From: Paludibaculum fermentans
Lineage (GTDB): Bacteria; Acidobacteriota; Terriglobia; Bryobacterales; Bryobacteraceae
DNA length: 64,000 bases
Direction: 5' to 3'
NCBI RefSeq assembly: GCF_015277775.1
Contig: NZ_CP063849.1
Span: 4,278,001-4,342,000, forward strand
Positions 1-64,000 of this stretch are shown here, in pieces. The number at the start of each line of letters is the position of its first letter. The first letter of the stretch is position 1. Both the position numbers and the translations under genes were made by a program. The notes beneath the pieces are model-generated. The model ran no database searches. It was not told where the DNA came from and worked only from the letters and a program-made list of their open reading frames with translations.

Positions 1-2592
1 GCCGGCCCACGTGAACTTGTAGCCCGGCGGCAGTTTGACCTGCCGCTCCACCTTGCTCATGGCCTCTTCCACGGTGCTGCCCAGGTCGCGGCCGCGCACG
101 CTGTACTTGACCGCGATATAGCGCTGGAAGCCTTCCCGATAGATCTGGGAAGCTCCGTCCTGCACCTGGATATTGCACAGCTGGGCCAGCGAGACTCGTT
201 CTCCGGACGGGGCCAGCAGCCGGATGTTGGCAATTGCTTCCTGGGTGCGGCGGAAGGGCTCCTGGTAGCGAAGTACCAGATCGAAGCGCTGCTCGCCTTT
301 CAACACCTGACTGACGGCAGTGCCGCCGACCGCGGTCTGGACCGCATCCTGAACGTCAGCGACGTTGAGCTGATAGCGGCCGGCCCGGGCACGGTCGATG
401 GAGATGTTCAGGTTGGGCTGGCCGATGACGCGAAAGACGGCCAGATCGGCCACGCCCTGCACCTCGCGCATGGTGTCGACAACCGCGTTGGCCTTCTCTT
501 CCAGGGTTTTGAGGTCGTCGCCGTAGATCTTCACCGCAAGCTGCCCTTTGACGCCGCTGACGGCCTCCTCCATGTTGTCGGAGATGGGCTGGGAGAAGTT
601 CCAGACGACCCCGGGGATCCTGGAGAGTTCGCGGTTCATGGCCGCGATCAATTGATCCTTGTCCTGGTGGAAGACAGGCCGCCAGCGCTCACGGGGCTTG
701 AGATCGACGAAGTATTCGGTATTGAAGAAGCCGGTTGTGTCGGTGCCGTCATCGGCGCGGCCCACCTGGCTGGTGGCGACGTTGACCTCGGGGAAAGAGG
801 CCAGCAGGATGCGGGCCTGGTTGGCGAGCCGGATGCTTTCATCGGGTCCAGTGCTGGGCGCCAGCGTACCGCGCACCCAGATGGCGCCTTCGTCGAGATG
901 AGGCAGAAACTCCGACCCCACCGCGCCGCTGAGGACGATGGCCATTGTAGCGGCAATGCCCAGCAGCGACGAGCCGATGATCGCCCATACGTGATGCACG
1001 GCCCAGTTCACGGCCACACGGTAGTGCCGCAGCAGGAATTCGACAACGGGATTGTGCCATTCGCGGGCCCCGTTGCGAAAGACGAAGCTCGCGACCACCG
1101 GCGCGATGAACATGGAAAAGACCAGCGCGCCCAGAAGGGCGAACGAGACCGTCCAGGCCATGGGCCGGAATAGGCGGCCTTCCACGCGCTGCAGGGTGAA
1201 GATGGGCAGATACGCGGTGATGATGATGGTGATGGCATAGAAGACGGGCCGCTGCACCTCGTGGACTGCCTGCTTGATCTTCTGCGGCACGGTCAGATAG
1301 CGGCCTTCCTCCTCTTTCTGTCCCAAGTGGCGGATGATGTTCTCCACCATCACGACGGCGCCATCCACGACCATGCCGAAGTCCAGAGCGCCCAGCGAGA
1401 GCAGGTTGGCGGGGATCTTGCGCAGGTCGAGACAGATGGAGGCAAACATGAGGGAGAACGGGATGCACAGGGCGATGATGATGGCTCCGCGAATGTTGCC
1501 CAGGAAGAGGAACAGGATCACGGAGACCAGGAGCATGCCCTCGGTCAGATTGTGTTCCACCGTGTGCGAGGTGAAATGCACCAGGTCGCTGCGGTCGAGG
1601 AACGGGACGACTTTCACGCCGGGCGGCAGGATGCGCTGGTTGAGCTCCTTCACTTTCTCGTGGAGCGCACGCAAGGTGGCGTCGCCTTCTGCCCCCTTGC
1701 GCAGCAGCACTATGCCTTCGACGACGTCGTTGTTATCCAGGATCCGGCCATCCTCGCGGTGAATGGCTTTGCCGTTGCGGCCGAGTCGGATGCGGGGCCC
1801 CTGCTGCACCTGGGCGATGTCTTTCACGCGCAGGGCCGTGCCGTTCCGGGCGGTGATCACTGTCTCCTCGATGTCCTGCACATTGCTGACCAGACCGACG
1901 GCGCGCACATTGATCTGCTGCATGCCGGACTGGATGAAGCTGCCGCCGGCGTTGAGGTTGTTGCCGGTGAGCTGCTGTTCCACCTGGGCCAAGGTCAGGC
2001 CATAGGCGATGAGCTTGTTGGGATCGACCAGCACCTGGTATTCGCGCGTCATGCCGCCCAGGCTGGACACGTCGACGACGTTGGGCACGGACTTGAACTG
2101 CTTAAGAAGGGTCCAGTCCTGCAGGGCCTTCAGCTCCATGACGTCGTACTTCGGATTGGTGCTGATGAGGTGGTAGAAGTAGATCTGCCCGACGGGGCTC
2201 CAGTCCGTGCCCATCACCGGCTGCAAGCCCTGGGGCAGGCTGAACTGGGCCAGGCGTTCCAGCACCATCTGGCGATTGGCTTCATTGTCGGATTCATCGT
2301 CGAAGATCATCATGACGCTGGAGAGGCCAAACAGGGTGGTGGAACGAAGGTGCTCCAGGTGCGGGATGCCGGCCATGACGGTCTCGACGGGGATGGTGAC
2401 CTGCTGCTCCACCTCCTCGGCCGCGCGTCCGGGCCACTGGGTGATGACCGAGACATAATTATTGGCCACATCCGGATAGGCCTCGATGGGCAGGGCACGA
2501 AAACTGATCACGCCCCACACGATCAACGCCAGGGCGATGGCCAGCGTGAAGACGCGTTTTTGCAGGGCCAGGCCGACGATGCGATGAATCAT
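1..2592 (-). CDS. Heavy-metal efflux RND pump, CusA/CzcA family (3' end cut by window edge)
   Basis: Inner-membrane proton-driven pump of a tripartite metal efflux system. The frame is open from the ATG at 2592 to base 1, giving 864 residues of the roughly 1040 usual for CusA/CzcA. The remaining C-terminus lies left of the window. The N-terminus has the typical start with a first membrane helix followed by ALPIEAYPDV. The fourth transmembrane helix carries D404, D410 and E417 in DFGMVVDGAVVMVEN, matching the charged proton-relay triad of CzcA. That motif places it in the heavy-metal subfamily of RND pumps rather than the drug subfamily. The start overlaps the adaptor stop as ATGA, so translation is probably coupled. 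The metal cannot be read from the sequence. Confidence 0.95.
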   Translation of the reverse strand, partial: MIHRIVGLALQKRVFTLAIALALIVWGVISFRALPIEAYPDVANNYVSVITQWPGRAAEEVEQQVTIPVETVMAGIPHLEHLRSTTLFGLSSVMMIFDDESDNEANRQMVLERLAQFSLPQGLQPVMGTDWSPVGQIYFYHLISTNPKYDVMELKALQDWTLLKQFKSVPNVVDVSSLGGMTREYQVLVDPNKLIAYGLTLAQVEQQLTGNNLNAGGSFIQSGMQQINVRAVGLVSNVQDIEETVITARNGTALRVKDIAQVQQGPRIRLGRNGKAIHREDGRILDNNDVVEGIVLLRKGAEGDATLRALHEKVKELNQRILPPGVKVVPFLDRSDLVHFTSHTVEHNLTEGMLLVSVILFLFLGNIRGAIIIALCIPFSLMFASICLDLRKIPANLLSLGALDFGMVVDGAVVMVENIIRHLGQKEEEGRYLTVPQKIKQAVHEVQRPVFYAITIIITAYLPIFTLQRVEGRLFRPMAWTVSFALLGALVFSMFIAPVVASFVFRNGAREWHNPVVEFLLRHYRVAVNWAVHHVWAIIGSSLLGIAATMAIVLSGAVGSEFLPHLDEGAIWVRGTLAPSTGPDESIRLANQARILLASFPEVNVATSQVGRADDGTDTTGFFNTEYFVDLKPRERWRPVFHQDKDQLIAAMNRELSRIPGVVWNFSQPISDNMEEAVSGVKGQLAVKIYGDDLKTLEEKANAVVDTMREVQGVADLAVFRVIGQPNLNISIDRARAGRYQLNVADVQDAVQTAVGGTAVSQVLKGEQRFDLVLRYQEPFRRTQEAIANIRLLAPSGERVSLAQLCNIQVQDGASQIYREGFQRYIAVKYSVRGRDLGSTVEEAMSKVERQVKLPPGYKFTWAG

Positions 2593-3725
2593 TGCTGGTC
2601 CACCGCGTTCTGCAGCACGAGAGCGCTGGTGATTAACCGGTCACCGGGTGCGAGTCCGGACAGCACCTCCTGCATGCCTCCCTCCAGTGTCTTCCCGCCG
2701 ACCACAGGGACACGACGGAAGAGACCGCCGGGTTGAGGAACGTAGACCCAGTCGCGGTCGTGCAGATGAAGGATGGCGGTGGCGGGAACCATGGCGCGGG
2801 GCTCACCCGCACGCCCGCGGAACGTAGCGGTCACGAACATCCCGACGCGCATCATCCGACCGGGATTGGGGACTTCGACGCGCACCTTGGCGGTGTGGAT
2901 ATTGGGATCGAGCACCGCGCCGATGTTGCTGATGGTGCCCCGGATCAACTTGTCCGGGTAAGCATTCAGCGTGATGTCGGCTGTTTCGCCCAGCCGGATG
3001 GAGGACAGGCTGTTCTCGTACACGTCGCACAGGATCCAGACCCGTGACATGTCGGAGATGGTGAATGGATTTGTTCCGGAGAAGGCCTGGACGCCGGCGC
3101 CGCCGGTTACCTGCTGGTCTGTGATGATCCCGCTGATGGGCGCCAGGATGTCGACGACACCGGAGGGGTTGCCGGGATCAGCGCCCAGCAGGCGCAAGCG
3201 TTCGGTTGCGGTTTCGACATCAACTTTCGCGCTGTTCTCCGCCGATTGAGCGACCTCGATGTCCTTCGCGGCCAGGGCGCCCTTCTCAAAGAGGATGCGC
3301 GCGCGTTCGAGCTGAGTGCGAGTGAGCTGTTCGTTTACCGCGGCCTTGCGGTAGTCGCTGAACGCGGAGGCGATGTCGGTGCTGCGGACCTTCAGTAGGA
3401 GTTGCCCCTTGGTCACCTCGTCGCCGAGCCGCGCATGAATCTCGATGACGCGTCCCGTGGCGAGGGAGACGGCGGGCACATTGCGGCTGACGTCGGGGGT
3501 CACGACACCGGTGACTGCCAGTTCGGGCGTGGAAGTGTAGGGCTGAGCCTGGGTGGTGGCGAACTGCTCGGGGTGGGCCACCTTCACGCTGGAGGAGTCA
3601 GGAGCCGGCTCGACGCGAGCGTCCGGCGGAGCCCCCGCGCCAGGATCGGCCTGGACCTTCGTAGTGCAGGCCGCCGTGACGGCGGCGCAGGCGAGTACCA
3701 GGAGACAGGAATGAGTGCGGGTCAC
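2589..3725 (-). CDS. RND efflux periplasmic adaptor (CusB/CzcB-like membrane fusion protein)
   Basis: Membrane fusion protein of 378 residues that would link the CusA-like pump to the TolC-like channel. It opens with a lipoprotein signal (lipobox VTAAC around residues 16-20), so it is probably anchored in the inner membrane facing the periplasm. A biotinyl-lipoyl-like half appears near residue 90 (GRVIEIHARLGDEVTKGQ), followed by a short alpha-helical hairpin (about 110-180) and the second lipoyl half (VDILAPISGIITDQQV). A beta-barrel and membrane-proximal domain follow. The start is GTG, overlapping the upstream stop as GTGA. No methionine- or histidine-rich metal-binding tail is obvious. 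Confidence 0.93.
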   Translation of the reverse strand: MTRTHSCLLVLACAAVTAACTTKVQADPGAGAPPDARVEPAPDSSSVKVAHPEQFATTQAQPYTSTPELAVTGVVTPDVSRNVPAVSLATGRVIEIHARLGDEVTKGQLLLKVRSTDIASAFSDYRKAAVNEQLTRTQLERARILFEKGALAAKDIEVAQSAENSAKVDVETATERLRLLGADPGNPSGVVDILAPISGIITDQQVTGGAGVQAFSGTNPFTISDMSRVWILCDVYENSLSSIRLGETADITLNAYPDKLIRGTISNIGAVLDPNIHTAKVRVEVPNPGRMMRVGMFVTATFRGRAGEPRAMVPATAILHLHDRDWVYVPQPGGLFRRVPVVGGKTLEGGMQEVLSGLAPGDRLITSALVLQNAVDQQ

Positions 3726-5038
3726 TGGATCACCTCCTGGCCCACGGCCAGATTCATCTGTGCGGCAGCGGTCAGCCAGGCGCCGACCAGATTCAGGTAG
3801 TTGAGTTGAATGGCGCGGTAGTCGCCCTGGGCGCTCAGGAAGTCCAGCAGCGACGCCCCGCCCCGCTGGAAGGCGAATGCGACGGTGTCGCGGACGTGTC
3901 CTGCCGCGGAGAGGTAGTTCGTCCGGTAGTCGCGCAGAAGCTTCAGGTTGCTGGCCAGCAACTGGTAGGAAGAATCGACGTCGGCGAAGACCTGGGCCTG
4001 CGCGGCTTCCTTCAGCCTGGCGGTGCGCCGGATGTCGATCTCCGTGCGCAGCCGCTCGCCCTGGTTGCGGTCGAAGATGCGGAGCGGGATGTTGACGCTG
4101 GCCCCGATGTAGGACGGGACCGGCGGATTGCGGCCGAGGTCGAAAGAGAACGTGGGATCCGTGGAGCTGTTCGCCACGGCCAACTGATGGTCCGTGACGG
4201 CCTTGCCGGCGGCCTGCAGCGCGGCGCGCAGGTCGGGCCGCTTCTCCAACGCCAGTTTGTGAAGCTCCTCCAGCGCGATGAGATTCTCGCCGGATTCAAA
4301 GAGCCCGGTGACGTCAAACTGTTCCACGGACGTCCGGTCGTTGAGCAACTGCAGCAACTGGATCTTGGCGGTGCGCAGGTTGACCTCGGCGGCCTGCAGA
4401 TCCGTCTGATACTGCACCCGCTGCAACTGGAGGCGGCCGTAGTCGATCTCGGAGATGTCACCGGCTTTGAGGCGGGTCTGGCTGATCTCCAGGACGTTCT
4501 CCCAATTCGCCAGGTTGGTGCGGGCCAGGTCGCGGATCGCTTTGGCCTGCAAGGTCTGGACAAAGGCTACGCGAAGACTGAACAGCAGCACGCGGCGCTG
4601 GTCCTCCGTGAGCGATTCAGCGATCTCGGTGGCCGCGATCGCGCTGTCGCGCCGCAACTCCCGTTTGTGCCGGCGCTCGTGCAGGTAGCTCAGCGACAGC
4701 ACGGGGAGAGTGTTTGACAGAGGCCGGTAGGGCACGCTCGAACCCGGGAAGAGGGCCAGCTGATCGAGCGTTGCGTTAAACGTGGGATTGGGGCGGAGAT
4801 AGGCGGTAATCTCCTGCGCCCGCGATTCGTCGACGGCGAGCGCACTAGCCTGCAACACGGGGTTGGCGGCCTCAAAGCGCGCCTGCACCTGCTGCCATGT
4901 CAGCGGCTGTTGCGCGAGCAGGCAGGCCGGGCCCAGCAGCAAGAGGAGCGGACGGAGGAGGACATATCTGGCTCGTCTGGCGCCGGCAGACCCGGCGGCC
5001 ACGGCAAGCGCGGCCATTGAGTATCTCGGTAAATTCAT
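3722..5038 (-). CDS. TolC-family outer-membrane efflux protein (CusC/CzcC-like)
   Basis: Outer-membrane channel component of the metal efflux system. I place the start at the ATG at 5038 because GGGAGAA lies just upstream and a hydrophobic export segment follows. The frame stays open upstream to 5188, but that extension has no export signal at its head. The 438-residue protein has the two-repeat coiled-coil organisation of OEP proteins, for example LARTNLANWENVLEISQTRL and the later RDTVAFAFQRGGASLLDFL. It is the first gene of the channel-adaptor-pump run, overlapping the adaptor by GTGA. A 179-bp spacer separates it from the VCBS-type gene upstream. Confidence 0.92.
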   Translation of the reverse strand: MNLPRYSMAALAVAAGSAGARRARYVLLRPLLLLLGPACLLAQQPLTWQQVQARFEAANPVLQASALAVDESRAQEITAYLRPNPTFNATLDQLALFPGSSVPYRPLSNTLPVLSLSYLHERRHKRELRRDSAIAATEIAESLTEDQRRVLLFSLRVAFVQTLQAKAIRDLARTNLANWENVLEISQTRLKAGDISEIDYGRLQLQRVQYQTDLQAAEVNLRTAKIQLLQLLNDRTSVEQFDVTGLFESGENLIALEELHKLALEKRPDLRAALQAAGKAVTDHQLAVANSSTDPTFSFDLGRNPPVPSYIGASVNIPLRIFDRNQGERLRTEIDIRRTARLKEAAQAQVFADVDSSYQLLASNLKLLRDYRTNYLSAAGHVRDTVAFAFQRGGASLLDFLSAQGDYRAIQLNYLNLVGAWLTAAAQMNLAVGQEVIQ

Positions 5039-5217
5039 CTGATTCTCCCAACACATCAGGCGGCTGGACTCGACACAGACGCGGAGGCGTCTGGCCGGCC
5101 AGGGGGAAGGCGCGGAGTATTCCGCCCATTGCTCCGCGGCGCACAGAGACACCGGGCGCGGCTGCGGATTGACGCACTCGACGTCCACGGGCAGCGTGGT
5201 TGAGGGGAGGGGGAGAC

Positions 5218-5889
5218 TCAGGGAGCGCGAATACAGCCGACGCAGGCGGTGCCGATATCCGGCAGGGCCGAGTCGCGGACGGGGATGAATCGGCGCGGGC
5301 CGAAGGGTGTAAGGGAGGAATCTTCCATCTGCACCGACGAGACCCTCTCGTCGGAGAGGGAGGCAAGCAAACGGAGACCCGGGAGACGGCTGGCTGACCA
5401 GGAGTCCTGAGCCACACCGGAGGGGGCGAGGTAGCTCCCGCTCTCATCAAACTGGAAGTGGCCGGAGCCATCGTTCAGGAAGACGCCCACTCTCTGGTTC
5501 AGGAACCCGAGCAGGATGACGTCAACGTCGCCGTCGCTGTCGATATCGCGGGTTGCGAGGGCATAGGCCGGGCGCAGCCGCGGCATGGCGTACTCGATGG
5601 AAGGCTGCCCCTGGCTCAATTGAACGCGGAAGGTGAGCCGGCCACCCACGCCCGAAAGGTCGGTGGAGATGGCTTCGTCCGTGCGCCGATCGCCGTCGAA
5701 ATCAGCATTGGCGCACGTGCCGGGCAGATGGGCCAGGCCCGAGTCGGGGCATCCGGCCGGGTCATTGACACCGGAGCCGGAAGCCCAGGAGGGCGCCGAC
5801 AGGAGCAGGAGGAAGGACAGCAGGCGTGCACACCCGGAGAGACGTTCCCAAAGCCGGCTGGTGCTGGAGTGTGCGCGCTCGATCATCAT
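5218..5889 (-). CDS. Secreted FG-GAP/VCBS-repeat-like protein preceding the metal efflux operon
   Basis: A 223-residue exported protein with an N-terminal hydrophobic signal (about residues 22-37, ending SWASG). Two aspartate-rich loops, ADFDGDRRTDEAI and DIDSDGDVDVILLG, match the calcium-binding loops of FG-GAP/VCBS propeller repeats. Only about two repeats are visible, so a full propeller is not encoded. The C-terminus ends in a CxxC (CVGCIRAP) that could bind metal or form a disulfide. It lies upstream of the TolC-adaptor-pump genes on the same strand and may be co-transcribed with them. A metal-sensing or metal-binding role is inference from position only. Confidence 0.75.
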   Translation of the reverse strand: MMIERAHSSTSRLWERLSGCARLLSFLLLLSAPSWASGSGVNDPAGCPDSGLAHLPGTCANADFDGDRRTDEAISTDLSGVGGRLTFRVQLSQGQPSIEYAMPRLRPAYALATRDIDSDGDVDVILLGFLNQRVGVFLNDGSGHFQFDESGSYLAPSGVAQDSWSASRLPGLRLLASLSDERVSSVQMEDSSLTPFGPRRFIPVRDSALPDIGTACVGCIRAP

Positions 5890-5895
5890 GCGGAC

Positions 5896-5911
5896 GAGGG
5901 GCTAACCCCTC
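5896..5911 (-). promoter_or_regulatory. Perfect 6-bp hairpin just upstream of the VCBS-type gene start
   Basis: On the minus strand GAGGGG, the loop TTAG and CCCCTC form a perfect stem-loop ending 6 bases before the start codon at 5889. The purine arm is the only Shine-Dalgarno-like sequence nearby, so the hairpin could mask ribosome binding. A TATACT box (minus strand, 5917-5922) lies just upstream and could be the -10 element. No clear -35 element is seen. The rest of 5890-6143 holds no gene I can support, although AAGGAGG occurs at 5937-5943 on the plus strand. Confidence 0.35.
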
Positions 5912-6143
5912 ATTCAGTATAGATGCCAACCGAAGAAAGGAGGTTCTGATCGATTGATCTACCGAATCAACGCGATGCGGGCCGCGCTGACGTTGGCTCA
6001 CGGCAGGAGGAGAAGCCGGTCTACCGGGTAACACCCCCAGTGCCGTTCGTGACAGAATGCGTGCGTACCGGGCCGGCGGAAGAGACTCCAACGGATTGGA
6101 TGAGATGCCGATGGCGTCGATCGGCCCCCGTCGGGAGAATGCG

Positions 6144-7163
6144 ATGAGACGAACCTACCTGTTGATCCTTTGCCTGACCTTAGGTGCGGGCGGCAGACTG
6201 ACCGGGCAGCCGGCAACGAGTCAGCCTGGAGCCGGCGCGCCCCCGAGTATCGCCCCCACGCAAGCCGACGTCGCCTATGCTCCGGCTGATCCCGAGACGA
6301 GCAAGGGCCATCAGTTGGATCTGTACCTTCCAGCCGGCGCGACGCGGCCGATGCCTGTGGTGATCTGGACGGCGGGTTCGGCCTGGATGGCGGACACGGG
6401 CAAGCGGAGCGCGGACGCCGTCGCGGCGCAACTCAACCTGGCTGGGTACGCCGTGGCAGGGGTCTCGATCCGGTCCAGCTCGCAAGTGAAGTTTCCGGGA
6501 CAACTGCACGATATGAAGGCGGCCGTGCGGTGGTTGCGGGCCAACGCCGCCAAGTACAATTTCGACCCCAATCACATCGGCATCATCGGGGATAGTTCCG
6601 GAGGCTGGACCTCGTCGATGACCGCAGTGACCGGGGACGCGCCCGAGATGGAGGGTTCGGTCGGAGTAACCGGCGTTTCGAGCGCCGTGCAGGTAGCGGT
6701 GGCGTTCTATCCGCCGACGAACTTCCTGAATATGGACACCTGGGCGTTGCGCAAGTGCAGCGGTCCGCAGTGTCACGATGGCGAGGAGTCACCGGAATCC
6801 CGACTGGTCGGGTGTGCCATCCAGACCTGTCCGGAGAAGGTAAAGGCAGCCAGTCCCATGACATACATCACGCCGGCCGATCCGCCGATCCTGATTCTGC
6901 ACGGCGGTTCGGACCAACTGGTGCCGCACAACCAGGGGGAACAGTTCTACATGGCGTTGAACAAGGCCTGCAAGGAGACCGTGTTCATCAGCCTGCCGAA
7001 GGCGGCACACGGGAACTGGAATGGCTTTCTGACGAACGATTCGCTGCGGGAGGGGGCGACGATCCGCTCGACCTCTGGAGCAGACTGCTCAGTGGTCAAT
7101 CCGATGCTGTATCAGCCAACGTGGAAGACGGTGATCGAGTTCCTGGATAAATACTTGAAGTAG
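6144..7163 (+). CDS. Secreted alpha/beta-hydrolase (BD-FAE/esterase-lipase type)
   Basis: Predicted exported carboxylesterase of 339 residues. The ATG at 6144 is preferred because GGGAG precedes it and a signal peptide follows (MRRTYLLILCLTLGAGG). In-frame starts further upstream lack this. The catalytic triad is visible: S151 in GDSSGG, D257 in GGSDQLVPH and H289 in KAAHGNW. Residues 38-46 (DVAYAPADP) and QLDLYLP match the entry strand of BD-FAE/HSL-like esterases. An insertion with four cysteines (CSGPQCHDG to CAIQTCPE) may be stabilised by disulfides. It stands alone between the efflux operon and the DUF6714-like gene. The substrate is unknown. Confidence 0.9.
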   Translation: MRRTYLLILCLTLGAGGRLTGQPATSQPGAGAPPSIAPTQADVAYAPADPETSKGHQLDLYLPAGATRPMPVVIWTAGSAWMADTGKRSADAVAAQLNLAGYAVAGVSIRSSSQVKFPGQLHDMKAAVRWLRANAAKYNFDPNHIGIIGDSSGGWTSSMTAVTGDAPEMEGSVGVTGVSSAVQVAVAFYPPTNFLNMDTWALRKCSGPQCHDGEESPESRLVGCAIQTCPEKVKAASPMTYITPADPPILILHGGSDQLVPHNQGEQFYMALNKACKETVFISLPKAAHGNWNGFLTNDSLREGATIRSTSGADCSVVNPMLYQPTWKTVIEFLDKYLK

Positions 7164-7280
7164 CGGCCAGGCTGCGTCCGCCGGTCATGCGTCCCGTTTT
7201 GAGGGCGTAGCGCGGGACTGCAACGCTCCGAGTCTATTCAAACGGGCCTTCCAGCCGGCATTGACGTCACTGTAGGAGAG

Positions 7281-7763
7281 ATGAGTATGCTGCCTGAAAC
7301 CAGAGGATACCGGCAGAAACTGATCGATGCGTTTCCACCGCTCCCCTTTGAGGGACTCGTCTCGACGCATGACGAATGCGACGACGGGATAAACCTGCGT
7401 CGGGAACTCTCAGGTAAGCGGTGGGATGAGCTCTCACCCGAGGTATTGTTCCACGGTTCCATCGGCCTTTCCCTCTTGGAACCGAGTGCCCTGATCGCCT
7501 TCCTTCCTGCGTGGCTTCTGCGATCCATAGAGACCAGCGATGTGGACGATCACGTTGTCCTGGAGTTCACGATGTACTTTCTTTGTCCCGGGAGCGAAGA
7601 CGAAGGGTGGGATGAGAAGAGCATTGGCGAGACGGTTGGTCTCTTCCATTCCAGCCAACGAGCAGCAGTGGCTGACTTTTTGCGGTTCGTGGCGGATTGG
7701 ACGGAAGGGCAGGACTGGAAGGAGCGTGCCGAGTTTGGCTTGAGTTGGTGGCAGCCAGAGTAG
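7281..7763 (+). CDS. DUF6714-like protein
   Basis: A soluble 160-residue protein with no signal peptide or membrane segment. It starts at ATG 7281 behind AGGAG. The pattern THDECDDGINLRRELSGKRW, then LEPSALIAFLPAWLL and a later LEFTMYFL resembles the DUF6714 family, which I recall as an uncharacterised family of about 130-160 residues. The C-terminus is tryptophan-rich (DWTEGQDWKER, LSWWQPE). Its last 23 codons plus 33 bases beyond the stop recur as a degraded copy at 17324-17429. Function unknown. Confidence 0.75.
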   Translation: MSMLPETRGYRQKLIDAFPPLPFEGLVSTHDECDDGINLRRELSGKRWDELSPEVLFHGSIGLSLLEPSALIAFLPAWLLRSIETSDVDDHVVLEFTMYFLCPGSEDEGWDEKSIGETVGLFHSSQRAAVADFLRFVADWTEGQDWKERAEFGLSWWQPE

Positions 7764-7796
7764 ATGGATCCGGTTTGGTTGCGGGGTAGTGCAACA
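7691..7796 (+). repeat. Direct repeat copy A (3' end of DUF6714-like gene plus 33 bp downstream)
   Basis: This 106-bp segment aligns without gaps to 17324-17429, with 96 of 106 bases identical by hand count. It covers the end of the DUF6714-like gene and its downstream flank. It contains TTGGTTGCGGGG at 7775-7786, which also occurs at 17408-17419 and at the 3' end of the initiator tRNA gene at 18051-18062. The two copies bound about 9.7 kb. Confidence 0.85.
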
Positions 7797-8080
7797 ATCC
7801 GAACGCACACGTCATTCCGTTTAGGCTTTCTGGCATACCGTCTGAAGTCGGGGTATGGAACTCACAGGTTCGATTGCGCGAGTTGCGGCAGTGCGGTTGT
7901 CAAGGAGATGGCACCATCGTCAAGAATTGGATGCACCCGCCGGGCTTAGCCGTCGAGAGCCGATGACTCTGGAGCTCCAGGCGCTGCCACAGCAACCAAT
8001 GCCCTCGCATCGATCGTAAACCCGGCTGCCTGGAGCCGTGGGCTACAATATACGCCAAGGAAGGCAGGGGATCGAGCTCA
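7764..8080. other. 317-bp intergenic region with a 9-bp inverted repeat and a possible promoter
   Basis: No gene is supported here. GCTCCAGGC (7974-7982) and GCCTGGAGC (8028-8036) form a perfect inverted repeat around 45 bases. Eight bases beyond it lies TACAAT at 8044-8049, a plausible -10 box for the gene starting at 8081, without a recognisable -35. A regulator could use the inverted repeat, or it could be an attenuating hairpin. Confidence 0.4.
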
Positions 8081-10354
8081 ATGAGCGCCCGAGCTGAGAG
8101 ACCGGATCCGGTTGGCGACATAGCGCGTCATGTCGCGCCAGTCACTGCGCTCGATGTAACCGAGGCGCTGGAGCGTGTCCTCGCGGCTCCCCGGTTTCAA
8201 AAATCCCCCAGTTTGACAAAGTTCCTTCGATTCGTCGTTAGTGAAGTACTGCGAGAGCGCGCCGACGGCCTGAAGGAGAGCATCCTCGGAGAGGCGGTTT
8301 TCGACCGGGGTGAAGCATTCGATCCGAGAATCGATCCGATCGTTCGTGTGCAAGCCGCCAAGCTGCGAACCCGGCTGCAGGAATACTACTCCGAGCAAGG
8401 CACAGCCGACCCGGTGGAGATCGAGCTGCCAAAGGGCACTTATGTGCCGATTTTCAGGAAGCGCACAACCGCTGCCCCGGCCCTGCCAGAATCGGGTTTC
8501 CCAGTTGCCGGCCCGGTTGTCCAGGCTACGGAAAAGCCAGCGGCCGGCGCCGGTTTCGGCCGGCGCGGCAATCTGCTGGTGGCGGCAATTTCCACGTTGG
8601 CCGTGGTGGGCGTGCTCTTCCTTTACAGCCGCACGACCTCAGACAAACAGGCGCCGCTGCGCTTCACCCAGCTCACTTACCATCGCGGCGCGACCTCCTT
8701 TCCCGCGCTCTCGCGAGACGGCAAGCTGCTGGTCTACTCGTCGGACCGGGAAAGCACGCACTTCTCCATCTGGGGCCAGCGCGTTGGCGATGGAACTCCG
8801 GTGCGCATCACTCATCACGACGCTGACGACCTCACTCCGGATATCTCACCGGATTCCCGTTTGATCGTCTTCCGTTCCCGCCAGGATGGCGGCGGAATCT
8901 ACCTCATCTCCGTCGACGGCCGGGAGGAGCGGAGAATCGCGGACCACGCGTGGATGCCCCGGTTTTCACCCGACGGTGCGTGGATCAGTTGCCTGGCCGC
9001 CCGGCCGGGGACGGACGGAGTCCTGCTGGCCATTCCAGCTGCCGGCGGCCGGCCCTACGAAGTGGCGACCGGCAATGTAGCGCCGGTGGGGTCGCCGGTC
9101 TGGTCGGCGGATGGACAGTCGCTGCTGTTCCTGGGCTCAGTCAACAACCCCGGCAGGGGACCGCGATCCTACGACTGGTACCTGGTGCCGCGAATCGGAG
9201 GCGAGGCTGTATCAGTGGGATTCCGGCAGGCCCTCACCTCCGCCGGTCTTGGCCCTCCGGAACGGGAATTGGCGCCCGGAGACTGGAATCTCGATACAGT
9301 CGTATTCAGCTTCCCACGCGACAGTTCGGCCGGCATTTGGAAGGTGACGCTCAAGCAGGGTTCGCGGACAATCCAGGGACCGGCTCTTCCGATGACTTCC
9401 GGTTCGGCCATCGAAGCATGTCCACGGCTCTCAGCCCGCGGCGAACTGCTGTTTCAAAGGGAGGATCTCGAGAGCTGGGTTTTTGCCGTTCCGCTGGATC
9501 CCGCGACGGGTCTGCCGGCCGGCGATCCAGCGCGAATTACGGAGGACGCTTTTCCCGCCAGTCACGGATTGTTTCCGGCGCTGTCCTCATCCGGCCAGCA
9601 GGTCACCTTTGCGCACTCGAACCTTGGAGAGTACGAACTGGTGACCCGCGATCTGTCAACCGGCCGGGACACCGTGCTGGCCCGGCTGGGCAAGTCACTG
9701 GATCGCCCGCTGATATCGAAGGACGGCAAACGCGCCCTGCTTCGCGGAAACCCTCCCAAGCCAGAGACCATCTATGCGGCTTCGGCCGGCAGCGTCCCGG
9801 TGCCCCGGGAGTGCAAGACGTGCGGACGCCTGGAGGACTGGTCGGCGGACGGAAGGTGGCTCCTCTACAACAACGCCAGCATGACCAGCCTGATGCTGAT
9901 GGACTGGAACTCGGGCGCGACCGTCGAGTGGATCCGCTATGCTCCCCAGCGGCTCACGCGGGCGGTGTTTTCCCGCGATGGCCGGCGAGTGGCCGTGGCC
10001 ATTGACGGCTCTGGCGGATTCCTGATTCCCTTCGATCCGCATCGGGTTCCGAGCCGGAACGAGTGGGTGCAGGCGTCCGACGACGCCGATGCGCAATACC
10101 TGGACTGGTCGCCGGACGGCGGCAGCATATACTACTTCTCGCGGCGCGATGGCTACCAGTGCCTGTGGCGACGGGAGGTGAAACCGGAATCGGCGCGTGC
10201 CGGCGATGCCCTCGCGATCCTGCACTTCCACCACAACGATCACGCGCCGTGGTCGGGGTGGCTGTCGGTGGCCAACGGCAAAGCGGCGTTTGTCATCACG
10301 GAACCCCGCGCCAACGTGTGGATGGCGACGACATCGTCCGGAAAGCCGTTCTGA
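8081..10354 (+). CDS. Membrane-anchored protein: N-terminal helical (wHTH-associated-type) domain plus periplasmic PD40/TolB-like propeller
   Basis: A 757-residue protein. Residues about 25-125 form a conserved cytoplasmic domain with SLTKFLRFVV, LKESILGEAVFDR and FDPRIDPIVRVQAAKLR. From memory, this domain type occurs ahead of TPR or PD40 domains in Acidobacteria and related phyla. One transmembrane helix follows at about 164-183 (LLVAAISTLAVVGVLFLY). Residues about 195-757 are repeated PD40 blades such as FPALSRDGKLLVYSSD and LDWSPDGGSIYYFS. The topology resembles CadC-like one-component sensors, but DNA binding is not demonstrated. A terminator follows. The signal and target genes are unknown. 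Confidence 0.85.
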   Translation: MSARAERPDPVGDIARHVAPVTALDVTEALERVLAAPRFQKSPSLTKFLRFVVSEVLRERADGLKESILGEAVFDRGEAFDPRIDPIVRVQAAKLRTRLQEYYSEQGTADPVEIELPKGTYVPIFRKRTTAAPALPESGFPVAGPVVQATEKPAAGAGFGRRGNLLVAAISTLAVVGVLFLYSRTTSDKQAPLRFTQLTYHRGATSFPALSRDGKLLVYSSDRESTHFSIWGQRVGDGTPVRITHHDADDLTPDISPDSRLIVFRSRQDGGGIYLISVDGREERRIADHAWMPRFSPDGAWISCLAARPGTDGVLLAIPAAGGRPYEVATGNVAPVGSPVWSADGQSLLFLGSVNNPGRGPRSYDWYLVPRIGGEAVSVGFRQALTSAGLGPPERELAPGDWNLDTVVFSFPRDSSAGIWKVTLKQGSRTIQGPALPMTSGSAIEACPRLSARGELLFQREDLESWVFAVPLDPATGLPAGDPARITEDAFPASHGLFPALSSSGQQVTFAHSNLGEYELVTRDLSTGRDTVLARLGKSLDRPLISKDGKRALLRGNPPKPETIYAASAGSVPVPRECKTCGRLEDWSADGRWLLYNNASMTSLMLMDWNSGATVEWIRYAPQRLTRAVFSRDGRRVAVAIDGSGGFLIPFDPHRVPSRNEWVQASDDADAQYLDWSPDGGSIYYFSRRDGYQCLWRREVKPESARAGDALAILHFHHNDHAPWSGWLSVANGKAAFVITEPRANVWMATTSSGKPF

Positions 10355-10371
10355 TTCCTTCCCGTTTACGG

Positions 10372-10398
10372 AAAACCGGCCCAGTAACGGGCCGTTTT
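10372..10398 (+). terminator. Rho-independent terminator after the PD40 gene
   Basis: CGGCCC (10377-10382), a six-base loop and GGGCCG (10389-10394) form a GC-rich stem followed by TTTT. An A-run just before the stem can extend pairing with the T-run. It lies 18 bases past the stop at 10354 and separates this gene from the hydrolase gene. Confidence 0.75.
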
Positions 10399-10448
10399 AC
10401 TGCCCAAGCCCTCCAGGTTTGAGTACCTTTGGAGCTCGAGGAGGAAGC

Positions 10449-12659
10449 TTGGCAACGACAGTTCACCGCTTCTGCGGATTACTTTGCTGGCTGACCGCGG
10501 GCGCGCTGTCAGCACAAGGGCCGGCCGCAGGCGACCGCTCATTCTTTCCGCCGAGCATTGTTCCGGGCGCGACCGCCCTGGTCAAATCGATCGGCGATGC
10601 GGCCGAGTCCCTCCTCCGCTGGCACACTCCCGCCAATGCCGCCTCCTGGGAACAAAGAAGGCCCAGGGTGGAAAAGGCGCTCCTGACTACCCTGGGGCTT
10701 GATCCCCTTCCGGAACGCACTCCCCTGAATCCCCGCCTGCTCGCGCGCACGGACCGCGGCGAATTCTCGGTGGAGACCGTGGTCTTCGAGAGCCGGCCCG
10801 CCTTTCCGATAACGGCGAACCTTTATCGGCCGCGCTCCGGCGGCCAGACCCCGCGTCCCGCCGTTTTGGTTCCCATCGGACACTACCTGGAAGAGGGGAA
10901 GACGGCCTCCGAGGTGCAGGCGCTGTGCATGGGACTGGCCGGCCAGGGATTTGTGGTGCTGACCTACGACGCAATCGGCCAAGGTGAGCGAATGATCCCC
11001 GGCAACGTTCACCACGAGGCCGGATATGCGCTGCTGCCGCTGGGGCAGACGATTGCCGGATGGATGGTATGGGACAGCATGCGGGCCCTGGACTACCTGG
11101 AGTCGCTGCCCGATGTGGATTCGTCGCGGATTGGGATTACCGGCAACTCGGGAGGCGGACTCAACTCCTTGCTGACAGCGGCGCTGGACCGACGAGTGCG
11201 GACGGCCGCGGTCGCGGGATTCACCCTCGAGTTCAATCACTGGATTAAATATGGAGGCGCCCACTGCGCCTGCACGCACTTGCCGGGGATCTTTCGATCG
11301 ATGGAGTGGTTCGAGATAGCCTCGCTCATCGCTCCGCGCTCCCTGCTCTTGATGCAGGGCGAGCAGGATGAGATCTTCCCCATCGCCGGTGCGCGGCGCG
11401 CGGCGTCGCACACGCGCGCAACCTTTGAACTTCTGGGCGCCGCCGCCAACTTCCGATTCGATGAGATTGCCGGAGAGCCTCACGCGTACTCCCGTCCTTT
11501 CCGGGAACGCGCCTACGGATGGCTAGCCGCGCAACTTGTCCGGCGCGGCGACGGTACCGCCATTGAGGAGCCACCGCTGAGACTCTTCCCGGAGCAGCAG
11601 CCGCCGCTGCTCTGTGCGTCCGATCCGCGCATCGCGCACCAGCGCGCGGTGGTGGATGTGGCGCGGGAGGCGGCCGCGAAGCGCATCGCCGCCCTGGGGC
11701 CGGCGCCTGCGGCAGGAGTGGGCGCCTGGTTACACGGACTGATCGGACCAGGGGGTGACCCTCCAGGCTTTCTCGCGCCGCGCAGCACCAGCGTGTCGCG
11801 GGCGGACGGCATGCTGCTGGAAGAAATTGGTTTCCTTAGCGAGGACGGCGAGTATGTGCCTGGCACCTTGCGGAAACCGGACGGCGAACGTGGCCCGCTG
11901 CCGGTGGTGATCGTCGCCCACCAGGGCGGGCGAGTGGCGTTCTGGGAGGAACCCATTTCGAAGCAACTTGCCGCGGCGGGGTGGGCGGTGCTGGCCGTCG
12001 ACCTTCGCGGACGGGGTGAAACCCTGGGCCGCTTCAACCGGGACCGGGATTTCAACTACCGCCTGATCTCGAGCCAGATTCTCTCCGGACGGCCGCTCCC
12101 CGGACTCCGCGCCTTCGATCTATTGCGAACCGTGGACTACGTAGCCACCCGTCCGGATCTTTCGATGAAGCGCATCGTCTTAGCCGGTTTTGGCGACGAT
12201 GCTCTTCCGGCGCTGATGGCCGCGGCAGTGGACAAGCGTGTCGAAGGCGTCGCCGTGGCCGACGGCTTTCAGAGTTTCGTATCCCAGATGAGAACGATGC
12301 AGGTGCCGGCCGGCAACCGCAGGGAACTGCGGCGTGTGTGGAACTCGGCTCAGATCCGCGGCAGGTTTGATGCGGGCGGTTACGAAGTGGACTTCGGGTC
12401 GGTGATTCCGTCCGCCCTTGCCAACGCGGATATCGCCGACATCGTGGCGACCATCGCACCGAGGCGCGTCCTATTCCGGCAGGCGCGCGACGCCGGGGAC
12501 GCTGGCGATACAGCCGAGCGTATGCGGCGCGCGGCGCGATCGCCCGATTCCGGATTCGACTTCCGGCCTGCGCTGCGTTTCGACGCGGCTGAGTTTCTCA
12601 AATGGCTCCGCGATCGAAAGGACACCGCCATATCGGCGACGAGGAACACACGACCGTGA
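10449..12659 (+). CDS. Secreted tandem alpha/beta-hydrolase (acetyl xylan esterase/DLH-like) with degenerate second domain
   Basis: The start is assigned to TTG 10449 because GAGGAAG sits directly upstream and a signal peptide follows (HRFCGLLCWLTAGALSAQ). An earlier in-frame ATG at 10197 lies inside the previous gene. The 736-residue protein has two hydrolase modules. Module 1 has S234 in GNSGGG, an acid in LLMQGEQDE and a histidine in EPHAYSRPF. Module 2 (from about residue 480) keeps the fold cues PVVIVAHQGG and VDLRGRG, but its nucleophile elbow reads GFGDDA without serine and no matching histidine is visible. It overlaps the next gene by GTGA, implying a coupled pair. The substrate could be an acetylated polysaccharide, by family resemblance only. 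Confidence 0.85.
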   Translation: MATTVHRFCGLLCWLTAGALSAQGPAAGDRSFFPPSIVPGATALVKSIGDAAESLLRWHTPANAASWEQRRPRVEKALLTTLGLDPLPERTPLNPRLLARTDRGEFSVETVVFESRPAFPITANLYRPRSGGQTPRPAVLVPIGHYLEEGKTASEVQALCMGLAGQGFVVLTYDAIGQGERMIPGNVHHEAGYALLPLGQTIAGWMVWDSMRALDYLESLPDVDSSRIGITGNSGGGLNSLLTAALDRRVRTAAVAGFTLEFNHWIKYGGAHCACTHLPGIFRSMEWFEIASLIAPRSLLLMQGEQDEIFPIAGARRAASHTRATFELLGAAANFRFDEIAGEPHAYSRPFRERAYGWLAAQLVRRGDGTAIEEPPLRLFPEQQPPLLCASDPRIAHQRAVVDVAREAAAKRIAALGPAPAAGVGAWLHGLIGPGGDPPGFLAPRSTSVSRADGMLLEEIGFLSEDGEYVPGTLRKPDGERGPLPVVIVAHQGGRVAFWEEPISKQLAAAGWAVLAVDLRGRGETLGRFNRDRDFNYRLISSQILSGRPLPGLRAFDLLRTVDYVATRPDLSMKRIVLAGFGDDALPALMAAAVDKRVEGVAVADGFQSFVSQMRTMQVPAGNRRELRRVWNSAQIRGRFDAGGYEVDFGSVIPSALANADIADIVATIAPRRVLFRQARDAGDAGDTAERMRRAARSPDSGFDFRPALRFDAAEFLKWLRDRKDTAISATRNTRP

Positions 12660-13625
12660 CTTCACTCCTAGCCCAATCCTCAACCCGGAGTGGCCTGCTG
12701 ACGGCCGCTGCCGTGGGCGCACTCTCCGCAGCGGAGCCGGCAGAAACGCTGCGCGTTGCCGTCGTCGGACTCGGCAACCGCAGGTACTTTCTGCTGACGA
12801 AGCTGCTGAGCCTGCCCGGCGTCACAATCGTGGCCGATTGCGATGTGAATCCCGCGGCAGTCGCCGCTGCCAGCCAAAGTGCTGAACGCGCGCGGCAACT
12901 CCCGGCGCAGTACAGCGATTTTCGCGTCATGTTCGACATCGACAAGAGCATCCAGGCGGTGGTGATGGCCGTTCCGGATCCCTTGCACAAGGAGATATAC
13001 GTCGCAGTTCTCGAGATGGGCAAGCATCTCTACGCGGAGAAGCCCCTGGCGCTGAACGTGGAAGACGGGCGTGCCGTTGTGGACGCCACCGCCCGGGCGG
13101 GCGGAGTTTTCCAGTCCGGCGTCCAGCTTCGTTATGACCCGGCGCGTAACGCCGCGGTGCGGTTTGTGCAAGGCGGCAGAATGGGACGCGTGCTGATCAT
13201 GCAGGGCACGCGGCACGGCAGGGACATCCCGCGTCATCTGAGCTGGCACTTCGACAGGAACAAGTCCGGCGACATTATCGTGGACCAAGGCATCCACAGG
13301 CTCGACATGTTCACCTGGATCGCAGGAGCGCCACCGCTTCGCGCCGCCGGCTGTGGTGGGCGGATTCCGCTTCGACATCGGCAATGTGATGATTTCGGGC
13401 TACCGGCAGGATTGGATTCGATCCGTGGGCCGGCGTATCCGACGCTTGCACGCCAAGGACATCAAACTCCAGAGCGCTGGATTCGAGTTTGTACCTCTGT
13501 TGGAAGGCGGCGTGGACCGGCCGAAGTTGATGCCTACTCTTCGAGCTATCGACTACCGGGGGGGCGGCCCAGATCCGCTCCGCGGCATCTCCACCCGCCA
13601 GGACGAGATCCTCGCCTTGGTTTGA
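12656..13625 (+). pseudogene. Hybrid remnant: Gfo/Idh/MocA oxidoreductase 5' part joined out of frame to a sugar isomerase/epimerase 3' part
   Basis: GTG 12656 overlaps the hydrolase stop and begins a Gfo/Idh/MocA protein: a Tat-like leader, Rossmann motif VVGLGNRRYF and catalytic-lysine motif AEKP at about residues 127-130. Similarity holds to about residue 230 (WIAGAPPLRAAGCGG, near 13350). From about 13354 the family signal moves to another frame ending at 13625. There FRFDIGNVMISGYRQDWI, RRLHAKDIKL and FVPLLEGGVD match the C-terminal part of xylose-isomerase-like sugar epimerases. The original oxidoreductase frame runs on to 13654 as low-complexity Arg/Pro text. The simplest reading is a deletion that fused two neighbouring genes. 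About half of each is missing, so neither product should work. Confidence 0.8.
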
Positions 13626-13752
13626 GGCGGCGCAAACGCCCGGTTTACCGTTAACCGCGCGAATGATAACTCATGTTTACTCTTTTCCTGGAGAAGCGGC
13701 GGGGTAGCATCGGTGTTGAAAACGGGAAGTTGAACAAAGGGGAGTGGATCAA

Positions 13753-16700
13753 ATGAAGCTTCGGAGAATAACAGCACTGACACTTGCCGGGCTCTTGTTG
13801 TTTGGGGGCGTCGGTTTCGCGCAATCCGCCCAAGGCTCAATCACCGTGGCGGTGACGGACCCGCAAGGCTCCGCTGTGCCCGGCGCAAAGGTGATCGTGA
13901 CCGGCGCTGATACCAACGTGGCGCGCACCGGAACCACCGGTCCCGAGGGGCTGTTCACGTTCGCGAATCTCGAACCGGGGAACTACCTAGTCGGCATCAC
14001 AGTGCCCGGCTTCACGGACCTGAAGAGCAGGGTCATCGTGCTTACGGCGGCGCAAAGCGCCCGGTTCGACGCCCGGCTTCAGATCGGCGGCTCCAGTCAA
14101 AGCGTCGAGGTGACCGCCACTCCCCCGGCGATGAACACGGAGAACGCGGCCATCTCGTCGGTCCAGACAGGCGAGCAGATTCTTGCCGCCCCCACCATGC
14201 GCGCGGTCATGCAGATGGCGGGCTTGACGCCCTCTACCGTTTTCGATGGCAGCGGCCTGATGATCGGCGGGAACCGCAACAACTTCCTGAACCTCACCAT
14301 CGACGGCATCCAGACCATGCAGAACGCCTACGGCGGTCAGTCGGGCCCTCTCACCAATGATCAGTCCTATGAATCCATCGCGGAAGTGGTGGTGATGGAG
14401 AGCAACAACTCAGCCGAATTCCCCGGTGTCGCCACGATGATGACGACCACAAAAAGCGGCGGGAACCGGTTGCATGGAAGCGGCTTCTATACCACTGACA
14501 ACAGCGCCTTGAACGCGGGACCGCTGAATCAGGGATCCAACCGGTCGCAAGGGATCATCGGACCCCTACTTCAATGGTGGGGCGGAAGCGTGGGCGGGCC
14601 GGTGGAACTGCCCAAAATATACCGTGGCCGCCAGAAGACCTTTTTCTTCTTCACCGAGGAACACCGGACGTTCCCTCTCGCCGCCGGCAACGCGAGCACC
14701 GGCACCACCACGGTTCCCACACAGGCATTTGTCGCCGGCGATTTCTCAGCACTGCTCGACCCGATCAACGGTGCGATTCAACTCAAGAATCCGCTCACCG
14801 GCACACCGATTCCAGGAAACAAACTCGGCAATGCCGGCCTCCAGATCAACCCGGTTTCCAAGGCCTTTACCCAGTTCTATCCAGCTCCGAACTACTCCGG
14901 CACCTCCAGCAATCCCAATAGCTACCTGAACAACTACCGCAACACCGTTTTCGGCCCCGAGCACATAGACCGCTTCGATATCAAGATCGATCACCACATC
15001 GGCGACAAGGACGTGTTGTCCGGACGCATCACCCGCCAGACCGACCCATGGCAGCGAAGCTACAACGCACCTGTCCCCGGCTATGGATTCCTCCAGGTTC
15101 GCAACAGCACCAACGACTATTTCTCCGAGACCCATATCTTCACGCCGGTGCTCGTGAACGAGTTCCGCCTGGGCTTTGGGCGCGACGCCTCATTTCGCAC
15201 TCCGCAACAGGACGGCAATACCTTCCTGAAAGCCATTGGCCTCAATCTCGGAACCACCGTCCCCGCCGGAACTCCCGGTTTGCCGGACATGGAGATCAAC
15301 AACTTCTTCGACCTTTACCCCAACCCGATCGCAACCAACATCAGCCAACAGTACGAACTGCTCGACAACCTGAGTTTCCACTGGGGGAAGCACTCGTTCA
15401 AGACCGGCGTCCTAGTTCGCTATGGCAACCCGGTCCTCAACACCCAGAACAACCAGTTCGGACAATTCAACTTCAACGGTCAATACACAGGTTTCGGCTT
15501 AGCCGACTTCATGTTGGGATACCCGTCGCAGGTTCGGCTCAAAGGACCCGCGCTGCCCCGCTACAATCGAAAAACTGACACGGGCGTCTATCTCAACGAC
15601 ACCTGGAACGTTACGCCCAAACTGACCCTAACGCTGGGCCTGCGTTGGGAGTACTTCATGCCGTCGGTGGATAACAACGACAGGCGGGTCAACTGGAACC
15701 CCGCCACCCAGGCCGTCGTTGTGCCGTCGAAGGAGGCGTTGCCCTATATGAGCGTCCCGCTGGATATCCCCGTTGAGATCTCTCCGTCCGGATTCCCGGG
15801 ACGTTCTCTTATGTACGGAAACTGGAAGAATTTCGGCCCGCGCGTCGGCCTGGCCTACCGGCTGAACAGCCGAACCGTCTTCCGGGGCGGCTATGGCGTC
15901 TATTATGGCGCACTGATCGCATCCTATCAGGACAACTTCGGCCCTGGAAGCCAGGACGTCTTCTCCTCAAAATCCCTGAGGCTCTTTAACACCACTCCAA
16001 CACCGACCCTCCAGTTCCCAAATCCGTTTGCCAACTCCCAGGCATCGAACGGCGTGTGCGCCGCGGAAGCCGACTGCGGAGACAGCATCACCGCCACCGA
16101 TCCGCACTTGAAAACGCCCATGATTCAGCAGTGGAACCTGACCTTCGAGCGCGACCTCGGACATTCGATGGTCGCCCGAGCCACCTATCGCGGCTCCATG
16201 TCGACGCAGCTGCCGGTCTTCTACAATCTGAACCTTCCCAAGGCCGGCACTTCCGACCTCACGAACGTCTATTTGTATTCACGCTGGACCGGCGGGAATA
16301 TCAACTACGAGACCGACGGTGCCATCCAGAAGAGCAACTCCCTCGATTTGGCGCTCGTTCGAAATTTCGCGCAAGGCCTGCAGTTCCAGGCGGCCTACAC
16401 TTACTCGAAGAATATGACCGACCAGAACATCAGCAACGGTGAGGTCGGGACGCCGAGCAACCCTTACGACCGCCATTACGACTGGGGCAACAATACTCTC
16501 GTGCCACGGCAGCGCTTCGTCCCAAACGTGGTGTGGACGCTTCCCACGGGTCGCGGCCAAGCCCTACTTTCCAGTGCGTCCAAGACAGTGGACGCTGTTG
16601 TCGGCGGCTGGGAGCTTTCCAGTGCGATCGTGATCCAGAGCGGCCAGTACTTCTCCCCCATCTACCAAGGCACGTCCTGGCTGCAGAATCGCAACGGCGG

Positions 16701-17103
16701 CGCCACCCGTCCGGATTGCACCGGCGCCAAGCCATACACCGGCAATTCCCACTGGGCCTGGGACAATAACGCCGTATATCTGAACACCGCCGCGTTTTCG
16801 GTGCCCGCAGCCGGACTCTATGGCAATTGTGCTGCGAATTCCCTTGTGGGTCCCGGAGCCTGGACCGTCAACTTTGGCGTGCACAAGAGCTTCCACTTAG
16901 GGGAGAAAGTCAGCCTGAAGCTGCAGGGTAACTTCATGAACCTGTTCAACCACGCCAACCCCGGCCTTCCGAACAACGACCTTAGTTCGGGCGGGATGGG
17001 GCAAATCACCGGCACCACGAGCGGGAACCAGTTGCTCAATCCCACGGTCACCAATAACAATGGCGAGCGTCACATCTGGCTGGGCGCGCGGTTTCAATTC
17101 TAG
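13753..17103 (+). CDS. TonB-dependent receptor, Oar-like, with N-terminal carboxypeptidase-regulatory-like domain
   Basis: Outer-membrane protein of 1116 residues. ATG 13753 is preferred over the GTG three codons upstream because AAAGGGGAG sits 8 bases before it. A signal peptide ends near FAQS (residue 23). Residues about 26-115 are a CarboxypepD_reg-like beta-sandwich (GSITVAVTDPQGSAVPGAKV). A plug-like region follows, then a long beta-barrel with aromatic strands such as GVYLNDTWNVTPKLTLTLGL. The C-terminus is GARFQF, the terminal phenylalanine typical of BAM substrates. Such receptors are abundant in Acidobacteria and are thought to import large glycans or peptides. The ligand is unknown. 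It follows the broken hybrid gene and is probably transcribed alone. Confidence 0.93.
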   Translation: MKLRRITALTLAGLLLFGGVGFAQSAQGSITVAVTDPQGSAVPGAKVIVTGADTNVARTGTTGPEGLFTFANLEPGNYLVGITVPGFTDLKSRVIVLTAAQSARFDARLQIGGSSQSVEVTATPPAMNTENAAISSVQTGEQILAAPTMRAVMQMAGLTPSTVFDGSGLMIGGNRNNFLNLTIDGIQTMQNAYGGQSGPLTNDQSYESIAEVVVMESNNSAEFPGVATMMTTTKSGGNRLHGSGFYTTDNSALNAGPLNQGSNRSQGIIGPLLQWWGGSVGGPVELPKIYRGRQKTFFFFTEEHRTFPLAAGNASTGTTTVPTQAFVAGDFSALLDPINGAIQLKNPLTGTPIPGNKLGNAGLQINPVSKAFTQFYPAPNYSGTSSNPNSYLNNYRNTVFGPEHIDRFDIKIDHHIGDKDVLSGRITRQTDPWQRSYNAPVPGYGFLQVRNSTNDYFSETHIFTPVLVNEFRLGFGRDASFRTPQQDGNTFLKAIGLNLGTTVPAGTPGLPDMEINNFFDLYPNPIATNISQQYELLDNLSFHWGKHSFKTGVLVRYGNPVLNTQNNQFGQFNFNGQYTGFGLADFMLGYPSQVRLKGPALPRYNRKTDTGVYLNDTWNVTPKLTLTLGLRWEYFMPSVDNNDRRVNWNPATQAVVVPSKEALPYMSVPLDIPVEISPSGFPGRSLMYGNWKNFGPRVGLAYRLNSRTVFRGGYGVYYGALIASYQDNFGPGSQDVFSSKSLRLFNTTPTPTLQFPNPFANSQASNGVCAAEADCGDSITATDPHLKTPMIQQWNLTFERDLGHSMVARATYRGSMSTQLPVFYNLNLPKAGTSDLTNVYLYSRWTGGNINYETDGAIQKSNSLDLALVRNFAQGLQFQAAYTYSKNMTDQNISNGEVGTPSNPYDRHYDWGNNTLVPRQRFVPNVVWTLPTGRGQALLSSASKTVDAVVGGWELSSAIVIQSGQYFSPIYQGTSWLQNRNGGATRPDCTGAKPYTGNSHWAWDNNAVYLNTAAFSVPAAGLYGNCAANSLVGPGAWTVNFGVHKSFHLGEKVSLKLQGNFMNLFNHANPGLPNNDLSSGGMGQITGTTSGNQLLNPTVTNNNGERHIWLGARFQF

Positions 17104-17323
17104 CGCCGACTCGGCTCTGCGGACCAGGATGAGCGGGACGATCGAGCTCCCAGTTGGAAGGTGCTCTGGTAGTTCCGCTCGCCTGGCCTGTCAAGGCCGA
17201 TAGCCGAGGGATCGCAGATGAGGTGCGGCGCTTCAGACAAGTTGTGCGAGCTCCGCGAACAGGGTGCAGGGTGCGGCGTGGAGCCGGTCGAACGGCCCGG
17301 GAGTGACGAATCGTCGGTCCAGG

Positions 17324-17429
17324 GGCGGATTGGACAGAAGGACAGGACTGGAAGGAGCGTGGCGAGTTGGGCTTGAGTTGGTGGAAGCCAGCGTAGATGT
17401 ATCTGGGTTGGTTGCGGGGTACTGCAACA
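17324..17429 (+). repeat. Direct repeat copy B
   Basis: Gapless partner of 7691-7796 with 10 mismatches in 106 bases. It includes TTGGTTGCGGGG at 17408-17419, here extended to a 15-base match (GGGTTGGTTGCGGGG) with the initiator-tRNA 3' flank at 18048-18062. The segment GTTGC-GGGGTACT-GCAAC inside it is a short inverted repeat. Confidence 0.85.
17325..17396 (+). pseudogene. Remnant of a DUF6714-like gene (last 23 codons and stop)
   Basis: In frame this stretch reads ADWTEGQDWKER, then GELGLSWWKPA and a stop. It matches the end of the intact gene at 7695-7763 in 19 of 23 residues. The similarity continues 33 bases past the stop codon and ends abruptly on the 5' side at 17324. This is therefore a truncated duplicate rather than a separate small gene. 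The whole copy (17324-17429) is direct-repeat copy B. Confidence 0.8.
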
Positions 17430-17532
17430 CGTCCCGAGCGTACTTAGGCCCACCCGCTAGCTTGAGCTGACCAATTCAAGGCTTTCTGTTTCTGGACGGC
17501 GGAAGATGCCCGAACGCGACGGCTTGGAAAGC

Positions 17533-17790
17533 CTACGACTCGACCGCAACGCCAGGGCCCTCACCGAGTCGCCGCTCGACCGTCTTGATCAGGTCATCCA
17601 GACAGTGCATCCCGGCGAATTCCTGATCGTATATTTCGATCCCGAAGACTGCTTCGACACTCATGACCAACTCGACAGCATCGAAGGGAGGGGGCAGTTG
17701 TGACCAAGGTGATCCCGTGGAGAGATGGGCTTCCGGCACACCGACTATTCCTGATGCCACCTCGATGATGCACTGGCGTATGCACTTCAT
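17533..17790 (-). CDS. Acyl-carrier-protein-like small protein lacking the phosphopantetheine serine
   Basis: An 85-residue acidic protein with the four-helix pattern of ACPs: IIEVASGIVGVPEAHL, then FDAVELVMSVEAVFGIEI and LDDLIKTVERRL. In ACPs the segment before helix II reads DSL, with the serine carrying 4'-phosphopantetheine. Here the aligned residues are P34-P35-F36, so the attachment site is absent. The fold may be kept as a protein-binding module, or the gene may be decaying. It has only a weak ribosome site (GAAAGCGG) and no fatty-acid or polyketide genes nearby. A coding origin is likely because the alternative frames give no family-like protein. Confidence 0.6.
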   Translation of the reverse strand: MKCIRQCIIEVASGIVGVPEAHLSTGSPWSQLPPPFDAVELVMSVEAVFGIEIYDQEFAGMHCLDDLIKTVERRLGEGPGVAVES

Positions 17791-18051
17791 GCCGCTTTCG
17801 ATGTTTCAAGCACATAGTAACGTCACTCGAAGGAGCTTTCGACCCGCTTCTGACTGCACATGTGCGGCTTAAGGAAGAGTCGGAGTGAGGGACTGGAAAG
17901 AGGGCGGCCGACGGCAGGACCGGCCGTGTGTTTTTGGAACCATGCCCACCTACAGCAATGGCGCAAAGAGTAGCAGCTAACCAGAATAGGGTATTGGGAG
18001 TTTCCGGGAGCGGAAGTCGCACTCGGAAGGAGTGCAACTGATTGACAGGGT

Positions 18052-18128
<77 letters not shown>

Positions 18129-18133
18129 ACATG

Positions 18134-18162
18134 ATGGTAACGCAGCGGGTGGCTGGCGTCAA
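18134..18162 (-). promoter_or_regulatory. Promoter of the initiator tRNA gene
   Basis: On the minus strand TTGACG (18162-18157), a 17-base spacer and TACCAT (18139-18134) match the sigma-70 consensus in order and spacing. The -10 box ends five bases before the tRNA 5' end at 18128, so the primary transcript would start at or very near the mature 5' end. Confidence 0.7.
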
Positions 18163-18271
18163 TTTTTGGACCACTTTTTTCGCTGGTGTGGCAGCGAGAT
18201 GACGCCGACAGCTTGCGCCGCTGGGAGGCGAAGCGAAGGCGGAGCGAGCGGAGTGCCCCGCCCTGTTCCGG

Positions 18272-19165
18272 CTAGGCTTTGACTTCGAAGACCTTTTCCG
18301 CGTATTCGCGGCTGCTCTTCAGGTTCACTTCCAGACTCTTGGTCATCTGGGTCTCCTTGTCATAGGCCAGTTCGACCACCAGATAGCCATGGAAGGCACC
18401 TTGCTTGAGGAAAGCCGCTACGGCCGTGTAATCCACTTCGCCCTCACCGAAGGCCTCGGTCCAGACGCCCTTTTGCGAATTGCGGAGATGGAGGGCGGCG
18501 AGGCGCGGCGCGGCCTCCTTCAGCAGGGTCATCGGATCCTGACCGCCGCGCAATACCCAATGGACGTCGAGGCAAATCTCGACCAGCTTTGGATCTGTGT
18601 TTTTCAGCATGTGACGCCACTCGCGGGCGTCCTGGGCCATTTCCGCGTCGTGCTGATGCAGCATCAGGCGGACGCCTGTCTTTTTCAGATCCTTGGCCAA
18701 CCGGTTCAAGCTCTCCGCCTGCAGCGCGAGCTCCGCGTCGGTCTTGGGCTCCTTGTTGGGCTTTGGGTTGGCGTTGAAGTTGATCAACTCGAGCGGCCCG
18801 ACCGCTTTTACGCGCTTGGCCAGCGCGACGGTCTCCTGGATGGTCTGCTTGGCGCCATCGGCGGTGTGCATGACTCCGCCGTTGTAGACCACGGGGCATT
18901 TCATGCGGCTCAGCATGAGGGTTTGCGCAGTGTTCGTGACCACATCGGGGGCGAAGAACTGGCTGACGAGTTCCAGGGTATGGAAGCCAGCCTCTTTGAG
19001 CGTCTCGAAGACCTCGGAGAAGTGATCGTCGATCTTCTGGCCGTGCATGGCATAGACCTGACTGAAGATGTAGGCCTGAGCGGCGATGACGGGCTCATAG
19101 CCGGCAGCACCGGCAGCCAGAGGGGCGCAGGAGAGGGTCGCGAGGAATTCGCGGCGTCGAAGCAT
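18272..19165 (-). CDS. Tat-exported sugar phosphate isomerase/epimerase-like TIM-barrel protein
   Basis: A 297-residue xylose-isomerase-like TIM-barrel protein. ATG 19165 is chosen because GGAGG lies 8 bases upstream and a twin-arginine leader follows (RRREFLATLSC), pointing to folded export. Barrel features include HTLELVSQFFAP, VRLMLHQHDAEM, KLVEICLDVHW and LAALHLRNS, where His/Asp/Glu residues would bind the metal. It ends FHGYLVVELAYDKETQ. Such proteins often accompany Gfo/Idh/MocA oxidoreductases in sugar catabolism of Acidobacteria and Planctomycetes, but none is adjacent here. Substrate unknown. Confidence 0.87.
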   Translation of the reverse strand: MLRRREFLATLSCAPLAAGAAGYEPVIAAQAYIFSQVYAMHGQKIDDHFSEVFETLKEAGFHTLELVSQFFAPDVVTNTAQTLMLSRMKCPVVYNGGVMHTADGAKQTIQETVALAKRVKAVGPLELINFNANPKPNKEPKTDAELALQAESLNRLAKDLKKTGVRLMLHQHDAEMAQDAREWRHMLKNTDPKLVEICLDVHWVLRGGQDPMTLLKEAAPRLAALHLRNSQKGVWTEAFGEGEVDYTAVAAFLKQGAFHGYLVVELAYDKETQMTKSLEVNLKSSREYAEKVFEVKA

Positions 19166-19325
19166 GGTTCGGACCTCCAAAGTGGGCGGTAGGCGGAAGG
19201 AGTCCTGTTTCAGCTCACAGGGCACGCTATCACCACCGGCCCGTCGATAGCAAGGCCAATCCATTGCGAGATTCCGGCAACGCGAATTGATTCATAATAC
19301 GTCTCAGATTGCGGTGATTTCGTTT

Positions 19326-21008
19326 ATGCCCAACCAGTTTGCCATCTGCCTCTTCGTTTTGACTTGCGCGGCCGGAGCGCAACAAGTGCAAGGACCCAAG
19401 CAGCAGAACCAGAAGCCGGCCAGTGTGGAAGGCGTGGTGGTGAATGATCTGACCAGGGAGCCGATACGGCGGGCCGAGGTCCTGCTCAGCCTGATGAAGC
19501 CGGGCACCCAGATGGGCCCAAACCAGCCTTCCTCCGCCGTGACGGATGCGGAGGGCCGATTCCGGGTGACCGAACTGGAAGCCGGGCAGTATGTCGTTTA
19601 CCTTCGCCGGCAAGGGTTCGTCATGGCCGGTAACGCGTCGGCAGGCTCGGCCATCCGGCTGCAGTTGACCGCTGGCCAGGAGCTAAAAGGCCTCCGATAC
19701 ACCCTGACGCCACAAGCCGTGATTGCCGGGCGGGTGTTCGACGACGAGGGTGAACCGGCGCAGGGTGCCCAGGTGACGGTGTTGCGGCCGCGCAGGATTC
19801 GCGGGAAGAACACATGGCTGCCAGACGGCCAGAACGTTCGAACGAACGACAAAGGCGAGTTCCGGGTAGCCAATATCCAGGCGGGCCGGTATGTGGTGAT
19901 GGCGCAGGCCTGGATGCAGGTGGCGGTGGAGGCCGGCACTGCTCAGCGGCCCGCCACGAGCTATGTAGCCACGTTCTATCCCGGAGTGACGGAAGCGACC
20001 CAGGCCACGATGGTGGAGGCGACGCCCGGCGCGGAGCTCACGGGGTTCGACATCACGCTGAAACGCGTGCCCGTCTTCAAGGTCCGGGGCAAGGTTCTGA
20101 CGGCGGAAGGTCAGCCGGCGAAGAACTTCCATGCGTCGATGGGTTCACGGGAAGGCGGAGTCTTCGGGGTGGCCGGGCGTATGACCCAGGGCAAGGAGGA
20201 TGGCAGCTTCGAGATGACGGGTGTACCCAACGGCGCATGGGTACTGATCGTCAACAGCGGCCGGGGCGGGCCTCCTGGCGGTCCAGGGGATCAACAAACC
20301 ACGACGGTCCCCGTGGAAGTTGCCAATCAGGATATCGAAGGTCTGGAGGTGCGCTTCACTCCGCCGTTTACGCTGCAGGGGAACGTCGTGGTGGAGGCCG
20401 CGACGGACGAGCAGAAAGCGGTGCTTTCCGGCTTCAATGTCTCCCTTCAACCAGAAGCGAATACCTTCGTGATGGGCGGGCAACCGGCGCGCACGCAGGC
20501 GGACGGCTCGTTCTCGTTGCGGGTGGGTTCCCCGGGCAAGTACATCCTCAACGCGTACAATCCTTCGGCCACCGGGCTGTACCTGGCCGCGGTGCGCTTC
20601 GGGAACGAGAATCACTTATTCAGGCCGGTGGACCTGAGCGGCGGCTCCGCCGGACCGGTGAAGATCGTCTTCCGCGGCGACGGAGGGAAGGTCTCCGGCA
20701 ACCTGGACCTGCCCGAGGAAAAGAAGAGCCATGGCGAGGGGATGGCGGTGCTGATCCCCGTGGATCCGGAATTGCGGAGTTCGACGATGGGGCGGAACGT
20801 GCGGATGGTGGACCAGAACGGCGGCTTCCAGTTCGACTCGGTCCGGCCGGGCGAATACTACTTGGCCGTCACTACGACTTCCGATTACAGCGCGGTGCAG
20901 GATATCGACCAGGCAAAGGACTTTGACAGCAAGGCGACCAAAGTCAAAGTAGTGGCGGGCGGCAGCACCAGTGTACAGGTGAAGCCGCTTGAACCAGCGG
21001 ACAAGTAA
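19326..21008 (+). CDS. Secreted protein with repeated carboxypeptidase-regulatory-like domains (1 of 3)
   Basis: A 560-residue exported protein starting at ATG 19326 with signal MPNQFAICLFVLTCAAGAQQ. An in-frame TTG at 19287 has no signal at its head. Beta-sandwich modules recur: VEGVVVNDLTREPIRRAEV, then VIAGRVFDDEGEPAQGAQV, VRGKVLTAEGQPAKNFH and a C-terminal one ending in DFDSKATKVKVVAGG. The modules resemble CarboxypepD_reg/SdrD-B-like folds and no catalytic motif is seen. It is first of three related genes in tight succession, which suggests one surface or periplasmic complex or successive duplications. Binding role inferred only. Confidence 0.8.
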   Translation: MPNQFAICLFVLTCAAGAQQVQGPKQQNQKPASVEGVVVNDLTREPIRRAEVLLSLMKPGTQMGPNQPSSAVTDAEGRFRVTELEAGQYVVYLRRQGFVMAGNASAGSAIRLQLTAGQELKGLRYTLTPQAVIAGRVFDDEGEPAQGAQVTVLRPRRIRGKNTWLPDGQNVRTNDKGEFRVANIQAGRYVVMAQAWMQVAVEAGTAQRPATSYVATFYPGVTEATQATMVEATPGAELTGFDITLKRVPVFKVRGKVLTAEGQPAKNFHASMGSREGGVFGVAGRMTQGKEDGSFEMTGVPNGAWVLIVNSGRGGPPGGPGDQQTTTVPVEVANQDIEGLEVRFTPPFTLQGNVVVEAATDEQKAVLSGFNVSLQPEANTFVMGGQPARTQADGSFSLRVGSPGKYILNAYNPSATGLYLAAVRFGNENHLFRPVDLSGGSAGPVKIVFRGDGGKVSGNLDLPEEKKSHGEGMAVLIPVDPELRSSTMGRNVRMVDQNGGFQFDSVRPGEYYLAVTTTSDYSAVQDIDQAKDFDSKATKVKVVAGGSTSVQVKPLEPADK

Positions 21009-21020
21009 GTGGCCCTGGCA

Positions 21021-22646
21021 ATGAGAACAGCATGGCTCGCGGCGCTGGTGTTGGGCGGACTGTGCCTGTGGGCCCAGAGCGATCCGGCCGAGCAGGTGTG
21101 CACGGTGGAAGGAACGGTCGTCGATGCGCGTACGCAGGCGGGGATCCCGGGTGTGCGGGTGACCGCCATGATGACTTTGGAGGGGAGAGACAATCTGCGC
21201 TCCTCGGGGATGGGCGCGTTCACGGATAGCAACGGGAAGTTCCGGCTGACAAAGGTGAAGCCAGGCCAGTACTTCCTGTCAGCGGCGAAGGCGGATTTCG
21301 AGCCCACTCGCCGGCGCCCGGTATTGCTTCCGGCGCTGGAGGCAGGAAGGGAGCTGAAGGGCGTGCGGGTCGAACTCCAACCCCTGGCCACACTCAGCGG
21401 ACGGGTGGTGAACGAGAACGGCGATCCGGTCTCCGGCGCGACCGTGGAGCTGATGGCCCGAGTCTCCGCATTCAACCGGAAATCGATCTCCTCCACAGGG
21501 GGCGCGGCCAGCACCGACGACCGGGGCATTTTCCTGATCCACCGTGCTTCGCCCGGCCATTACCTGTTGTCCGCCACCCATATGGAATCGCGCAATGTGA
21601 TCTACCCGTTGCGCGGGGGCGGGGTGAGCGGCTATGTGAGGACCTTTCTTCCAGGGGTCTCTGATCCGGAGCAGGCACGATGGCTGGAAGTGACGCCCGG
21701 ATCGGAGCAGAACGGTCTGGAGATTCAACTTCGGCGGGAGCCCGTGTACCGGGTCAGGGGGCTCGCGCTGGATGAAAGCGGCGCACCGGTGCCGCGTTTC
21801 GTGGTCAATGTGCAGTCCGGCCTGGGTATCGCTCCGCTGCAAAACAGGACCTTCATGAATGGCCAGTTCGAGATCGAGGGTCTGCGTCCAGGCCAGTATT
21901 CGCTGATGGCCCGCTCGGTCACGATGGGCGACAGCGGGCAGAGCGCCCGAGTTGCCCTGAACCTGGGGCAGGGCGACGTCGACAATCTGCAGATCCGGCT
22001 CTCGCCTGGAATGCGGCTGCAGTGTACCGCGATCCTGGAAGGTGCGGGAGAGCGGAAGCCGGATTGGCAGCGGGTGGAAGTGGTGCCGATGTTCCTGGCG
22101 CCTCTGGGGCCGGCCGCCGACCAACGGGTCAAGCCCGCCGCGGACGGCTCCTTCGTCCTGGAAATTGCCGGCTCTGGTTCCATGTGGTTCAAGGTGACGG
22201 GCCAGCCCGCCGCCGGCACTTACCTGGCTGAGATCCGCAGCGGCCCGGAGAACCTGCTGGATCGCGAGGTGGATGCATCCTCCGGGCTGCAAAGCCCGAT
22301 GCGATTCGTCTTTCGCACCGGCAGCGCGAGGCTCAGCGGCCAGGTGGAGGATGCCAACGGCCGGCCCGCCTCGGCGGGCGCGAGCGTACTGGCCTTCGAC
22401 GCGGATGCAGCCAAGCGGAGCTTGGGCTCGGCCATCAGCGCGAGTGTCAAGGCGGACGGCTCCTTCGAGTTGGCGGAGTTGCCGCCATCGGATTATCTGG
22501 TCTACGCAACGATGGAAGAGGAACTGCGCCCCTTTGGAGTGACACAGGCTCCGGAAGATCTGGAACAGCGCGCTACTAAGGTTCGCCTGCCGGCGGGTGG
22601 AACGCAGGCGGTCCGGCTGAAGTTAACCGAGGAAAAGACGAAGTGA
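21021..22646 (+). CDS. Secreted protein with repeated carboxypeptidase-regulatory-like domains (2 of 3)
   Basis: A 541-residue paralogue of the preceding protein. The start is ATG 21021, giving the signal MRTAWLAALVLGGLCLWAQ. A GTG at 21009 immediately after the upstream stop is the alternative. Modules include TVEGTVVDARTQAGIPGVRV, LSGRVVNENGDPVSGATV, VRGLALDESGAPVPRFV and LSGQVEDANGRPASAGA. The recurring closing motif ATKVRLPAGGTQAVRLKL parallels the end of gene 1. No enzyme motif or membrane anchor is visible. It overlaps gene 3 by GTGA, so the three are very likely one operon. Confidence 0.8.
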   Translation: MRTAWLAALVLGGLCLWAQSDPAEQVCTVEGTVVDARTQAGIPGVRVTAMMTLEGRDNLRSSGMGAFTDSNGKFRLTKVKPGQYFLSAAKADFEPTRRRPVLLPALEAGRELKGVRVELQPLATLSGRVVNENGDPVSGATVELMARVSAFNRKSISSTGGAASTDDRGIFLIHRASPGHYLLSATHMESRNVIYPLRGGGVSGYVRTFLPGVSDPEQARWLEVTPGSEQNGLEIQLRREPVYRVRGLALDESGAPVPRFVVNVQSGLGIAPLQNRTFMNGQFEIEGLRPGQYSLMARSVTMGDSGQSARVALNLGQGDVDNLQIRLSPGMRLQCTAILEGAGERKPDWQRVEVVPMFLAPLGPAADQRVKPAADGSFVLEIAGSGSMWFKVTGQPAAGTYLAEIRSGPENLLDREVDASSGLQSPMRFVFRTGSARLSGQVEDANGRPASAGASVLAFDADAAKRSLGSAISASVKADGSFELAELPPSDYLVYATMEEELRPFGVTQAPEDLEQRATKVRLPAGGTQAVRLKLTEEKTK

Positions 22647-24250
22647 AGTTGTTCTGGCTCGTGATCATCTCCTGCGGTTGGGCGGCCGGCCAGTACGGAT
22701 CCTGCACTGCCTCGGGCGTAGTGGTGCAGGAGGGATCCGGGGAGGGTGTTCCCCGGGCCAGGTTGTTGTTCACTCCGTCCACGCGTCCCGGCAGTATCAC
22801 TCTCGGCTACTTCTCCGACGACCAGGGCCGCTTCGAGGCCTTCGGCCTGGACCCCACCAGCTATTCAGTTAGTGTGCAGAAGTCGGGGTTTGTTGAGACG
22901 GCCCGTGACACCGCCGGCGGAGGCGGTGACCTGGTGCGGCTGGGCGGCCGCTGTGACGCCAAGGGATTGCAGTACGTGATAGCGCCGGCGGCGGTGATTT
23001 CGGGCAGCATCGTGGATCGCAACGGAGTATCGCAGGGCATCACAGCGGTAGACGCCCTGCGCCGCGGCTGGCTGAACGGCCGCTGGCAGTTCCGCAAAGT
23101 AGCCAGTGCGTTTTCGGACGGACAGGGGCGATACAGGATCGCGCGGCTGCCGCTGGGTACTTATGTTCTGCGAGTTCACCCATCGGCTCCAGTGACGGTG
23201 AAGTACGGCGAGGGAAGCGGCTTCACGCAGGTGTCGGCTCCGGCGTACTATCCGGGCGTCTACGAATCCTCGAAGGCGCAACTGATCCAGGTGAGAGTGC
23301 CGGGCGAGATGGGCGGATACGACTTTGGCCCACTGATGACCCAGTTGCTGCGCGTGGAAGGCCGAGTGACTGGCGTGGAAGGGCGGATGGTGCCACAGCA
23401 GTGCCGGGTCACGCTGCGGCCATCCGATCTGACCGACACCCGGGAGTACCAGGCCGACTGCCAGCCGGAGAGCGGTAACTTCGCCTTCGCCGAGATTCCG
23501 CCCGGCAACTATCGCGTCACTGCGTATGCGGCCGATGCCGAGCAGGTCACCAGCGCAGTATGCGAAGTGGAGCTGCAAAGCAGCGACGTCACAGGACTCA
23601 CACTTGCGATGGAACCGCCGTCGACGGTGAAAGGCCGCGCCACCGTGAGTGGAGGTGTCGCCCCACCCAACGGCACATGGCTTAAATTGAAGCCCGTCAG
23701 TGCGGCACCCGCCGTCGACGACGCCAGCCCGATCAGCACCGCCGGCCAACTGGAGTTCAGCATGGTGCTGCACGACCGCTACCGCCTGTCAGCGGGCAGC
23801 AACCAGCCGAATCTCTACCTGCAATCCGTCCAGGCCGACGGCAAGCCCGTCGAGGGCACGCTGCTGGATTGGACCGCACATCCTCCTGACCTGCTGGAAG
23901 TGGTTCTGGGACAGGATGGGGGCAGTGTGGAGGGCACCGTTCGAGGAGCGTTCAGCCAGTCGGTGCGCGGCTACTATGTCGTCCTGGTGCCGGCGGACCT
24001 GTCCAAACTGGCGGGGTCGGAACTGCTGACGCAGCCTACCCAGGCGAACGGCGTGTTCCAAATCACGAATGTTCCACCGGGCGATTACTACGCCTATGCG
24101 TTTGCATTCCTGATGCGCGACCGTATCAATGATCCGGCGATGCTGTCGGATCCGCTGTGGGTGCCGGGCTACCGGGGCCAACCCGCCACGGTGCATGTGA
24201 CGCCGCGCGGCTCCACGAAGATCGACCTGCCACCGCAGCCACTCCCTTGA
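22643..24250 (+). CDS. Secreted protein with repeated carboxypeptidase-regulatory-like domains (3 of 3)
   Basis: A 535-residue exported protein beginning with GTG 22643 inside the previous stop (GTGA) and a short signal (KLFWLVIISCGWAAGQ). Modules include ASGVVVQEGSGEGVPRARL, AAVISGSIVDRNGVSQG, LRVEGRVTGVEGRMVPQ and VKGRATVSGGVAPPNG. Conserved elements such as YYPGVYESSKAQLIQVRVPG also occur in genes 1 and 2 (FYPGVTEATQATMVEATPG). The ending is proline-rich with no anchor. Function unknown. Confidence 0.8.
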   Translation: MKLFWLVIISCGWAAGQYGSCTASGVVVQEGSGEGVPRARLLFTPSTRPGSITLGYFSDDQGRFEAFGLDPTSYSVSVQKSGFVETARDTAGGGGDLVRLGGRCDAKGLQYVIAPAAVISGSIVDRNGVSQGITAVDALRRGWLNGRWQFRKVASAFSDGQGRYRIARLPLGTYVLRVHPSAPVTVKYGEGSGFTQVSAPAYYPGVYESSKAQLIQVRVPGEMGGYDFGPLMTQLLRVEGRVTGVEGRMVPQQCRVTLRPSDLTDTREYQADCQPESGNFAFAEIPPGNYRVTAYAADAEQVTSAVCEVELQSSDVTGLTLAMEPPSTVKGRATVSGGVAPPNGTWLKLKPVSAAPAVDDASPISTAGQLEFSMVLHDRYRLSAGSNQPNLYLQSVQADGKPVEGTLLDWTAHPPDLLEVVLGQDGGSVEGTVRGAFSQSVRGYYVVLVPADLSKLAGSELLTQPTQANGVFQITNVPPGDYYAYAFAFLMRDRINDPAMLSDPLWVPGYRGQPATVHVTPRGSTKIDLPPQPLP

Positions 24251-24290
24251 CCTCGCTACCGGACCGGAGGCGGCGTATGCTGAAGGCGGA

Positions 24291-24986
24291 ATGAGACTCT
24301 GGCCACGCCATCCCGCCGAGATTCCGCCGTCCCTCCCTGCCGCGCTGGAAGCGCAGGATTGGAGCGCCTTGCGCGAGAACATGGTAAGGACGCAGATTGA
24401 GCGGCGCGACGTGCGCGATCCAGCAGTGCTGAAGGCGATGCGCGTCATCCCGCGGCACCTCTTCGTCCCGGTCGAACTGCGGAGTTCCGCCTATGAAGAC
24501 CGGCCGCTGACCATCGGCCATGGCCAGACGATCTCGCAGCCGTACATCGTGGGGTCCATGTCGGACCTTCTGGAGATCCAGCCGGCGCATACGGTGCTGG
24601 AGATCGGCACGGGCTGCGGCTATCAGGCCGCCATTTTGTCCCAGTTGGCAAACCAGGTGTTCAGCGTAGAGATTGTGGATGCGCTGGCAAAGCAGAGCAG
24701 CCGGATGTTGCACGAGCTGGGTTACCGGAACGTGACCGTGCGCCGCGGTGACGGATACCTGGGCTGGCCCGAAGAGGCTCCGTTCGACCGGATCATCCTG
24801 ACAGCCGCGCCGCCGGAGATGGTGCCAGCGCTGGTGAATCAACTGAAGAACGGCGGGCGCCTCATCGCACCCATCGGCGTGGACAACCAGGTGCTGGTCA
24901 TCGTCGACAAGGACGCGCAGGGGCGTACGCAGCAGCGCACCCGCTATGGCGTGGCCTTTGTCCCCATGGTGCCGGGGCGCAAGTGA
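24291..24986 (+). CDS. pcm: Protein-L-isoaspartate O-methyltransferase
   Basis: SAM-dependent repair enzyme that methylates L-isoaspartyl residues of damaged proteins. In the 231 residues the family signature is clear: MVRTQIERRDVRDPAVLKAM, IGHGQTISQPYIV (active-site loop with Ser), SAM motif VLEIGTGCGYQAAIL, RRGDGYLGWPEEAPFDRI and LKNGGRLIAPIG. It begins at ATG 24291 shortly after GAAGGCGGA. There is no clear signal peptide. It is 40 bases after the carboxypeptidase-like operon and meets the GNAT gene end to end. Confidence 0.93.
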   Translation: MRLWPRHPAEIPPSLPAALEAQDWSALRENMVRTQIERRDVRDPAVLKAMRVIPRHLFVPVELRSSAYEDRPLTIGHGQTISQPYIVGSMSDLLEIQPAHTVLEIGTGCGYQAAILSQLANQVFSVEIVDALAKQSSRMLHELGYRNVTVRRGDGYLGWPEEAPFDRIILTAAPPEMVPALVNQLKNGGRLIAPIGVDNQVLVIVDKDAQGRTQQRTRYGVAFVPMVPGRK

Positions 24987-25826
24987 TCAGCCGAGGTCCC
25001 GCTGTACGTTGACCCGCATATAGAACAGCCGGAAGCCGCAGCGTTCATAATTGCGATGGGAAGCCGTCCCAGGCACGACGCAGGCCATGGCGTAGTCGCA
25101 CCCCGCACGGGCCGCCAGCGCAATCCGATGGCGGATGAGCGCTGTCTGCAAGCCCTGCCCGCGAGCCTCGATCAAAGTGGAGTCACCAAAGAGCATGGCC
25201 ATGCGGTCGTGGACCGCCATGGCCGCCGCCCCCACCGGTTCGCCGAAAATCTCGCCGAAAAAGGTATCTCCGACGGAGGTCAGGTTCATGAGGATCTCAG
25301 CCGCTTCGTCAGGCATGTCGACGACCCCGCCGAAGCCGCGCAGGACCAGGCGGCACCATTCTGCATAGCGGTCGTCAGCGGTGCGGCTGATGCCCAGCGG
25401 TGCCGGCACGACATAGTCCGCATCCGCAGAATCGACTGGCCTCAGCATCAGGTTGTTGAACTCAATGATGTGGTAACCCCGGCCCATCACCTGCTCCACC
25501 ACGGTTGGATCGGCCAGCGGACACAGATCGATGAGAGAGGCGCTGCCGCGGCTGCTAAAGAACTCCTCCATCCGATCGAACTCGTCTGTAGATACAGGCC
25601 CGTTCATCCCGATTCCAAGCGCATGGGTCATGGGGGATCCGACTCCGGCAAACACCGCGCAACCGCCAGCCGCAGGAATTGCTTCCAGAGTCCCTGAGCG
25701 CGCCTTTCCTACCAGCGCGAAACCGTTGGCTGCTTCAGCAGCTTCTGTTCGCCGCGCCAACGAGAGATCTGCCGTGGAAAAAGGGAAAGGCACGGCTCTA
25801 GTATAATCGGCTGATTCTGGAAACAT
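24987..25826 (-). CDS. GNAT-family N-acetyltransferase
   Basis: A 279-residue soluble protein whose C-terminal half is a GNAT fold. FGEPVGAAAMAVHDRMAMLF supplies the central strands, IEARGQGLQTALIRHRI is the acetyl-CoA pyrophosphate-binding loop (motif A, R/Q-x-x-G-x-G/A) and ASHRNYERCGFR is motif B. The N-terminal half (residues 1-150) also looks GNAT-like but lacks the loop, as in two-domain GNATs with one degenerate copy. It is divergent from the APC permease gene with 11 bases between starts. The substrate is unknown. Confidence 0.85.
   Translation of the reverse strand: MFPESADYTRAVPFPFSTADLSLARRTEAAEAANGFALVGKARSGTLEAIPAAGGCAVFAGVGSPMTHALGIGMNGPVSTDEFDRMEEFFSSRGSASLIDLCPLADPTVVEQVMGRGYHIIEFNNLMLRPVDSADADYVVPAPLGISRTADDRYAEWCRLVLRGFGGVVDMPDEAAEILMNLTSVGDTFFGEIFGEPVGAAAMAVHDRMAMLFGDSTLIEARGQGLQTALIRHRIALAARAGCDYAMACVVPGTASHRNYERCGFRLFYMRVNVQRDLG
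25802..25807 (+). promoter_or_regulatory. TATAAT -10 box ahead of the APC permease gene
   Basis: A perfect TATAAT lies 30 bases before the TTG start at 25838 and inside the 5' end of the divergent GNAT gene. No convincing -35 is present at 16-18 bases, so an activator or extended contacts may be needed. Confidence 0.5.
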
Positions 25827-25837
25827 CAGTTTCGCAA

Positions 25838-27136
25838 TTGGAGCAACGGCTGGGCCTATGGGACGTGGTCTCGCTGGTGGTGAGCGCCGTGATAGGTTCG
25901 GCGATCTTCCTCATCCCCGCCACGCTGTTGCGGCCCCAACCCTCGCCGCTGGCCGCCATGCTCGCGATGGTCTTCGCGGGCCTGCTTTCCTGGTTTGGAG
26001 CCCTGGCTTACGCCGAGATGGGCGCGATGTTTCCCGACACTGGCGGCGAATACGTCTATCTGCGGGAGTCGTGGGGACGGCTATCCGCCTTCCTGCTGGG
26101 CTGGTCGTTCTTTGCTGTGATCCAGGGGGGCGGACTGGCTGCTCTTGCCGTGGGCTTCTCGACGCTATTGGGCGGGATCGTGCCGCTCACGCCAGCCGCC
26201 GCGAAAGTGGTGGCGGTGAGCCTGTTGATGGGCCTCTCCTTCGTCAACGTGCTGGGTGTCCGGCAAGGGGCGTGGTTCGGCCACGTGATGAATGTCATCA
26301 AGCTCTCGGGTTTGTTGTGGGTGATCGTCACTATCGCCACCAGGCCGCCGGCGGCCGCGCTGGACTGGTCGTGGCCACGGCATTGGACTCTGCTGCAGTT
26401 CAGCGCCGCGCTGGTACCCGCACTGTGGGCGTATGAGGGCTGGAATATGGCGCCCTGTGTCGCCGGTGAGATGGTGGATGCACGCCGGACTTTGCCGCGC
26501 GCGCTGGGTATTGGGCTGGGCGTGGTGATTGTGTTGTATTGCGTGACGCTGTGGATAACCATGCGGGCGCTGCCAGTCAGCCAGATTCTCGCCACCAGCG
26601 CGGCCGGAACGAGCGCGGTCCAGACGGTGCTGGGCGGCGGCGCTGCGCTGTGGGTGACGCTGACGATTCTGTTTGCCCTGGTGGGGTGCACGAACTCGTG
26701 CATCCTGGGGGCGGCTCGAGTGTACTATGCACAGGCACGGGACGGGTTGTTCTTTGAACCGTTCGGACACGTGCATCCGCGATTCAAGACGCCGGCCTTC
26801 TCCCTGATCGCGCACGGAGTCTGGTCGTCGCTGCTGGTCTTCACCGGGACGTACGAGACGCTGATCTCCTATTGCACGTTCGGGGCGTGGATCTTCTACG
26901 CACTGGTGGTGGCCGGGGTGATGCTGCTGCGCAGGCGGAACCCGGACACGGCGCGACCGTACCGGGTTTGGGGCTACCCGTGGACACCGATGATCTTCAT
27001 CGCTGTCGCGGCCACATTCATTCTGAGTTGCTTCGTCACCACGCCGGGCAGTTCTTTCGCCGGGCTGGCACTGATCCTCTCCGGCATTCCCCTGTATCTC
27101 TATTGGCGGAGGCGCGTCACGCCCGGCCGGGCATAA
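25838..27136 (+). CDS. APC-superfamily amino acid/polyamine permease
   Basis: A 432-residue inner-membrane transporter with about 12 hydrophobic helices. The N-terminus GLWDVVSLVVSAVIGSAIFL is the hallmark first helix with the unwound G-S-x-I-F/G substrate-binding stretch of APC transporters. MFPDTGGEYVYLRESWG matches the conserved helix 2-3 loop. LWAYEGWNMAPCVAGEM is the helix 6 region. The start is TTG 25838, since no better in-frame start precedes the first helix. It ends in a 20-base convergent overlap with the helicase gene. Amino acid antiport is likely by family. Confidence 0.9.
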   Translation: MEQRLGLWDVVSLVVSAVIGSAIFLIPATLLRPQPSPLAAMLAMVFAGLLSWFGALAYAEMGAMFPDTGGEYVYLRESWGRLSAFLLGWSFFAVIQGGGLAALAVGFSTLLGGIVPLTPAAAKVVAVSLLMGLSFVNVLGVRQGAWFGHVMNVIKLSGLLWVIVTIATRPPAAALDWSWPRHWTLLQFSAALVPALWAYEGWNMAPCVAGEMVDARRTLPRALGIGLGVVIVLYCVTLWITMRALPVSQILATSAAGTSAVQTVLGGGAALWVTLTILFALVGCTNSCILGAARVYYAQARDGLFFEPFGHVHPRFKTPAFSLIAHGVWSSLLVFTGTYETLISYCTFGAWIFYALVVAGVMLLRRRNPDTARPYRVWGYPWTPMIFIAVAATFILSCFVTTPGSSFAGLALILSGIPLYLYWRRRVTPGRA

Positions 27137-29642
27137 CCATGCGCAGATAGCGGCTGGGCATCTGCTGGCGGCCCCACCCGCCGATCACAGGGAAACTGAA
27201 ATACAGCCGGCGCTTGGCCCTGCTCACGGCGACGTAGAACAGACGATGCTCTTCGTCCTCCAGCCCCTCCTTCACGCTGCGGCGATTCGGGAACTCGCCA
27301 TCGGCGGCGCCGGCGATGAAGACGGTGTCGAACTCGAGCCCTTTGGCCTGATGCACTGTGAGCAGCAGGACCTTGTCTTCGTCAATGGCCTGACCATCGA
27401 TCTCCTTGCCCAGCGAGGCGACGCTGAGAACGTGAATCAGGGCATCCATGGGCTGCATGGACGGGTCGTCGAAGCGCTGGAACAGAGTGAGCAGTTCGTC
27501 CAGGTGCTCCCGGCGCGGAGCATCGGCAGGATCCCGTTCGTAGTGCTTGATGAGGCCGGATTCGTGGAGGATCCGCTCCAGCAGTTCGAACGGCCGTTCG
27601 GTCAACATGAACGTGCGCCACTGCTCCAGCCTGTCGGCCAGCGGCTTGAACCTGGCACCATACTGCTTCACTGCGCCGACACGAGCCATCGCCCCCGCCT
27701 CCAGTTGGGGCAGCAGGACCTGCAGGAGTTCCACGGTCGCTGCCACGTCCGCATCCGCCCGGTGGGTGGGAATGCTCTTCAAACCCAGCCGGCTGCAGAT
27801 CTCGCCCAACTTGTAGCGAGGCAACCGGTGGAAGCGGCGGGTGATGTCGAGAGTGTCGAAGACCTGCCTGGCTTCCCACGCCGGCAGGCCCAGGCGGGCG
27901 CAGACGCTGCGCACCATCGGCACATCGAACAAAGCCACGTTGTGTCCGGCCAGGACACAGCCTTCACAAAAAGCCTCGAACTCACGCAACACATGAGCCG
28001 GATCGCGGCCTTCCCGGGCGAGGAATTCGTCACTGAGGTGGTGGATCGGTTCGGAATCACCCACCGGCCGAGAGGGCTTGAGGTAAGCGTGGAACTGAGC
28101 CAAGACGGACGAACCGTCGCAGCGGGCGGCGGCGATCTCCACGATCTCATCATCACCGATGGAAAGGCCCGTGGTTTCGATATCAAAGACGACGACGCGC
28201 CCGGCGCGGGCCGCCTCCATCAAGGGACGGAACGGGTCGCCGGTTTCGAACGTGGAGGGCGTCAGCAGGTCGGCCGGCTTGAGTCCGGCCTGCCTGGGCG
28301 CGCCGGCCAAAGCCTCGATGGTGGCCTCGCCGATCCCTTTCGGCGGGGTCTTAAGGAAGCGCATCAGGCTATTGGCGTCGTGCGGATTCAGCAGCAACCG
28401 GAGGTGCGCCAGCGTTTCTTTAATCTCGGCCCGCTGGAAGAACTTGAACTGATCGACCTGAAGGTGCGGCAGCCCGAGCGCCGTGAAGTTCCGGGACAGC
28501 TCACGGGACGTGAAGTTGCTGCGTGTGAGCACCGCGATCTCACCGAGCTTGACGCCCTGCTGCTCGACCAGCGTCTCCACCTGATCGCGGATCCAGCGGG
28601 CCTCGTCTCGCGTGTCATCGGCTTCGTAAACGCGGAGCGGTTCACCCTCTTCGGCCTGTTGCGGCACAATGCTTTTGGTGAGGGCACCTGGGCAGGCGCG
28701 AATGAGGCGTTCGCAGGCTTCCAGGATGCGGCGGGTGGAGCGGTAGTTGCGGGTGAAGCGCATCTCGTGGACTGGGGCGAAGGCGGACTTGTACTCGGCC
28801 AGGATCTCGAGAGGAACGGAGCCGCGCCACTGATAGATGGTCTGGTCGATGTCCCCGAAGAGAGACAAACGGCGATGGCGCGCAGCCAGCAGCGAGAGCG
28901 GGCGATATTCGCCGCGATTGGTGTCCTGGATCTCGTCAACCTGGATCCACGAGAACTTGGCCTGCCAGCGTTCGAGGACCTCAGGATTCTCCTTAAAGAG
29001 GCGGTTGACGCCGGCAATCAGGTCAGCGAAGTCGACGGCATGGCATTCACGCAGGGCATGGACGTACTCCGCCAGCAGCGGTTTGAACATCAGGCCGCCG
29101 CGATACTGCAGAAATGACGCACGGCTGTCGCGCAGGCAGGCATCGAACACCTGCTGCGGCGTACGCGGGACGGCGTCATCGAACTCGCTGAGGCGGGCGC
29201 GGGCGGCCGCATCGAAGAGCAGAAACTCGAACGAGTCGCGCTCCTCGTCGGGCGGTTTGATATTGGCGCGGCGGGCCACTTCGCCGAGAATCGAGCGGCA
29301 ATCCTCTTCATCGTAGATGAGGAAGTCGCGATCCCAACCAACGGCCGGCGCCTCGACACGGAGAATCTGGGCGCAAAGTCCATGGAAGGTCTTGGCCGTG
29401 ACTTCCCCTCCCCGCCGGCCCAGGTGCCGGGCCAACCGGTCTTTGACCTCGCGCGCTGCTTTGTTGGTGAAAGAGAGGCAGAGGATGGAAGACGGCGCGA
29501 CACCCTGCTCCACGGCGTGGGCGGCGCGCAAAGCAAGGACATTGGTTTTGCCCGTGCCAACGGGGGCCATGACGAGCAAGGCCTCATTCCAGGCCTCGAC
29601 CGCCTCGCGTTGCTCGGGATTGAGCGTTTCCCAGGGAATCAT
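27117..29642 (-). CDS. UvrD/Rep-family DNA helicase with inserted DnaQ-like 3'-5' exonuclease domain
   Basis: An 841-residue SF1A helicase. Walker A is APVGTGKT (residues 26-33), Walker B WIQVDEIQDT, motif IV-like MRFTRNYRST and motifs V-VI LLLTVHQAKGLEFDTV and RLFYVAVSRAKRR. Residues about 485-650, in the 2B region, form a DEDDh exonuclease: FDIETTGLS (D487, E489), GHNVALFDVPM and HRADADVAA. The catalytic residues of both enzymes are present, so one chain could unwind and trim DNA. It starts at ATG 29642 with no Shine-Dalgarno, 15 bases after a selenocysteine tRNA gene. A repair role is inferred. Confidence 0.92.
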   Translation of the reverse strand: MIPWETLNPEQREAVEAWNEALLVMAPVGTGKTNVLALRAAHAVEQGVAPSSILCLSFTNKAAREVKDRLARHLGRRGGEVTAKTFHGLCAQILRVEAPAVGWDRDFLIYDEEDCRSILGEVARRANIKPPDEERDSFEFLLFDAAARARLSEFDDAVPRTPQQVFDACLRDSRASFLQYRGGLMFKPLLAEYVHALRECHAVDFADLIAGVNRLFKENPEVLERWQAKFSWIQVDEIQDTNRGEYRPLSLLAARHRRLSLFGDIDQTIYQWRGSVPLEILAEYKSAFAPVHEMRFTRNYRSTRRILEACERLIRACPGALTKSIVPQQAEEGEPLRVYEADDTRDEARWIRDQVETLVEQQGVKLGEIAVLTRSNFTSRELSRNFTALGLPHLQVDQFKFFQRAEIKETLAHLRLLLNPHDANSLMRFLKTPPKGIGEATIEALAGAPRQAGLKPADLLTPSTFETGDPFRPLMEAARAGRVVVFDIETTGLSIGDDEIVEIAAARCDGSSVLAQFHAYLKPSRPVGDSEPIHHLSDEFLAREGRDPAHVLREFEAFCEGCVLAGHNVALFDVPMVRSVCARLGLPAWEARQVFDTLDITRRFHRLPRYKLGEICSRLGLKSIPTHRADADVAATVELLQVLLPQLEAGAMARVGAVKQYGARFKPLADRLEQWRTFMLTERPFELLERILHESGLIKHYERDPADAPRREHLDELLTLFQRFDDPSMQPMDALIHVLSVASLGKEIDGQAIDEDKVLLLTVHQAKGLEFDTVFIAGAADGEFPNRRSVKEGLEDEEHRLFYVAVSRAKRRLYFSFPVIGGWGRQQMPSRYLRMVMPGRA

Positions 29643-29657
29643 GTGGGCCGCGGGAGA

Positions 29658-29752
29658 TGGCGGGAACCAGTCGGAGTCGAACCGACCAACGATCCAGAGA
29701 ACCGTTCAGCGGTTTTGAAGACCGTGCCTACCACCGGGCAAGATTGGCTCCC
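29658..29752 (-). tRNA. selC: Selenocysteine tRNA (anticodon TCA), CCA encoded
   Basis: 95 bases on the minus strand with all tRNA-Sec features. There is an 8-bp acceptor stem GGGAGCCA/TGGTTCCC, a T-arm GTCGG-TTCGACT-CCGAC, and anticodon TCA (29718-29716) in loop CTTCAAA. A long variable arm has about 8 bp (AACGGTTC/GGATCGTT with two G-U pairs). The discriminator is G73 and CCA is encoded. The length equals that of E. coli selC. Weak -10 TAAGAT lies at 29763-29758. It pairs functionally with selA at 49.9-51.2 kb. Readthrough from pckA upstream is possible. Confidence 0.95.
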
Positions 29753-29768
29753 ACTGCATCTTAGCAAG

Positions 29769-29810
29769 CCGGCGCCCCCCTGCTGCTGGGCAGAGCAGGT
29801 GGGGCGCCGG
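29769..29810 (-). terminator. Strong stem-loop after pckA (terminator-like, no U tract)
   Basis: The arms at 29769-29784 and 29794-29810 pair over 16 bp with one bulged base around a 9-base loop. It lies 8 bases downstream of the pckA stop and upstream of the tRNA-Sec gene. A U-run is missing, so it may be a Rho-assisted terminator or a processing/stability hairpin that lets some transcript continue into selC. Confidence 0.5.
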
Positions 29811-29817
29811 GCAGCGG

Positions 29818-31419
29818 CTAATCGACGATGGGGCCGGCGGCGGCAATATCTTCGCCCACGGAACCGAACTTGCTCGAGAAATTCTTATGGAAACGGGAGG
29901 CGAGATCCCTCGTCGCGGCGTCATAGGCGGCCTTGTCGGCCCACATGCCGCGGGCGTCAAGGACTTCGGTCGGCACCCCGGGACAGAATTCCGGTACCTG
30001 CACCTGGAAGACCGGATGGGCCTTCACCGGCACGTCGCCGAGTTCACCTTCGATTGCCGCATTCACCATGGCGCGTGTGTGGGCGAGTTTCATGCGATGC
30101 CCAACTCCGGCCGAACCGGCAACCCAACCCGTGTTGACCAGCCAGACGCGGGCCTTGTGCCGTTCCAGTTTCTCCCCGAGCATGCGGGCATATTCCAGCG
30201 GGCTGCGTGGCAGGAAGGGTTCACCAAAGCAGGAGCTGAAGGTCGCCTGCGGCTCTTTCCCGAGACCACGCTCCGTTCCGGCCAGGCGCGCAGTGTAGCC
30301 GCTGAGGAAGTGGTACATCGCCTGCTGCGGCGTCAGCTTCGAGATCGGGGGCAGCACGCCGAACGCATCGGCGGTCAGAAAGACCACATCGGAAGGATGT
30401 CCGCCGAGACCGGGTACCAAGGCATTGCTGATGTACTGGGCACGGTAAGCGGCGCGTGTGTTCTCTGTAAACTCTTCAGAATCATAGTTTAGGATCCGAG
30501 TCTCCGGATCAATAACGACGTTCTCCAACACACACCCAAAGCGGATGGCATCAAAGATCTGGGGTTCGGCTTCGCGTGACAACCGGATGCACTTGGCATA
30601 GCAGCCGCCCTCGAAGTTGAAGACGCCTGTGTCGGACCAGCCGTGCTCGTCATCGCCGATCAGCCGCCGCTCCTTGTCCGCCGAGAGGGTCGTTTTGCCG
30701 GTGCCCGAGAGACCGAAGAAGAGGGCCACCTTCTTGTGGGCTCCCACGTTGGCGGAGCAGTGCATCGGCAGAACATCCCGTTCCGGCAACAGATGGTTCA
30801 GGATTGTGAAGACCGACTTCTTCATCTCACCGGCATAGAACGTACCCAGAATCAGCACCATGCGGCGGGTGAAGTTGACGCAGATACAGGTTTCGGAGTT
30901 TGTTCCGTCGGTCTTCGGGTCGCAAGTGAACTCGGGTGCGAAGACGATGGTGAAGTCGGGGACATGGGCGGCGAGTTCGGCCAGGTCCGGCTTGATGAAT
31001 AACTGCCGGGCGAACATGGAGTGCCACGCCCGCTGGGTGACGACGCGAATCGGCATCGTGAAGTTGGAATCGGCTCCAGCCTTGAGGTCAGCGACGAACA
31101 CCTCGCGGCCGTCCAGGAATTGCTGGACCCGCGCCCAGATACCGTCAAACTGCCCAGGTGTGAGCGGCTGATTCACGCTGCCCCAGGCGACGGTGCTTTC
31201 GGTGTAGCTGTCCCGGACAATGAATTTGTCTTTCGGCGACCTGCCCGTGAACTGGCCGGTGCGAACGACAAGCGCTCCGTTGCCGGCGAGGACCCCTTCC
31301 TGCCGTTGAAGCGCCATCTCCGTGAGGCGCCCCGTTCCGAGATTCCACCACTGTGTGGTGGGTCTCAATCCAAGAGATTCAAGAGTATGATTGCTGGGAC
31401 AGACACCGGTAATGCTCAT
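29818..31419 (-). CDS. pckA: Phosphoenolpyruvate carboxykinase (ATP)
   Basis: Gluconeogenic enzyme converting oxaloacetate and ATP to PEP, CO2 and ADP in the cytosol. ATG 31419 is chosen because MSITG then leads directly into the conserved N-terminus. A GTG 11 codons upstream is the alternative. The 533 residues match the family length. Signatures: TGRSPKDKF, the kinase-1a P-loop GLSGTGKTTLSAD (about residues 235-247), metal-binding DDEHGWSD, FNFEGGCYAK and the C-terminal RMKLAHTRAM. An inverted repeat overlaps its upstream region and a stem-loop follows the stop. Confidence 0.96.
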   Translation of the reverse strand: MSITGVCPSNHTLESLGLRPTTQWWNLGTGRLTEMALQRQEGVLAGNGALVVRTGQFTGRSPKDKFIVRDSYTESTVAWGSVNQPLTPGQFDGIWARVQQFLDGREVFVADLKAGADSNFTMPIRVVTQRAWHSMFARQLFIKPDLAELAAHVPDFTIVFAPEFTCDPKTDGTNSETCICVNFTRRMVLILGTFYAGEMKKSVFTILNHLLPERDVLPMHCSANVGAHKKVALFFGLSGTGKTTLSADKERRLIGDDEHGWSDTGVFNFEGGCYAKCIRLSREAEPQIFDAIRFGCVLENVVIDPETRILNYDSEEFTENTRAAYRAQYISNALVPGLGGHPSDVVFLTADAFGVLPPISKLTPQQAMYHFLSGYTARLAGTERGLGKEPQATFSSCFGEPFLPRSPLEYARMLGEKLERHKARVWLVNTGWVAGSAGVGHRMKLAHTRAMVNAAIEGELGDVPVKAHPVFQVQVPEFCPGVPTEVLDARGMWADKAAYDAATRDLASRFHKNFSSKFGSVGEDIAAAGPIVD

Positions 31420-31445
31420 AAAGTATTCGATCCTGGAATGAAGAG

Positions 31446-31467
31446 GATCCACTATCTTCGGTGGATC
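31446..31467. promoter_or_regulatory. 7-bp inverted repeat between pckA and the divergent secreted-protein gene
   Basis: GATCCAC (31446-31452), an 8-base spacer and GTGGATC (31461-31467) form a perfect inverted repeat, 26 bases upstream of the pckA ATG and 40 bases before the divergent start at 31508. Spacing and symmetry suit a dimeric repressor or activator site, or an RNA hairpin in the pckA leader. Confidence 0.4.
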
Positions 31468-31507
31468 TCGAGACGACCCGTTACAGTCGCCAGTCTATCA
31501 TGGAGAT

Positions 31508-32155
31508 ATGCACCACCAAGCCATTCGTAGCGCCCTGCTGGCCGCCCTGGCGTGGTGTGTCTGCCCGGTCTTTGGGCAGGCGATCGAGTTCGAGTCGAAC
31601 GGATTGCGGTACCAGACCCTGACACGGTCAGGTGTCACGGTGATGTTTGCCCCACTGCCGGCGAATCTGAAGGAGTATGCGGTGTTGCAGGTGGCCATTT
31701 CCAACGGATCGCCTTCCGCCCGCACAGTGAAACCCGACGATTTCCGGTTCGAACGCGCGGATGGCACGGTGCTGCCAGCCACGCCGGCCCGGAACGTGGT
31801 GCAGCAGTTTCTGCAGCGCGGCGGGCGCAACGACGTCATCAAGCTGGTGGGCACCTATGAGCTGGGCCTTTACGGACTAAGCCGGTTTCAATCGACCAAC
31901 GGCTACGAGCAGCGCCGCCAGGCGGCACTGGCCGAGGTGAACTCCTCTAAGATCAAGGCTGCCGCGGCGGCTTCGGCGATCGTCCTGGTGTCGACCAGGC
32001 TGATGGCCGGTGAATCCACCGATGGAGCCCTGTTCTTCCAAACCCAGGGCCGTCCGCTGGGCGCCGGGAAGCTCACGGCGATCATCGGCGCGGAACGGTA
32101 TGAGTTTGAGATCGGTGGGTTGAAACACCCCGGCGAACTGATGCAGCGCCCCTGA
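31508..32155 (+). CDS. Exported protein of unknown function
   Basis: A 215-residue protein with a signal peptide (ALLAALAWCVCPVFGQA). It starts at ATG 31508 behind GGAG. The region around residues 20-95 looks like a beta-sandwich (VMFAPLPANLKEYAVLQVAI). A hydrophobic helix (AAAAASAIVLVSTRLM, about residue 158) divides it from a C-terminal strand-rich part. I recognise no family. It is divergent from pckA and convergent with the ADOP permease. Confidence 0.75.
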   Translation: MHHQAIRSALLAALAWCVCPVFGQAIEFESNGLRYQTLTRSGVTVMFAPLPANLKEYAVLQVAISNGSPSARTVKPDDFRFERADGTVLPATPARNVVQQFLQRGGRNDVIKLVGTYELGLYGLSRFQSTNGYEQRRQAALAEVNSSKIKAAAAASAIVLVSTRLMAGESTDGALFFQTQGRPLGAGKLTAIIGAERYEFEIGGLKHPGELMQRP

Positions 32156-32172
32156 TCCAGCAACCCAAACCG

Positions 32173-34863
32173 TTATTCGCTCCGGAGCGCCCGCAGCGGG
32201 CTGACCTGGGCGGCCTTGATGGCAGGCAGGAAGCCGGCCAGCGCCGCAGTCCACAATAGGCCTAGCGTTGCCGTTGCGATCGTAAACGGGTCAGAAGGCC
32301 GCAAGCCAAACAACAGTCCTGAGATCTGGGCAGATGCGAGCCGGGCGGCCAATAAGGCAACGGGGATCCCGATTGCGGCGCCCAGGAACGCAAGCGCCAG
32401 CACCTCTCGCATCACTGTCCATACCACGTCGCTGCTCTGCGCTCCCAACGCCATGCGGATTCCGATCTCCCGCGTCCGCTGCACCACAGCGAAAGAGAAC
32501 AGCCCGTACAAACCGACCGCGGCGAGCAGCGTGGCCAGCAGGCTGAAGAGCCCGGAGAGCATGGCCATCAGCCGCTCCCTCACCAGGACCGCGTCCACTT
32601 CCTCGGCTAGAGTCTGGATTTCGAACATCGGCAACTCCCGGTCGACGTTCTGAATCGCCTCCCTGACATGAGGAATGACGGCGGACCTGCCACCCTGCAC
32701 CCGGACATATAGCGCCATCTGGCCGCGGCCCGTATGGAGTTGAAGGAAAGGCTGATAGACAGTCGGGGTGGCATCGCCTCGCGGATTGAGATAGCGGGAA
32801 TCCTTCACCACGCCGATGATCTCGCGCGGCTCGCCGCCCAGGGCGATCCGTTGGCCGACGGGATTCCCGTTCGGAAAGGCCCTGCGGGCAAACGTTTCAT
32901 TGACGACGGCGACCAGCGGCGAACTCTCCAGCAGATCTCCGGGTGCGAAATCGCGTCCGGCGGCCAGTGAGATACCCGACGCCGCGAAGAAGTGGGGGTA
33001 CACCAGCGGCACGAAGGCGCGCACCTCTTCGCCCGAGGACAAAGTAAAGGGGGCATTGGCCCCTCGGGGTGTGGTCGGAGTGAACTGTGCCATCCCCACC
33101 GACTTCACTCCGGGCATTGCCTCGACACGGCTGATCAGGTCCCGATACGTGCGATCCAGACGGGACAGCGCGCCGTCCGCGTTCCTTTGATTACTGCCCT
33201 TTGGCTCGACCCGGACGACTAACACGGAATCGCGGGCAAACCCGGAATCCTGGCTGTTCACCTTCTGGAGGCTCCGCACAAACAGCCCGGCGCCGACCAG
33301 CAGTACCAGCGACATTGCCACCTGCACCACCGCCAGGACCCTGCCGGACCACAGGCTGCCGAAGCTGCCCCTGGTGGAGCCTGAGATGTTCTTCAGCGAA
33401 GGCCCCGCGGCGACTCGCGTAGCCCGCAGAGCCGGCACGAGTCCGAAGACAATACCCGTCAGGAGGGAGACGGCTGCGGTGAAGGCCAGGATTCGCAGGT
33501 TCGGGTTCAGGTCGAGAATGATCGGTGCCCGGCCGGACGACAGGTAGGCGACCAGCAACCGGGTGGCCAATCCCGCCAGTAGCAGGCCGAGGGCTCCGCC
33601 TGCCGACGACAGCACCACACTCTCCACCAGCAACTGACTGATGAGCCGGCTGCGGGGCGCGCCCAGCGCGACACGCATCGCAAATTCCGGTTGCCGCGCC
33701 GCGGCACGGGCCAGCAGCAGATTGGCCGTGTTCGCGCAGGCGATCAGGAGCACGATGCCGACCAGTCCCATCAGCAGGAAGAGCGGCGCAGAAAACTGAT
33801 TGCGGAGTTCAGACAGCCCGGCGGCCGCCGGCGCCAGTTGCAGCCGTTCGTTCTCCATCGACTGGAACTTGCCGCCCTTGGGAATCTCCTGCCGGAACGG
33901 CGCCTCCAACTGTGCAGCCGCCTGGGCGGGCCGCAACCCCGGATTCAGACGCCCGAATGCCTGGACCCAGGTAAGATATTGTCCGGGATTCACCAGCAGG
34001 TTTTCGGACGACGGCACAACCGCGGGCTGCATCATCATCGGCACGAAGATGTCGGGCGCGGAGCCGACCTCCAGGCCGAAGAACTCCGGCGGGGTGACCC
34101 CGATGATGGTGAAAGACTGTCCGGAGAGAGTGACCGTGCGGCCGATGGCGGCCGGCGCCAGCCCAAAGCGGCGGCTCCAGTAGGCGTGGCTGATCATCGC
34201 AACCGGATGTCCATTTGGCACCAGATCGTCTTCCCGCCCGATCGTCCGGCCCGCCAGGGCACGCACGCCCAGAACGGAGAAATAGTTACCGGATACCAGT
34301 TGACCGGAGAGCGCCGGTTCCGTCCCGCCATCCACGCTGATGTTGATGCGGGCGGACGACCACCCTGCCAGTTCCTGCAGGACCCGGTTCTGCCTGCGCA
34401 TCGACTGGAACTGGCCGTAAGTGAATCCACCCTCAAAGGAGGAGCCTTCCCCATGCGTCAACAGCTGCAGTTCAGCCGGACGTTCCACGGGCAGGAGCCG
34501 CCACATCACGGCGTCGAGCAGCGTAAAAATCGCGGTGTTTGCACCAATCCCCAAAGCCAGGGAGAAAGCGACAGCGAGCGAGAAACCGGGGCTCTGCCGC
34601 AGCACGCGACAGGCGTAACGGAAATCCTGGAGGAGGTTCTCGACCAGCGCGACACCGCGCGCCTCGCGGCATTCCTCTTTCAACTGCTCGACCCCGCCCA
34701 GGGCCAGACCCGCCTGGCGCCGCGCCTCCTCCTCGTTCAGGCCGGACCGCTGGAGCTTCTCTACGTTGTGATCGAAGTGGAACCGCAGTTCCTCGTCGAG
34801 CTCGTCCTCGAGCATCCTCCGCTGGAAGAGCGCGCGCAGCCTGTACAGAAGGTCGCTCAGCAT
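32173..34863 (-). CDS. ADOP-type ABC permease (MacB/FtsX domains)
   Basis: An 896-residue 'acidobacterial duplicated orphan permease'. Residues 1-70 are the soluble prefix typical of this group (LEDELDEELRFHFDHNVEKL). The next helix (SLAVAFSLALGIGANTAIF) begins the first MacB-type periplasmic core (residues about 110-350). FtsX helices follow, then a second core (about 530-740) and the C-terminal FtsX block (LYGLFSFAVVQRTREIGIRM). Both halves sit in one chain and no ATPase gene is adjacent, the reason these are called orphan. The role in export or signalling is unproven. Its promoter region carries a TGTAGAAG inverted repeat. Confidence 0.92.
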   Translation of the reverse strand: MLSDLLYRLRALFQRRMLEDELDEELRFHFDHNVEKLQRSGLNEEEARRQAGLALGGVEQLKEECREARGVALVENLLQDFRYACRVLRQSPGFSLAVAFSLALGIGANTAIFTLLDAVMWRLLPVERPAELQLLTHGEGSSFEGGFTYGQFQSMRRQNRVLQELAGWSSARINISVDGGTEPALSGQLVSGNYFSVLGVRALAGRTIGREDDLVPNGHPVAMISHAYWSRRFGLAPAAIGRTVTLSGQSFTIIGVTPPEFFGLEVGSAPDIFVPMMMQPAVVPSSENLLVNPGQYLTWVQAFGRLNPGLRPAQAAAQLEAPFRQEIPKGGKFQSMENERLQLAPAAAGLSELRNQFSAPLFLLMGLVGIVLLIACANTANLLLARAAARQPEFAMRVALGAPRSRLISQLLVESVVLSSAGGALGLLLAGLATRLLVAYLSSGRAPIILDLNPNLRILAFTAAVSLLTGIVFGLVPALRATRVAAGPSLKNISGSTRGSFGSLWSGRVLAVVQVAMSLVLLVGAGLFVRSLQKVNSQDSGFARDSVLVVRVEPKGSNQRNADGALSRLDRTYRDLISRVEAMPGVKSVGMAQFTPTTPRGANAPFTLSSGEEVRAFVPLVYPHFFAASGISLAAGRDFAPGDLLESSPLVAVVNETFARRAFPNGNPVGQRIALGGEPREIIGVVKDSRYLNPRGDATPTVYQPFLQLHTGRGQMALYVRVQGGRSAVIPHVREAIQNVDRELPMFEIQTLAEEVDAVLVRERLMAMLSGLFSLLATLLAAVGLYGLFSFAVVQRTREIGIRMALGAQSSDVVWTVMREVLALAFLGAAIGIPVALLAARLASAQISGLLFGLRPSDPFTIATATLGLLWTAALAGFLPAIKAAQVSPLRALRSE

Positions 34864-34917
34864 TCCGATCCCTCGGCAAGGTCGATGTCTTCGTTGGCCA
34901 CTCAGCCTCCCCTCTTG

Positions 34918-34959
34918 CTTCTACAGGAATAATCTACACGGACTCTTGTAGAAGCGCAA
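34918..34959 (-). promoter_or_regulatory. Promoter with flanking CTTCTACA/TGTAGAAG inverted repeat ahead of the ADOP gene
   Basis: On the minus strand TTGCGC (34959-34954), a 17-base spacer and TAGATT (34936-34931) form a plausible sigma-70 promoter. Perfect 8-bp arms CTTCTACA (34918-34925) and TGTAGAAG (34947-34954) flank the -10 box and spacer. The TACA/TGTA half-sites recall BlaI- or PadR-type operators, which often control ADOP genes, but no such regulator is encoded nearby. Confidence 0.5.
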
Positions 34960-35031
34960 GGGAAAGCGTTCGGGGACAACCCTTATGATCACGGGAGCGC
35001 CAGATTCCCGCTATCCTGGGAAGTCCCGCTC

Positions 35032-36519
35032 ATGATTCGCAATATTCTTATTTCCTTCGCCCTGGGTGCCGCCCTGCGGGCCCAGCAGGCTCCTGCGCCG
35101 CCAAAACCGCCGGCCGATCCGCCCCAGCCGATTGTCAGGCACCAGGAAATCACGGTCAATGGCAAGGCGCTGAAGTACACCTCGACCACCGGCCTGATGC
35201 CCATCAGGAACGCGGCCGGCGAAATCGAAGCAAATATCTTCTACATGGCCTATACCCTGGAGGGCGTGCCCGACACCAAAAGGCGCCGCCTGATGTTCTC
35301 GTTCAACGGCGGACCGGGCTCGGCCTCCGTATGGCTCCACATGGGCGCCCTGGGACCCAAACGCGTCCGCATGATGGACAACGGCGCCTTGCCGCCCGCG
35401 CCCTATCAATTGGAAACGAACCCGGCCACCTGGCTGGACGAAACAGATTTGGTCTTCATCGACCCGGTCGGCACGGGGTACAGCAGGGCCACCAAGACAG
35501 AGCTAAACAAGAAGTTCTCCTCGGTACGCGGTGATATCGAGAGTGTGGGTGAGTTCATCCGGCTCTACCTGGGCCACAACAACCGCTGGCTCTCGCCGCT
35601 GTTCCTGGTGGGGGAGAGCTACGGCACGACACGAGCGGCCGGGCTTTCCGGCTACCTGATTGACAGAGGGATTGCGCTGAACGGCGTGCTGCTGATCTCG
35701 ACTGTTCTCAACTTCCAGACGCTCAGCTTCGATCAGGGCAACGACCTGCCGTACGAACTATTCCTGCCGACCTACACGGCCACGGCCTGGTATCACAAGA
35801 AGCTGCCCGCAGACTTACAACAGAAAGATCTAAAGACAGTCCTGCACGACTCAGAGCAATGGGCGGCGGGCGGATACGCCCAGGCATTGGGCCGCGGTGA
35901 CCTGCTCACCACCGAGGAGCGAACTGCGGCGGCGAAGCAACTGGCCCGTTTCACAGGCCTGCCGCAAAAGTACATCGAGCAGAGCGACCTGCGCCTGGAC
36001 ATTATGAAGTTCATCCGCGAACTGCGGCGCGACGAAAACGTCATGGTGGGCCGCCTGGACAGCCGGTTGACGGGTCCTGGACCGCGGGAGACGACCGACA
36101 GCGCTGAATTCGACCCGAGCATGACCGCCATCCGCCCGCCATACACGGCGGCGTTCAATTACTACGTGCGCTCGGAACTGGGCTACGAGAGCGACCTCGA
36201 TTACTACATCCTGGGAGGCGGCATCACACGCTGGGATTGGGGCAACGAGAATCGCTACGCGGATGTCAGCGAGTCGCTGCGATCTGCCTTCGCCAAGAAT
36301 CCGCACATGAAACTCTACGTGGGCGCGGGTTACTTCGACCTGGCTACGCCGTATTTTGCCGCCGGCTATACGCTGAATCATATGAAACTGCCCGCGGGCG
36401 CAAAGGACAACATCCGCGTGCACTACTACGAGGCAGGCCACATGTACTACATCGACATCACGCCGCTGGCCGCCCTCAAACGGGATGCCGCCAGCTTCAT
36501 CCGGTGGGCGGCGCAGTGA
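35032..36519 (+). CDS. Serine carboxypeptidase-like protein (peptidase family S10)
   Basis: Exported protein of 495 residues with signal IRNILISFALGAALRAQ. Family S10 motifs are complete: oxyanion-region FSFNGGPGSAS, catalytic S196 in GESYG, D436 in GYFDLATP and H470 in EAGHMYY. Bacterial S10 members are carboxypeptidase-like with largely untested specificity. It has a ribosome site GGGAAG upstream. It overlaps the PHP gene by GTGA, so the two are co-translated. Confidence 0.93.
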   Translation: MIRNILISFALGAALRAQQAPAPPKPPADPPQPIVRHQEITVNGKALKYTSTTGLMPIRNAAGEIEANIFYMAYTLEGVPDTKRRRLMFSFNGGPGSASVWLHMGALGPKRVRMMDNGALPPAPYQLETNPATWLDETDLVFIDPVGTGYSRATKTELNKKFSSVRGDIESVGEFIRLYLGHNNRWLSPLFLVGESYGTTRAAGLSGYLIDRGIALNGVLLISTVLNFQTLSFDQGNDLPYELFLPTYTATAWYHKKLPADLQQKDLKTVLHDSEQWAAGGYAQALGRGDLLTTEERTAAAKQLARFTGLPQKYIEQSDLRLDIMKFIRELRRDENVMVGRLDSRLTGPGPRETTDSAEFDPSMTAIRPPYTAAFNYYVRSELGYESDLDYYILGGGITRWDWGNENRYADVSESLRSAFAKNPHMKLYVGAGYFDLATPYFAAGYTLNHMKLPAGAKDNIRVHYYEAGHMYYIDITPLAALKRDAASFIRWAAQ

Positions 36520-37379
36520 TCGACCTGCACACCCACACCGCCGCCAGTGACGGCACCGACACGCCAGCCCAGATCATTGACCACGCCGTGGCGCTGGGCC
36601 TGGAAGCGCTGGCGATCACTGACCACGACACGTTCCGCGGCTCCGATGAGGCGGTGCCCCTGGCCGCCGCCAAGGGCCTGCGCTTCGTGCGCGGACTTGA
36701 ACTGAGCACGCGCCAGCCCGACGAGGCGAATCCGGCCAGCCGCAGCGTTCACGTTCTCGGCTACTTCTTTGGAGAACCCTCGCCGGAGTTCCGGGCCTGG
36801 CTGGAGACCCTCCGCGCAGCCCGCAAGGAACGCAACTGCGCCATGGCCGCGAAGCTCACGGCCCTCGGCATGCCCGTCACTGTGGAAGAAGCGGAAGCGC
36901 ACGGGCGCAACATCACCGGGCGCCCGCACTTTGCCCGTGTACTGCGGGACAAGGGCTTCATCTCCTCGATTGAGGAGGCGTTCCAGTGCTATCTCGGAGA
37001 GACCGGCGTCGCCTATGTGGAACGGCAGGACCCCAGTTCAGAAGAGGGCATCCAGCGGATCGTGGAAGGCGGCGGCCTGGCCAGTCTGGCGCACCCCTTC
37101 CGCCTGAACAAGACCGACCCGATGGAAGAAGAGGCCCTGATCCGCCGTTTCGCCGATGCGGGCCTGGGCGCCATCGAAGTCTGGCATTCTGACCACGATC
37201 AGAGCACCCGGGACCGGTACATCCACCTGGCTCGCAAGTACGGCCTGGGGATGTCCGGCGGTTCGGACTATCACGGCGACAACAAGCCGCACGTCCTGTT
37301 GGGCCGCGGCCGGAACGGCGTCAATCGCGTCCCGCTAGCCCTGCTGGACGACCTCTGCCGCCGCGCCGCCAACCGTTAG
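36516..37379 (+). CDS. PHP-domain phosphoesterase (RNase AM/YciV-like)
   Basis: A 287-residue cytosolic metal-dependent phosphoesterase, starting at GTG 36516 inside the previous stop. Metal-ligand motifs are DLHTHTAASDGTD (residues 3-15), AITDHDTFRGSDE, FVRGLELSTRQ, GRPHFARVL, SLAHPFRL, and C-terminal SGGSDYHGDNKP. This set matches the YciV/3',5'-nucleoside bisphosphate phosphatase group rather than the polymerase-associated PHP domains. It ends convergently over 45 bases of the ygfZ-like gene. Confidence 0.9.
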   Translation: MIDLHTHTAASDGTDTPAQIIDHAVALGLEALAITDHDTFRGSDEAVPLAAAKGLRFVRGLELSTRQPDEANPASRSVHVLGYFFGEPSPEFRAWLETLRAARKERNCAMAAKLTALGMPVTVEEAEAHGRNITGRPHFARVLRDKGFISSIEEAFQCYLGETGVAYVERQDPSSEEGIQRIVEGGGLASLAHPFRLNKTDPMEEEALIRRFADAGLGAIEVWHSDHDQSTRDRYIHLARKYGLGMSGGSDYHGDNKPHVLLGRGRNGVNRVPLALLDDLCRRAANR

Positions 37380-38222
37380 GCCCGACCCGGGGACGATAAA
37401 TTTCGCCCGCAGATAAGCCAAGCCTCTCACGCACGCCCCTGCTGGAGAGTACGCGGCAGAGGTGACGGTTCCGGCCTCCTGGTCGCCGGCCATGACCTTC
37501 TCACCGGGCGCCGGGATTTCCGTGCCTTCAATTTTCAGTTTCGTCAGCAGCCGGTTCACCTGGCCCCGCGAACGCACGCGCTCAACGATCTCCTGCCCGA
37601 GATAACAACCCTTGTTGAAATGCACAGCCTGCAGTTGCTGTGTCTCCTGAACCAGGCTGGAGTCCGAGATGTCGTCGCCATAGCGCGGCACGCCATTCTC
37701 CAGGCGCACCGACAGGATGTCTTCCGCCGAGGCGGGAACACCGCCAGCCGCCTGTAGCGCCTGCAGGACGGTGTCTTTCTCTTCCAGAGGGACAACCATC
37801 CGAAACCCCGCCTGGCCTGTGACCGCCGCGTTGAGGATGATGCCATGCTTGGGCAATGCGGCTGCGTTAGGTCCTTCCACCGCGATTTCGGCGGTGGTGG
37901 CGGTGAGGTCTTCGAGCGTCACGTCGTCGGCAATGATGAACTTGTCCAGGTGGGCGAAGACCTTCTCGCGAACCTCCGGCTCCACGTCGAGCAGTAGATA
38001 GTCCTCCTCGGCGTGAATCCAGACATCCGCCTGGATCCTGCCCTGGGCGTTCAGAAAGAAGGCGTAAATCGTCCGGCCGGGTTCCAGTTCCTGCACATGA
38101 TTGGTGGTCATGGCGTGCAGCAGCCGTTTGCGGTCTTCCCCGCTGGCGCGGATGCGGCCGCGGGCCGAGAGGTCAAGAATCGCGGCGCCCTCTCGCAGCG
38201 CCTGATATCCGGGAGTCGGCAT
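37335..38222 (-). CDS. ygfZ: YgfZ/GcvT-like folate-binding protein (Fe-S cluster maintenance)
   Basis: A 295-residue protein related to the glycine-cleavage T protein. The YgfZ signature KGCYLGQE with its conserved cysteine is present around residue 206, along with LDLSARGRIRASGEDRKRLL at the start. In E. coli YgfZ supports Fe-S enzymes such as MiaB through folate binding. It is the second gene of a two-gene run, 2 bases after the small membrane-protein gene. Confidence 0.9.
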   Translation of the reverse strand: MPTPGYQALREGAAILDLSARGRIRASGEDRKRLLHAMTTNHVQELEPGRTIYAFFLNAQGRIQADVWIHAEEDYLLLDVEPEVREKVFAHLDKFIIADDVTLEDLTATTAEIAVEGPNAAALPKHGIILNAAVTGQAGFRMVVPLEEKDTVLQALQAAGGVPASAEDILSVRLENGVPRYGDDISDSSLVQETQQLQAVHFNKGCYLGQEIVERVRSRGQVNRLLTKLKIEGTEIPAPGEKVMAGDQEAGTVTSAAYSPAGACVRGLAYLRAKFIVPGSGLTVGGAAAEVVQQG

Positions 38223-38224
38223 GG

Positions 38225-38572
38225 TTAGCGTGCGAAATTGCTGAAATAGAGTCCAATCAGGATCACAATCACGGCCGAGCCCAGGGCGCTCTTGCGCCAG
38301 CGTGCTTCCTTTTCCGGCGAAGCGCCGCCGCGGGCAATCAGGAAAGCCATGGTGATGACGTGCAGCGCGAGCAGGATCTTGATCCCGATGCCGGCGTGCC
38401 AGCCGGCCGGTGGACTCTTCATCTTCGTCATGAAGTTATACCCGCCCGAAAGAACGAGCAGGAGCGCCGCGGCCATCACGCCGCCGCGCCATTGTTTCAC
38501 CTTGTTGGCGCCCAGCGCGATGAACAGGAACAGGCCCAGGGCCAAGTGGAGATAGAGAACATAGTCTGTCAT
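38225..38572 (-). CDS. Small membrane protein, four helices
   Basis: 115 residues with four hydrophobic helices: YVLYLHLALGLFLFIAL, GGVMAAALLLVLSGGY, IGIKILLALHVITMAFLIA and SAVIVILIGLYF. The loops are lysine/arginine-rich. I do not recognise a family. It is probably co-transcribed with the ygfZ-like gene. Its start is 29 bases from the divergent MBL gene start. Confidence 0.8.
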   Translation of the reverse strand: MTDYVLYLHLALGLFLFIALGANKVKQWRGGVMAAALLLVLSGGYNFMTKMKSPPAGWHAGIGIKILLALHVITMAFLIARGGASPEKEARWRKSALGSAVIVILIGLYFSNFAR

Positions 38573-38601
38573 GAGTGCTTACCTTCTATACTGATGGGAA
38601 A

Positions 38602-39234
38602 ATGATCCACGAGATTCTTCCCGTCGGCCAACTCCAGTGCAACTGCTCCATTTTCGGCGATGAGACCACCCGTGAGGCTATTGTCGTCGATCCGGGGGAC
38701 GGCGAGGATCTGGACACAATCCAGGATGTGCTCGCCCGTAACGGTCTCACCGTCAAAGCCATCTTCATCACCCACGCCCACATCGATCACATCGGCGGCG
38801 CCGCCAAGCTCAAGGCTCTTACCGGCGCGCCAGTCTATATGAACGATCACGACCTGGATCTCTATGACCACCTGGACATGCAGGCCCAGTGGCTCAACAT
38901 GCCTCCGCCGGAACGCACCGGCATCGATGTCGACGCCGGCGACGGCGACGCTCTCAAGTTGGGGACAACCGACTTCCACGTCCTGCATACTCCGGGCCAC
39001 ACCCAGGGCAGCCTCTGCCTGTTCATCCCGGCCGAACAGAAACTGGTCGCCGGTGACACCCTGTTCCGCGACTCGATCGGCCGCACCGACCTGCCGGGCG
39101 GCGACGGACACCAGATTCTCAGCTCCATCCACACCAAGTTGCTCACCCTACCCGAGGAGACACGAGTAATCTGCGGCCATGGCGCCTCCACCACCATCGG
39201 GCGTGAAAAGGCCCGAAACCCCTGGCTCCGATGA
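38602..39234 (+). CDS. MBL-fold metallo-hydrolase (glyoxalase II-like)
   Basis: A 210-residue hydrolase with the binuclear zinc motif THAHIDHIGG, later histidine TPGHTQG, bridging aspartate VAGDTLF and CGHG near the end. ATG 38602 is preferred because GGGAA precedes it and the family N-terminus MIHEILPVGQLQCN starts there. TATACT at 38587-38592 could be a -10 box giving a very short leader. The family acts on thioesters such as S-lactoylglutathione. The real substrate here is unknown. Confidence 0.9.
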   Translation: MIHEILPVGQLQCNCSIFGDETTREAIVVDPGDGEDLDTIQDVLARNGLTVKAIFITHAHIDHIGGAAKLKALTGAPVYMNDHDLDLYDHLDMQAQWLNMPPPERTGIDVDAGDGDALKLGTTDFHVLHTPGHTQGSLCLFIPAEQKLVAGDTLFRDSIGRTDLPGGDGHQILSSIHTKLLTLPEETRVICGHGASTTIGREKARNPWLR

Positions 39235-39279
39235 AACCTTGACTTTTCAGTACGTTCCGGTCAAAGTAGACCAAACTCC

Positions 39280-41952
39280 ATGGAGAATCAGGTCGATCGG
39301 GACAATACCCCAGTTCAGCTCCACGAGGTACTGGCGGAAGAGTTCGCGGCGCTGGGCATAACCATCCAACCGGGCAGCGGTACGGACGCAGACGGGCTGC
39401 GCGACGTCTACGGCCAACTGCACAATTCCGGCAAGCGGCTCTCCGCGCTTTGTATCTCCGGCGGGGGCATCCGCAGCGCCACTTTCGCGCTCGGCGCGAT
39501 CCAGGGACTGGCGGAAGCCGGCCTGTTGCGCCAATTCGACTACCTCTCCACCGTCTCCGGCGGCGGTTATATCGGCAGTTGGTTGACCGCTTGGATCCGC
39601 CGCGCTGGCGGAATCGGCAATGTCATACCGAAACTGACGGGTACGTGCGACACCAACGACGATCCCTGCGACGACTCGGGCGCGCATCCCGGCACCATGC
39701 AACCGGACCCCATCGGCCATCTTCGCGATTACAACAACTACCTCACTCCCAAATTAGGGCTGGGCTCCGCCGACACCTGGAGCATGATTTCCATCGTTCT
39801 GCGGAATCTGCTGCTCAACTGGCTGGTCTTCATCCCGATGCTGATGCTGGTGGTGATGGCGCCGCGCTTGCTTGTGGCCCTGCTTCAGCTCTCTCCGCCC
39901 TGGGTCGGCACACTGGTCACCCCTTTCGGTCAGCCTCACGTGCTGGCGCTCGGTCTCGCCGCGGTCCTGTTCGTCTATTCGGGCTACCAGAAGCTCCTGG
40001 ACCTGCCCAGCATCGGCCACGTGAACGCCACCCAGGCCCAGTTCCTGGTGAAATGCCTTGGCCCGCTTACCCTGAGCGGGCTGCTGACGATGATTGGCTT
40101 ATGGTGGGGCATCGGCAACTTCTCACCGCCACCCACCTTCTGGGGCATCACGCGGTTCATGTTGGGGCTCACCTGCGCCTGCCTCGGGCTCTACCTGCTG
40201 CGCTCCATGGTGCGAAAGGAACTGCCTGTCAGCGGCAGTTGGCGCGCACTCCACTTCACTTTGGCGATGCTGATGGGCGGAACAGCGTCGGGCGCCGCGA
40301 TCTACTTACTGGGCCGGGAGTTGCTGGCCGCGGCGATTCGCGACGGCAATCCCACACACTACATCACGTTTGGCCCACCGCTCATCATGGCTACCATGCT
40401 GATTGGCGACATCCTCCTGGTGGGTTTTGGCAGCCGTACTTTGGAGTCGGAGGACCTGGAATGGCTCGCGCGCTCCAGCGGCTTCAAACTCAGCAGCAGT
40501 CTCGCCTGGATGATCCTTTGCGGGCTCACCCTGGTCGCACCGCACTACATCTTCGCCCTGGGCGGCTATGCCCAATCAGCGCTTAGCTCCATTGGCGGCG
40601 TCAGCGGCCTGATCACGGCTTTGGCCGGCAACAGCGCGCGCACAGCCGGGAAACCGGGGGACGAGCGGCAGCGCAGTCTCTCGGCTCGCCTGATGGAGAT
40701 TGCGGCCCGGCTTACCTTGCCCCTGTTTGTGGTCTCTCTGATCATTGCCCTGTCGATCCTGCTGGATGTCATCATCGACCAGTTGGACCTCACGCCCTAC
40801 GCCTACTGGCAGCACACCCATCTGCTCATCCATACGCCGTTCCTGCCCCTGCTTGGCATCACGGCAGCCATCGCACTCTTCTGCGCGGTGATGGGCCGCT
40901 TCGTGGACATCAACAAGTTCTCGCTCCACGGCATGTACCGCTTCCGCCTCATCCGCGCTTACCTCGCCGCGTCGAACCCCGATCTCGACAATGAGCGTTT
41001 TACCGGCTTCAACGACTCCGACGATCTGCGCATGCACGAGTTCCGCGGCCAGCGGCCCCTGCATGTTGTCAATACGGCACTGAACCTGGCGTCCGGCAGC
41101 CGTTTAGACTGGCAGCAGCGCAAAGCCGCCAGCTTCACCATCTCCCCCTACCATACGGGCAGCGCCGATCTCGGCTATCGCGACTCCAGCCGCTATTGCG
41201 GGGGCATTCGCCTGGGTACGGCTATGACGATCTCCGGGGCCGCCGCCAGCCCCAACATGGGCTACCACACCTCGTCGATGGTCGCCTTCACCATGATGCT
41301 GTTCAACGCCCGCCTGGGTGCGTGGCTGGGCAACCCGGGCGAACCCGGCAGGAAGACCTGGCCGTTCAAAGGACCGCGCTTCGCAGTGGCGCCCATGATG
41401 AGCGAAGCCCTCAGCCGGACGAACGAGAGCGGCCCCTATGTCTATCTTTCCGACGGCGGCCACTTTGAGAACCTGGCTCTGTATGAGATGATCCGGCGGC
41501 GCTGTTCACCCATCGTCGTGCTCGACTCCGGCTGCGATCCCAACTACACGTATGAGGATCTAGGCAATGCCCTGCGTAAGATTCGGATCGACCTGAAGAT
41601 CTCCATCGATTTCGCGGACTCGCAATTAGGTCCGCTCATCGAGAAAGAACGCCGCTTTGCGGTTGCCGCCATTCGGTACTCCTGCGTCGATGCCGGGGCG
41701 CGAGATGGAATCCTGATCTACTTCAAGCCGATGGTGCGCCATACCGAATCACCAGACGTGCTGAGCTACTCCGCCGCCAGCCCGACATTTCCGCACGAAA
41801 CAACGAACGATCAATGGTTCACGGAAGCTCAGACGGAGAGCTACCGAACTCTCGGCATGCAGACCATCCGGGAAGCGGCCGCCGGTTTCCCTGGCGGCAC
41901 CCTGGACGAGTTCGCCCAGTACCTCAGCGGCCGTCGCGGCGCGGCGGCCTGA
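39280..41952 (+). CDS. Patatin-like acyl hydrolase with a large multi-helix membrane insertion
   Basis: An 890-residue protein. The N-terminal part has the patatin oxyanion loop SGGGIRSATF and the nucleophile S93 in TVSGGGYIG. The catalytic-dyad aspartate D725 is in SDGGHFENLALYEM. Patatin Ser and Asp are normally some 120-160 residues apart. Here over 600 residues intervene, holding about nine hydrophobic helices (for example WLVFIPMLMLVVMAPRLLVA and LPLFVVSLIIALSILL). An active site held at a membrane face, acting on lipid acyl chains, is inferred. It stands alone between the MBL gene and a small antisense gene. Confidence 0.85.
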   Translation: MENQVDRDNTPVQLHEVLAEEFAALGITIQPGSGTDADGLRDVYGQLHNSGKRLSALCISGGGIRSATFALGAIQGLAEAGLLRQFDYLSTVSGGGYIGSWLTAWIRRAGGIGNVIPKLTGTCDTNDDPCDDSGAHPGTMQPDPIGHLRDYNNYLTPKLGLGSADTWSMISIVLRNLLLNWLVFIPMLMLVVMAPRLLVALLQLSPPWVGTLVTPFGQPHVLALGLAAVLFVYSGYQKLLDLPSIGHVNATQAQFLVKCLGPLTLSGLLTMIGLWWGIGNFSPPPTFWGITRFMLGLTCACLGLYLLRSMVRKELPVSGSWRALHFTLAMLMGGTASGAAIYLLGRELLAAAIRDGNPTHYITFGPPLIMATMLIGDILLVGFGSRTLESEDLEWLARSSGFKLSSSLAWMILCGLTLVAPHYIFALGGYAQSALSSIGGVSGLITALAGNSARTAGKPGDERQRSLSARLMEIAARLTLPLFVVSLIIALSILLDVIIDQLDLTPYAYWQHTHLLIHTPFLPLLGITAAIALFCAVMGRFVDINKFSLHGMYRFRLIRAYLAASNPDLDNERFTGFNDSDDLRMHEFRGQRPLHVVNTALNLASGSRLDWQQRKAASFTISPYHTGSADLGYRDSSRYCGGIRLGTAMTISGAAASPNMGYHTSSMVAFTMMLFNARLGAWLGNPGEPGRKTWPFKGPRFAVAPMMSEALSRTNESGPYVYLSDGGHFENLALYEMIRRRCSPIVVLDSGCDPNYTYEDLGNALRKIRIDLKISIDFADSQLGPLIEKERRFAVAAIRYSCVDAGARDGILIYFKPMVRHTESPDVLSYSAASPTFPHETTNDQWFTEAQTESYRTLGMQTIREAAAGFPGGTLDEFAQYLSGRRGAAA

Positions 41953-41955
41953 CCA

Positions 41956-42225
41956 TCAGCCCTTCTGCTTGCCCCGGAGTTCCTCCAGCACCGACGCTAT
42001 CAGTTCCTTCGCCTGCAGGATACCCAGGGAGATCATCTGCACGTCCATCTTGGGCTTGCCGGGTTGGCGCGCGCTCTGGCAGTACACGCCATGCTGTCCG
42101 ACCAGCACGAGAGCGTCGGTCAGAACGTCCAGCGTCACTGCCAGACGGCCCGCCTCCACGCCCATTTGGAACTCGAGCGATTCCAGCTCGTTCTTTCGAT
42201 CACGGAAGACAGATGGGTGTGACAT
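41956..42225 (-). CDS. Small soluble helical protein of unknown function
   Basis: 89 residues, mostly predicted helix (NELESLEFQMGVEAGRLAV, ISLGILQAKELIASVLEEL), lysine-rich at the end. Coding is supported by the helical composition and by the lack of a plausible alternative in other frames. The start at 42225 lacks a ribosome site, so a different start is possible. It is divergent from the CBM9-like gene (22 bases apart). Confidence 0.5.
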   Translation of the reverse strand: MSHPSVFRDRKNELESLEFQMGVEAGRLAVTLDVLTDALVLVGQHGVYCQSARQPGKPKMDVQMISLGILQAKELIASVLEELRGKQKG

Positions 42226-42247
42226 GGGTCGTATGATGGAGGTGGTG

Positions 42248-42940
42248 ATGAAACTCTCGTTGCTCGCTACTATTCTGATGTTCTCCGCCGTGGCACAGAC
42301 TCCGCAAGTATCACTCAGCAAGCGGTTGAAATCCGACACCGCCCTCAATGTCGATCCCAATTCGGCTCTTTGGAAATCCGCTCCCGCCGTTTTCGGCGAG
42401 AACAACGCCAAGGGCCAACCGACGCCCGGCCATCGCAGCGAGTTCCGCTCGCGCTGGACGGACAAAAACCTCTACTTCCTGTTCATCTGCCCCTATCAGG
42501 AGCTTTACCTGATCCAGCCGCCCGTGACCGACAAGGAGACGAACAAGTTGTGGGAGCACGACGCCGCTGAGATCTTCATCGGCGCGGACTTCGAGAAGAT
42601 CTGGCAGTACCGCGAGTATCAGGTGTCTCCGCAAGGCGAATGGGTTGATCTCGACATCGACCGCAAAGAGCCTAAGCCGGAAGGCGGCTGGCGCTGGGAC
42701 TCCGGCTTCACCGTGGCAGCCCATATCGACAAGGAAAAGAAGATCTGGTATGGCGCCATGAAGATCCCGATCTCCTCCATCACCGACAAGACCGTAAAAC
42801 CCGGCTTCGACTTCCGCGTCAACTACTACCGCTTCCAGGGGCCGCCGCCCAACCGCGCCAACATCGCCTGGCAGCCCACCGGCCCGACGGGCAATCACCA
42901 CATCCCGGAAGCCTTTGGCCTGCTGCGCCTGGAGAAGTAG
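42248..42940 (+). CDS. Exported carbohydrate-binding family 9-like protein
   Basis: A 230-residue secreted protein with ATG 42248 behind GGAGG and signal KLSLLATILMFSAVAQ. The remainder resembles the CBM9-like fold seen in bacterial surface proteins: ALWKSAPAVFGE, FRSRWTDKNLYFLFICP, LWEHDAAEIFIGADF and WYGAMKIPISSI. No catalytic domain is attached. It precedes two sugar-phosphate mutase genes by 4 bases, which may reflect shared sugar use. Confidence 0.82.
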   Translation: MKLSLLATILMFSAVAQTPQVSLSKRLKSDTALNVDPNSALWKSAPAVFGENNAKGQPTPGHRSEFRSRWTDKNLYFLFICPYQELYLIQPPVTDKETNKLWEHDAAEIFIGADFEKIWQYREYQVSPQGEWVDLDIDRKEPKPEGGWRWDSGFTVAAHIDKEKKIWYGAMKIPISSITDKTVKPGFDFRVNYYRFQGPPPNRANIAWQPTGPTGNHHIPEAFGLLRLEK

Positions 42941-42944
42941 CGGG

Positions 42945-44315
42945 ATGGCCCAGGAACGCAGTCTGCGCATTTCGCAGGTGGGCCTGCGCGGCATCGTCGG
43001 CAACGGACTCACCGCCGCCCATGTCCTCGATTTCGCATCCGCCTTCAGCACCTTCCTGGAGCCGGGCGGCAAGATCGTCGTCGGCCGAGACCCACGCACC
43101 TCCAGCATCATGATGCGCGAGGGCGTCATCGCCGGGCTGCTCGCCGGCGGTCACGACGTGATCGACCTCGGTATCGTCTCCACGCCCATCATCCAGCACT
43201 CCATCCGCCGCCTGGACGCCTGCGGCGGCATCAGCATCGGCGCCAGCCACAACGCGGCGGAATGGAATGCACTGAAGTTCTTCGGGCCGAGAGGCACGTA
43301 CCTTTCCACCAGCGAAGCCGGGGAACTGCTCGACATCTACCACCTGAAGAAGTTCAAGATGGCGGAGTGGCGCGAGATCGGCAAGCTGCACTCCGACCCC
43401 GATGCCACGGAACGGTACCTGGACGAACTGGCGCAGGTCTTCGACATCCCCAAGCTGGCCCGCTATAGCGTCCTGGTCGACTGCACGAACGGCACCTCGG
43501 CCCCGATCCTGAGCCGCATGAACGAGCGCTTCGGCACGCGTTTCATCCTGATCAACGAGCCGCTGGAAGGGCGCGACTTCGCCCACGAACCCTCCACGAC
43601 CCGCAAGATGGTCGCCCTGCAACTGGCACCCCTGATGCAGCATGTCGGCGCGGACGCCGGCTTCCTCTTCGATATCGACAGCGATCGCGTCGCCTTTGCG
43701 ACCGAGCGGGGCCAGGCCATCAGCGAAGAGATGGTATTGGTCCTGCTGGCCGACGACTTCCTGGAACGCGGCCCCGGCAAGCTCGTCATCACCAACGTCT
43801 CGACGACCGCCCTGTTGGAAGAGATCGCCGCCCGCCATGGCGGCCAGATTGTCCGCGTACCCGTCGGCCGGCAGTCCGCCATCGACGCCCTGGCCAGCTA
43901 CCGGCCGGAACAGGTGGCCGTGGCCGGAGAGGGCACGGGCGCCGTCATGATGCCGCAATTCCGCTTTGTCTACGACGGCATCGCTTCCATGCTGGCCATC
44001 CTCTCGATGATGGACCGCCGCGAACAGTCACTCGCCGCCATCCTGGACGGCTACACCACTTACTCGATCCTCAAGGGCAAGATCCCGCTGGAAACCCACC
44101 GCATCCCCGAGATGCTGCTGGAGATCGAGGAGCGATTTCCTGATGGCGTGCGCAATACCGTCGACGGCCTGCGCATCGACTGGCCCGGACGCTGGGTGCA
44201 TGTGCGCGTCTCGCAGACGGAGCCGCTGGTCCGCGTCATCTGCGAGCAGCGCGGCGGCCCGCCGCGGGCCTTGTTTGACCAGGTGATGGATCTTGTGAGG
44301 AGCTACGGCGTATGA
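42945..44315 (+). CDS. Phosphohexomutase-family protein with variant active-site loops
   Basis: A 456-residue alpha-D-phosphohexomutase (phosphoglucosamine/phosphomannomutase type), starting at ATG 42945. All four domains are recognisable, but the key loops deviate. The phosphoserine loop is IGASHNAAEW (S101; usual TASHNP), the metal loop is DIDSDR (residues 243-248; usual DPDGDR), the sugar loop is GEGTGAVMM and the phosphate loop is RVSQTEPLVR (usual RxSNTEP). The metal-binding aspartates and serine remain, so activity is possible on an altered substrate. It overlaps its canonical paralogue by ATGA. Confidence 0.85.
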   Translation: MAQERSLRISQVGLRGIVGNGLTAAHVLDFASAFSTFLEPGGKIVVGRDPRTSSIMMREGVIAGLLAGGHDVIDLGIVSTPIIQHSIRRLDACGGISIGASHNAAEWNALKFFGPRGTYLSTSEAGELLDIYHLKKFKMAEWREIGKLHSDPDATERYLDELAQVFDIPKLARYSVLVDCTNGTSAPILSRMNERFGTRFILINEPLEGRDFAHEPSTTRKMVALQLAPLMQHVGADAGFLFDIDSDRVAFATERGQAISEEMVLVLLADDFLERGPGKLVITNVSTTALLEEIAARHGGQIVRVPVGRQSAIDALASYRPEQVAVAGEGTGAVMMPQFRFVYDGIASMLAILSMMDRREQSLAAILDGYTTYSILKGKIPLETHRIPEMLLEIEERFPDGVRNTVDGLRIDWPGRWVHVRVSQTEPLVRVICEQRGGPPRALFDQVMDLVRSYGV

Positions 44316-45664
44316 GCCGCGTGCATCAACTGAAGATCAGCGTTTCCGGCATCCGGGGCGTGATCGGCGACTTTCTGACCCCCAACCTCGCGTGCGCCTT
44401 CGCACAGGCCTTTGGCACCTATGTGGGACCGGGACCTGTTGTAGTGGGGCGAGACACACGCTCAAGCGGCGAAATGCTGGAGCACGCCGTTACCTGCGGC
44501 CTGCTCGCCGCCGGCTGCGAGGTGGTGAAGGTGGGCATCGCGCCAACTCCCACCATCCAGGTGTACGTCTCGGAGATCCGCGCCCGCGGCGGCATCGCCA
44601 TCACGGCGTCCCATAACCCGCCCGAATACAATGCGTTGAAGCTCTTCAACCGCGAAGGCCTGTTCTTCAACCACTATGAACGCACGGAACTGCTCGACCT
44701 GTATCACCAGAGCGAGTTCCGCCAGGCCACCAACAACGAGATCCGCCGAGTGGTCACAGACTACGACTCGCCGCCGCAGCGGCACTTCAAGCGGGTTCTG
44801 GCGCACGTCGATGCAGAGCGCATTCGGAAGCGGAACTTCCGAGTCGCGCTCGACGGCGTCAATGGCGCGGGTTCTGTGATGAGCACCCATTTCCTCTCGG
44901 AAGTCCTGGGCTGCGAACTCCACGCCATCTCCGTGGATCCGACGCAGCCGTTCCCTCGGGAAGCTGAACCCAAGCCCGAAGTTCTCGACGACCTTCGCTC
45001 GCTCATCCGGGAAACAAAAGCCGAAGCGGCTTTCGCCCAGGATCCCGATGGCGACCGCCTGGCCGTGGGCGATGAGACGGGTCACATCCTCGACAACGAC
45101 GACGTCCTCGCCCTCGCAGTGGATTGTGCTTTGCACCGCAGAAAAGGCCCTGTGGTCGTCAACCTCACGACATCCTCTGTGATTGACGACGTCGCGGCCC
45201 GGCACGGCTGCCCTGTCTTCAGGGCTCCTGTCGGCGAGGCGAACGTAGTGGAACGCATGCGACTCGCCGGCGCGGTAATCGGCGGCGAAGGCTCCAATGG
45301 CGGCATCATCTTCCCGGCTGTGCAGTACTGCCGCGACAGCTACATGGGCATGGCTTTCCTGCTCGATCGCATGGCTGAAACGGGCCAGACGATGAGCGAA
45401 CTCGCCGCGGGCCTGCCGCGCTACTACCGCCGCATGGGCAAAATGGCCTACGAACATGGCCGCCTCGGCTCCATGATGCAGGCGCTGGAAAGCCTCTTCC
45501 CCGGTGCACGCATTGATCGCAACGACGGCCTGAAGCTGATGTTTGCGGACGGCTGGATTCACGTGCGTTCGTCGAACACGGAGCCCATTCTGCGCCTCGC
45601 AGCGGAAGCCCGGACGGAGGATCGGCTGGAAGAACTATACTCGCGGGCGCTCAGCGTATCGTAA
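44312..45664 (+). CDS. Phosphoglucosamine mutase-like enzyme
   Basis: A 450-residue enzyme with canonical loops: phosphoserine loop TASHNPPEYN (S100), metal loop DPDGDR (D244, D246, D248), sugar loop GGEGSNGGII and phosphate loop RSSNTEPILR. It would convert glucosamine-6-phosphate or a hexose-6-phosphate to the 1-phosphate in the cytosol, feeding cell-wall or glycan precursors. Whether it is GlmM itself or a ManB/PMM homologue cannot be settled by eye. A stem-loop follows the stop. Confidence 0.88.
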   Translation: MSRVHQLKISVSGIRGVIGDFLTPNLACAFAQAFGTYVGPGPVVVGRDTRSSGEMLEHAVTCGLLAAGCEVVKVGIAPTPTIQVYVSEIRARGGIAITASHNPPEYNALKLFNREGLFFNHYERTELLDLYHQSEFRQATNNEIRRVVTDYDSPPQRHFKRVLAHVDAERIRKRNFRVALDGVNGAGSVMSTHFLSEVLGCELHAISVDPTQPFPREAEPKPEVLDDLRSLIRETKAEAAFAQDPDGDRLAVGDETGHILDNDDVLALAVDCALHRRKGPVVVNLTTSSVIDDVAARHGCPVFRAPVGEANVVERMRLAGAVIGGEGSNGGIIFPAVQYCRDSYMGMAFLLDRMAETGQTMSELAAGLPRYYRRMGKMAYEHGRLGSMMQALESLFPGARIDRNDGLKLMFADGWIHVRSSNTEPILRLAAEARTEDRLEELYSRALSVS

Positions 45665-45680
45665 GAAAAGGCGGATGGAC

Positions 45681-45700
45681 AGCGGCCTTACCGGGCCGCT
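45681..45700 (+). terminator. Stem-loop between convergent mutase and FtsB-like genes
   Basis: AGCGGCC (45681-45687), a 6-base loop and GGCCGCT (45694-45700) form a perfect 7-bp stem in the gap between two convergent stops. It lacks a good T-run, so it is a weak terminator candidate. Confidence 0.4.
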
Positions 45701-46011
45701 CAGTCCTGGGGCGGGAGCTTGTCGGCGTCGTCCTGCAGAAAGATCGTCGTCTCGTGCTGTTTCGCCTTGCGCGTATGTTCGCGCACGGCCCTTTCACGCG
45801 CTTCCGAGCTGTTCTCCAGTTGATCGATGATGACTTTCTTCTTCTCGATCTCCTGCCGCATGGCCTCATTCTCCTGCTTCATACGCTCGATCTGCTGGCG
45901 TTTTTCCAACATGGCCGGAATGCCATTCGGCCCCCGCAGCACCAGGAATACATAGAAGCAGGTGACGGCGGCGGCGGCAACAAATCCGAGTTGGCGCAGG
46001 AGGGTGTTCAT
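45700..46011 (-). CDS. FtsB/DivIC-like septum formation initiator protein
   Basis: A 103-residue bitopic protein with one helix near the N-terminus (LGFVAAAAVTCFYVFLVL) followed by a coiled coil (MLEKRQQIERMKQENEAMRQ) and the short family ending with ARERAVREHTR. FtsB/DivIC proteins recruit divisome components at the septum. ATG 46011 is preferred because it places the helix at the usual distance. A longer form from 46068 is open. Confidence 0.75.
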   Translation of the reverse strand: MNTLLRQLGFVAAAAVTCFYVFLVLRGPNGIPAMLEKRQQIERMKQENEAMRQEIEKKKVIIDQLENSSEARERAVREHTRKAKQHETTIFLQDDADKLPPQD

Positions 46012-46038
46012 CGGTCGGGACGAGGGCCCATCTTTGTT

Positions 46039-46044
46039 TATAAT
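46039..46044 (+). promoter_or_regulatory. TATAAT -10 box ahead of cutA
   Basis: Perfect TATAAT with a nearby upstream TG (TGTTTATAAT), about 48 bases before the cutA start. No recognisable -35 element. Confidence 0.45.
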
Positions 46045-46091
46045 CCGTTTGGTATCGCAAGTCCACACTTCACGGGATACTGAGTGACAAA

Positions 46092-46427
46092 ATGACCAAT
46101 AAAATCGTGGTACAGACGACTTGTGGATCCGAGGCCGACGCGCGCCGCATCGCGCGGCACCTTGTGGAACTGCGTCTGGCCGCCTGCGTAGCCATCACTC
46201 CGGGCCTGATCAGCACCTACCACTGGAAGGGCGCCATCGAAGAGGATCAGGAATGCGGCCTCGTCATCAAAACGCGCCGCGACCTCTTCGCCTCGCTTGC
46301 TACGGAGCTTCGCAAGGTGCACCCGTATGAGGTGCCGGAACTCATCGCCACGCCCATAGTAGATGGTTTCGCGGCCTACCTCGAATGGATGGACTCCGAG
46401 CTTCAACCACCTATCGAATTACCATAA
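46092..46427 (+). CDS. cutA: Divalent-cation tolerance protein CutA
   Basis: A 111-residue trimeric ferredoxin-fold protein. Family landmarks are TTCGSEADARRIARHLVE, LAACVAI, STYHWKGAIEED and VHPYEVPELIATPI. CutA is widely conserved and linked to copper tolerance, but its molecular role is unsettled. ATG 46092 follows GTGACAAA. It appears to be transcribed alone from the TATAAT box upstream. Confidence 0.93.
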   Translation: MTNKIVVQTTCGSEADARRIARHLVELRLAACVAITPGLISTYHWKGAIEEDQECGLVIKTRRDLFASLATELRKVHPYEVPELIATPIVDGFAAYLEWMDSELQPPIELP

Positions 46428-46470
46428 TCCTGTTGCGACGGCCATGACACCTGTGATTGGATAGGTGCTC

Positions 46471-47769
46471 ATGCTGAACCAGCAGGCCCCTACTCGCGCC
46501 CGCCACTGGGTTGTGGTTTTCGCGGTCACCTTGGCCGTCCTGTCGTACATCGATCGTGTGGCGATCTCCAAAGCGACGCCATACATCATGAGCGACCTGG
46601 GGCTGACGAAAACTCAGATGGGGCGCGTCTTCTCGGCGTTTGCCCTCAGCTATGCGCTGGCCGAGATCCCCAGCGGCTGGATGGGCGACAAACTGGGGCC
46701 GCGCAATGTGCTGATGCGCATCGTCATCTGGTGGTCGGTCTTCACCGCTTCGGTCACCATGATGTGGAATGGTCTCTCCCTGGCCATCAACCAGTTCCTC
46801 TTCGGCGCCGGCGAGGCAGGCTGCTTCCCCAACCTCACCAAGACTTTCACCACCTGGCTGCCTTCCAACGAGCGCGTACGCGCCCAGGGCATCATGTGGA
46901 TGTCGGCCCGCTGGGGCGGAGCGTTCACACCCATCCTCTGCGCTCTCATCTTCACCATCCTGCCGTGGCGCGCCGCGTTCCTGATCTTCGCCTGCCTCGG
47001 TGTCATCTGGGCCGTGTTCTTCTTCCGCTGGTTCCGTGATGACCCCAAGGATCACCCGTCGGTCAACGCCGCCGAACTCGCCCTGCTGTCCGAGAATCGT
47101 GGACTCGCCGGCAGCCACGGCGACGTGCCCTGGCGCAAGCTCCTCTCCAACCGCTCTGTGTGGCTGCTGTGGATCCAATACTTCCTCATCACGTACCCCT
47201 GGTACTTCTACATCACCTGGCTCTCCACCTATATCCGCGAATACTACGGCGTCAAAGACGAGATGCTGAGCGCGCGCTACGCCATCTGCCCTCTGCTGTT
47301 GGGGGGCATTGGATGCATCCTGAGCGGTCTGATGCTGCCCCGTATAGCGAAGCTCCTGGGCAGCACCACGAAGGCACGCCGCGTCCTGGCCAGTTCCGGC
47401 TTCCTCGGCGCCAGCGCCTTCCTGCTCATCTGCATCCAGCAGAAGGATCCGCTCTACGGCATGCTGGCCATGGGCATGGCGAGTTTCTGTAACGATCTGG
47501 TGATGCCCTGCGCCTGGGGTTCGTGCATGGACATTGGCGGCAAATACGCGGGTACACTCTCCGGCTCGATGAACATGATGGGCAACATGGCCGGCTTCGT
47601 CGCTCCGCAGGTCGGCGGCATCATCCTCGACGCCACGCGCACCACGGCCACACCGCAGGGCGACTACAACATGTTCATCTACACCATGGCAGCAGCCTAC
47701 TTCCTGGGCGCGTTCTGCTGGCCGTTCATCGACCCCACCAAGCCCCTGGAACAATCCGAAGCCCACTGA
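46471..47769 (+). CDS. MFS transporter, anion:cation symporter (sugar acid) type
   Basis: A 432-residue inner-membrane symporter with 12 helices. The conserved YIDRVAISKATPYI and the helix 2-3 motif GWMGDKLGPRNVL match the ACS subfamily that imports hexuronates, glucarate and similar acids. Helix 4 carries FGAGEAGCFPN. ATG 46471 is chosen because AGGTG precedes it. A GTG two codons upstream is the alternative. There are no catabolic sugar-acid genes adjacent, so the substrate is open. Confidence 0.9.
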   Translation: MLNQQAPTRARHWVVVFAVTLAVLSYIDRVAISKATPYIMSDLGLTKTQMGRVFSAFALSYALAEIPSGWMGDKLGPRNVLMRIVIWWSVFTASVTMMWNGLSLAINQFLFGAGEAGCFPNLTKTFTTWLPSNERVRAQGIMWMSARWGGAFTPILCALIFTILPWRAAFLIFACLGVIWAVFFFRWFRDDPKDHPSVNAAELALLSENRGLAGSHGDVPWRKLLSNRSVWLLWIQYFLITYPWYFYITWLSTYIREYYGVKDEMLSARYAICPLLLGGIGCILSGLMLPRIAKLLGSTTKARRVLASSGFLGASAFLLICIQQKDPLYGMLAMGMASFCNDLVMPCAWGSCMDIGGKYAGTLSGSMNMMGNMAGFVAPQVGGIILDATRTTATPQGDYNMFIYTMAAAYFLGAFCWPFIDPTKPLEQSEAH

Positions 47770-47801
47770 GAGAAATCCGTGGTAACCTCCACTAAACTGT
47801 C

Positions 47802-48143
47802 GTGGATCAGAAAATAACTGAATTCACTCGAGACGTCGAGAACCTCATCCGCAGCGCAAGCGAGGACACCACCGACGCCTTGTGCGCTATCAACCGCACC
47901 GAGCATTCCTTCGATGCCGCGGCAGCAGGGCTCCGGGAGCGGCTGCTGAAGATCCCCCCGCCGCAGGAAAAGCCGCCTGTTTTCATTCCGCCACCGCCTT
48001 CCTTGCCGCAGGGACGCAGGCTGACCCGCCGAGATTTGAGCCTAGGCTGGTTGATGCTGATGGCCGGCGCAATGGTCGCCTTCGCCTTCGGCTACATCAT
48101 GGGGTTGCCGCCCGATCAGCGCTTCCGCTCGCGCAACAGGTAA
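47802..48143 (+). CDS. Small protein with one C-terminal membrane helix
   Basis: 113 residues: a charged helical N-terminal half (ITEFTRDVENLIRSA), a proline-rich linker (PPVFIPPPPSLPQG) and one transmembrane helix near the C-terminus (LGWLMLMAGAMVAFAFGYIM). The start is GTG 47802 with no clear ribosome site. It overlaps the convergent propeller gene by 28 bases. Function unknown. Confidence 0.6.
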   Translation: MDQKITEFTRDVENLIRSASEDTTDALCAINRTEHSFDAAAAGLRERLLKIPPPQEKPPVFIPPPPSLPQGRRLTRRDLSLGWLMLMAGAMVAFAFGYIMGLPPDQRFRSRNR

Positions 48144-49096
48144 GTCGGATCCGGCTTGGCCGAAGTCGCGATCTCTTTCACCCGTTCCAGATCCGGCGCT
48201 GAGAACTCCACCACCTTGTTCTCCGCCTGCGCCGACACGAAGAGCTTCTGCCCATCGTCCGACAGCCGCAAGCCTTCCGCGCGTTGCCCCACCGGCACGC
48301 GATTCACCTCCAACTGTGTGTGCGCGTTGAGCACGGCCAGTTCTCCACTCCCGATCAGGCTAACGTAGATCCAGCGGCCATCCGGGGAAGGCGCCATCCG
48401 AGCCGGTTCGCCCGGAACACCCAGCTTGCGCTTGAGTTTGTTGGCCACGGCATCCACCTGCACCACCATGTTGTTCGTGCGGGTCGCGACGAATAGATTT
48501 TTTTCGTCGGTCGTAAGCGCGAAGCCCATCGGAACTCCGCCGACCTCGAGCTGCGTGGTCTGTCGGCGATTGGCCAGGTCGATGACGCTCACCGTGCCGG
48601 ATCCCGCATCGGCCGTCCACGCCTTTCGCTCGTCCTTCGTCAGTTGCACCATGTGGGGCAACTTGCCGGTGAGCGGAATCGCCTTCACAATCCTCGACTT
48701 CTTCGCATCCACGATCAGCAGGGAGGCGGGAAAATCCGTAGTCACGTAAAGCAGCCCTGACTTGCCCCGTTCGATCCCATGCGGCCGGTGGTACTGGCCC
48801 AGTCCAATCTCTCCTACCGCCTTGCGAGCAGCCAGGTCGATGACGGTAATCGTGTTGCCGCCCTGCTGCGTTTCCGTGTAGGTGTCCGCCCCGTAGTTCG
48901 TCACGAAGGCGAACTTCTCATCCGCTGACAGAGCGAACTCGTGCGGCTTCTTCCCCACCGCAACCTTCGCCTCCAACCTGCCGCTGGCCGCATCATAGAA
49001 CCCGAAGGAATCGTCCAGCTTGTGCAGTACCAGCAATTGATCCGCGCCCGGCAGGCATCCCGCAGCCGCCAGCATTGTCAGCAGCAAACGCTTCAT
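48116..49096 (-). CDS. Exported YncE/YVTN-type beta-propeller protein
   Basis: A 326-residue secreted protein (signal RLLLTMLAAAGCLPGA). It consists of about seven YVTN-like blades, for example FALSADEKFAFVTNYG, NTITVIDLAARKAVGEI, VSVIDLANRRQTTQLEVGG and LFVATRTNNMVVQVD. These propellers usually act as binding platforms or accompany periplasmic electron-transfer proteins. No haem-binding CxxCH is present. It probably stands alone, divergent from efp. Confidence 0.88.
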   Translation of the reverse strand: MKRLLLTMLAAAGCLPGADQLLVLHKLDDSFGFYDAASGRLEAKVAVGKKPHEFALSADEKFAFVTNYGADTYTETQQGGNTITVIDLAARKAVGEIGLGQYHRPHGIERGKSGLLYVTTDFPASLLIVDAKKSRIVKAIPLTGKLPHMVQLTKDERKAWTADAGSGTVSVIDLANRRQTTQLEVGGVPMGFALTTDEKNLFVATRTNNMVVQVDAVANKLKRKLGVPGEPARMAPSPDGRWIYVSLIGSGELAVLNAHTQLEVNRVPVGQRAEGLRLSDDGQKLFVSAQAENKVVEFSAPDLERVKEIATSAKPDPTYLLRERKR

Positions 49097-49287
49097 ACCT
49101 TCATTCTCGCGAAACTGTCCGGCGGGCCGCCATCACCGGCATTTCCGCCATTCCTTCGCCCAACTGGCGTAGTCCAGCCGGCAAAATCGGCGGGCTCGCC
49201 CCGCAAAACCGGGCCGGCATCATCTTTTCACCGCCGCTTTGCTAAACTGGTGGTTTCCGTATCCAAATACAGGAGTCCGTTTTTCGC

Positions 49288-49851
49288 ATGATTCAGGCGA
49301 CACAATTGCGTCCGGGGATGGTCATCAAGTTCAATAACGAACTGCATACCGTCTTCACCATGAACCACCGTACGCCCGGGAACCTCCGTGGCTTCGTTCA
49401 GGTCAAAATGCGCAATCTCCGCAGTGGGACGATGTTCGAGCATCGCTTCTCTTCCGAAGACCGCGTCGAGAAGGCGATTCTCGAGGAAGTGGAAATGGAG
49501 TACATGTACGACGACGGTGAGTACTACTACTTCATGAACACCGAGAACTACGAACAGACCCACCTCACGAAGGATCACCTCGGCGGCGGCGTTGACTTCC
49601 TGATCCCCCAGCTTAAAGTTCATGTCGAGTACTACGAAGGCAAGCCCATTAGCGTGGAGCTGCCTCCCTCGGTAGACATGAAGGTGGTGGAGACGGAACC
49701 CGGCATCAAGAGCGGCTCGGTTTCCAACGTGGGCAAGCCCGCGAAGATGGAAACCGGCCTCATTGTCTCAGTTCCTCAATTCGTGAACGAAGGCGATGTC
49801 ATCCGTGTCAGCACGTCGGAAGGCTCCTACCAGGAACGCGTCACCAACTAG
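49288..49851 (+). CDS. efp: Elongation factor P
   Basis: Translation factor that relieves ribosomes stalled at polyproline stretches. The 187-residue protein has the KOW-like domain (QLRPGMVIKFNNELH) and the OB domains ending RVSTSEGSYQERV, matching the family length. The tip loop that carries a modified Lys34 or Arg32 in other bacteria reads HRTPGNLRG, with N32 at the tip. EpmA-, EarP- or YmfI-type modification at that residue is therefore not expected. AGGAG lies 12 bases before the ATG. Confidence 0.96.
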   Translation: MIQATQLRPGMVIKFNNELHTVFTMNHRTPGNLRGFVQVKMRNLRSGTMFEHRFSSEDRVEKAILEEVEMEYMYDDGEYYYFMNTENYEQTHLTKDHLGGGVDFLIPQLKVHVEYYEGKPISVELPPSVDMKVVETEPGIKSGSVSNVGKPAKMETGLIVSVPQFVNEGDVIRVSTSEGSYQERVTN

Positions 49852-49865
49852 TTTTTAGAGGCGAT

Positions 49866-49889
49866 GAGGGTGCCCGTCGCGGCATCCTC
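49866..49889 (+). terminator. Stem-loop between efp and selA stops
   Basis: GAGGGTGCC (49866-49874), a 6-base loop and GGCATCCTC (49881-49889) pair over 9 bp with one G-U. Only a short T-run follows (CCTTTCT). The position between convergent stops supports a shared terminator. Confidence 0.5.
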
Positions 49890-51192
49890 ACCGGGCCTTT
49901 CTGATCGCCTCGGCCAGTTCTGCTTCTTCCTCCGGACGCACCGTCCGCAAATCCAGCAGCAATCGATCAGCTTCGATTCGCCCAATTACCGCCGGATCGC
50001 CCTCGCGCAACTGCCGCTCCAACACGGACGCATCGCCCTCCGGCGCAACCAGCCACGTGGGCAGCGCCTGCTCCGGAGTGGATCCTCCGCCCAGCAGCGA
50101 TTCGCCAGGGACAACCGTGGCGGCTTCGACCTCGGCCGCCAGCCTCTCGGCGCGTACTTTGATCTCATCCGCCGTCAGGCGGATCATGCGCATCACCGGC
50201 AGTGCGGCCCAATCCTGCAGCAGCGTGTGCCGCAACGCCGTCTCCATGGCTCCAATCACCAGCTTGTCCAATCGCAGCGCGCGGAACATTGGATTCCGCC
50301 GCAGCCGTTGGACCAGATCCTCACGGCCCGCCAGCACGCCCGCCTGCGGCCCGCCCAGCAGCTTGTCGCCGCTGAACGAGACCAGGTCAGCACCAGCGCG
50401 CAGGCTCGACTGGACCGTCGGCTCGTTCACACCAAAGGGCGAGAGATCAGTCAGGCTGCCGCTGCCGAGGTCCTCGTAAACAGGCACGCCGCTGGCCTTG
50501 CCCAGCGCCGCCAGCTCTTCGATGGACGCCCGGCCCGTGAAGCCCTGCATGCGGAAGTTGCTGGGATGGACTCGCATCAGCAAGCGCGTGCGATCCGTGA
50601 TGGCCCGTTCGTAGTCTTCAACCCGAGTGCGGTTCGTGGTCCCAACTTCCACCAGCACCGCGCCCGAGCGCGCCATGATATCGGGGATCCGGAAGCCGTC
50701 GCCGATCTCCACCAGTTCGCCGCGCGACACAATCACTTCGCCGCCGGAGGCAAGCTCGTGCAGCGCCAGGAACACGGCCGCCGCTCCATTGTTCACCAGA
50801 ATCCCGGGCACACCCAGCAGCCGATCCAGCAGACTCTCCGTGTGGCTATCGCGTTTGCCTCTCCGTCCCGTCCGCAGGTCGTACTCCAGGTTCGAATACC
50901 AGCCTGGAGACGCGGTCTCCGCCAGAGGGGCCCGGCCCAGGTTCGTGTGCAGCACGACCCCGGTCGCATTGATGACGCGCCGCAACGAAGTCAGGGAAAG
51001 CCCCCGCAGTCGATCCTGCAGCAGGGTAAGCGGATCGGGCAAGGTCTTCTCCCCAGCCCGGATCATCGCCCGCAAGTCCTCAAGCACGGCGCGGCACTCC
51101 TGCACCGCCAGCTCATGCGGGACACCGCCCCCGGCCTGCAAGACCAGCTCGTCGACCGAGGGCAGCAATCGGAACAGCTCCTGCATTCTCAC
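49888..51192 (-). CDS. selA: L-seryl-tRNA(Sec) selenium transferase (selenocysteine synthase)
   Basis: PLP-dependent enzyme that converts seryl-tRNA(Sec) to selenocysteyl-tRNA(Sec) using selenophosphate. The 434 residues match SelA: INATGVVLHTNLGRAPLA, YDLRTGRRGKRDSHTE, LVNNGAAAVFLAL, VGTTNRTRVEDYE and the PLP-lysine motif SGDKLLGGPQAG (K277). The partner tRNA is at 29658-29752. The start is GTG 51192, overlapping the deacetylase stop. ATG 51186 is the alternative. It is the third gene of an overlapping run. selB and selD are not in the window. Confidence 0.95.
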   Translation of the reverse strand: MRMQELFRLLPSVDELVLQAGGGVPHELAVQECRAVLEDLRAMIRAGEKTLPDPLTLLQDRLRGLSLTSLRRVINATGVVLHTNLGRAPLAETASPGWYSNLEYDLRTGRRGKRDSHTESLLDRLLGVPGILVNNGAAAVFLALHELASGGEVIVSRGELVEIGDGFRIPDIMARSGAVLVEVGTTNRTRVEDYERAITDRTRLLMRVHPSNFRMQGFTGRASIEELAALGKASGVPVYEDLGSGSLTDLSPFGVNEPTVQSSLRAGADLVSFSGDKLLGGPQAGVLAGREDLVQRLRRNPMFRALRLDKLVIGAMETALRHTLLQDWAALPVMRMIRLTADEIKVRAERLAAEVEAATVVPGESLLGGGSTPEQALPTWLVAPEGDASVLERQLREGDPAVIGRIEADRLLLDLRTVRPEEEAELAEAIRKAR

Positions 51193-52070
51193 TTGAGGGG
51201 GAACAACGCGCGGAGTTCGTCCAGCTTGGGCCGCCGGCCGTACTCACACAGTTCGAAGCACTCGACATGCTGGACCTTGGCCGCGGCTTCGGCCCCGATC
51301 TCCTCGGCGAGCACCTTGCGCTTCTCGTCGCTGATGGGCCCGCTGCGCCACTTGTCCAGCCACACCCTGCGCGCCTTCAGATCCTTTGGCACCGAATCCA
51401 ACTGGTGATCCACCCAGGGCAGCCACTCGTACACTTGCGAAACGTGGGCATCCAGGCCATCCACCTTCTGCTTCCAGGTGTCGTCGATGGAAACCACCAC
51501 ATCCGGACGGAACGGCGCCGGCTTCTGGAAGTTGTCTTCCACATAAAGGAAGATCGGGTTGTCTACCAGTGCGGGCGTGTCCGTCACGGTATTCGGCACC
51601 ACCACCATGTAGGCGGCATCCTGGACCAGAACACCGGTGTAGCGATGATCCGGGTGATAGTCGTTCGGCCTCGGAGCCAGGACGATATCCGCTTTCCATT
51701 GCCGGATTGCGCGGATTACCTGCCGCCGCACCTCCAGCGAGGGCAGCAGTTCGCCGTCGTGGTTGTCCAGGATCTGGTATTCCATGATCCCCAGCCGCCG
51801 CGCGGACTCCTGCGCCTCGAGGTAGCGGCGCTTCGCCAACGCCGCGCCAGCCAGCGTCTGGTGGCCCGCATCTCCGTTCGTCACGGCCAGGAACTTCACC
51901 GCATGGCCGGCTTTGGCCATCTTTGCCGCCGTTCCGCCAAAGCGGATGTCACAGTCGTCCGGATGCGCGCCGATAGCGATCACCCGCAATTTCCGCGTGG
52001 ATGCAGCCGGAGTCTGGCCCATCGCCAGAACCCCGAAAATCACGCCGGCAGCCAGCACTCTTCTAGTCAT
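51189..52070 (-). CDS. Exported PIG-L/LmbE-family deacetylase
   Basis: A 293-residue zinc-dependent N-acetylglucosamine deacetylase-family protein. The zinc motif GAHPDDCDIRFGG (AHPDD) and the later NDYHPDHRYTG are complete. ATG 52070 sits in an ATGA overlap with the oxidoreductase stop and begins a signal peptide (RRVLAAGVIFGVLAMGQ), so the enzyme probably acts outside the cytoplasm. This argues against the intracellular bacillithiol role of some relatives. It overlaps selA by GTGA. Confidence 0.9.
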   Translation of the reverse strand: MTRRVLAAGVIFGVLAMGQTPAASTRKLRVIAIGAHPDDCDIRFGGTAAKMAKAGHAVKFLAVTNGDAGHQTLAGAALAKRRYLEAQESARRLGIMEYQILDNHDGELLPSLEVRRQVIRAIRQWKADIVLAPRPNDYHPDHRYTGVLVQDAAYMVVVPNTVTDTPALVDNPIFLYVEDNFQKPAPFRPDVVVSIDDTWKQKVDGLDAHVSQVYEWLPWVDHQLDSVPKDLKARRVWLDKWRSGPISDEKRKVLAEEIGAEAAAKVQHVECFELCEYGRRPKLDELRALFPLK

Positions 52071-53224
52071 ACTGTCCCGTAGAGTCCTTTCCATGTCTGT
52101 TCTTTCTGCGTGTACATGGCCGTGCGGCCCAGAATCGCGATCATCGTGGAACGCGCCGCCCGATCGGCTACGTTCTCCACGTCGCCGCTCAGAATGCGTC
52201 CCAGGAACTGCTCGATCCCTTCGTAGGTGATGTCGCGCTTCGACTCCATGGTCTCCACGTCGTTGCGTCCCTTGTAATGCACCATGCTGGCCCGCGATGT
52301 AACCAGTGTGCCCTTCGTGCCCGTGAACTCCTCGCCCACCTTGCGGTACCCGACGGGGGTCAACTGGTTCGCTTCGAAGTTCACCAGCAGGTTGTTCGGC
52401 CATTCGAACGTCAGATTTAGATTGTCGTTGATGTCCATGGTCGTCCGCACCTTGCGGCCGCAGTAACCCACCGCGCGTAGCGGCAACCCGCCCAGGAACC
52501 AGTGCAGGACATCGAGATTGTGGCAGTCCTGCTCAACAATGAAATCACCGGAGTACTTGCGGAAACAGAACCAGTTCCGCAGGTCGGCCTTCGCCGTATC
52601 CAGCCCCGGATAGTCGCGCCGCGTGAACGGGTCGTTCGCAATCCAGTAGCCCCGCGCCACCGATACACTGCCGATCGCTCCTGCCTGCAGCCGCTTGTAC
52701 GCTTCCAGGTACACAGGGCCGTAGCGCTGCTGGTAGCCGAACGACAGCACCTTCTTCGGATCCATCTTCTTGCCCGCCGCCATGACACGCTTGCAGCCTT
52801 CAAAGTCCACACCTGCGGGCTTCTCACAATAAACGTGCTTCTTGGCTTCCACCGCGGCTTCCAGCATGCGAGGATGCTCGAACGGAGGCGTGGCGATGAA
52901 CACGGCGTCAATCGACGGGTTCGCCAGCATCTTCTCAAACTCTCTGTACGTATCGACCTTGTCCAGTTGCAGCGCGGCCTTCGCCTGCTCAATGCGATCG
53001 TCGTAAAGATCGGCCAGAGCCGTGATGCGCGCCCGCGGATCGGAGTGCGTGATCTTGGAGTCGTAGGTACCCCGTCCGCCGCAGCCGATCAGGCCGACCG
53101 AGATTTTCGAGTTCGCCTGCGATCCGCGCACTGCCTGCGGACTGACAATCGAGAAGGCGCTCGCGGCTGTGCTGGCCAACACGGTCCGGCGCGAAATGGA
53201 TGGGGATTCGGGTGATTGCGGCAT
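52067..53224 (-). CDS. Tat-exported Gfo/Idh/MocA-family oxidoreductase
   Basis: A 385-residue NAD(P)-dependent sugar oxidoreductase-family protein with a twin-arginine leader (ISRRTVLASTAASAF). The Rossmann loop is GLIGCGGRGTYD, the catalytic lysine motif is CEKPAGVDFEGC, and the C-terminal domain runs from YWIANDPFTRRDYP to QDCHNLDVLHWFLGG. It is first in an overlapping run with the PIG-L deacetylase and selA, which suggests amino-sugar or glycan processing outside the cytoplasm. The pairing of such a gene with selA is unusual. Confidence 0.9.
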   Translation of the reverse strand: MPQSPESPSISRRTVLASTAASAFSIVSPQAVRGSQANSKISVGLIGCGGRGTYDSKITHSDPRARITALADLYDDRIEQAKAALQLDKVDTYREFEKMLANPSIDAVFIATPPFEHPRMLEAAVEAKKHVYCEKPAGVDFEGCKRVMAAGKKMDPKKVLSFGYQQRYGPVYLEAYKRLQAGAIGSVSVARGYWIANDPFTRRDYPGLDTAKADLRNWFCFRKYSGDFIVEQDCHNLDVLHWFLGGLPLRAVGYCGRKVRTTMDINDNLNLTFEWPNNLLVNFEANQLTPVGYRKVGEEFTGTKGTLVTSRASMVHYKGRNDVETMESKRDITYEGIEQFLGRILSGDVENVADRAARSTMIAILGRTAMYTQKEQTWKGLYGTV

Positions 53225-53268
53225 GGAATGTCCCTGCCGCCTGATTCTATCTCAAACGGAACCGGCAA

Positions 53269-54303
53269 CTACTTGTTGAGTGGCTCCGTCGGAGCCTGCC
53301 CGCGACGATGCTGGTGAGCGCTATGGTAGATCTCGCGAATCTCAGAGCCGGTCGTGGCCAGCGCCACCGCTCCCGCCGCCAGCAGCGGCACCGTCACGAC
53401 AAAGAACATCATGCCGGAAAGCGACTTCGCTGTCTGTGCGTCCACACCCAGCATGCGGTGCAGTGCCAGGAATCCGCACAGGTGGAACAGACCCACATTC
53501 CCCGGCGCGCCAGGCACCACGGTGCCCAGCCTCAGCACCACCAGCACGATTGCCGCCGCGCCCCAAGGCAGGTTTAACCCATAGCCCTGCAGCATCGCGT
53601 GGATCGGGATCACCTGCAGTGCCAGGTAGACAGTGCTGGCGGCAACCGCCGCGGGGAACGACTTGGAGCGCCCCATCGCATGCAGCCCCTCCACCACACG
53701 CCGCAATTGTTCCGACCACCGGTGGCGCGTTGTCATGTGATGCGCAAAGCGCCGGTTTAAAACGGAGAACACGACCAGCCCGCCGATTACGGCGACCACG
53801 GAGGCGAGAATCCATACCCCGATCTCGATCTCCTTCGGCAGCTCCGCGGAGAGCGAGACCAAGGCGAAACCGACAATCAGCCACACCCCGTCGATCAGTC
53901 GTTCAATCAGCGCTGAGCTGAGCACAAGCGGGAAGGGAATCTTATCCCACACGGTCAGCAGGTAGCAGCGGATCAGTTCGCCGCTGCGCAGCGGCAGAAC
54001 TTCATTCGCGAACAGTCCGATGTAGATCGCCTGGACACTGCGCCAGAACGGCACGCGGGCCACGGGCCGCAACAGGATGTTCCAGCGCCATGCCTGCGAG
54101 AAATAGACGAGGACGTCGCACGCCACGGCGAGCAGGATCCATGCCCAGTGCACGCGCGCCAGCTTCGGCAGCTCCAGGCGCCAGTCGAAATCGTGATAAA
54201 CCCACAGGAGACAGCCCAGCGAAAGCGCGTAGACAATCACCGTGCCGAGCCACGGTGGAAACCGCCTGACTGCCCCACCGCCTGCGGGTGAGTTTGTCCC
54301 CAT
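53269..54303 (-). CDS. Lysylphosphatidylglycerol synthase-like membrane protein (UPF0104 type)
   Basis: A 344-residue protein with about eight helices. It matches the flippase-like transmembrane part of MprF: IGLFANEVLPLRSGELIRCY, LSSALIERLIDGVWL, then VVPGAPGNVGLFHLCG. The soluble aminoacyltransferase domain of MprF is absent. Such stand-alone members may move lipids across the membrane. It is transcribed alone or with the LacI gene upstream (77 bases apart). Confidence 0.88.
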   Translation of the reverse strand: MGTNSPAGGGAVRRFPPWLGTVIVYALSLGCLLWVYHDFDWRLELPKLARVHWAWILLAVACDVLVYFSQAWRWNILLRPVARVPFWRSVQAIYIGLFANEVLPLRSGELIRCYLLTVWDKIPFPLVLSSALIERLIDGVWLIVGFALVSLSAELPKEIEIGVWILASVVAVIGGLVVFSVLNRRFAHHMTTRHRWSEQLRRVVEGLHAMGRSKSFPAAVAASTVYLALQVIPIHAMLQGYGLNLPWGAAAIVLVVLRLGTVVPGAPGNVGLFHLCGFLALHRMLGVDAQTAKSLSGMMFFVVTVPLLAAGAVALATTGSEIREIYHSAHQHRRGQAPTEPLNK

Positions 54304-54380
54304 TACTCTTCCATCTTAGACTTCCGATGCTCCCGGAAGTATCGGGACAGGTTTTCTGGGGAAGAATTCCGTTACAACTG

Positions 54381-55397
54381 TTAATTCGGACGCGAAGCCG
54401 TGCTCTCTCGAACGATCAGTTCCGGGTTGAGCAGGATCACCACGGGATCGGGTGAATTCGTCCGTCCCTCGATCCTTTCGATCAGCAATTGAGCACCCCG
54501 CCGGCCGATCTCGTACGCCGGCTGGGCCACGACGGTCAGCCTGGGTTGGATCACATCGCCGAAGGGAATGTCATCGAACACCGCCAGCGCAATGTCTCCC
54601 GGGCACCGCAACCCCAGCTCCTGCATCGCCTTCAGCGCTCCGAAGCCCATCATCGCGTTGGCCGCGAAAATGGCAGTGGGCGGCTCAGACCGCAGCAGCA
54701 ACTCCTTCGACATCTTGTAGCCGCTGTCCAGCCGGAAGTCTCCGAAACACACCAGCGACGGATCAAAAATCAGGCCGCTTTCTTCGAGCACCGACCGGTA
54801 TCCCACCAGGCGCTGCTCCGAGGTGTAGACATCGTGCGATCCGCACACCATGCCGATGCGCTTGTGCCCGCGCAGCAGCAGGTGATGCATGCACATCCGC
54901 GTGCCCTTCACATTGTCGACGCAAACCGAGTCCACTGGCGAATCCAGCGGCGCACGGTCGAGACACACCACCGGCGTCCCGCCATCGATCGCGGCCTTAA
55001 TGTGGCCGATGTCGCCCGAATCCGGCGCCATTACCAGGAGGATTCCATCCACCTTCCGCGCCCGCAGCAGCGTTACGGCCCGCCGCTCCCGCTCCACGTG
55101 ATCGTCCGTGTTTAACGTGATCAACAGATAGCCGCGCTCCAGCGCCGCATCCTCCGCCCCGCGAATCATCTGCGGGAAGAACGGATTGGTAATATCGGTG
55201 ACCACCGTACCCAGAGTTTTGGTCGACCGCGTTTTCAGACTTCGTGCAATTTGATTCGGTTCATAATCCAGTGCCCGCATCGCCTCTTCTACTCGGCGGC
55301 GCAGTTCCGGGCGCACTGACTCCGAACCAGACAGCACGTTCGACACAGTACCCACGGAAACGCGGGCTTTCTTTGCTACTTCCCGAATCGTGACCAT
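54381..55397 (-). CDS. LacI-family transcriptional regulator
   Basis: A 338-residue regulator. Residues 1-50 are the helix-turn-helix and hinge (TIREVAKKARVSVGTVSNVL, YEPNQIARSLKTR). The rest is a periplasmic-binding-protein-like sensor (TNPFFPQMIRGAEDAALERG, VDGILLVMAP, FAANAMMGFGALKAM). It probably senses a sugar. The nearest sugar-related genes are the oxidoreductase/deacetylase pair 1-3 kb downstream. No LacI-type operator with central CG was identified with confidence. Confidence 0.93.
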   Translation of the reverse strand: MVTIREVAKKARVSVGTVSNVLSGSESVRPELRRRVEEAMRALDYEPNQIARSLKTRSTKTLGTVVTDITNPFFPQMIRGAEDAALERGYLLITLNTDDHVERERRAVTLLRARKVDGILLVMAPDSGDIGHIKAAIDGGTPVVCLDRAPLDSPVDSVCVDNVKGTRMCMHHLLLRGHKRIGMVCGSHDVYTSEQRLVGYRSVLEESGLIFDPSLVCFGDFRLDSGYKMSKELLLRSEPPTAIFAANAMMGFGALKAMQELGLRCPGDIALAVFDDIPFGDVIQPRLTVVAQPAYEIGRRGAQLLIERIEGRTNSPDPVVILLNPELIVRESTASRPN

Positions 55398-55633
55398 CGC
55401 GATGTCAATCTACCACCATCCGATGGTCCCTTGCATTGCCACCCGAATCTTTACTTGAATCGACTCCGGCCTCCGGCTCGCGAAGGGCTTCGATCGGCCT
55501 GCGGGGTGAGCCTTTTCGAAGCCTGTTCAAATCGAGGGTTCAACTTTCACCGTGTTCATAAAATCCGGCCCGGACCCAGCCTTCCTGAGCGTGCAGTTCG
55601 GCTGTGAGCGCAGCATGATACGATCATTTCCGC
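55398..55633. other. Intergenic region between divergent LacI and lipoprotein genes, with inverted repeats
   Basis: 236 bases. GGCTTCGA (55486-55493) and TCGAAGCC (55516-55523) form a perfect 8-bp inverted repeat. CGAAGGGCTTCG at 55481-55492 is itself a near-palindrome sharing the left arm, so alternative pairings are possible. TGATACGAT at 55617-55624 resembles an extended -10 and would start transcription about 3 bases before the lipoprotein ATG. The rest shows nothing I recognise. Confidence 0.4.
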
Positions 55634-56107
55634 ATGCGCCCCGCCATCCTACTGCCTGCTTTCGCGGCCCTGCTCTTCCTCGCCGGCTGCAGCCCTGAAA
55701 CCAAGCCCGAGCCCGCGCCCGTCAAAAAGGCAGCCGCGCCTCCGGCCGACGAAAGCCGCCGCTTCCCCTCCGCCAACCGCGTGGAGACCAACATCACCGC
55801 CGACCACCTGCTTGGTCACGATTTTCTGCCGGGCGGCAACATTGCCCACTACAAGAAGGGGGCGAAGGAGTTTGACCTGATCCTCCTCCGGACCTCCTCC
55901 GCGGAAGCGGCCGGCATCCTCCTGTTCGATTACAAGACCCACCTGGCCAACCCGAAAGTCGTCCCCGGCTTCGGCGGCTTTGCCGGCAAGGATGGCGCGC
56001 GCGACGCCTTCCTCTTCGCCAAAGGCAAATACCTGGCGGGCGTCATCGGCTTACCGGAAGCCGAAGCCGACGCGCTGGCCCGCGAATTCGCAGCACTCAT
56101 CCAATAA
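55634..56107 (+). CDS. Lipoprotein of unknown function
   Basis: A 157-residue lipoprotein: signal and lipobox LLFLAGC (cysteine near residue 19), proline/lysine-rich linker, then a small globular domain (HYKKGAKEFDLILLRTSSAE, KYLAGVIGLPEAEADALA). No ribosome site is visible, and the -10-like box suggests a very short or absent leader. It is followed 13 bases later by the YkgJ-type gene. Confidence 0.78.
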   Translation: MRPAILLPAFAALLFLAGCSPETKPEPAPVKKAAAPPADESRRFPSANRVETNITADHLLGHDFLPGGNIAHYKKGAKEFDLILLRTSSAEAAGILLFDYKTHLANPKVVPGFGGFAGKDGARDAFLFAKGKYLAGVIGLPEAEADALAREFAALIQ

Positions 56108-56120
56108 CCGGTTACCCGCC

Positions 56121-56711
56121 ATGTCCTGCGGCCCCAAAGCCACGGAACTCGTCGGAATTGTAGGCCAGACCATGGCCCAAGCCCTGACAAAGGGCGGCGC
56201 GTGGATCGTCTGCCGCCCCGGCTGCGCCGAATGCTGCCTGGGGACTTTCGCAATCTCCCTCACCGATGCGGAACGCCTGGCGGAAGGCCTCCTTCATCTC
56301 TCCCAACACGATCCGGCCCGCGCCGCCCGCGTCCGCCGTCGAGCCCAGGCGTTTCTAGCGCGCTTCGCCGCCAGCTTTCCCGGCGACCCCGCCTCCGGCC
56401 TCCTCGACAACTCGACCCAAGGCCAGGAACAGTTCGAAACATTTGGCGAAGACGTGCCCTGCCCCGCCCTCGACCCCGCCTCCCAAACCTGCGATTTATA
56501 CGCTTACCGTCCGGTCACCTGCCGCACCTTTGGACCTGCCCTGCGCTTCCCCGAAGGCGAGATCCGCGCCTGTGAACTCTGCTACCAGGGCGCTGCGGAG
56601 GACGAGATCGACAGCGCCGCCGTGCCGCTCACCCCCAGACACCTGGAAGATCTTCGTGAAGCTCACACCATCGCCGCGTTTGCCCTCACCGGCCCGCCGC
56701 GGCGCTTTTAG
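56121..56711 (+). CDS. YkgJ-family cysteine-cluster protein
   Basis: A 196-residue protein with the CxxxCxxCC cluster CRPGCAECC at about residues 32-40, a second group CPALDPASQTCDLYAYRP and VTCRTFG. These cysteines are the proposed zinc or Fe-S site of the CxxCxxCC family. Start ATG 56121 is used, because the frame further upstream overlaps the lipoprotein gene. It precedes the U32 gene by 45 bases. Confidence 0.85.
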   Translation: MSCGPKATELVGIVGQTMAQALTKGGAWIVCRPGCAECCLGTFAISLTDAERLAEGLLHLSQHDPARAARVRRRAQAFLARFAASFPGDPASGLLDNSTQGQEQFETFGEDVPCPALDPASQTCDLYAYRPVTCRTFGPALRFPEGEIRACELCYQGAAEDEIDSAAVPLTPRHLEDLREAHTIAAFALTGPPRRF

Positions 56712-56756
56712 GCGACAACGCCCAACCCGCCTGTTACCCTGAAAGGGACCCCCTCC

Positions 56757-59282
56757 ATGCGCCAGCAGCCCCCCGTCCGCAAACCCGAAGTCATGAGTCC
56801 GGCCGGCTATTGGCCCCAACTCCGCGCCGCCGTCGAGGCCGGAGCCGACTCCGTGTACTTCGGCCTGAAGCACTTTTCCGCTCGCGCCAAGGTCGGCTTC
56901 ACGCTGACGGAACTGCCCTCCGTCATGCGCGAACTCCACACCCGCGGCGTCCGCGGCTACGTCACCTTCAACACGCTTGTCTTCGAACACGAGATCGCGG
57001 GAGCCGCCGACGCCATCGCCGCCATCGTCGACGCCGGAGCCGACGCGCTCATCATGCAGGATTACGGCATGGTCCGCCTGGCCCGCCAGATCGCGCCCGG
57101 CATGGAGTTCCACGCCAGCACGCAGATGAGCATCACCGACGCCGCCGGCGTCCGCCAGGCCCAGGAACTCGGCGTCCAGCGCGTCACCCTCGCCCGCGAA
57201 CTCGCCCTCACCGAGGTGCGCTCCATCATCGAGCAGACCTCCTGCGATCTCGAGATCTTCGTCCATGGCGCACTCTGCGTCGCTTACTCCGGCCAATGCT
57301 TCTCTTCCGAAGCCTGGGGCGGACGCAGCGCCAATCGCGGCCAGTGTGCCCAAGCCTGCCGCCTGCCCTACGAAATGCTGGTCGACGGCCGCCTGGAGCC
57401 CCTGGCCGACGCCCGCTATCTCCTCTCGCCCGGCGATCTCTACGGCCTGCGCCAGGTGCCCGAAATCGTCTCCATGGGCGTGTCGGCAATGAAAATAGAA
57501 GGCCGCTACAAAGACGCCGACTACGTCGCCCTCGCTACCGCCGCCTATCGCAAAGCAGTCGACGAAGCCGCTGCCGGCCGCAAGCTCTCCATCACGCCCG
57601 TCGAAGAGCTCCAGCTAGAGCAGGTCTACTCCCGAGGTTCCGGCCCATACTTCCTCACCGGCACCAATCACCAGACCGTCGTCAAAGGCCGTGCCCCGCG
57701 CCATCGAGGTGTCTGCATCGGCAAGGTCACCAAGGTCAGCCCGGACTCCGTCACCATCCAGACGGCGCCTGCCCACAAAATCGCACCGGTGAAGCCCGGT
57801 GACGGCCTGGTCTTCGACGCCGCCTCCTGGCGCAGCCCGGAAGAGCCCGAAGAGGGCGGCCGCATCTTCCAGTCGCTCCCCAATCTCGACGGATCCCTGG
57901 AATTGAAGTTCGGCAACAACGCCGTCCGCTTCACCCGCATCCATCCCGGCGACCTCGTCTGGCGGACCCACGATCCCGCCCTCGAACGCGTGGCCAAGCC
58001 CTATCTCGAACCCGCCGCTCCCGCCGCCCGCCAGTCGATTCACATCCGAGTCACCGCCGCCGAAGGAGCGCCGCTGGTGACCGAGTGGCACCTCATCGCC
58101 CATCCGGAAATCTCGACCACTGTCATCTCGCCCGAGTCCATCGAACGCGCACAGAATCGCGGCCTCACCAAGGACTTCCTGCACGAACAGTTCTCCCGCC
58201 TCGGCAACACGCCTTACACCTTGAAGAGCATTGAGCTCACCTGCACCGGGACGCCGTTCGCAGCCAGTTCACTCCTGAACCGTCTGCGCCGCGAAGCCGT
58301 CGAGCAACTCCAGGCCCAGCAGGTCAACCGGCCGCCCCTGGAAGTCAACCAACCCAAGCCGCTTGTGGAAGCAGCCCTGCGCCAGGCCACCGCCGAGGAG
58401 CCTGCCAGCCTGGAGCCCCAGCTCCACCTGCTGGTCCGCACTCCCGAACAGCTCGAAGCCGCCCTCGAACTCACACCGGCCAGCATCACGCTCGATTACC
58501 TCGACCTCTACGGCCTGCGGCCCTCCGTCGAAAAGGTCAAAACAGCCGGCATCGCCGTCCGAGTCGCCAGCCCGCGCATCCTGAAACCCGGTGAAGCCCG
58601 CATCACCAACTTCCTGCTCAGCCTGGAGTGCCCGCTGGTCATCCGCTCCACAGGCATCCTGCACGAACTCAAGCAGCAGCCGCACTCCGACCTGATCGGA
58701 GACTTCAGCCTCAATACCGCCAACTCGCTCACCGCCTCGGCCTACTTTGAACTGGGGTTGTCGCGCCTGACGCCCACGCACGACCTCAACGCCGACCAGG
58801 TAGCCCGCCTCGCTCGCACAGCGGGCGCCGCCCGTATTGAGGTCGTAGCCTACCAGCACCTGCCGGTCTTCCACACCGAGCACTGCGTCTTCTGCCGCTT
58901 CCTCTCCACCGGCACCACTTACAAAGACTGCGGCCGCCCTTGTGAAACCCACACCGTCGCCTTGAAAGACCCTTCCGGCCGCGCCCACCCCGTCATGGCC
59001 GACGTCGGCTGCCGCAACACGGTCTTCGGAGCCGAGGCCCAGGAAGCCAGCAGCTTCATCGACCAGTGGCAGGAAGCGGGCATCCGTCATTTCCGTCTGG
59101 AGTTTGTCCACGAATCCGCCGGCCAGGTCCGCGAAGTCACCTTGGCCTTCCAGTCCTATCTGAAAGGCGAATCCACTTCAGCGCAACTGGCCGCCGAACT
59201 GAAGCGCATCGCCCCGCAAGGCGTCACCCAAGGCAGCCTCTTCGTCCCGCCGGACTACCTGGCCCTGCCGATTTTGCAGTGA
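56757..59282 (+). CDS. Peptidase U32-family protein, RlhA-like (23S rRNA hydroxylation)
   Basis: An 841-residue U32 protein with the N-terminal barrel (VMSPAGYWPQLRAAVEAGAD), FHASTQMSITDAAG, then the U32 signature EIFVHGALCVAYSGQCFSS with C-x6-C cysteines and RGQCAQACRLPY. It is longer than the 653-residue E. coli RlhA, with a DUF3656-like middle and further cysteines near the C-terminus (CVFCRFLSTGTTYKDCGRPC). In E. coli RlhA forms 5-hydroxycytidine in 23S rRNA. The same role is inferred. It follows the YkgJ-type gene on the same strand. Confidence 0.88.
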   Translation: MRQQPPVRKPEVMSPAGYWPQLRAAVEAGADSVYFGLKHFSARAKVGFTLTELPSVMRELHTRGVRGYVTFNTLVFEHEIAGAADAIAAIVDAGADALIMQDYGMVRLARQIAPGMEFHASTQMSITDAAGVRQAQELGVQRVTLARELALTEVRSIIEQTSCDLEIFVHGALCVAYSGQCFSSEAWGGRSANRGQCAQACRLPYEMLVDGRLEPLADARYLLSPGDLYGLRQVPEIVSMGVSAMKIEGRYKDADYVALATAAYRKAVDEAAAGRKLSITPVEELQLEQVYSRGSGPYFLTGTNHQTVVKGRAPRHRGVCIGKVTKVSPDSVTIQTAPAHKIAPVKPGDGLVFDAASWRSPEEPEEGGRIFQSLPNLDGSLELKFGNNAVRFTRIHPGDLVWRTHDPALERVAKPYLEPAAPAARQSIHIRVTAAEGAPLVTEWHLIAHPEISTTVISPESIERAQNRGLTKDFLHEQFSRLGNTPYTLKSIELTCTGTPFAASSLLNRLRREAVEQLQAQQVNRPPLEVNQPKPLVEAALRQATAEEPASLEPQLHLLVRTPEQLEAALELTPASITLDYLDLYGLRPSVEKVKTAGIAVRVASPRILKPGEARITNFLLSLECPLVIRSTGILHELKQQPHSDLIGDFSLNTANSLTASAYFELGLSRLTPTHDLNADQVARLARTAGAARIEVVAYQHLPVFHTEHCVFCRFLSTGTTYKDCGRPCETHTVALKDPSGRAHPVMADVGCRNTVFGAEAQEASSFIDQWQEAGIRHFRLEFVHESAGQVREVTLAFQSYLKGESTSAQLAAELKRIAPQGVTQGSLFVPPDYLALPILQ

Positions 59283-59312
59283 TCGACACAGGCGTTCCGG
59301 TATCATGACCCC

Positions 59313-61544
59313 ATGCCGGAAGACCCATCGTTCGTCGCACGCCGGCATACCCGGTGGGTCGCACCACTCATCCTGCTCGCCCTCACCACAGGGATCTTCT
59401 GGAAACTGCTGACCAAGCAGTATAACTGGCTCGACAGCCCCGACCTTGCCTTCCAGATCCTCCCGTGGTTCCAGTTTCAGGCCTCAGCCTGGCACGCCGG
59501 AGAATTCCCCCTCTGGGACCCCCACCTCTGGGGCGGCCAGCCGCTCCTGGGCCAGATGCAGCCCGGAGCTGCCTATCCCCTCAACTGGCCTCTATTCCTC
59601 GCCCCCCTCCACAACGGCCACATCCAGCCGTTCTGGATCAATCTCCACTTCCTGTTCTCTCACTACCTGGCTGCCCTCTTCTGCTACCTACTCTGCCGCG
59701 ACCTCGGCCGCTCCAACTCCGCCTCGATCCTCGCTGGAGCCGGTTACGCACTCGGCGGCGTCCTGGGGACCATCGGCTGGCCGCAGATGCTCAGCGGAGC
59801 CGTCTGGGCTCCCCTCGTCCTCCTCTTCTATTTCCGCTGCCTGCGCGGCTGCCATCCCGCCGCCAACGCCGCCCTCTCCGGAGCCTTCCTCGGCATCAGC
59901 TTCCTCTCCGGCCACCACCAGATCCCCAGTTTCACGGCTCTGGCCATGGGCGGCTTCTGGCTCCACTACATCTGGATCCAGCCCAACCGGATGCGCGCCC
60001 TCCGCCAGCCCGCGATCGCCGGCATGCTGCTGGCATTGGTGGGCGCCCTGCAACTCCTGCCCGCCATCGAAACCGGCCGCCTGTCGCTCCGCTGGGTCGA
60101 ATCCCAGAACCCCGTCTTCTGGGGCCAGAGCGTGCCCTACATTGTCCACAAGCAGCATTCATTCCCGCCAAGCTCACTGTTGGGTGTCTTCATCGCCGGA
60201 CTCAGCCGCGAGGTCGACCCCTTCCTCGGCTTCACCCTGGTTGCCCTCGCTCTGCTCGGCCTCGCCGCCTGTTGGAAACGCAGCGAGGTGCGGCTGTTCG
60301 GCGCCCTGGCCGTGGGTGCGGTCGTCTTTGCGCTCGGCGGCTTCTCCGTCTACCATGGCGTGGCTTACTTGCTCTTCCCCATGGTGGAGAAGGCTCGTAC
60401 GCCAGCCATCGCCTTTTTCCTCGCTCAACTGGCCCTAGCCGCCCTGGCCGCTTTCGGCCTCGACGCCTTCCGTACGGAGGAGATCCGGCAATCCACCTTC
60501 GTCCGCAGCCTCATCCGGGGCCTGCTCGCGTTCAGCGCTGTCGCCTGGAGCATCACCCTCGCCAGCGCCACCGTGCGCCAGGAGACAGGCAACGAGTACG
60601 AGGCGCTCTCCCTCGCCGCAATCAGCGCCATCGGCCTGGCAGTTCTTCTGCACGCCTCCAGGACCGGCCGCATCCGGGAATCATCAGCCGCCGCGCTTTC
60701 TATTGCGCTGCTGCTGTTTGAGTTTGGCACCGTCACCACCGCCAACTACCAGCACCGCGAGAACAAAGGCGGCTCCCTCTACAAGCTCACGCAGCACGAT
60801 GATGTGGTCGATTTCCTGCGCACTCTGCCCGCGCCCATGCGCCTCGAAGTCGACACCGACGACGTCCCCTTCAATATCGGCGACTGGGAGGGCCTCGAAC
60901 AGTTCCGGGCCTACTCCGGCGGCCTCACCGCCAACGTCGCCCGCTTCGAAACCGACCGCCTCAACGGCGGCCATCTCGCCCCCATGCTCTTCGCCCTCGG
61001 CTACCACCTGGGCAACGATCCCATGCGCGACGGCCAGCAGCAGGTCTTCCAGGGCCGCGCCGGCCTGAAGGTCTATCGCAATCCCGAGGCGTTTCCCCGC
61101 TACTGGAGCGTCCACGAGGCCGCCACCGTGCCTTCAGCCGAGATCATCCGCCGCATGGGCGAGGAAGGTGGAAATCTCCGTCGCAAGGCCCTCATGACAG
61201 CCTCGGCGCCGCCGCTGGAAACCTGTGGCGACGGCGACGAACTGAGGCTCACCGCCCGCTCCTCCTCGGCCCTGACCTTCGAGACCACGATGCGCTGCCG
61301 GGGCCTGCTCGTCGCCAGCGAGACTTACTTCCCCGGCTGGCTCGGCTACGTCGACGGGCAACCGGCCCCACTTCACGAGGTCTACGGCGCCCTGCGCGGC
61401 ATCGTCGTCAACCAGGGCCGCCACCGCGTGGAGATGCGCTACCGCCCCGTGTCGGTTTACTGGGGCGCGGGCCTCACCCTGCTCGGCCTGCTGACGGCTC
61501 TCGCCGCCGGCCGCTATCAAATGCGCGCGCCCGAAAAAGCCTGA
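59313..61544 (+). CDS. YfhO-family membrane protein
   Basis: A 743-residue polytopic protein. The N-terminal part resembles GT-C fold transferases: WKLLTKQYNWLDSPDLAFQ, FPLWDPHLWGGQPLLGQMQP. About ten helices are seen, then a soluble C-terminal domain with SETYFPGWLGYVDGQ and a final helix, as in YfhO. YfhO of Firmicutes is implicated in glycosylating lipoteichoic acid. The acceptor in a Gram-negative is unknown. It is followed by another GT-C-like membrane protein. Confidence 0.85.
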   Translation: MPEDPSFVARRHTRWVAPLILLALTTGIFWKLLTKQYNWLDSPDLAFQILPWFQFQASAWHAGEFPLWDPHLWGGQPLLGQMQPGAAYPLNWPLFLAPLHNGHIQPFWINLHFLFSHYLAALFCYLLCRDLGRSNSASILAGAGYALGGVLGTIGWPQMLSGAVWAPLVLLFYFRCLRGCHPAANAALSGAFLGISFLSGHHQIPSFTALAMGGFWLHYIWIQPNRMRALRQPAIAGMLLALVGALQLLPAIETGRLSLRWVESQNPVFWGQSVPYIVHKQHSFPPSSLLGVFIAGLSREVDPFLGFTLVALALLGLAACWKRSEVRLFGALAVGAVVFALGGFSVYHGVAYLLFPMVEKARTPAIAFFLAQLALAALAAFGLDAFRTEEIRQSTFVRSLIRGLLAFSAVAWSITLASATVRQETGNEYEALSLAAISAIGLAVLLHASRTGRIRESSAAALSIALLLFEFGTVTTANYQHRENKGGSLYKLTQHDDVVDFLRTLPAPMRLEVDTDDVPFNIGDWEGLEQFRAYSGGLTANVARFETDRLNGGHLAPMLFALGYHLGNDPMRDGQQQVFQGRAGLKVYRNPEAFPRYWSVHEAATVPSAEIIRRMGEEGGNLRRKALMTASAPPLETCGDGDELRLTARSSSALTFETTMRCRGLLVASETYFPGWLGYVDGQPAPLHEVYGALRGIVVNQGRHRVEMRYRPVSVYWGAGLTLLGLLTALAAGRYQMRAPEKA

Positions 61545-61603
61545 CGAACCTCCGCGCGGTTTACGGCCCGGCGCCCTGCCTGCTACGCTCCAGTTGAAGT
61601 GAG

Positions 61604-63067
61604 TTGTACAAAGTGAGCAGTCCCGCTGCCCCCACCGTTCCCTTGCCCTGGTATCTAAGCTTCGGTCCTGCTTTGGCCGCAGTTCTCTGCCTGTCTGTGT
61701 TCTACTATCGAGGACTCGATTGCTGGTTCTACCAGGACGACTTCGGCTGGCTCCATCTGGCCCCCGCTAAAGGTTTCCGCGACTTCCTCGCTATCATTTT
61801 CGCACCCAAAGCTCACGGCAACCTGCGGCCGTGGAGCGAGAACCTCTTCTTCTATGGCTTGAAGGCCATCTTCGGAGTCAATCCCTTACCCTTCCGGATC
61901 GTTGTCTTCCTCACCGTATCGGTCAACCTGTTCCTCCTCAACGCCATCGCGCGCCGGCTCACCGGGTCTGTCCTTGGCGGAGCCACAGCCGCCTTCTGCT
62001 GGCTGCTGAACCCCTGCGTGGCGCCCTCGCTGTGTTGGACTTGCATCTACAATCAGCCCCAGTCGCTCTGCTTCATCCTGCTCGCCTTTTTGCACTACCT
62101 GCGAGGACGCAAACGTGCCCAGTGGGTGGTCTTTCTGCTCGGGCTCGGCTCACTGGAAACAGTAGTGATGTATCCGCTCCTGATCTCGGCCCACGCCCTG
62201 CTGTACGATCGCAGCCGCTTCAAGCGAACCCTGCCCTTCTATGCCGGTTCCGCCGCGTTCACCCTACTCCACTTCCTGGTCGCACCCATCTACAAAACCG
62301 GCCCTTACGCCATCCAGATCGACCGAAGAATCTTCCACACCCTCTGGACCTATTTCGAAATGGCACTGGGTCCGGAACGCTTCGGCCACTTCTATTGGGA
62401 TTGGCCTGCTTGGGTCGTGCCGTCAGCCACAGCCGCCATCTGCGCTGCCGTGCTTGTCATCGTGATCCTGCGGGACACAAGGCGTGGCAGCACTCAGATT
62501 GGCAACTCCACGGCAATCTTCGGCGCCGCCTGGTTCGTCATCATGCTCGGCCCGCTGTTGCTGCTGCCTGATCACATCATGGACTACGCGCTTACCGCCC
62601 CCGCGGTCGGTCTCGCCCTGATCATCGCCGCCGCTGTCTCGGCGCGGAAGGCGATAGGCATGCCCATCGCCATCCTCTACCTGGCGTTCGCAGCGCCCGC
62701 CGCCTGGCACGTCACGCGGTGGAACTGGGAGCGCAGCCACCTCGCCCGGGACCTGGTCCAGGGCGTCCTCCGATTCAAACGCGCCAACCCGGAAAGAATG
62801 ATGCTGCTCACCGGCATGGATACTGACCAATTCCTCGCCGGCTATGCCGATCTGCCTTTCGAAGTGCACGGCTACTTCGACGTCTGGCTGGCGCCCGGCG
62901 CCGAGTCCAACATCCACGACGAGGGCCATCTGGCGCCGCTCATGGTCTGGAAGCCCGAGAAATCGTATCCGCTGCTCGATGCCGGCAAGGCCATGGTCCT
63001 CGACGTGGCAGGCGGCAACGTACACGACGTCACCGCCCAATACCAGGCCAACCGCCCGAAGTACTAA
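61604..63067 (+). CDS. GT-C-like membrane glycosyltransferase candidate
   Basis: A 487-residue membrane protein with an N-terminal helix, then CWFYQDDFGWLHLAP, an acidic loop-1 pattern like that of GT-C glycosyltransferases, and about eleven further helices. A soluble C-terminal tail carries ERMMLLTGMDTDQFL. No closer family is recognised. The start is TTG 61604, behind GAAGTGAG. GTG 61613 is the alternative. It ends in a 4-base convergent overlap with the DUF72 gene. Confidence 0.72.
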   Translation: MYKVSSPAAPTVPLPWYLSFGPALAAVLCLSVFYYRGLDCWFYQDDFGWLHLAPAKGFRDFLAIIFAPKAHGNLRPWSENLFFYGLKAIFGVNPLPFRIVVFLTVSVNLFLLNAIARRLTGSVLGGATAAFCWLLNPCVAPSLCWTCIYNQPQSLCFILLAFLHYLRGRKRAQWVVFLLGLGSLETVVMYPLLISAHALLYDRSRFKRTLPFYAGSAAFTLLHFLVAPIYKTGPYAIQIDRRIFHTLWTYFEMALGPERFGHFYWDWPAWVVPSATAAICAAVLVIVILRDTRRGSTQIGNSTAIFGAAWFVIMLGPLLLLPDHIMDYALTAPAVGLALIIAAAVSARKAIGMPIAILYLAFAAPAAWHVTRWNWERSHLARDLVQGVLRFKRANPERMMLLTGMDTDQFLAGYADLPFEVHGYFDVWLAPGAESNIHDEGHLAPLMVWKPEKSYPLLDAGKAMVLDVAGGNVHDVTAQYQANRPKY

Positions 63068-63966
63068 GCCGCCCGAGCCGGCAACAAGACAGCCTGTACC
63101 GGCCTTTGCGCCCGGAACGCGGCCAACTCCGCCGGGTACTCCCCGATGAGGGGCGCCGGAGCCCGCAGGACATTGTCCCCGAAAATTTCGCGCAGCTGCA
63201 GCGCATTCACCATGGCGCGGCCACCCTCCGCGTTGGCTGTCACCACCAGAACCCGCGCCGCATTCGCGGCCAGCCGCTCAATCCGCGGCTGCCACTCCAG
63301 CAATTCGTCGAGGTCGTAGAGGTACGACTGGTCCACCGGCTGATCAAACTCACGAAAACCCTCCGGGCTCCGCCGCCCATGCAATCGGACGACTGCCACC
63401 CCCGAGGTAAGCAACGCCGTGGGCGGCATCGCCCGGAAGTACTTCGGCTGGTCGATGTTGACGAAACCAACGCGGTAGTTCACCAGCGTCGTCACCGCCT
63501 CATCCCTCAGCCATGACTCGTGTCGAAACTCCGCAGCCAGGGGAAACTCATGGAACGTCCGTCGCAGCTGGATGAGGAACTGTTTGTTCTCCTCGCTGAA
63601 CCGGAACGCCCAAGGAAACTGCATGACCACCGCACCCAGCCGCCGCGCCTTCAGCAGCGGGAACAGGCCCACCTTCCAGGCCTCCACCGCGGCCTCATTC
63701 AGGTCCCGGTCGTACGTGAAGCGCCGTTCCAACAGCGCCGTGAACAGGAAATCAGGGTTCCGCTCCACTTTCTTCGCGTAGAGCCTGGCGATCTCCTGCC
63801 GCATCGGGCCGGCGAAGGTCTGCCCGATCTCCGCTACGTCGACATACCGCGCCAGTGTGTCCAGCGGGTGCCAGCCGCGTGTCGCGGGCTTTGGATAGAC
63901 AGTGGAAACCCAGTCCGCGCGATGCCATCCGGACGGACCGATTGAGAGGTGGTGCAGCATTGCCAT
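63064..63966 (-). CDS. DUF72 (YecE-like) TIM-barrel protein
   Basis: A 300-residue protein starting at ATG 63966 directly behind GGAGGAAGC. The pattern IGPSGWHRADWVSTVYP, LGAVVMQFPWAFRFSEEN, LAAEFRHESWL and VVRLHGRR is typical of the DUF72/YecE family of TIM-barrel proteins of unknown activity. The final 34 bases of the window upstream of it contain only the ribosome site and no further gene. Confidence 0.9.
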   Translation of the reverse strand: MAMLHHLSIGPSGWHRADWVSTVYPKPATRGWHPLDTLARYVDVAEIGQTFAGPMRQEIARLYAKKVERNPDFLFTALLERRFTYDRDLNEAAVEAWKVGLFPLLKARRLGAVVMQFPWAFRFSEENKQFLIQLRRTFHEFPLAAEFRHESWLRDEAVTTLVNYRVGFVNIDQPKYFRAMPPTALLTSGVAVVRLHGRRSPEGFREFDQPVDQSYLYDLDELLEWQPRIERLAANAARVLVVTANAEGGRAMVNALQLREIFGDNVLRAPAPLIGEYPAELAAFRAQRPVQAVLLPARAA

Positions 63967-64000
63967 GCTTCCTCCTTCGCCTTATGTTTGCCAACCCAGA

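Follow-up and report, generated by a model that had tools for sequence, protein, structure and literature searches.

We conclude that selC, the tRNA-Sec gene of this acidobacterium, probably has its own promoter with a start at the first nucleotide of the tRNA (G1), and that in three species of the genus a helicase-exonuclease gene appears to borrow this tRNA unit. The three are the species of the window (the whole 64,000-nucleotide stretch of DNA analysed; genome G000) and those represented by genomes G002 and G006. We give this reading, which is drawn from comparison of sequences, a probability of about two in three. With slightly less confidence, we favor the broader view that tRNA-Sec is made leaderless from G1 throughout the family, bypassing RNase P though RNase P RNA is present, with the unit of one sub-lineage also supplying the promoter and the 5' end of a repair mRNA. 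Most other tRNA genes of the cell are predicted to have leaders. The linkage looks like a tRNA transcription unit borrowed by a gene that is elsewhere untied to selC, and not like regulation of repair by selenium. selC loci were gathered from the genus, family, order, and class, and the window features that bear on the argument are collected in Table 1.

Table 1. Features of the window discussed in the text.
Feature	Position	Strand	Details
UvrD-type helicase with inserted DEDD (RNase_T) exonuclease, 841 aa	27117..29642	-	Pfam PF00580, PF13361, PF00929
Spacer from tRNA CCA to helicase ATG, 15 nt	29643..29657	-	No Shine-Dalgarno; without terminator-like site
selC, tRNA-Sec(UCA)	29658..29752	-	95 nt, encoded CCA, 8-bp acceptor, long variable arm; ARAGORN; Rfam RF01852, 68.8 bits
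Predicted selC promoter, extended -10 TGCTAAGAT	29758..29766	-	Last T 6 nt before G1; predicted start G1 (29752)
Strong hairpin behind pckA, which may act as its terminator but has no T run	29768..29812	-	Fold -36.8 kcal/mol, z -3.23
pckA, ATP-dependent phosphoenolpyruvate carboxykinase	29818..31452	-	PF01293, 714.9 bits
SelA	49888..51192	-	TIGR00474, 490.5 bits; PF03841, 407.4 bits

The earlier note had recognized a tRNA-Sec from an 8-bp acceptor stem, a TCA anticodon, and a variable arm of about 8 bp, and had named a covariance model as the check. The identification holds. ARAGORN returns tRNA-SeC with anticodon TCA, and RF01852 accepts the gene over positions 29662-29752 with a score well above its gathering score (68.8 versus 47 bits), the result being the same for the full window and for the stretch alone. 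In the covariance alignment, GGGAGCCA pairs with TGGTTCCC to form an acceptor stem of 8 pairs, including one G-U, followed by an A-C mismatch. Read from the letters, AACGGTTC/GGATCGTT can give a variable arm of 8 pairs, two of them G-U; the Rfam model draws 5. The second-best RF01852 match genome-wide, at 47.4 bits, coincides with a tRNA-Ser. By sequence, selC is the sole tRNA-Sec gene of a selenocysteine-using acidobacterium.

The selenocysteine machinery agrees with this assignment. SelA is encoded in the window, SelB is present in the host genome outside it, and the SelD gene of G000 (L333, G000:C1:9301580-9302485) has an in-frame TGA within the sequence AGUASKLS. One in-frame TGA is found in SelD of all seven genomes searched, so SelD is itself a predicted selenoprotein, and it is the only one demonstrated in these data. 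For Sec formate dehydrogenase, no match exceeded the TIGR01553 cut-off in any of the seven genomes, and those listed are without in-frame TGA. Given SelA, SelB, and a SelD with in-frame TGA, the Sec system is very probably working; charging of the predicted tRNA-Sec with selenocysteine and its use at UGA are putative.

The promoter was found by aligning the 60 nt upstream of G1. Within the family, 72 selC matches scored at least 63 bits, and 70 loci had 60 nt upstream (L038, G088:C345 left out). The alignment holds one conserved block, T-G-n-T-A-n-n-n-T. TAnnnT ends 6 to 9 nt before G1 at 63 of the 70 loci, compared with 2.5 expected by shuffling, and the TGn extension is present at 44 of the 70. 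When each genus is represented by one locus, the -10 box TAnnnT occurs in 52 of 58 genera (36 with the TGnTAnnnT form), leaving six without the motif. In 49 of the 58, the distance from the last T to G1 is 7 or 8 nt, as is standard between a -10 box and a start. Position +1 is G at every one of the 70 family loci, and position -1 is a pyrimidine at 66, a preference that is also common at other tRNAs (32/46 in G000). Between genera, identity upstream of selC is 27% at -60..-21 versus 40% at -15..-7; TGCTAAGATGCAGT is identical in G000, G002, and G006 while the flanks differ. As a DNA prediction, the element places +1 at the first base of the tRNA. In the window species the spacing is 6 nt, one nucleotide closer than the usual 7 or 8, so the start could slip to G2. 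A primary transcript begun at G1 would already carry the mature 5' end, and no RNase P cut would be needed.

The same element could also be a true promoter that starts transcription a few nucleotides upstream of G1, giving a very short leader that is then removed by RNase P. RNase P RNA is present in the four genomes searched (G000, with 278.8 bits to RF00010, G006, G016, and G071), the best-scoring -10 ends 10 to 16 nt before G1 at 3 of the 70 loci, and in the 21 of 58 genera whose last T is 8 nt away a start at -1 is possible. Set against these points, the predominant spacing of 7 or 8 nt, the invariant G at +1, and the pyrimidine at -1 make the short leader improbable, and we prefer the start at G1. 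Presence of the RNase P RNA leaves normal processing open to other tRNAs; on the same result we rejected loss of RNase P as the cause of a leaderless selC.

Control tRNA genes rarely carry the element: TAnnnT occurs at 8 of 101 and the TGn form at none. By source, these are 6/46 in G000, 1/44 in six other acidobacterial genomes (the 44 coming from 30 loci of genomes with 24 to 73 tRNAs each), and 1/11 among tRNAs lying by chance in selC loci. Genus loci and control tRNAs were compared by a Fisher test that ignores phylogeny. Because 8 of the 101 controls have the motif without TGn, selC is perhaps not the only tRNA of its kind, and a few others may be leaderless too, such as the window tRNA-Met(CAT) (18052-18128, minus strand), where TACCAT ends 6 nt before the first base.

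Away from the family of the window, the selC -10 signal fades. The motif is present at 6 of 11 loci from order relatives and at 8 of 10 from other families of the class (both samples taken from longer match lists), at 14 of 69 selC loci of the phylum, and at none of 8 in Proteobacteria. The phylum sample comprised 70 loci of more that were listed, with selC called by ARAGORN in 69; one of its genomes, G401, belongs to the class, and a few of the ARAGORN tRNA starts are one base off. In Proteobacteria, the best hexamer falls in the -9..-6 zone at 2 of the 8 loci when scored with an E. coli -10 frequency matrix; the TAnnnT counts are independent of that matrix.

On the 3' side, the position described in the earlier note is borne out: selC lies between pckA and the helicase-exonuclease gene and ends 15 nt before the helicase ATG. 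The RNase_T exonuclease insert occupies residues 484-640 of the helicase; in NCBIfam, the 25 matches listed of 40 are each below the respective cut-off. From the last in-frame stop, which is inside the tRNA, to the ATG, the helicase frame reads through no ATG, GTG, or TTG. No terminator was found by a scan of the 15-nt gap. A co-oriented ORF so close behind selC, with no terminator between, fits the arrangement of a tRNA-mRNA dicistronic unit, and a cotranscript is predicted. The lack of a Shine-Dalgarno sequence before the helicase, to which the earlier note had pointed, is real, yet we rejected it as a special feature of this gene, since just 5 of 33 window ORFs have a Shine-Dalgarno core of at least 4 nt (ORF starts provisional). 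Elsewhere in the window, positions 19287-24250 hold a run of three related genes, of which two have demonstrated carboxypeptidase-regulatory-like domains; G006 and G001 have tandem counterparts.

Because pckA lies upstream of selC in the same orientation, read-through could yield selC transcripts that carry a leader. The distance from pckA to the tRNA is 65, 63, and 40 nt in G000, G002, and G006, respectively. The hairpin behind pckA in G000, of which no equivalent was seen by eye in G002 or G006, may limit such read-through. A strict promoter scan (TTGACA plus TATAAT) of positions 29500-30000 returned no site, the selC element included; as the scan is blind even to that element, an extended -10 promoter inside selC is possible.

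In each of the three linked species, a spacer of 15 nt separates selC from the helicase. Its identity to the window is 12/15 in G002 and 7/15 in G006, and just 56 to 57% of third codon positions are shared with the window over the first 1500 nt of the helicase gene. Cotranscription of selC and the helicase is likely in this lineage, given a gap that is free of terminators and keeps its length despite divergence of the helicase. We propose that RNA polymerase starts at G1 of selC from the extended -10 element, and that in G000, G002, and G006 the helicase-exonuclease gene has ended up 15 nt past the CCA, without an intervening terminator. RNA made from the selC promoter, together with any pckA read-through, would continue into the helicase; once the tRNA 3' end was matured, the helicase mRNA would start with a 5' leader of at most about 15 nt and be translated without a Shine-Dalgarno sequence. 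With no terminator-like site in the gap, the selC promoter would be the simplest source of the helicase mRNA.

The helicase link is narrow. The neighbor scan covered 98 loci, of which 91 held selC, one of them twice; neighboring genes were called with a custom, simple codon-usage caller, their starts being provisional, and the downstream reach was short in some loci (76 nt in L016 and about 320 in L070 and L098). The helicase is directly behind selC at 3 of the 91 selC loci, all in the genus, where they make up three of the eight selC-bearing genomes. G001, G004, G005, G007, and G008 keep the pckA-selC order with a different gene next, and in G005 the helicase starts about 4.8 kb beyond selC; G003 has no match of tRNA-Sec strength. 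In G007 and G008 (L104, L105), the helicase begins 19 nt behind tRNA-Ser(GGA), so that within one genus the same gene directly follows two different tRNAs. In the family, 29 of 237 genomes, from 7 of 76 genera, carry a helicase orthologue (E<=1e-150). Thirty helicase loci were counted, 29 of them showing the N-terminus; a tRNA lies within 20 nt upstream in 5 of the 29, all in this genus, and 24 are without one. A sixth tRNA-near case is a second G001 locus, with tRNA-Glu about 230 nt upstream. In helicase orthologues of another genus (L110, L111, L343-L347), a -10-like TAnnnT seems to stand within a few nucleotides of the likely start, judged by eye with starts uncertain, and these genes may have short-leader or leaderless mRNAs.

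Elsewhere in the family, the genes behind selC encode DnaJ-like proteins, IMP dehydrogenase, an SbcD-like metallophosphoesterase, phage integrase, and others, a variety indicating that the partner of selC is not repair specific. At L036 (G089, another genus), from position 1609 onward, pckA and selC are followed at 12 nt by the SbcD-like gene, and the selC -10 motif is absent from its usual place. At L038 (G088) and L076 (G070), the 3' end of selC is 10 nt away from a phage-integrase-family gene on the other strand, an arrangement suggesting use of selC as an integration site in the family. tRNA genes serve as integration sites in general.

These distributions bear on whether selection has joined selC and the helicase into a regulatory unit through which a DNA-repair enzyme would respond to selenium status or to tRNA-Sec maturation. 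The exact 15-nt spacing in three species with diverged spacers, the gap without a terminator-like site, and the SbcD-like gene behind selC in G089 would fit such a unit. The adjacency is missing, however, from five of the eight selC-bearing genus genomes, tRNA-Ser takes the place of selC before the helicase in two of these, and the other identified genes behind selC are mostly unrelated to repair; we regard a regulatory unit as very unlikely. A conserved selC-repair operon was likewise rejected, the adjacency being confined to so few selC loci and the helicase mostly lacking a nearby tRNA. The coupling of selC to DNA repair put forward in the earlier note thus survives as probable cotranscription in the linked lineage and falls as a conserved trait. 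We see the selC-repair link as a minor feature of one lineage.

It is possible, if on balance unlikely, that rearrangement brought the two genes together by chance, with the helicase on a weak internal or upstream promoter and no functional consequence. The genes that follow selC differ widely in their order, and integrase genes stand directly behind it in G070 and G088, in keeping with tRNA genes as integration sites. Chance is less easily reconciled with a gap and promoter element that stay constant over large synonymous divergence, or with a single genus in which the helicase stands behind two different tRNA genes, at gaps of 15 and 19 nt. We continue to favor borrowing of the tRNA unit. 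The data do not support the idea that the linkage arose by simple inversion between selC and tRNA-Ser(GGA): no trace of the selC neighbor of G007 was noticed behind tRNA-Ser in G000; the region just behind that tRNA-Ser resembles the outer-membrane gene at window positions 13744-17103 (29% identity).

Such closely spaced pairs are rare at the other tRNA genes of G000, where 1 of 31 tested has a coding-like co-oriented ORF starting within 40 nt. This is tRNA-Arg(CCT) (L167, around G000:C1:6027809-6027882), with the ORF 18 nt on; the ORF begins with a motif resembling that of DnaE, the DNA polymerase III alpha subunit. Among all collected loci, most of which do not span dnaE, L167 is the only one with a DnaE-like start behind a tRNA.

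Protein genes released by tRNA processing are a familiar arrangement: the E. coli tRNA-tufB locus is a tRNA-mRNA dicistronic operon in which the protein gene stands behind the tRNA. The unit in the window differs in its 15-nt spacer, the missing Shine-Dalgarno sequence, and tRNA-Sec as the lead gene. The adjacency matters less than the start at G1; it shows a neighbor that would use a tRNA unit as its mRNA leader. A closer precedent is found in the portion of Mukai 2021 (PMC8124441) considered here, which describes alphaproteobacterial selC genes that lie within selB and other ORFs or directly against them, in one case ending at -2 of a selA start, and proposes that tRNA processing creates a leader-less downstream mRNA. 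As in those cases, the tRNA-Sec gene of the window is directly next to a downstream ORF, and that proposal gives the processing idea for the helicase mRNA a precedent in a different arrangement. Unlike the nested examples in that portion, selC of the window overlaps no ORF, lying 65 nt from the pckA stop and 15 nt from the ATG; it is paired with a helicase-exonuclease gene and is preceded by a promoter element of its own, from which transcription is predicted to start at G1. According to an excerpt of PMC3848588, cuts a few nucleotides downstream of CCA-encoding tRNAs are made in another bacterium, the kind of 3' cut that we assume for the selC-helicase transcript.

At the 5' end, the E. coli gene for the same tRNA species is differently built. 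Its TATAAT ends 32 nt before G1, from which a leader of about 25 nt would be expected. In eukaryotes, tRNA[Ser]Sec is transcribed from an external promoter, starts at nucleotide 1, and keeps its 5' triphosphate. The tRNA species is again the same, and the G1 start predicted in the family of the window would, if true, be a bacterial parallel; polymerase and promoter differ, so the likeness would be convergent. The leaderless model predicts a triphosphate on a bacterial tRNA. A search of the open-access PMC literature, judged from listings, abstracts, and excerpts, turned up no report of a leaderless bacterial tRNA-Sec. Nanoarchaeum equitans has leaderless tRNAs and lacks RNase P activity, as stated in the part of PMC10941002 that we draw on. 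The predicted start placement here likewise gives a tRNA without a 5' leader; in contrast to Nanoarchaeum, RNase P RNA is present in G000, and the arrangement is characteristic of selC rather than of most tRNAs. Acceptor stems of 7 bp are the usual product of RNase P cleavage, with tRNA-Sec and tRNA-His as exceptions with 8, in the account given in an extract of PMC11143913. A start at G1 may spare the cell RNase P trouble with the 8-bp acceptor stem, and a clade that starts at G1 would represent one answer to how this unusual 8-bp tRNA gains its 5' end.
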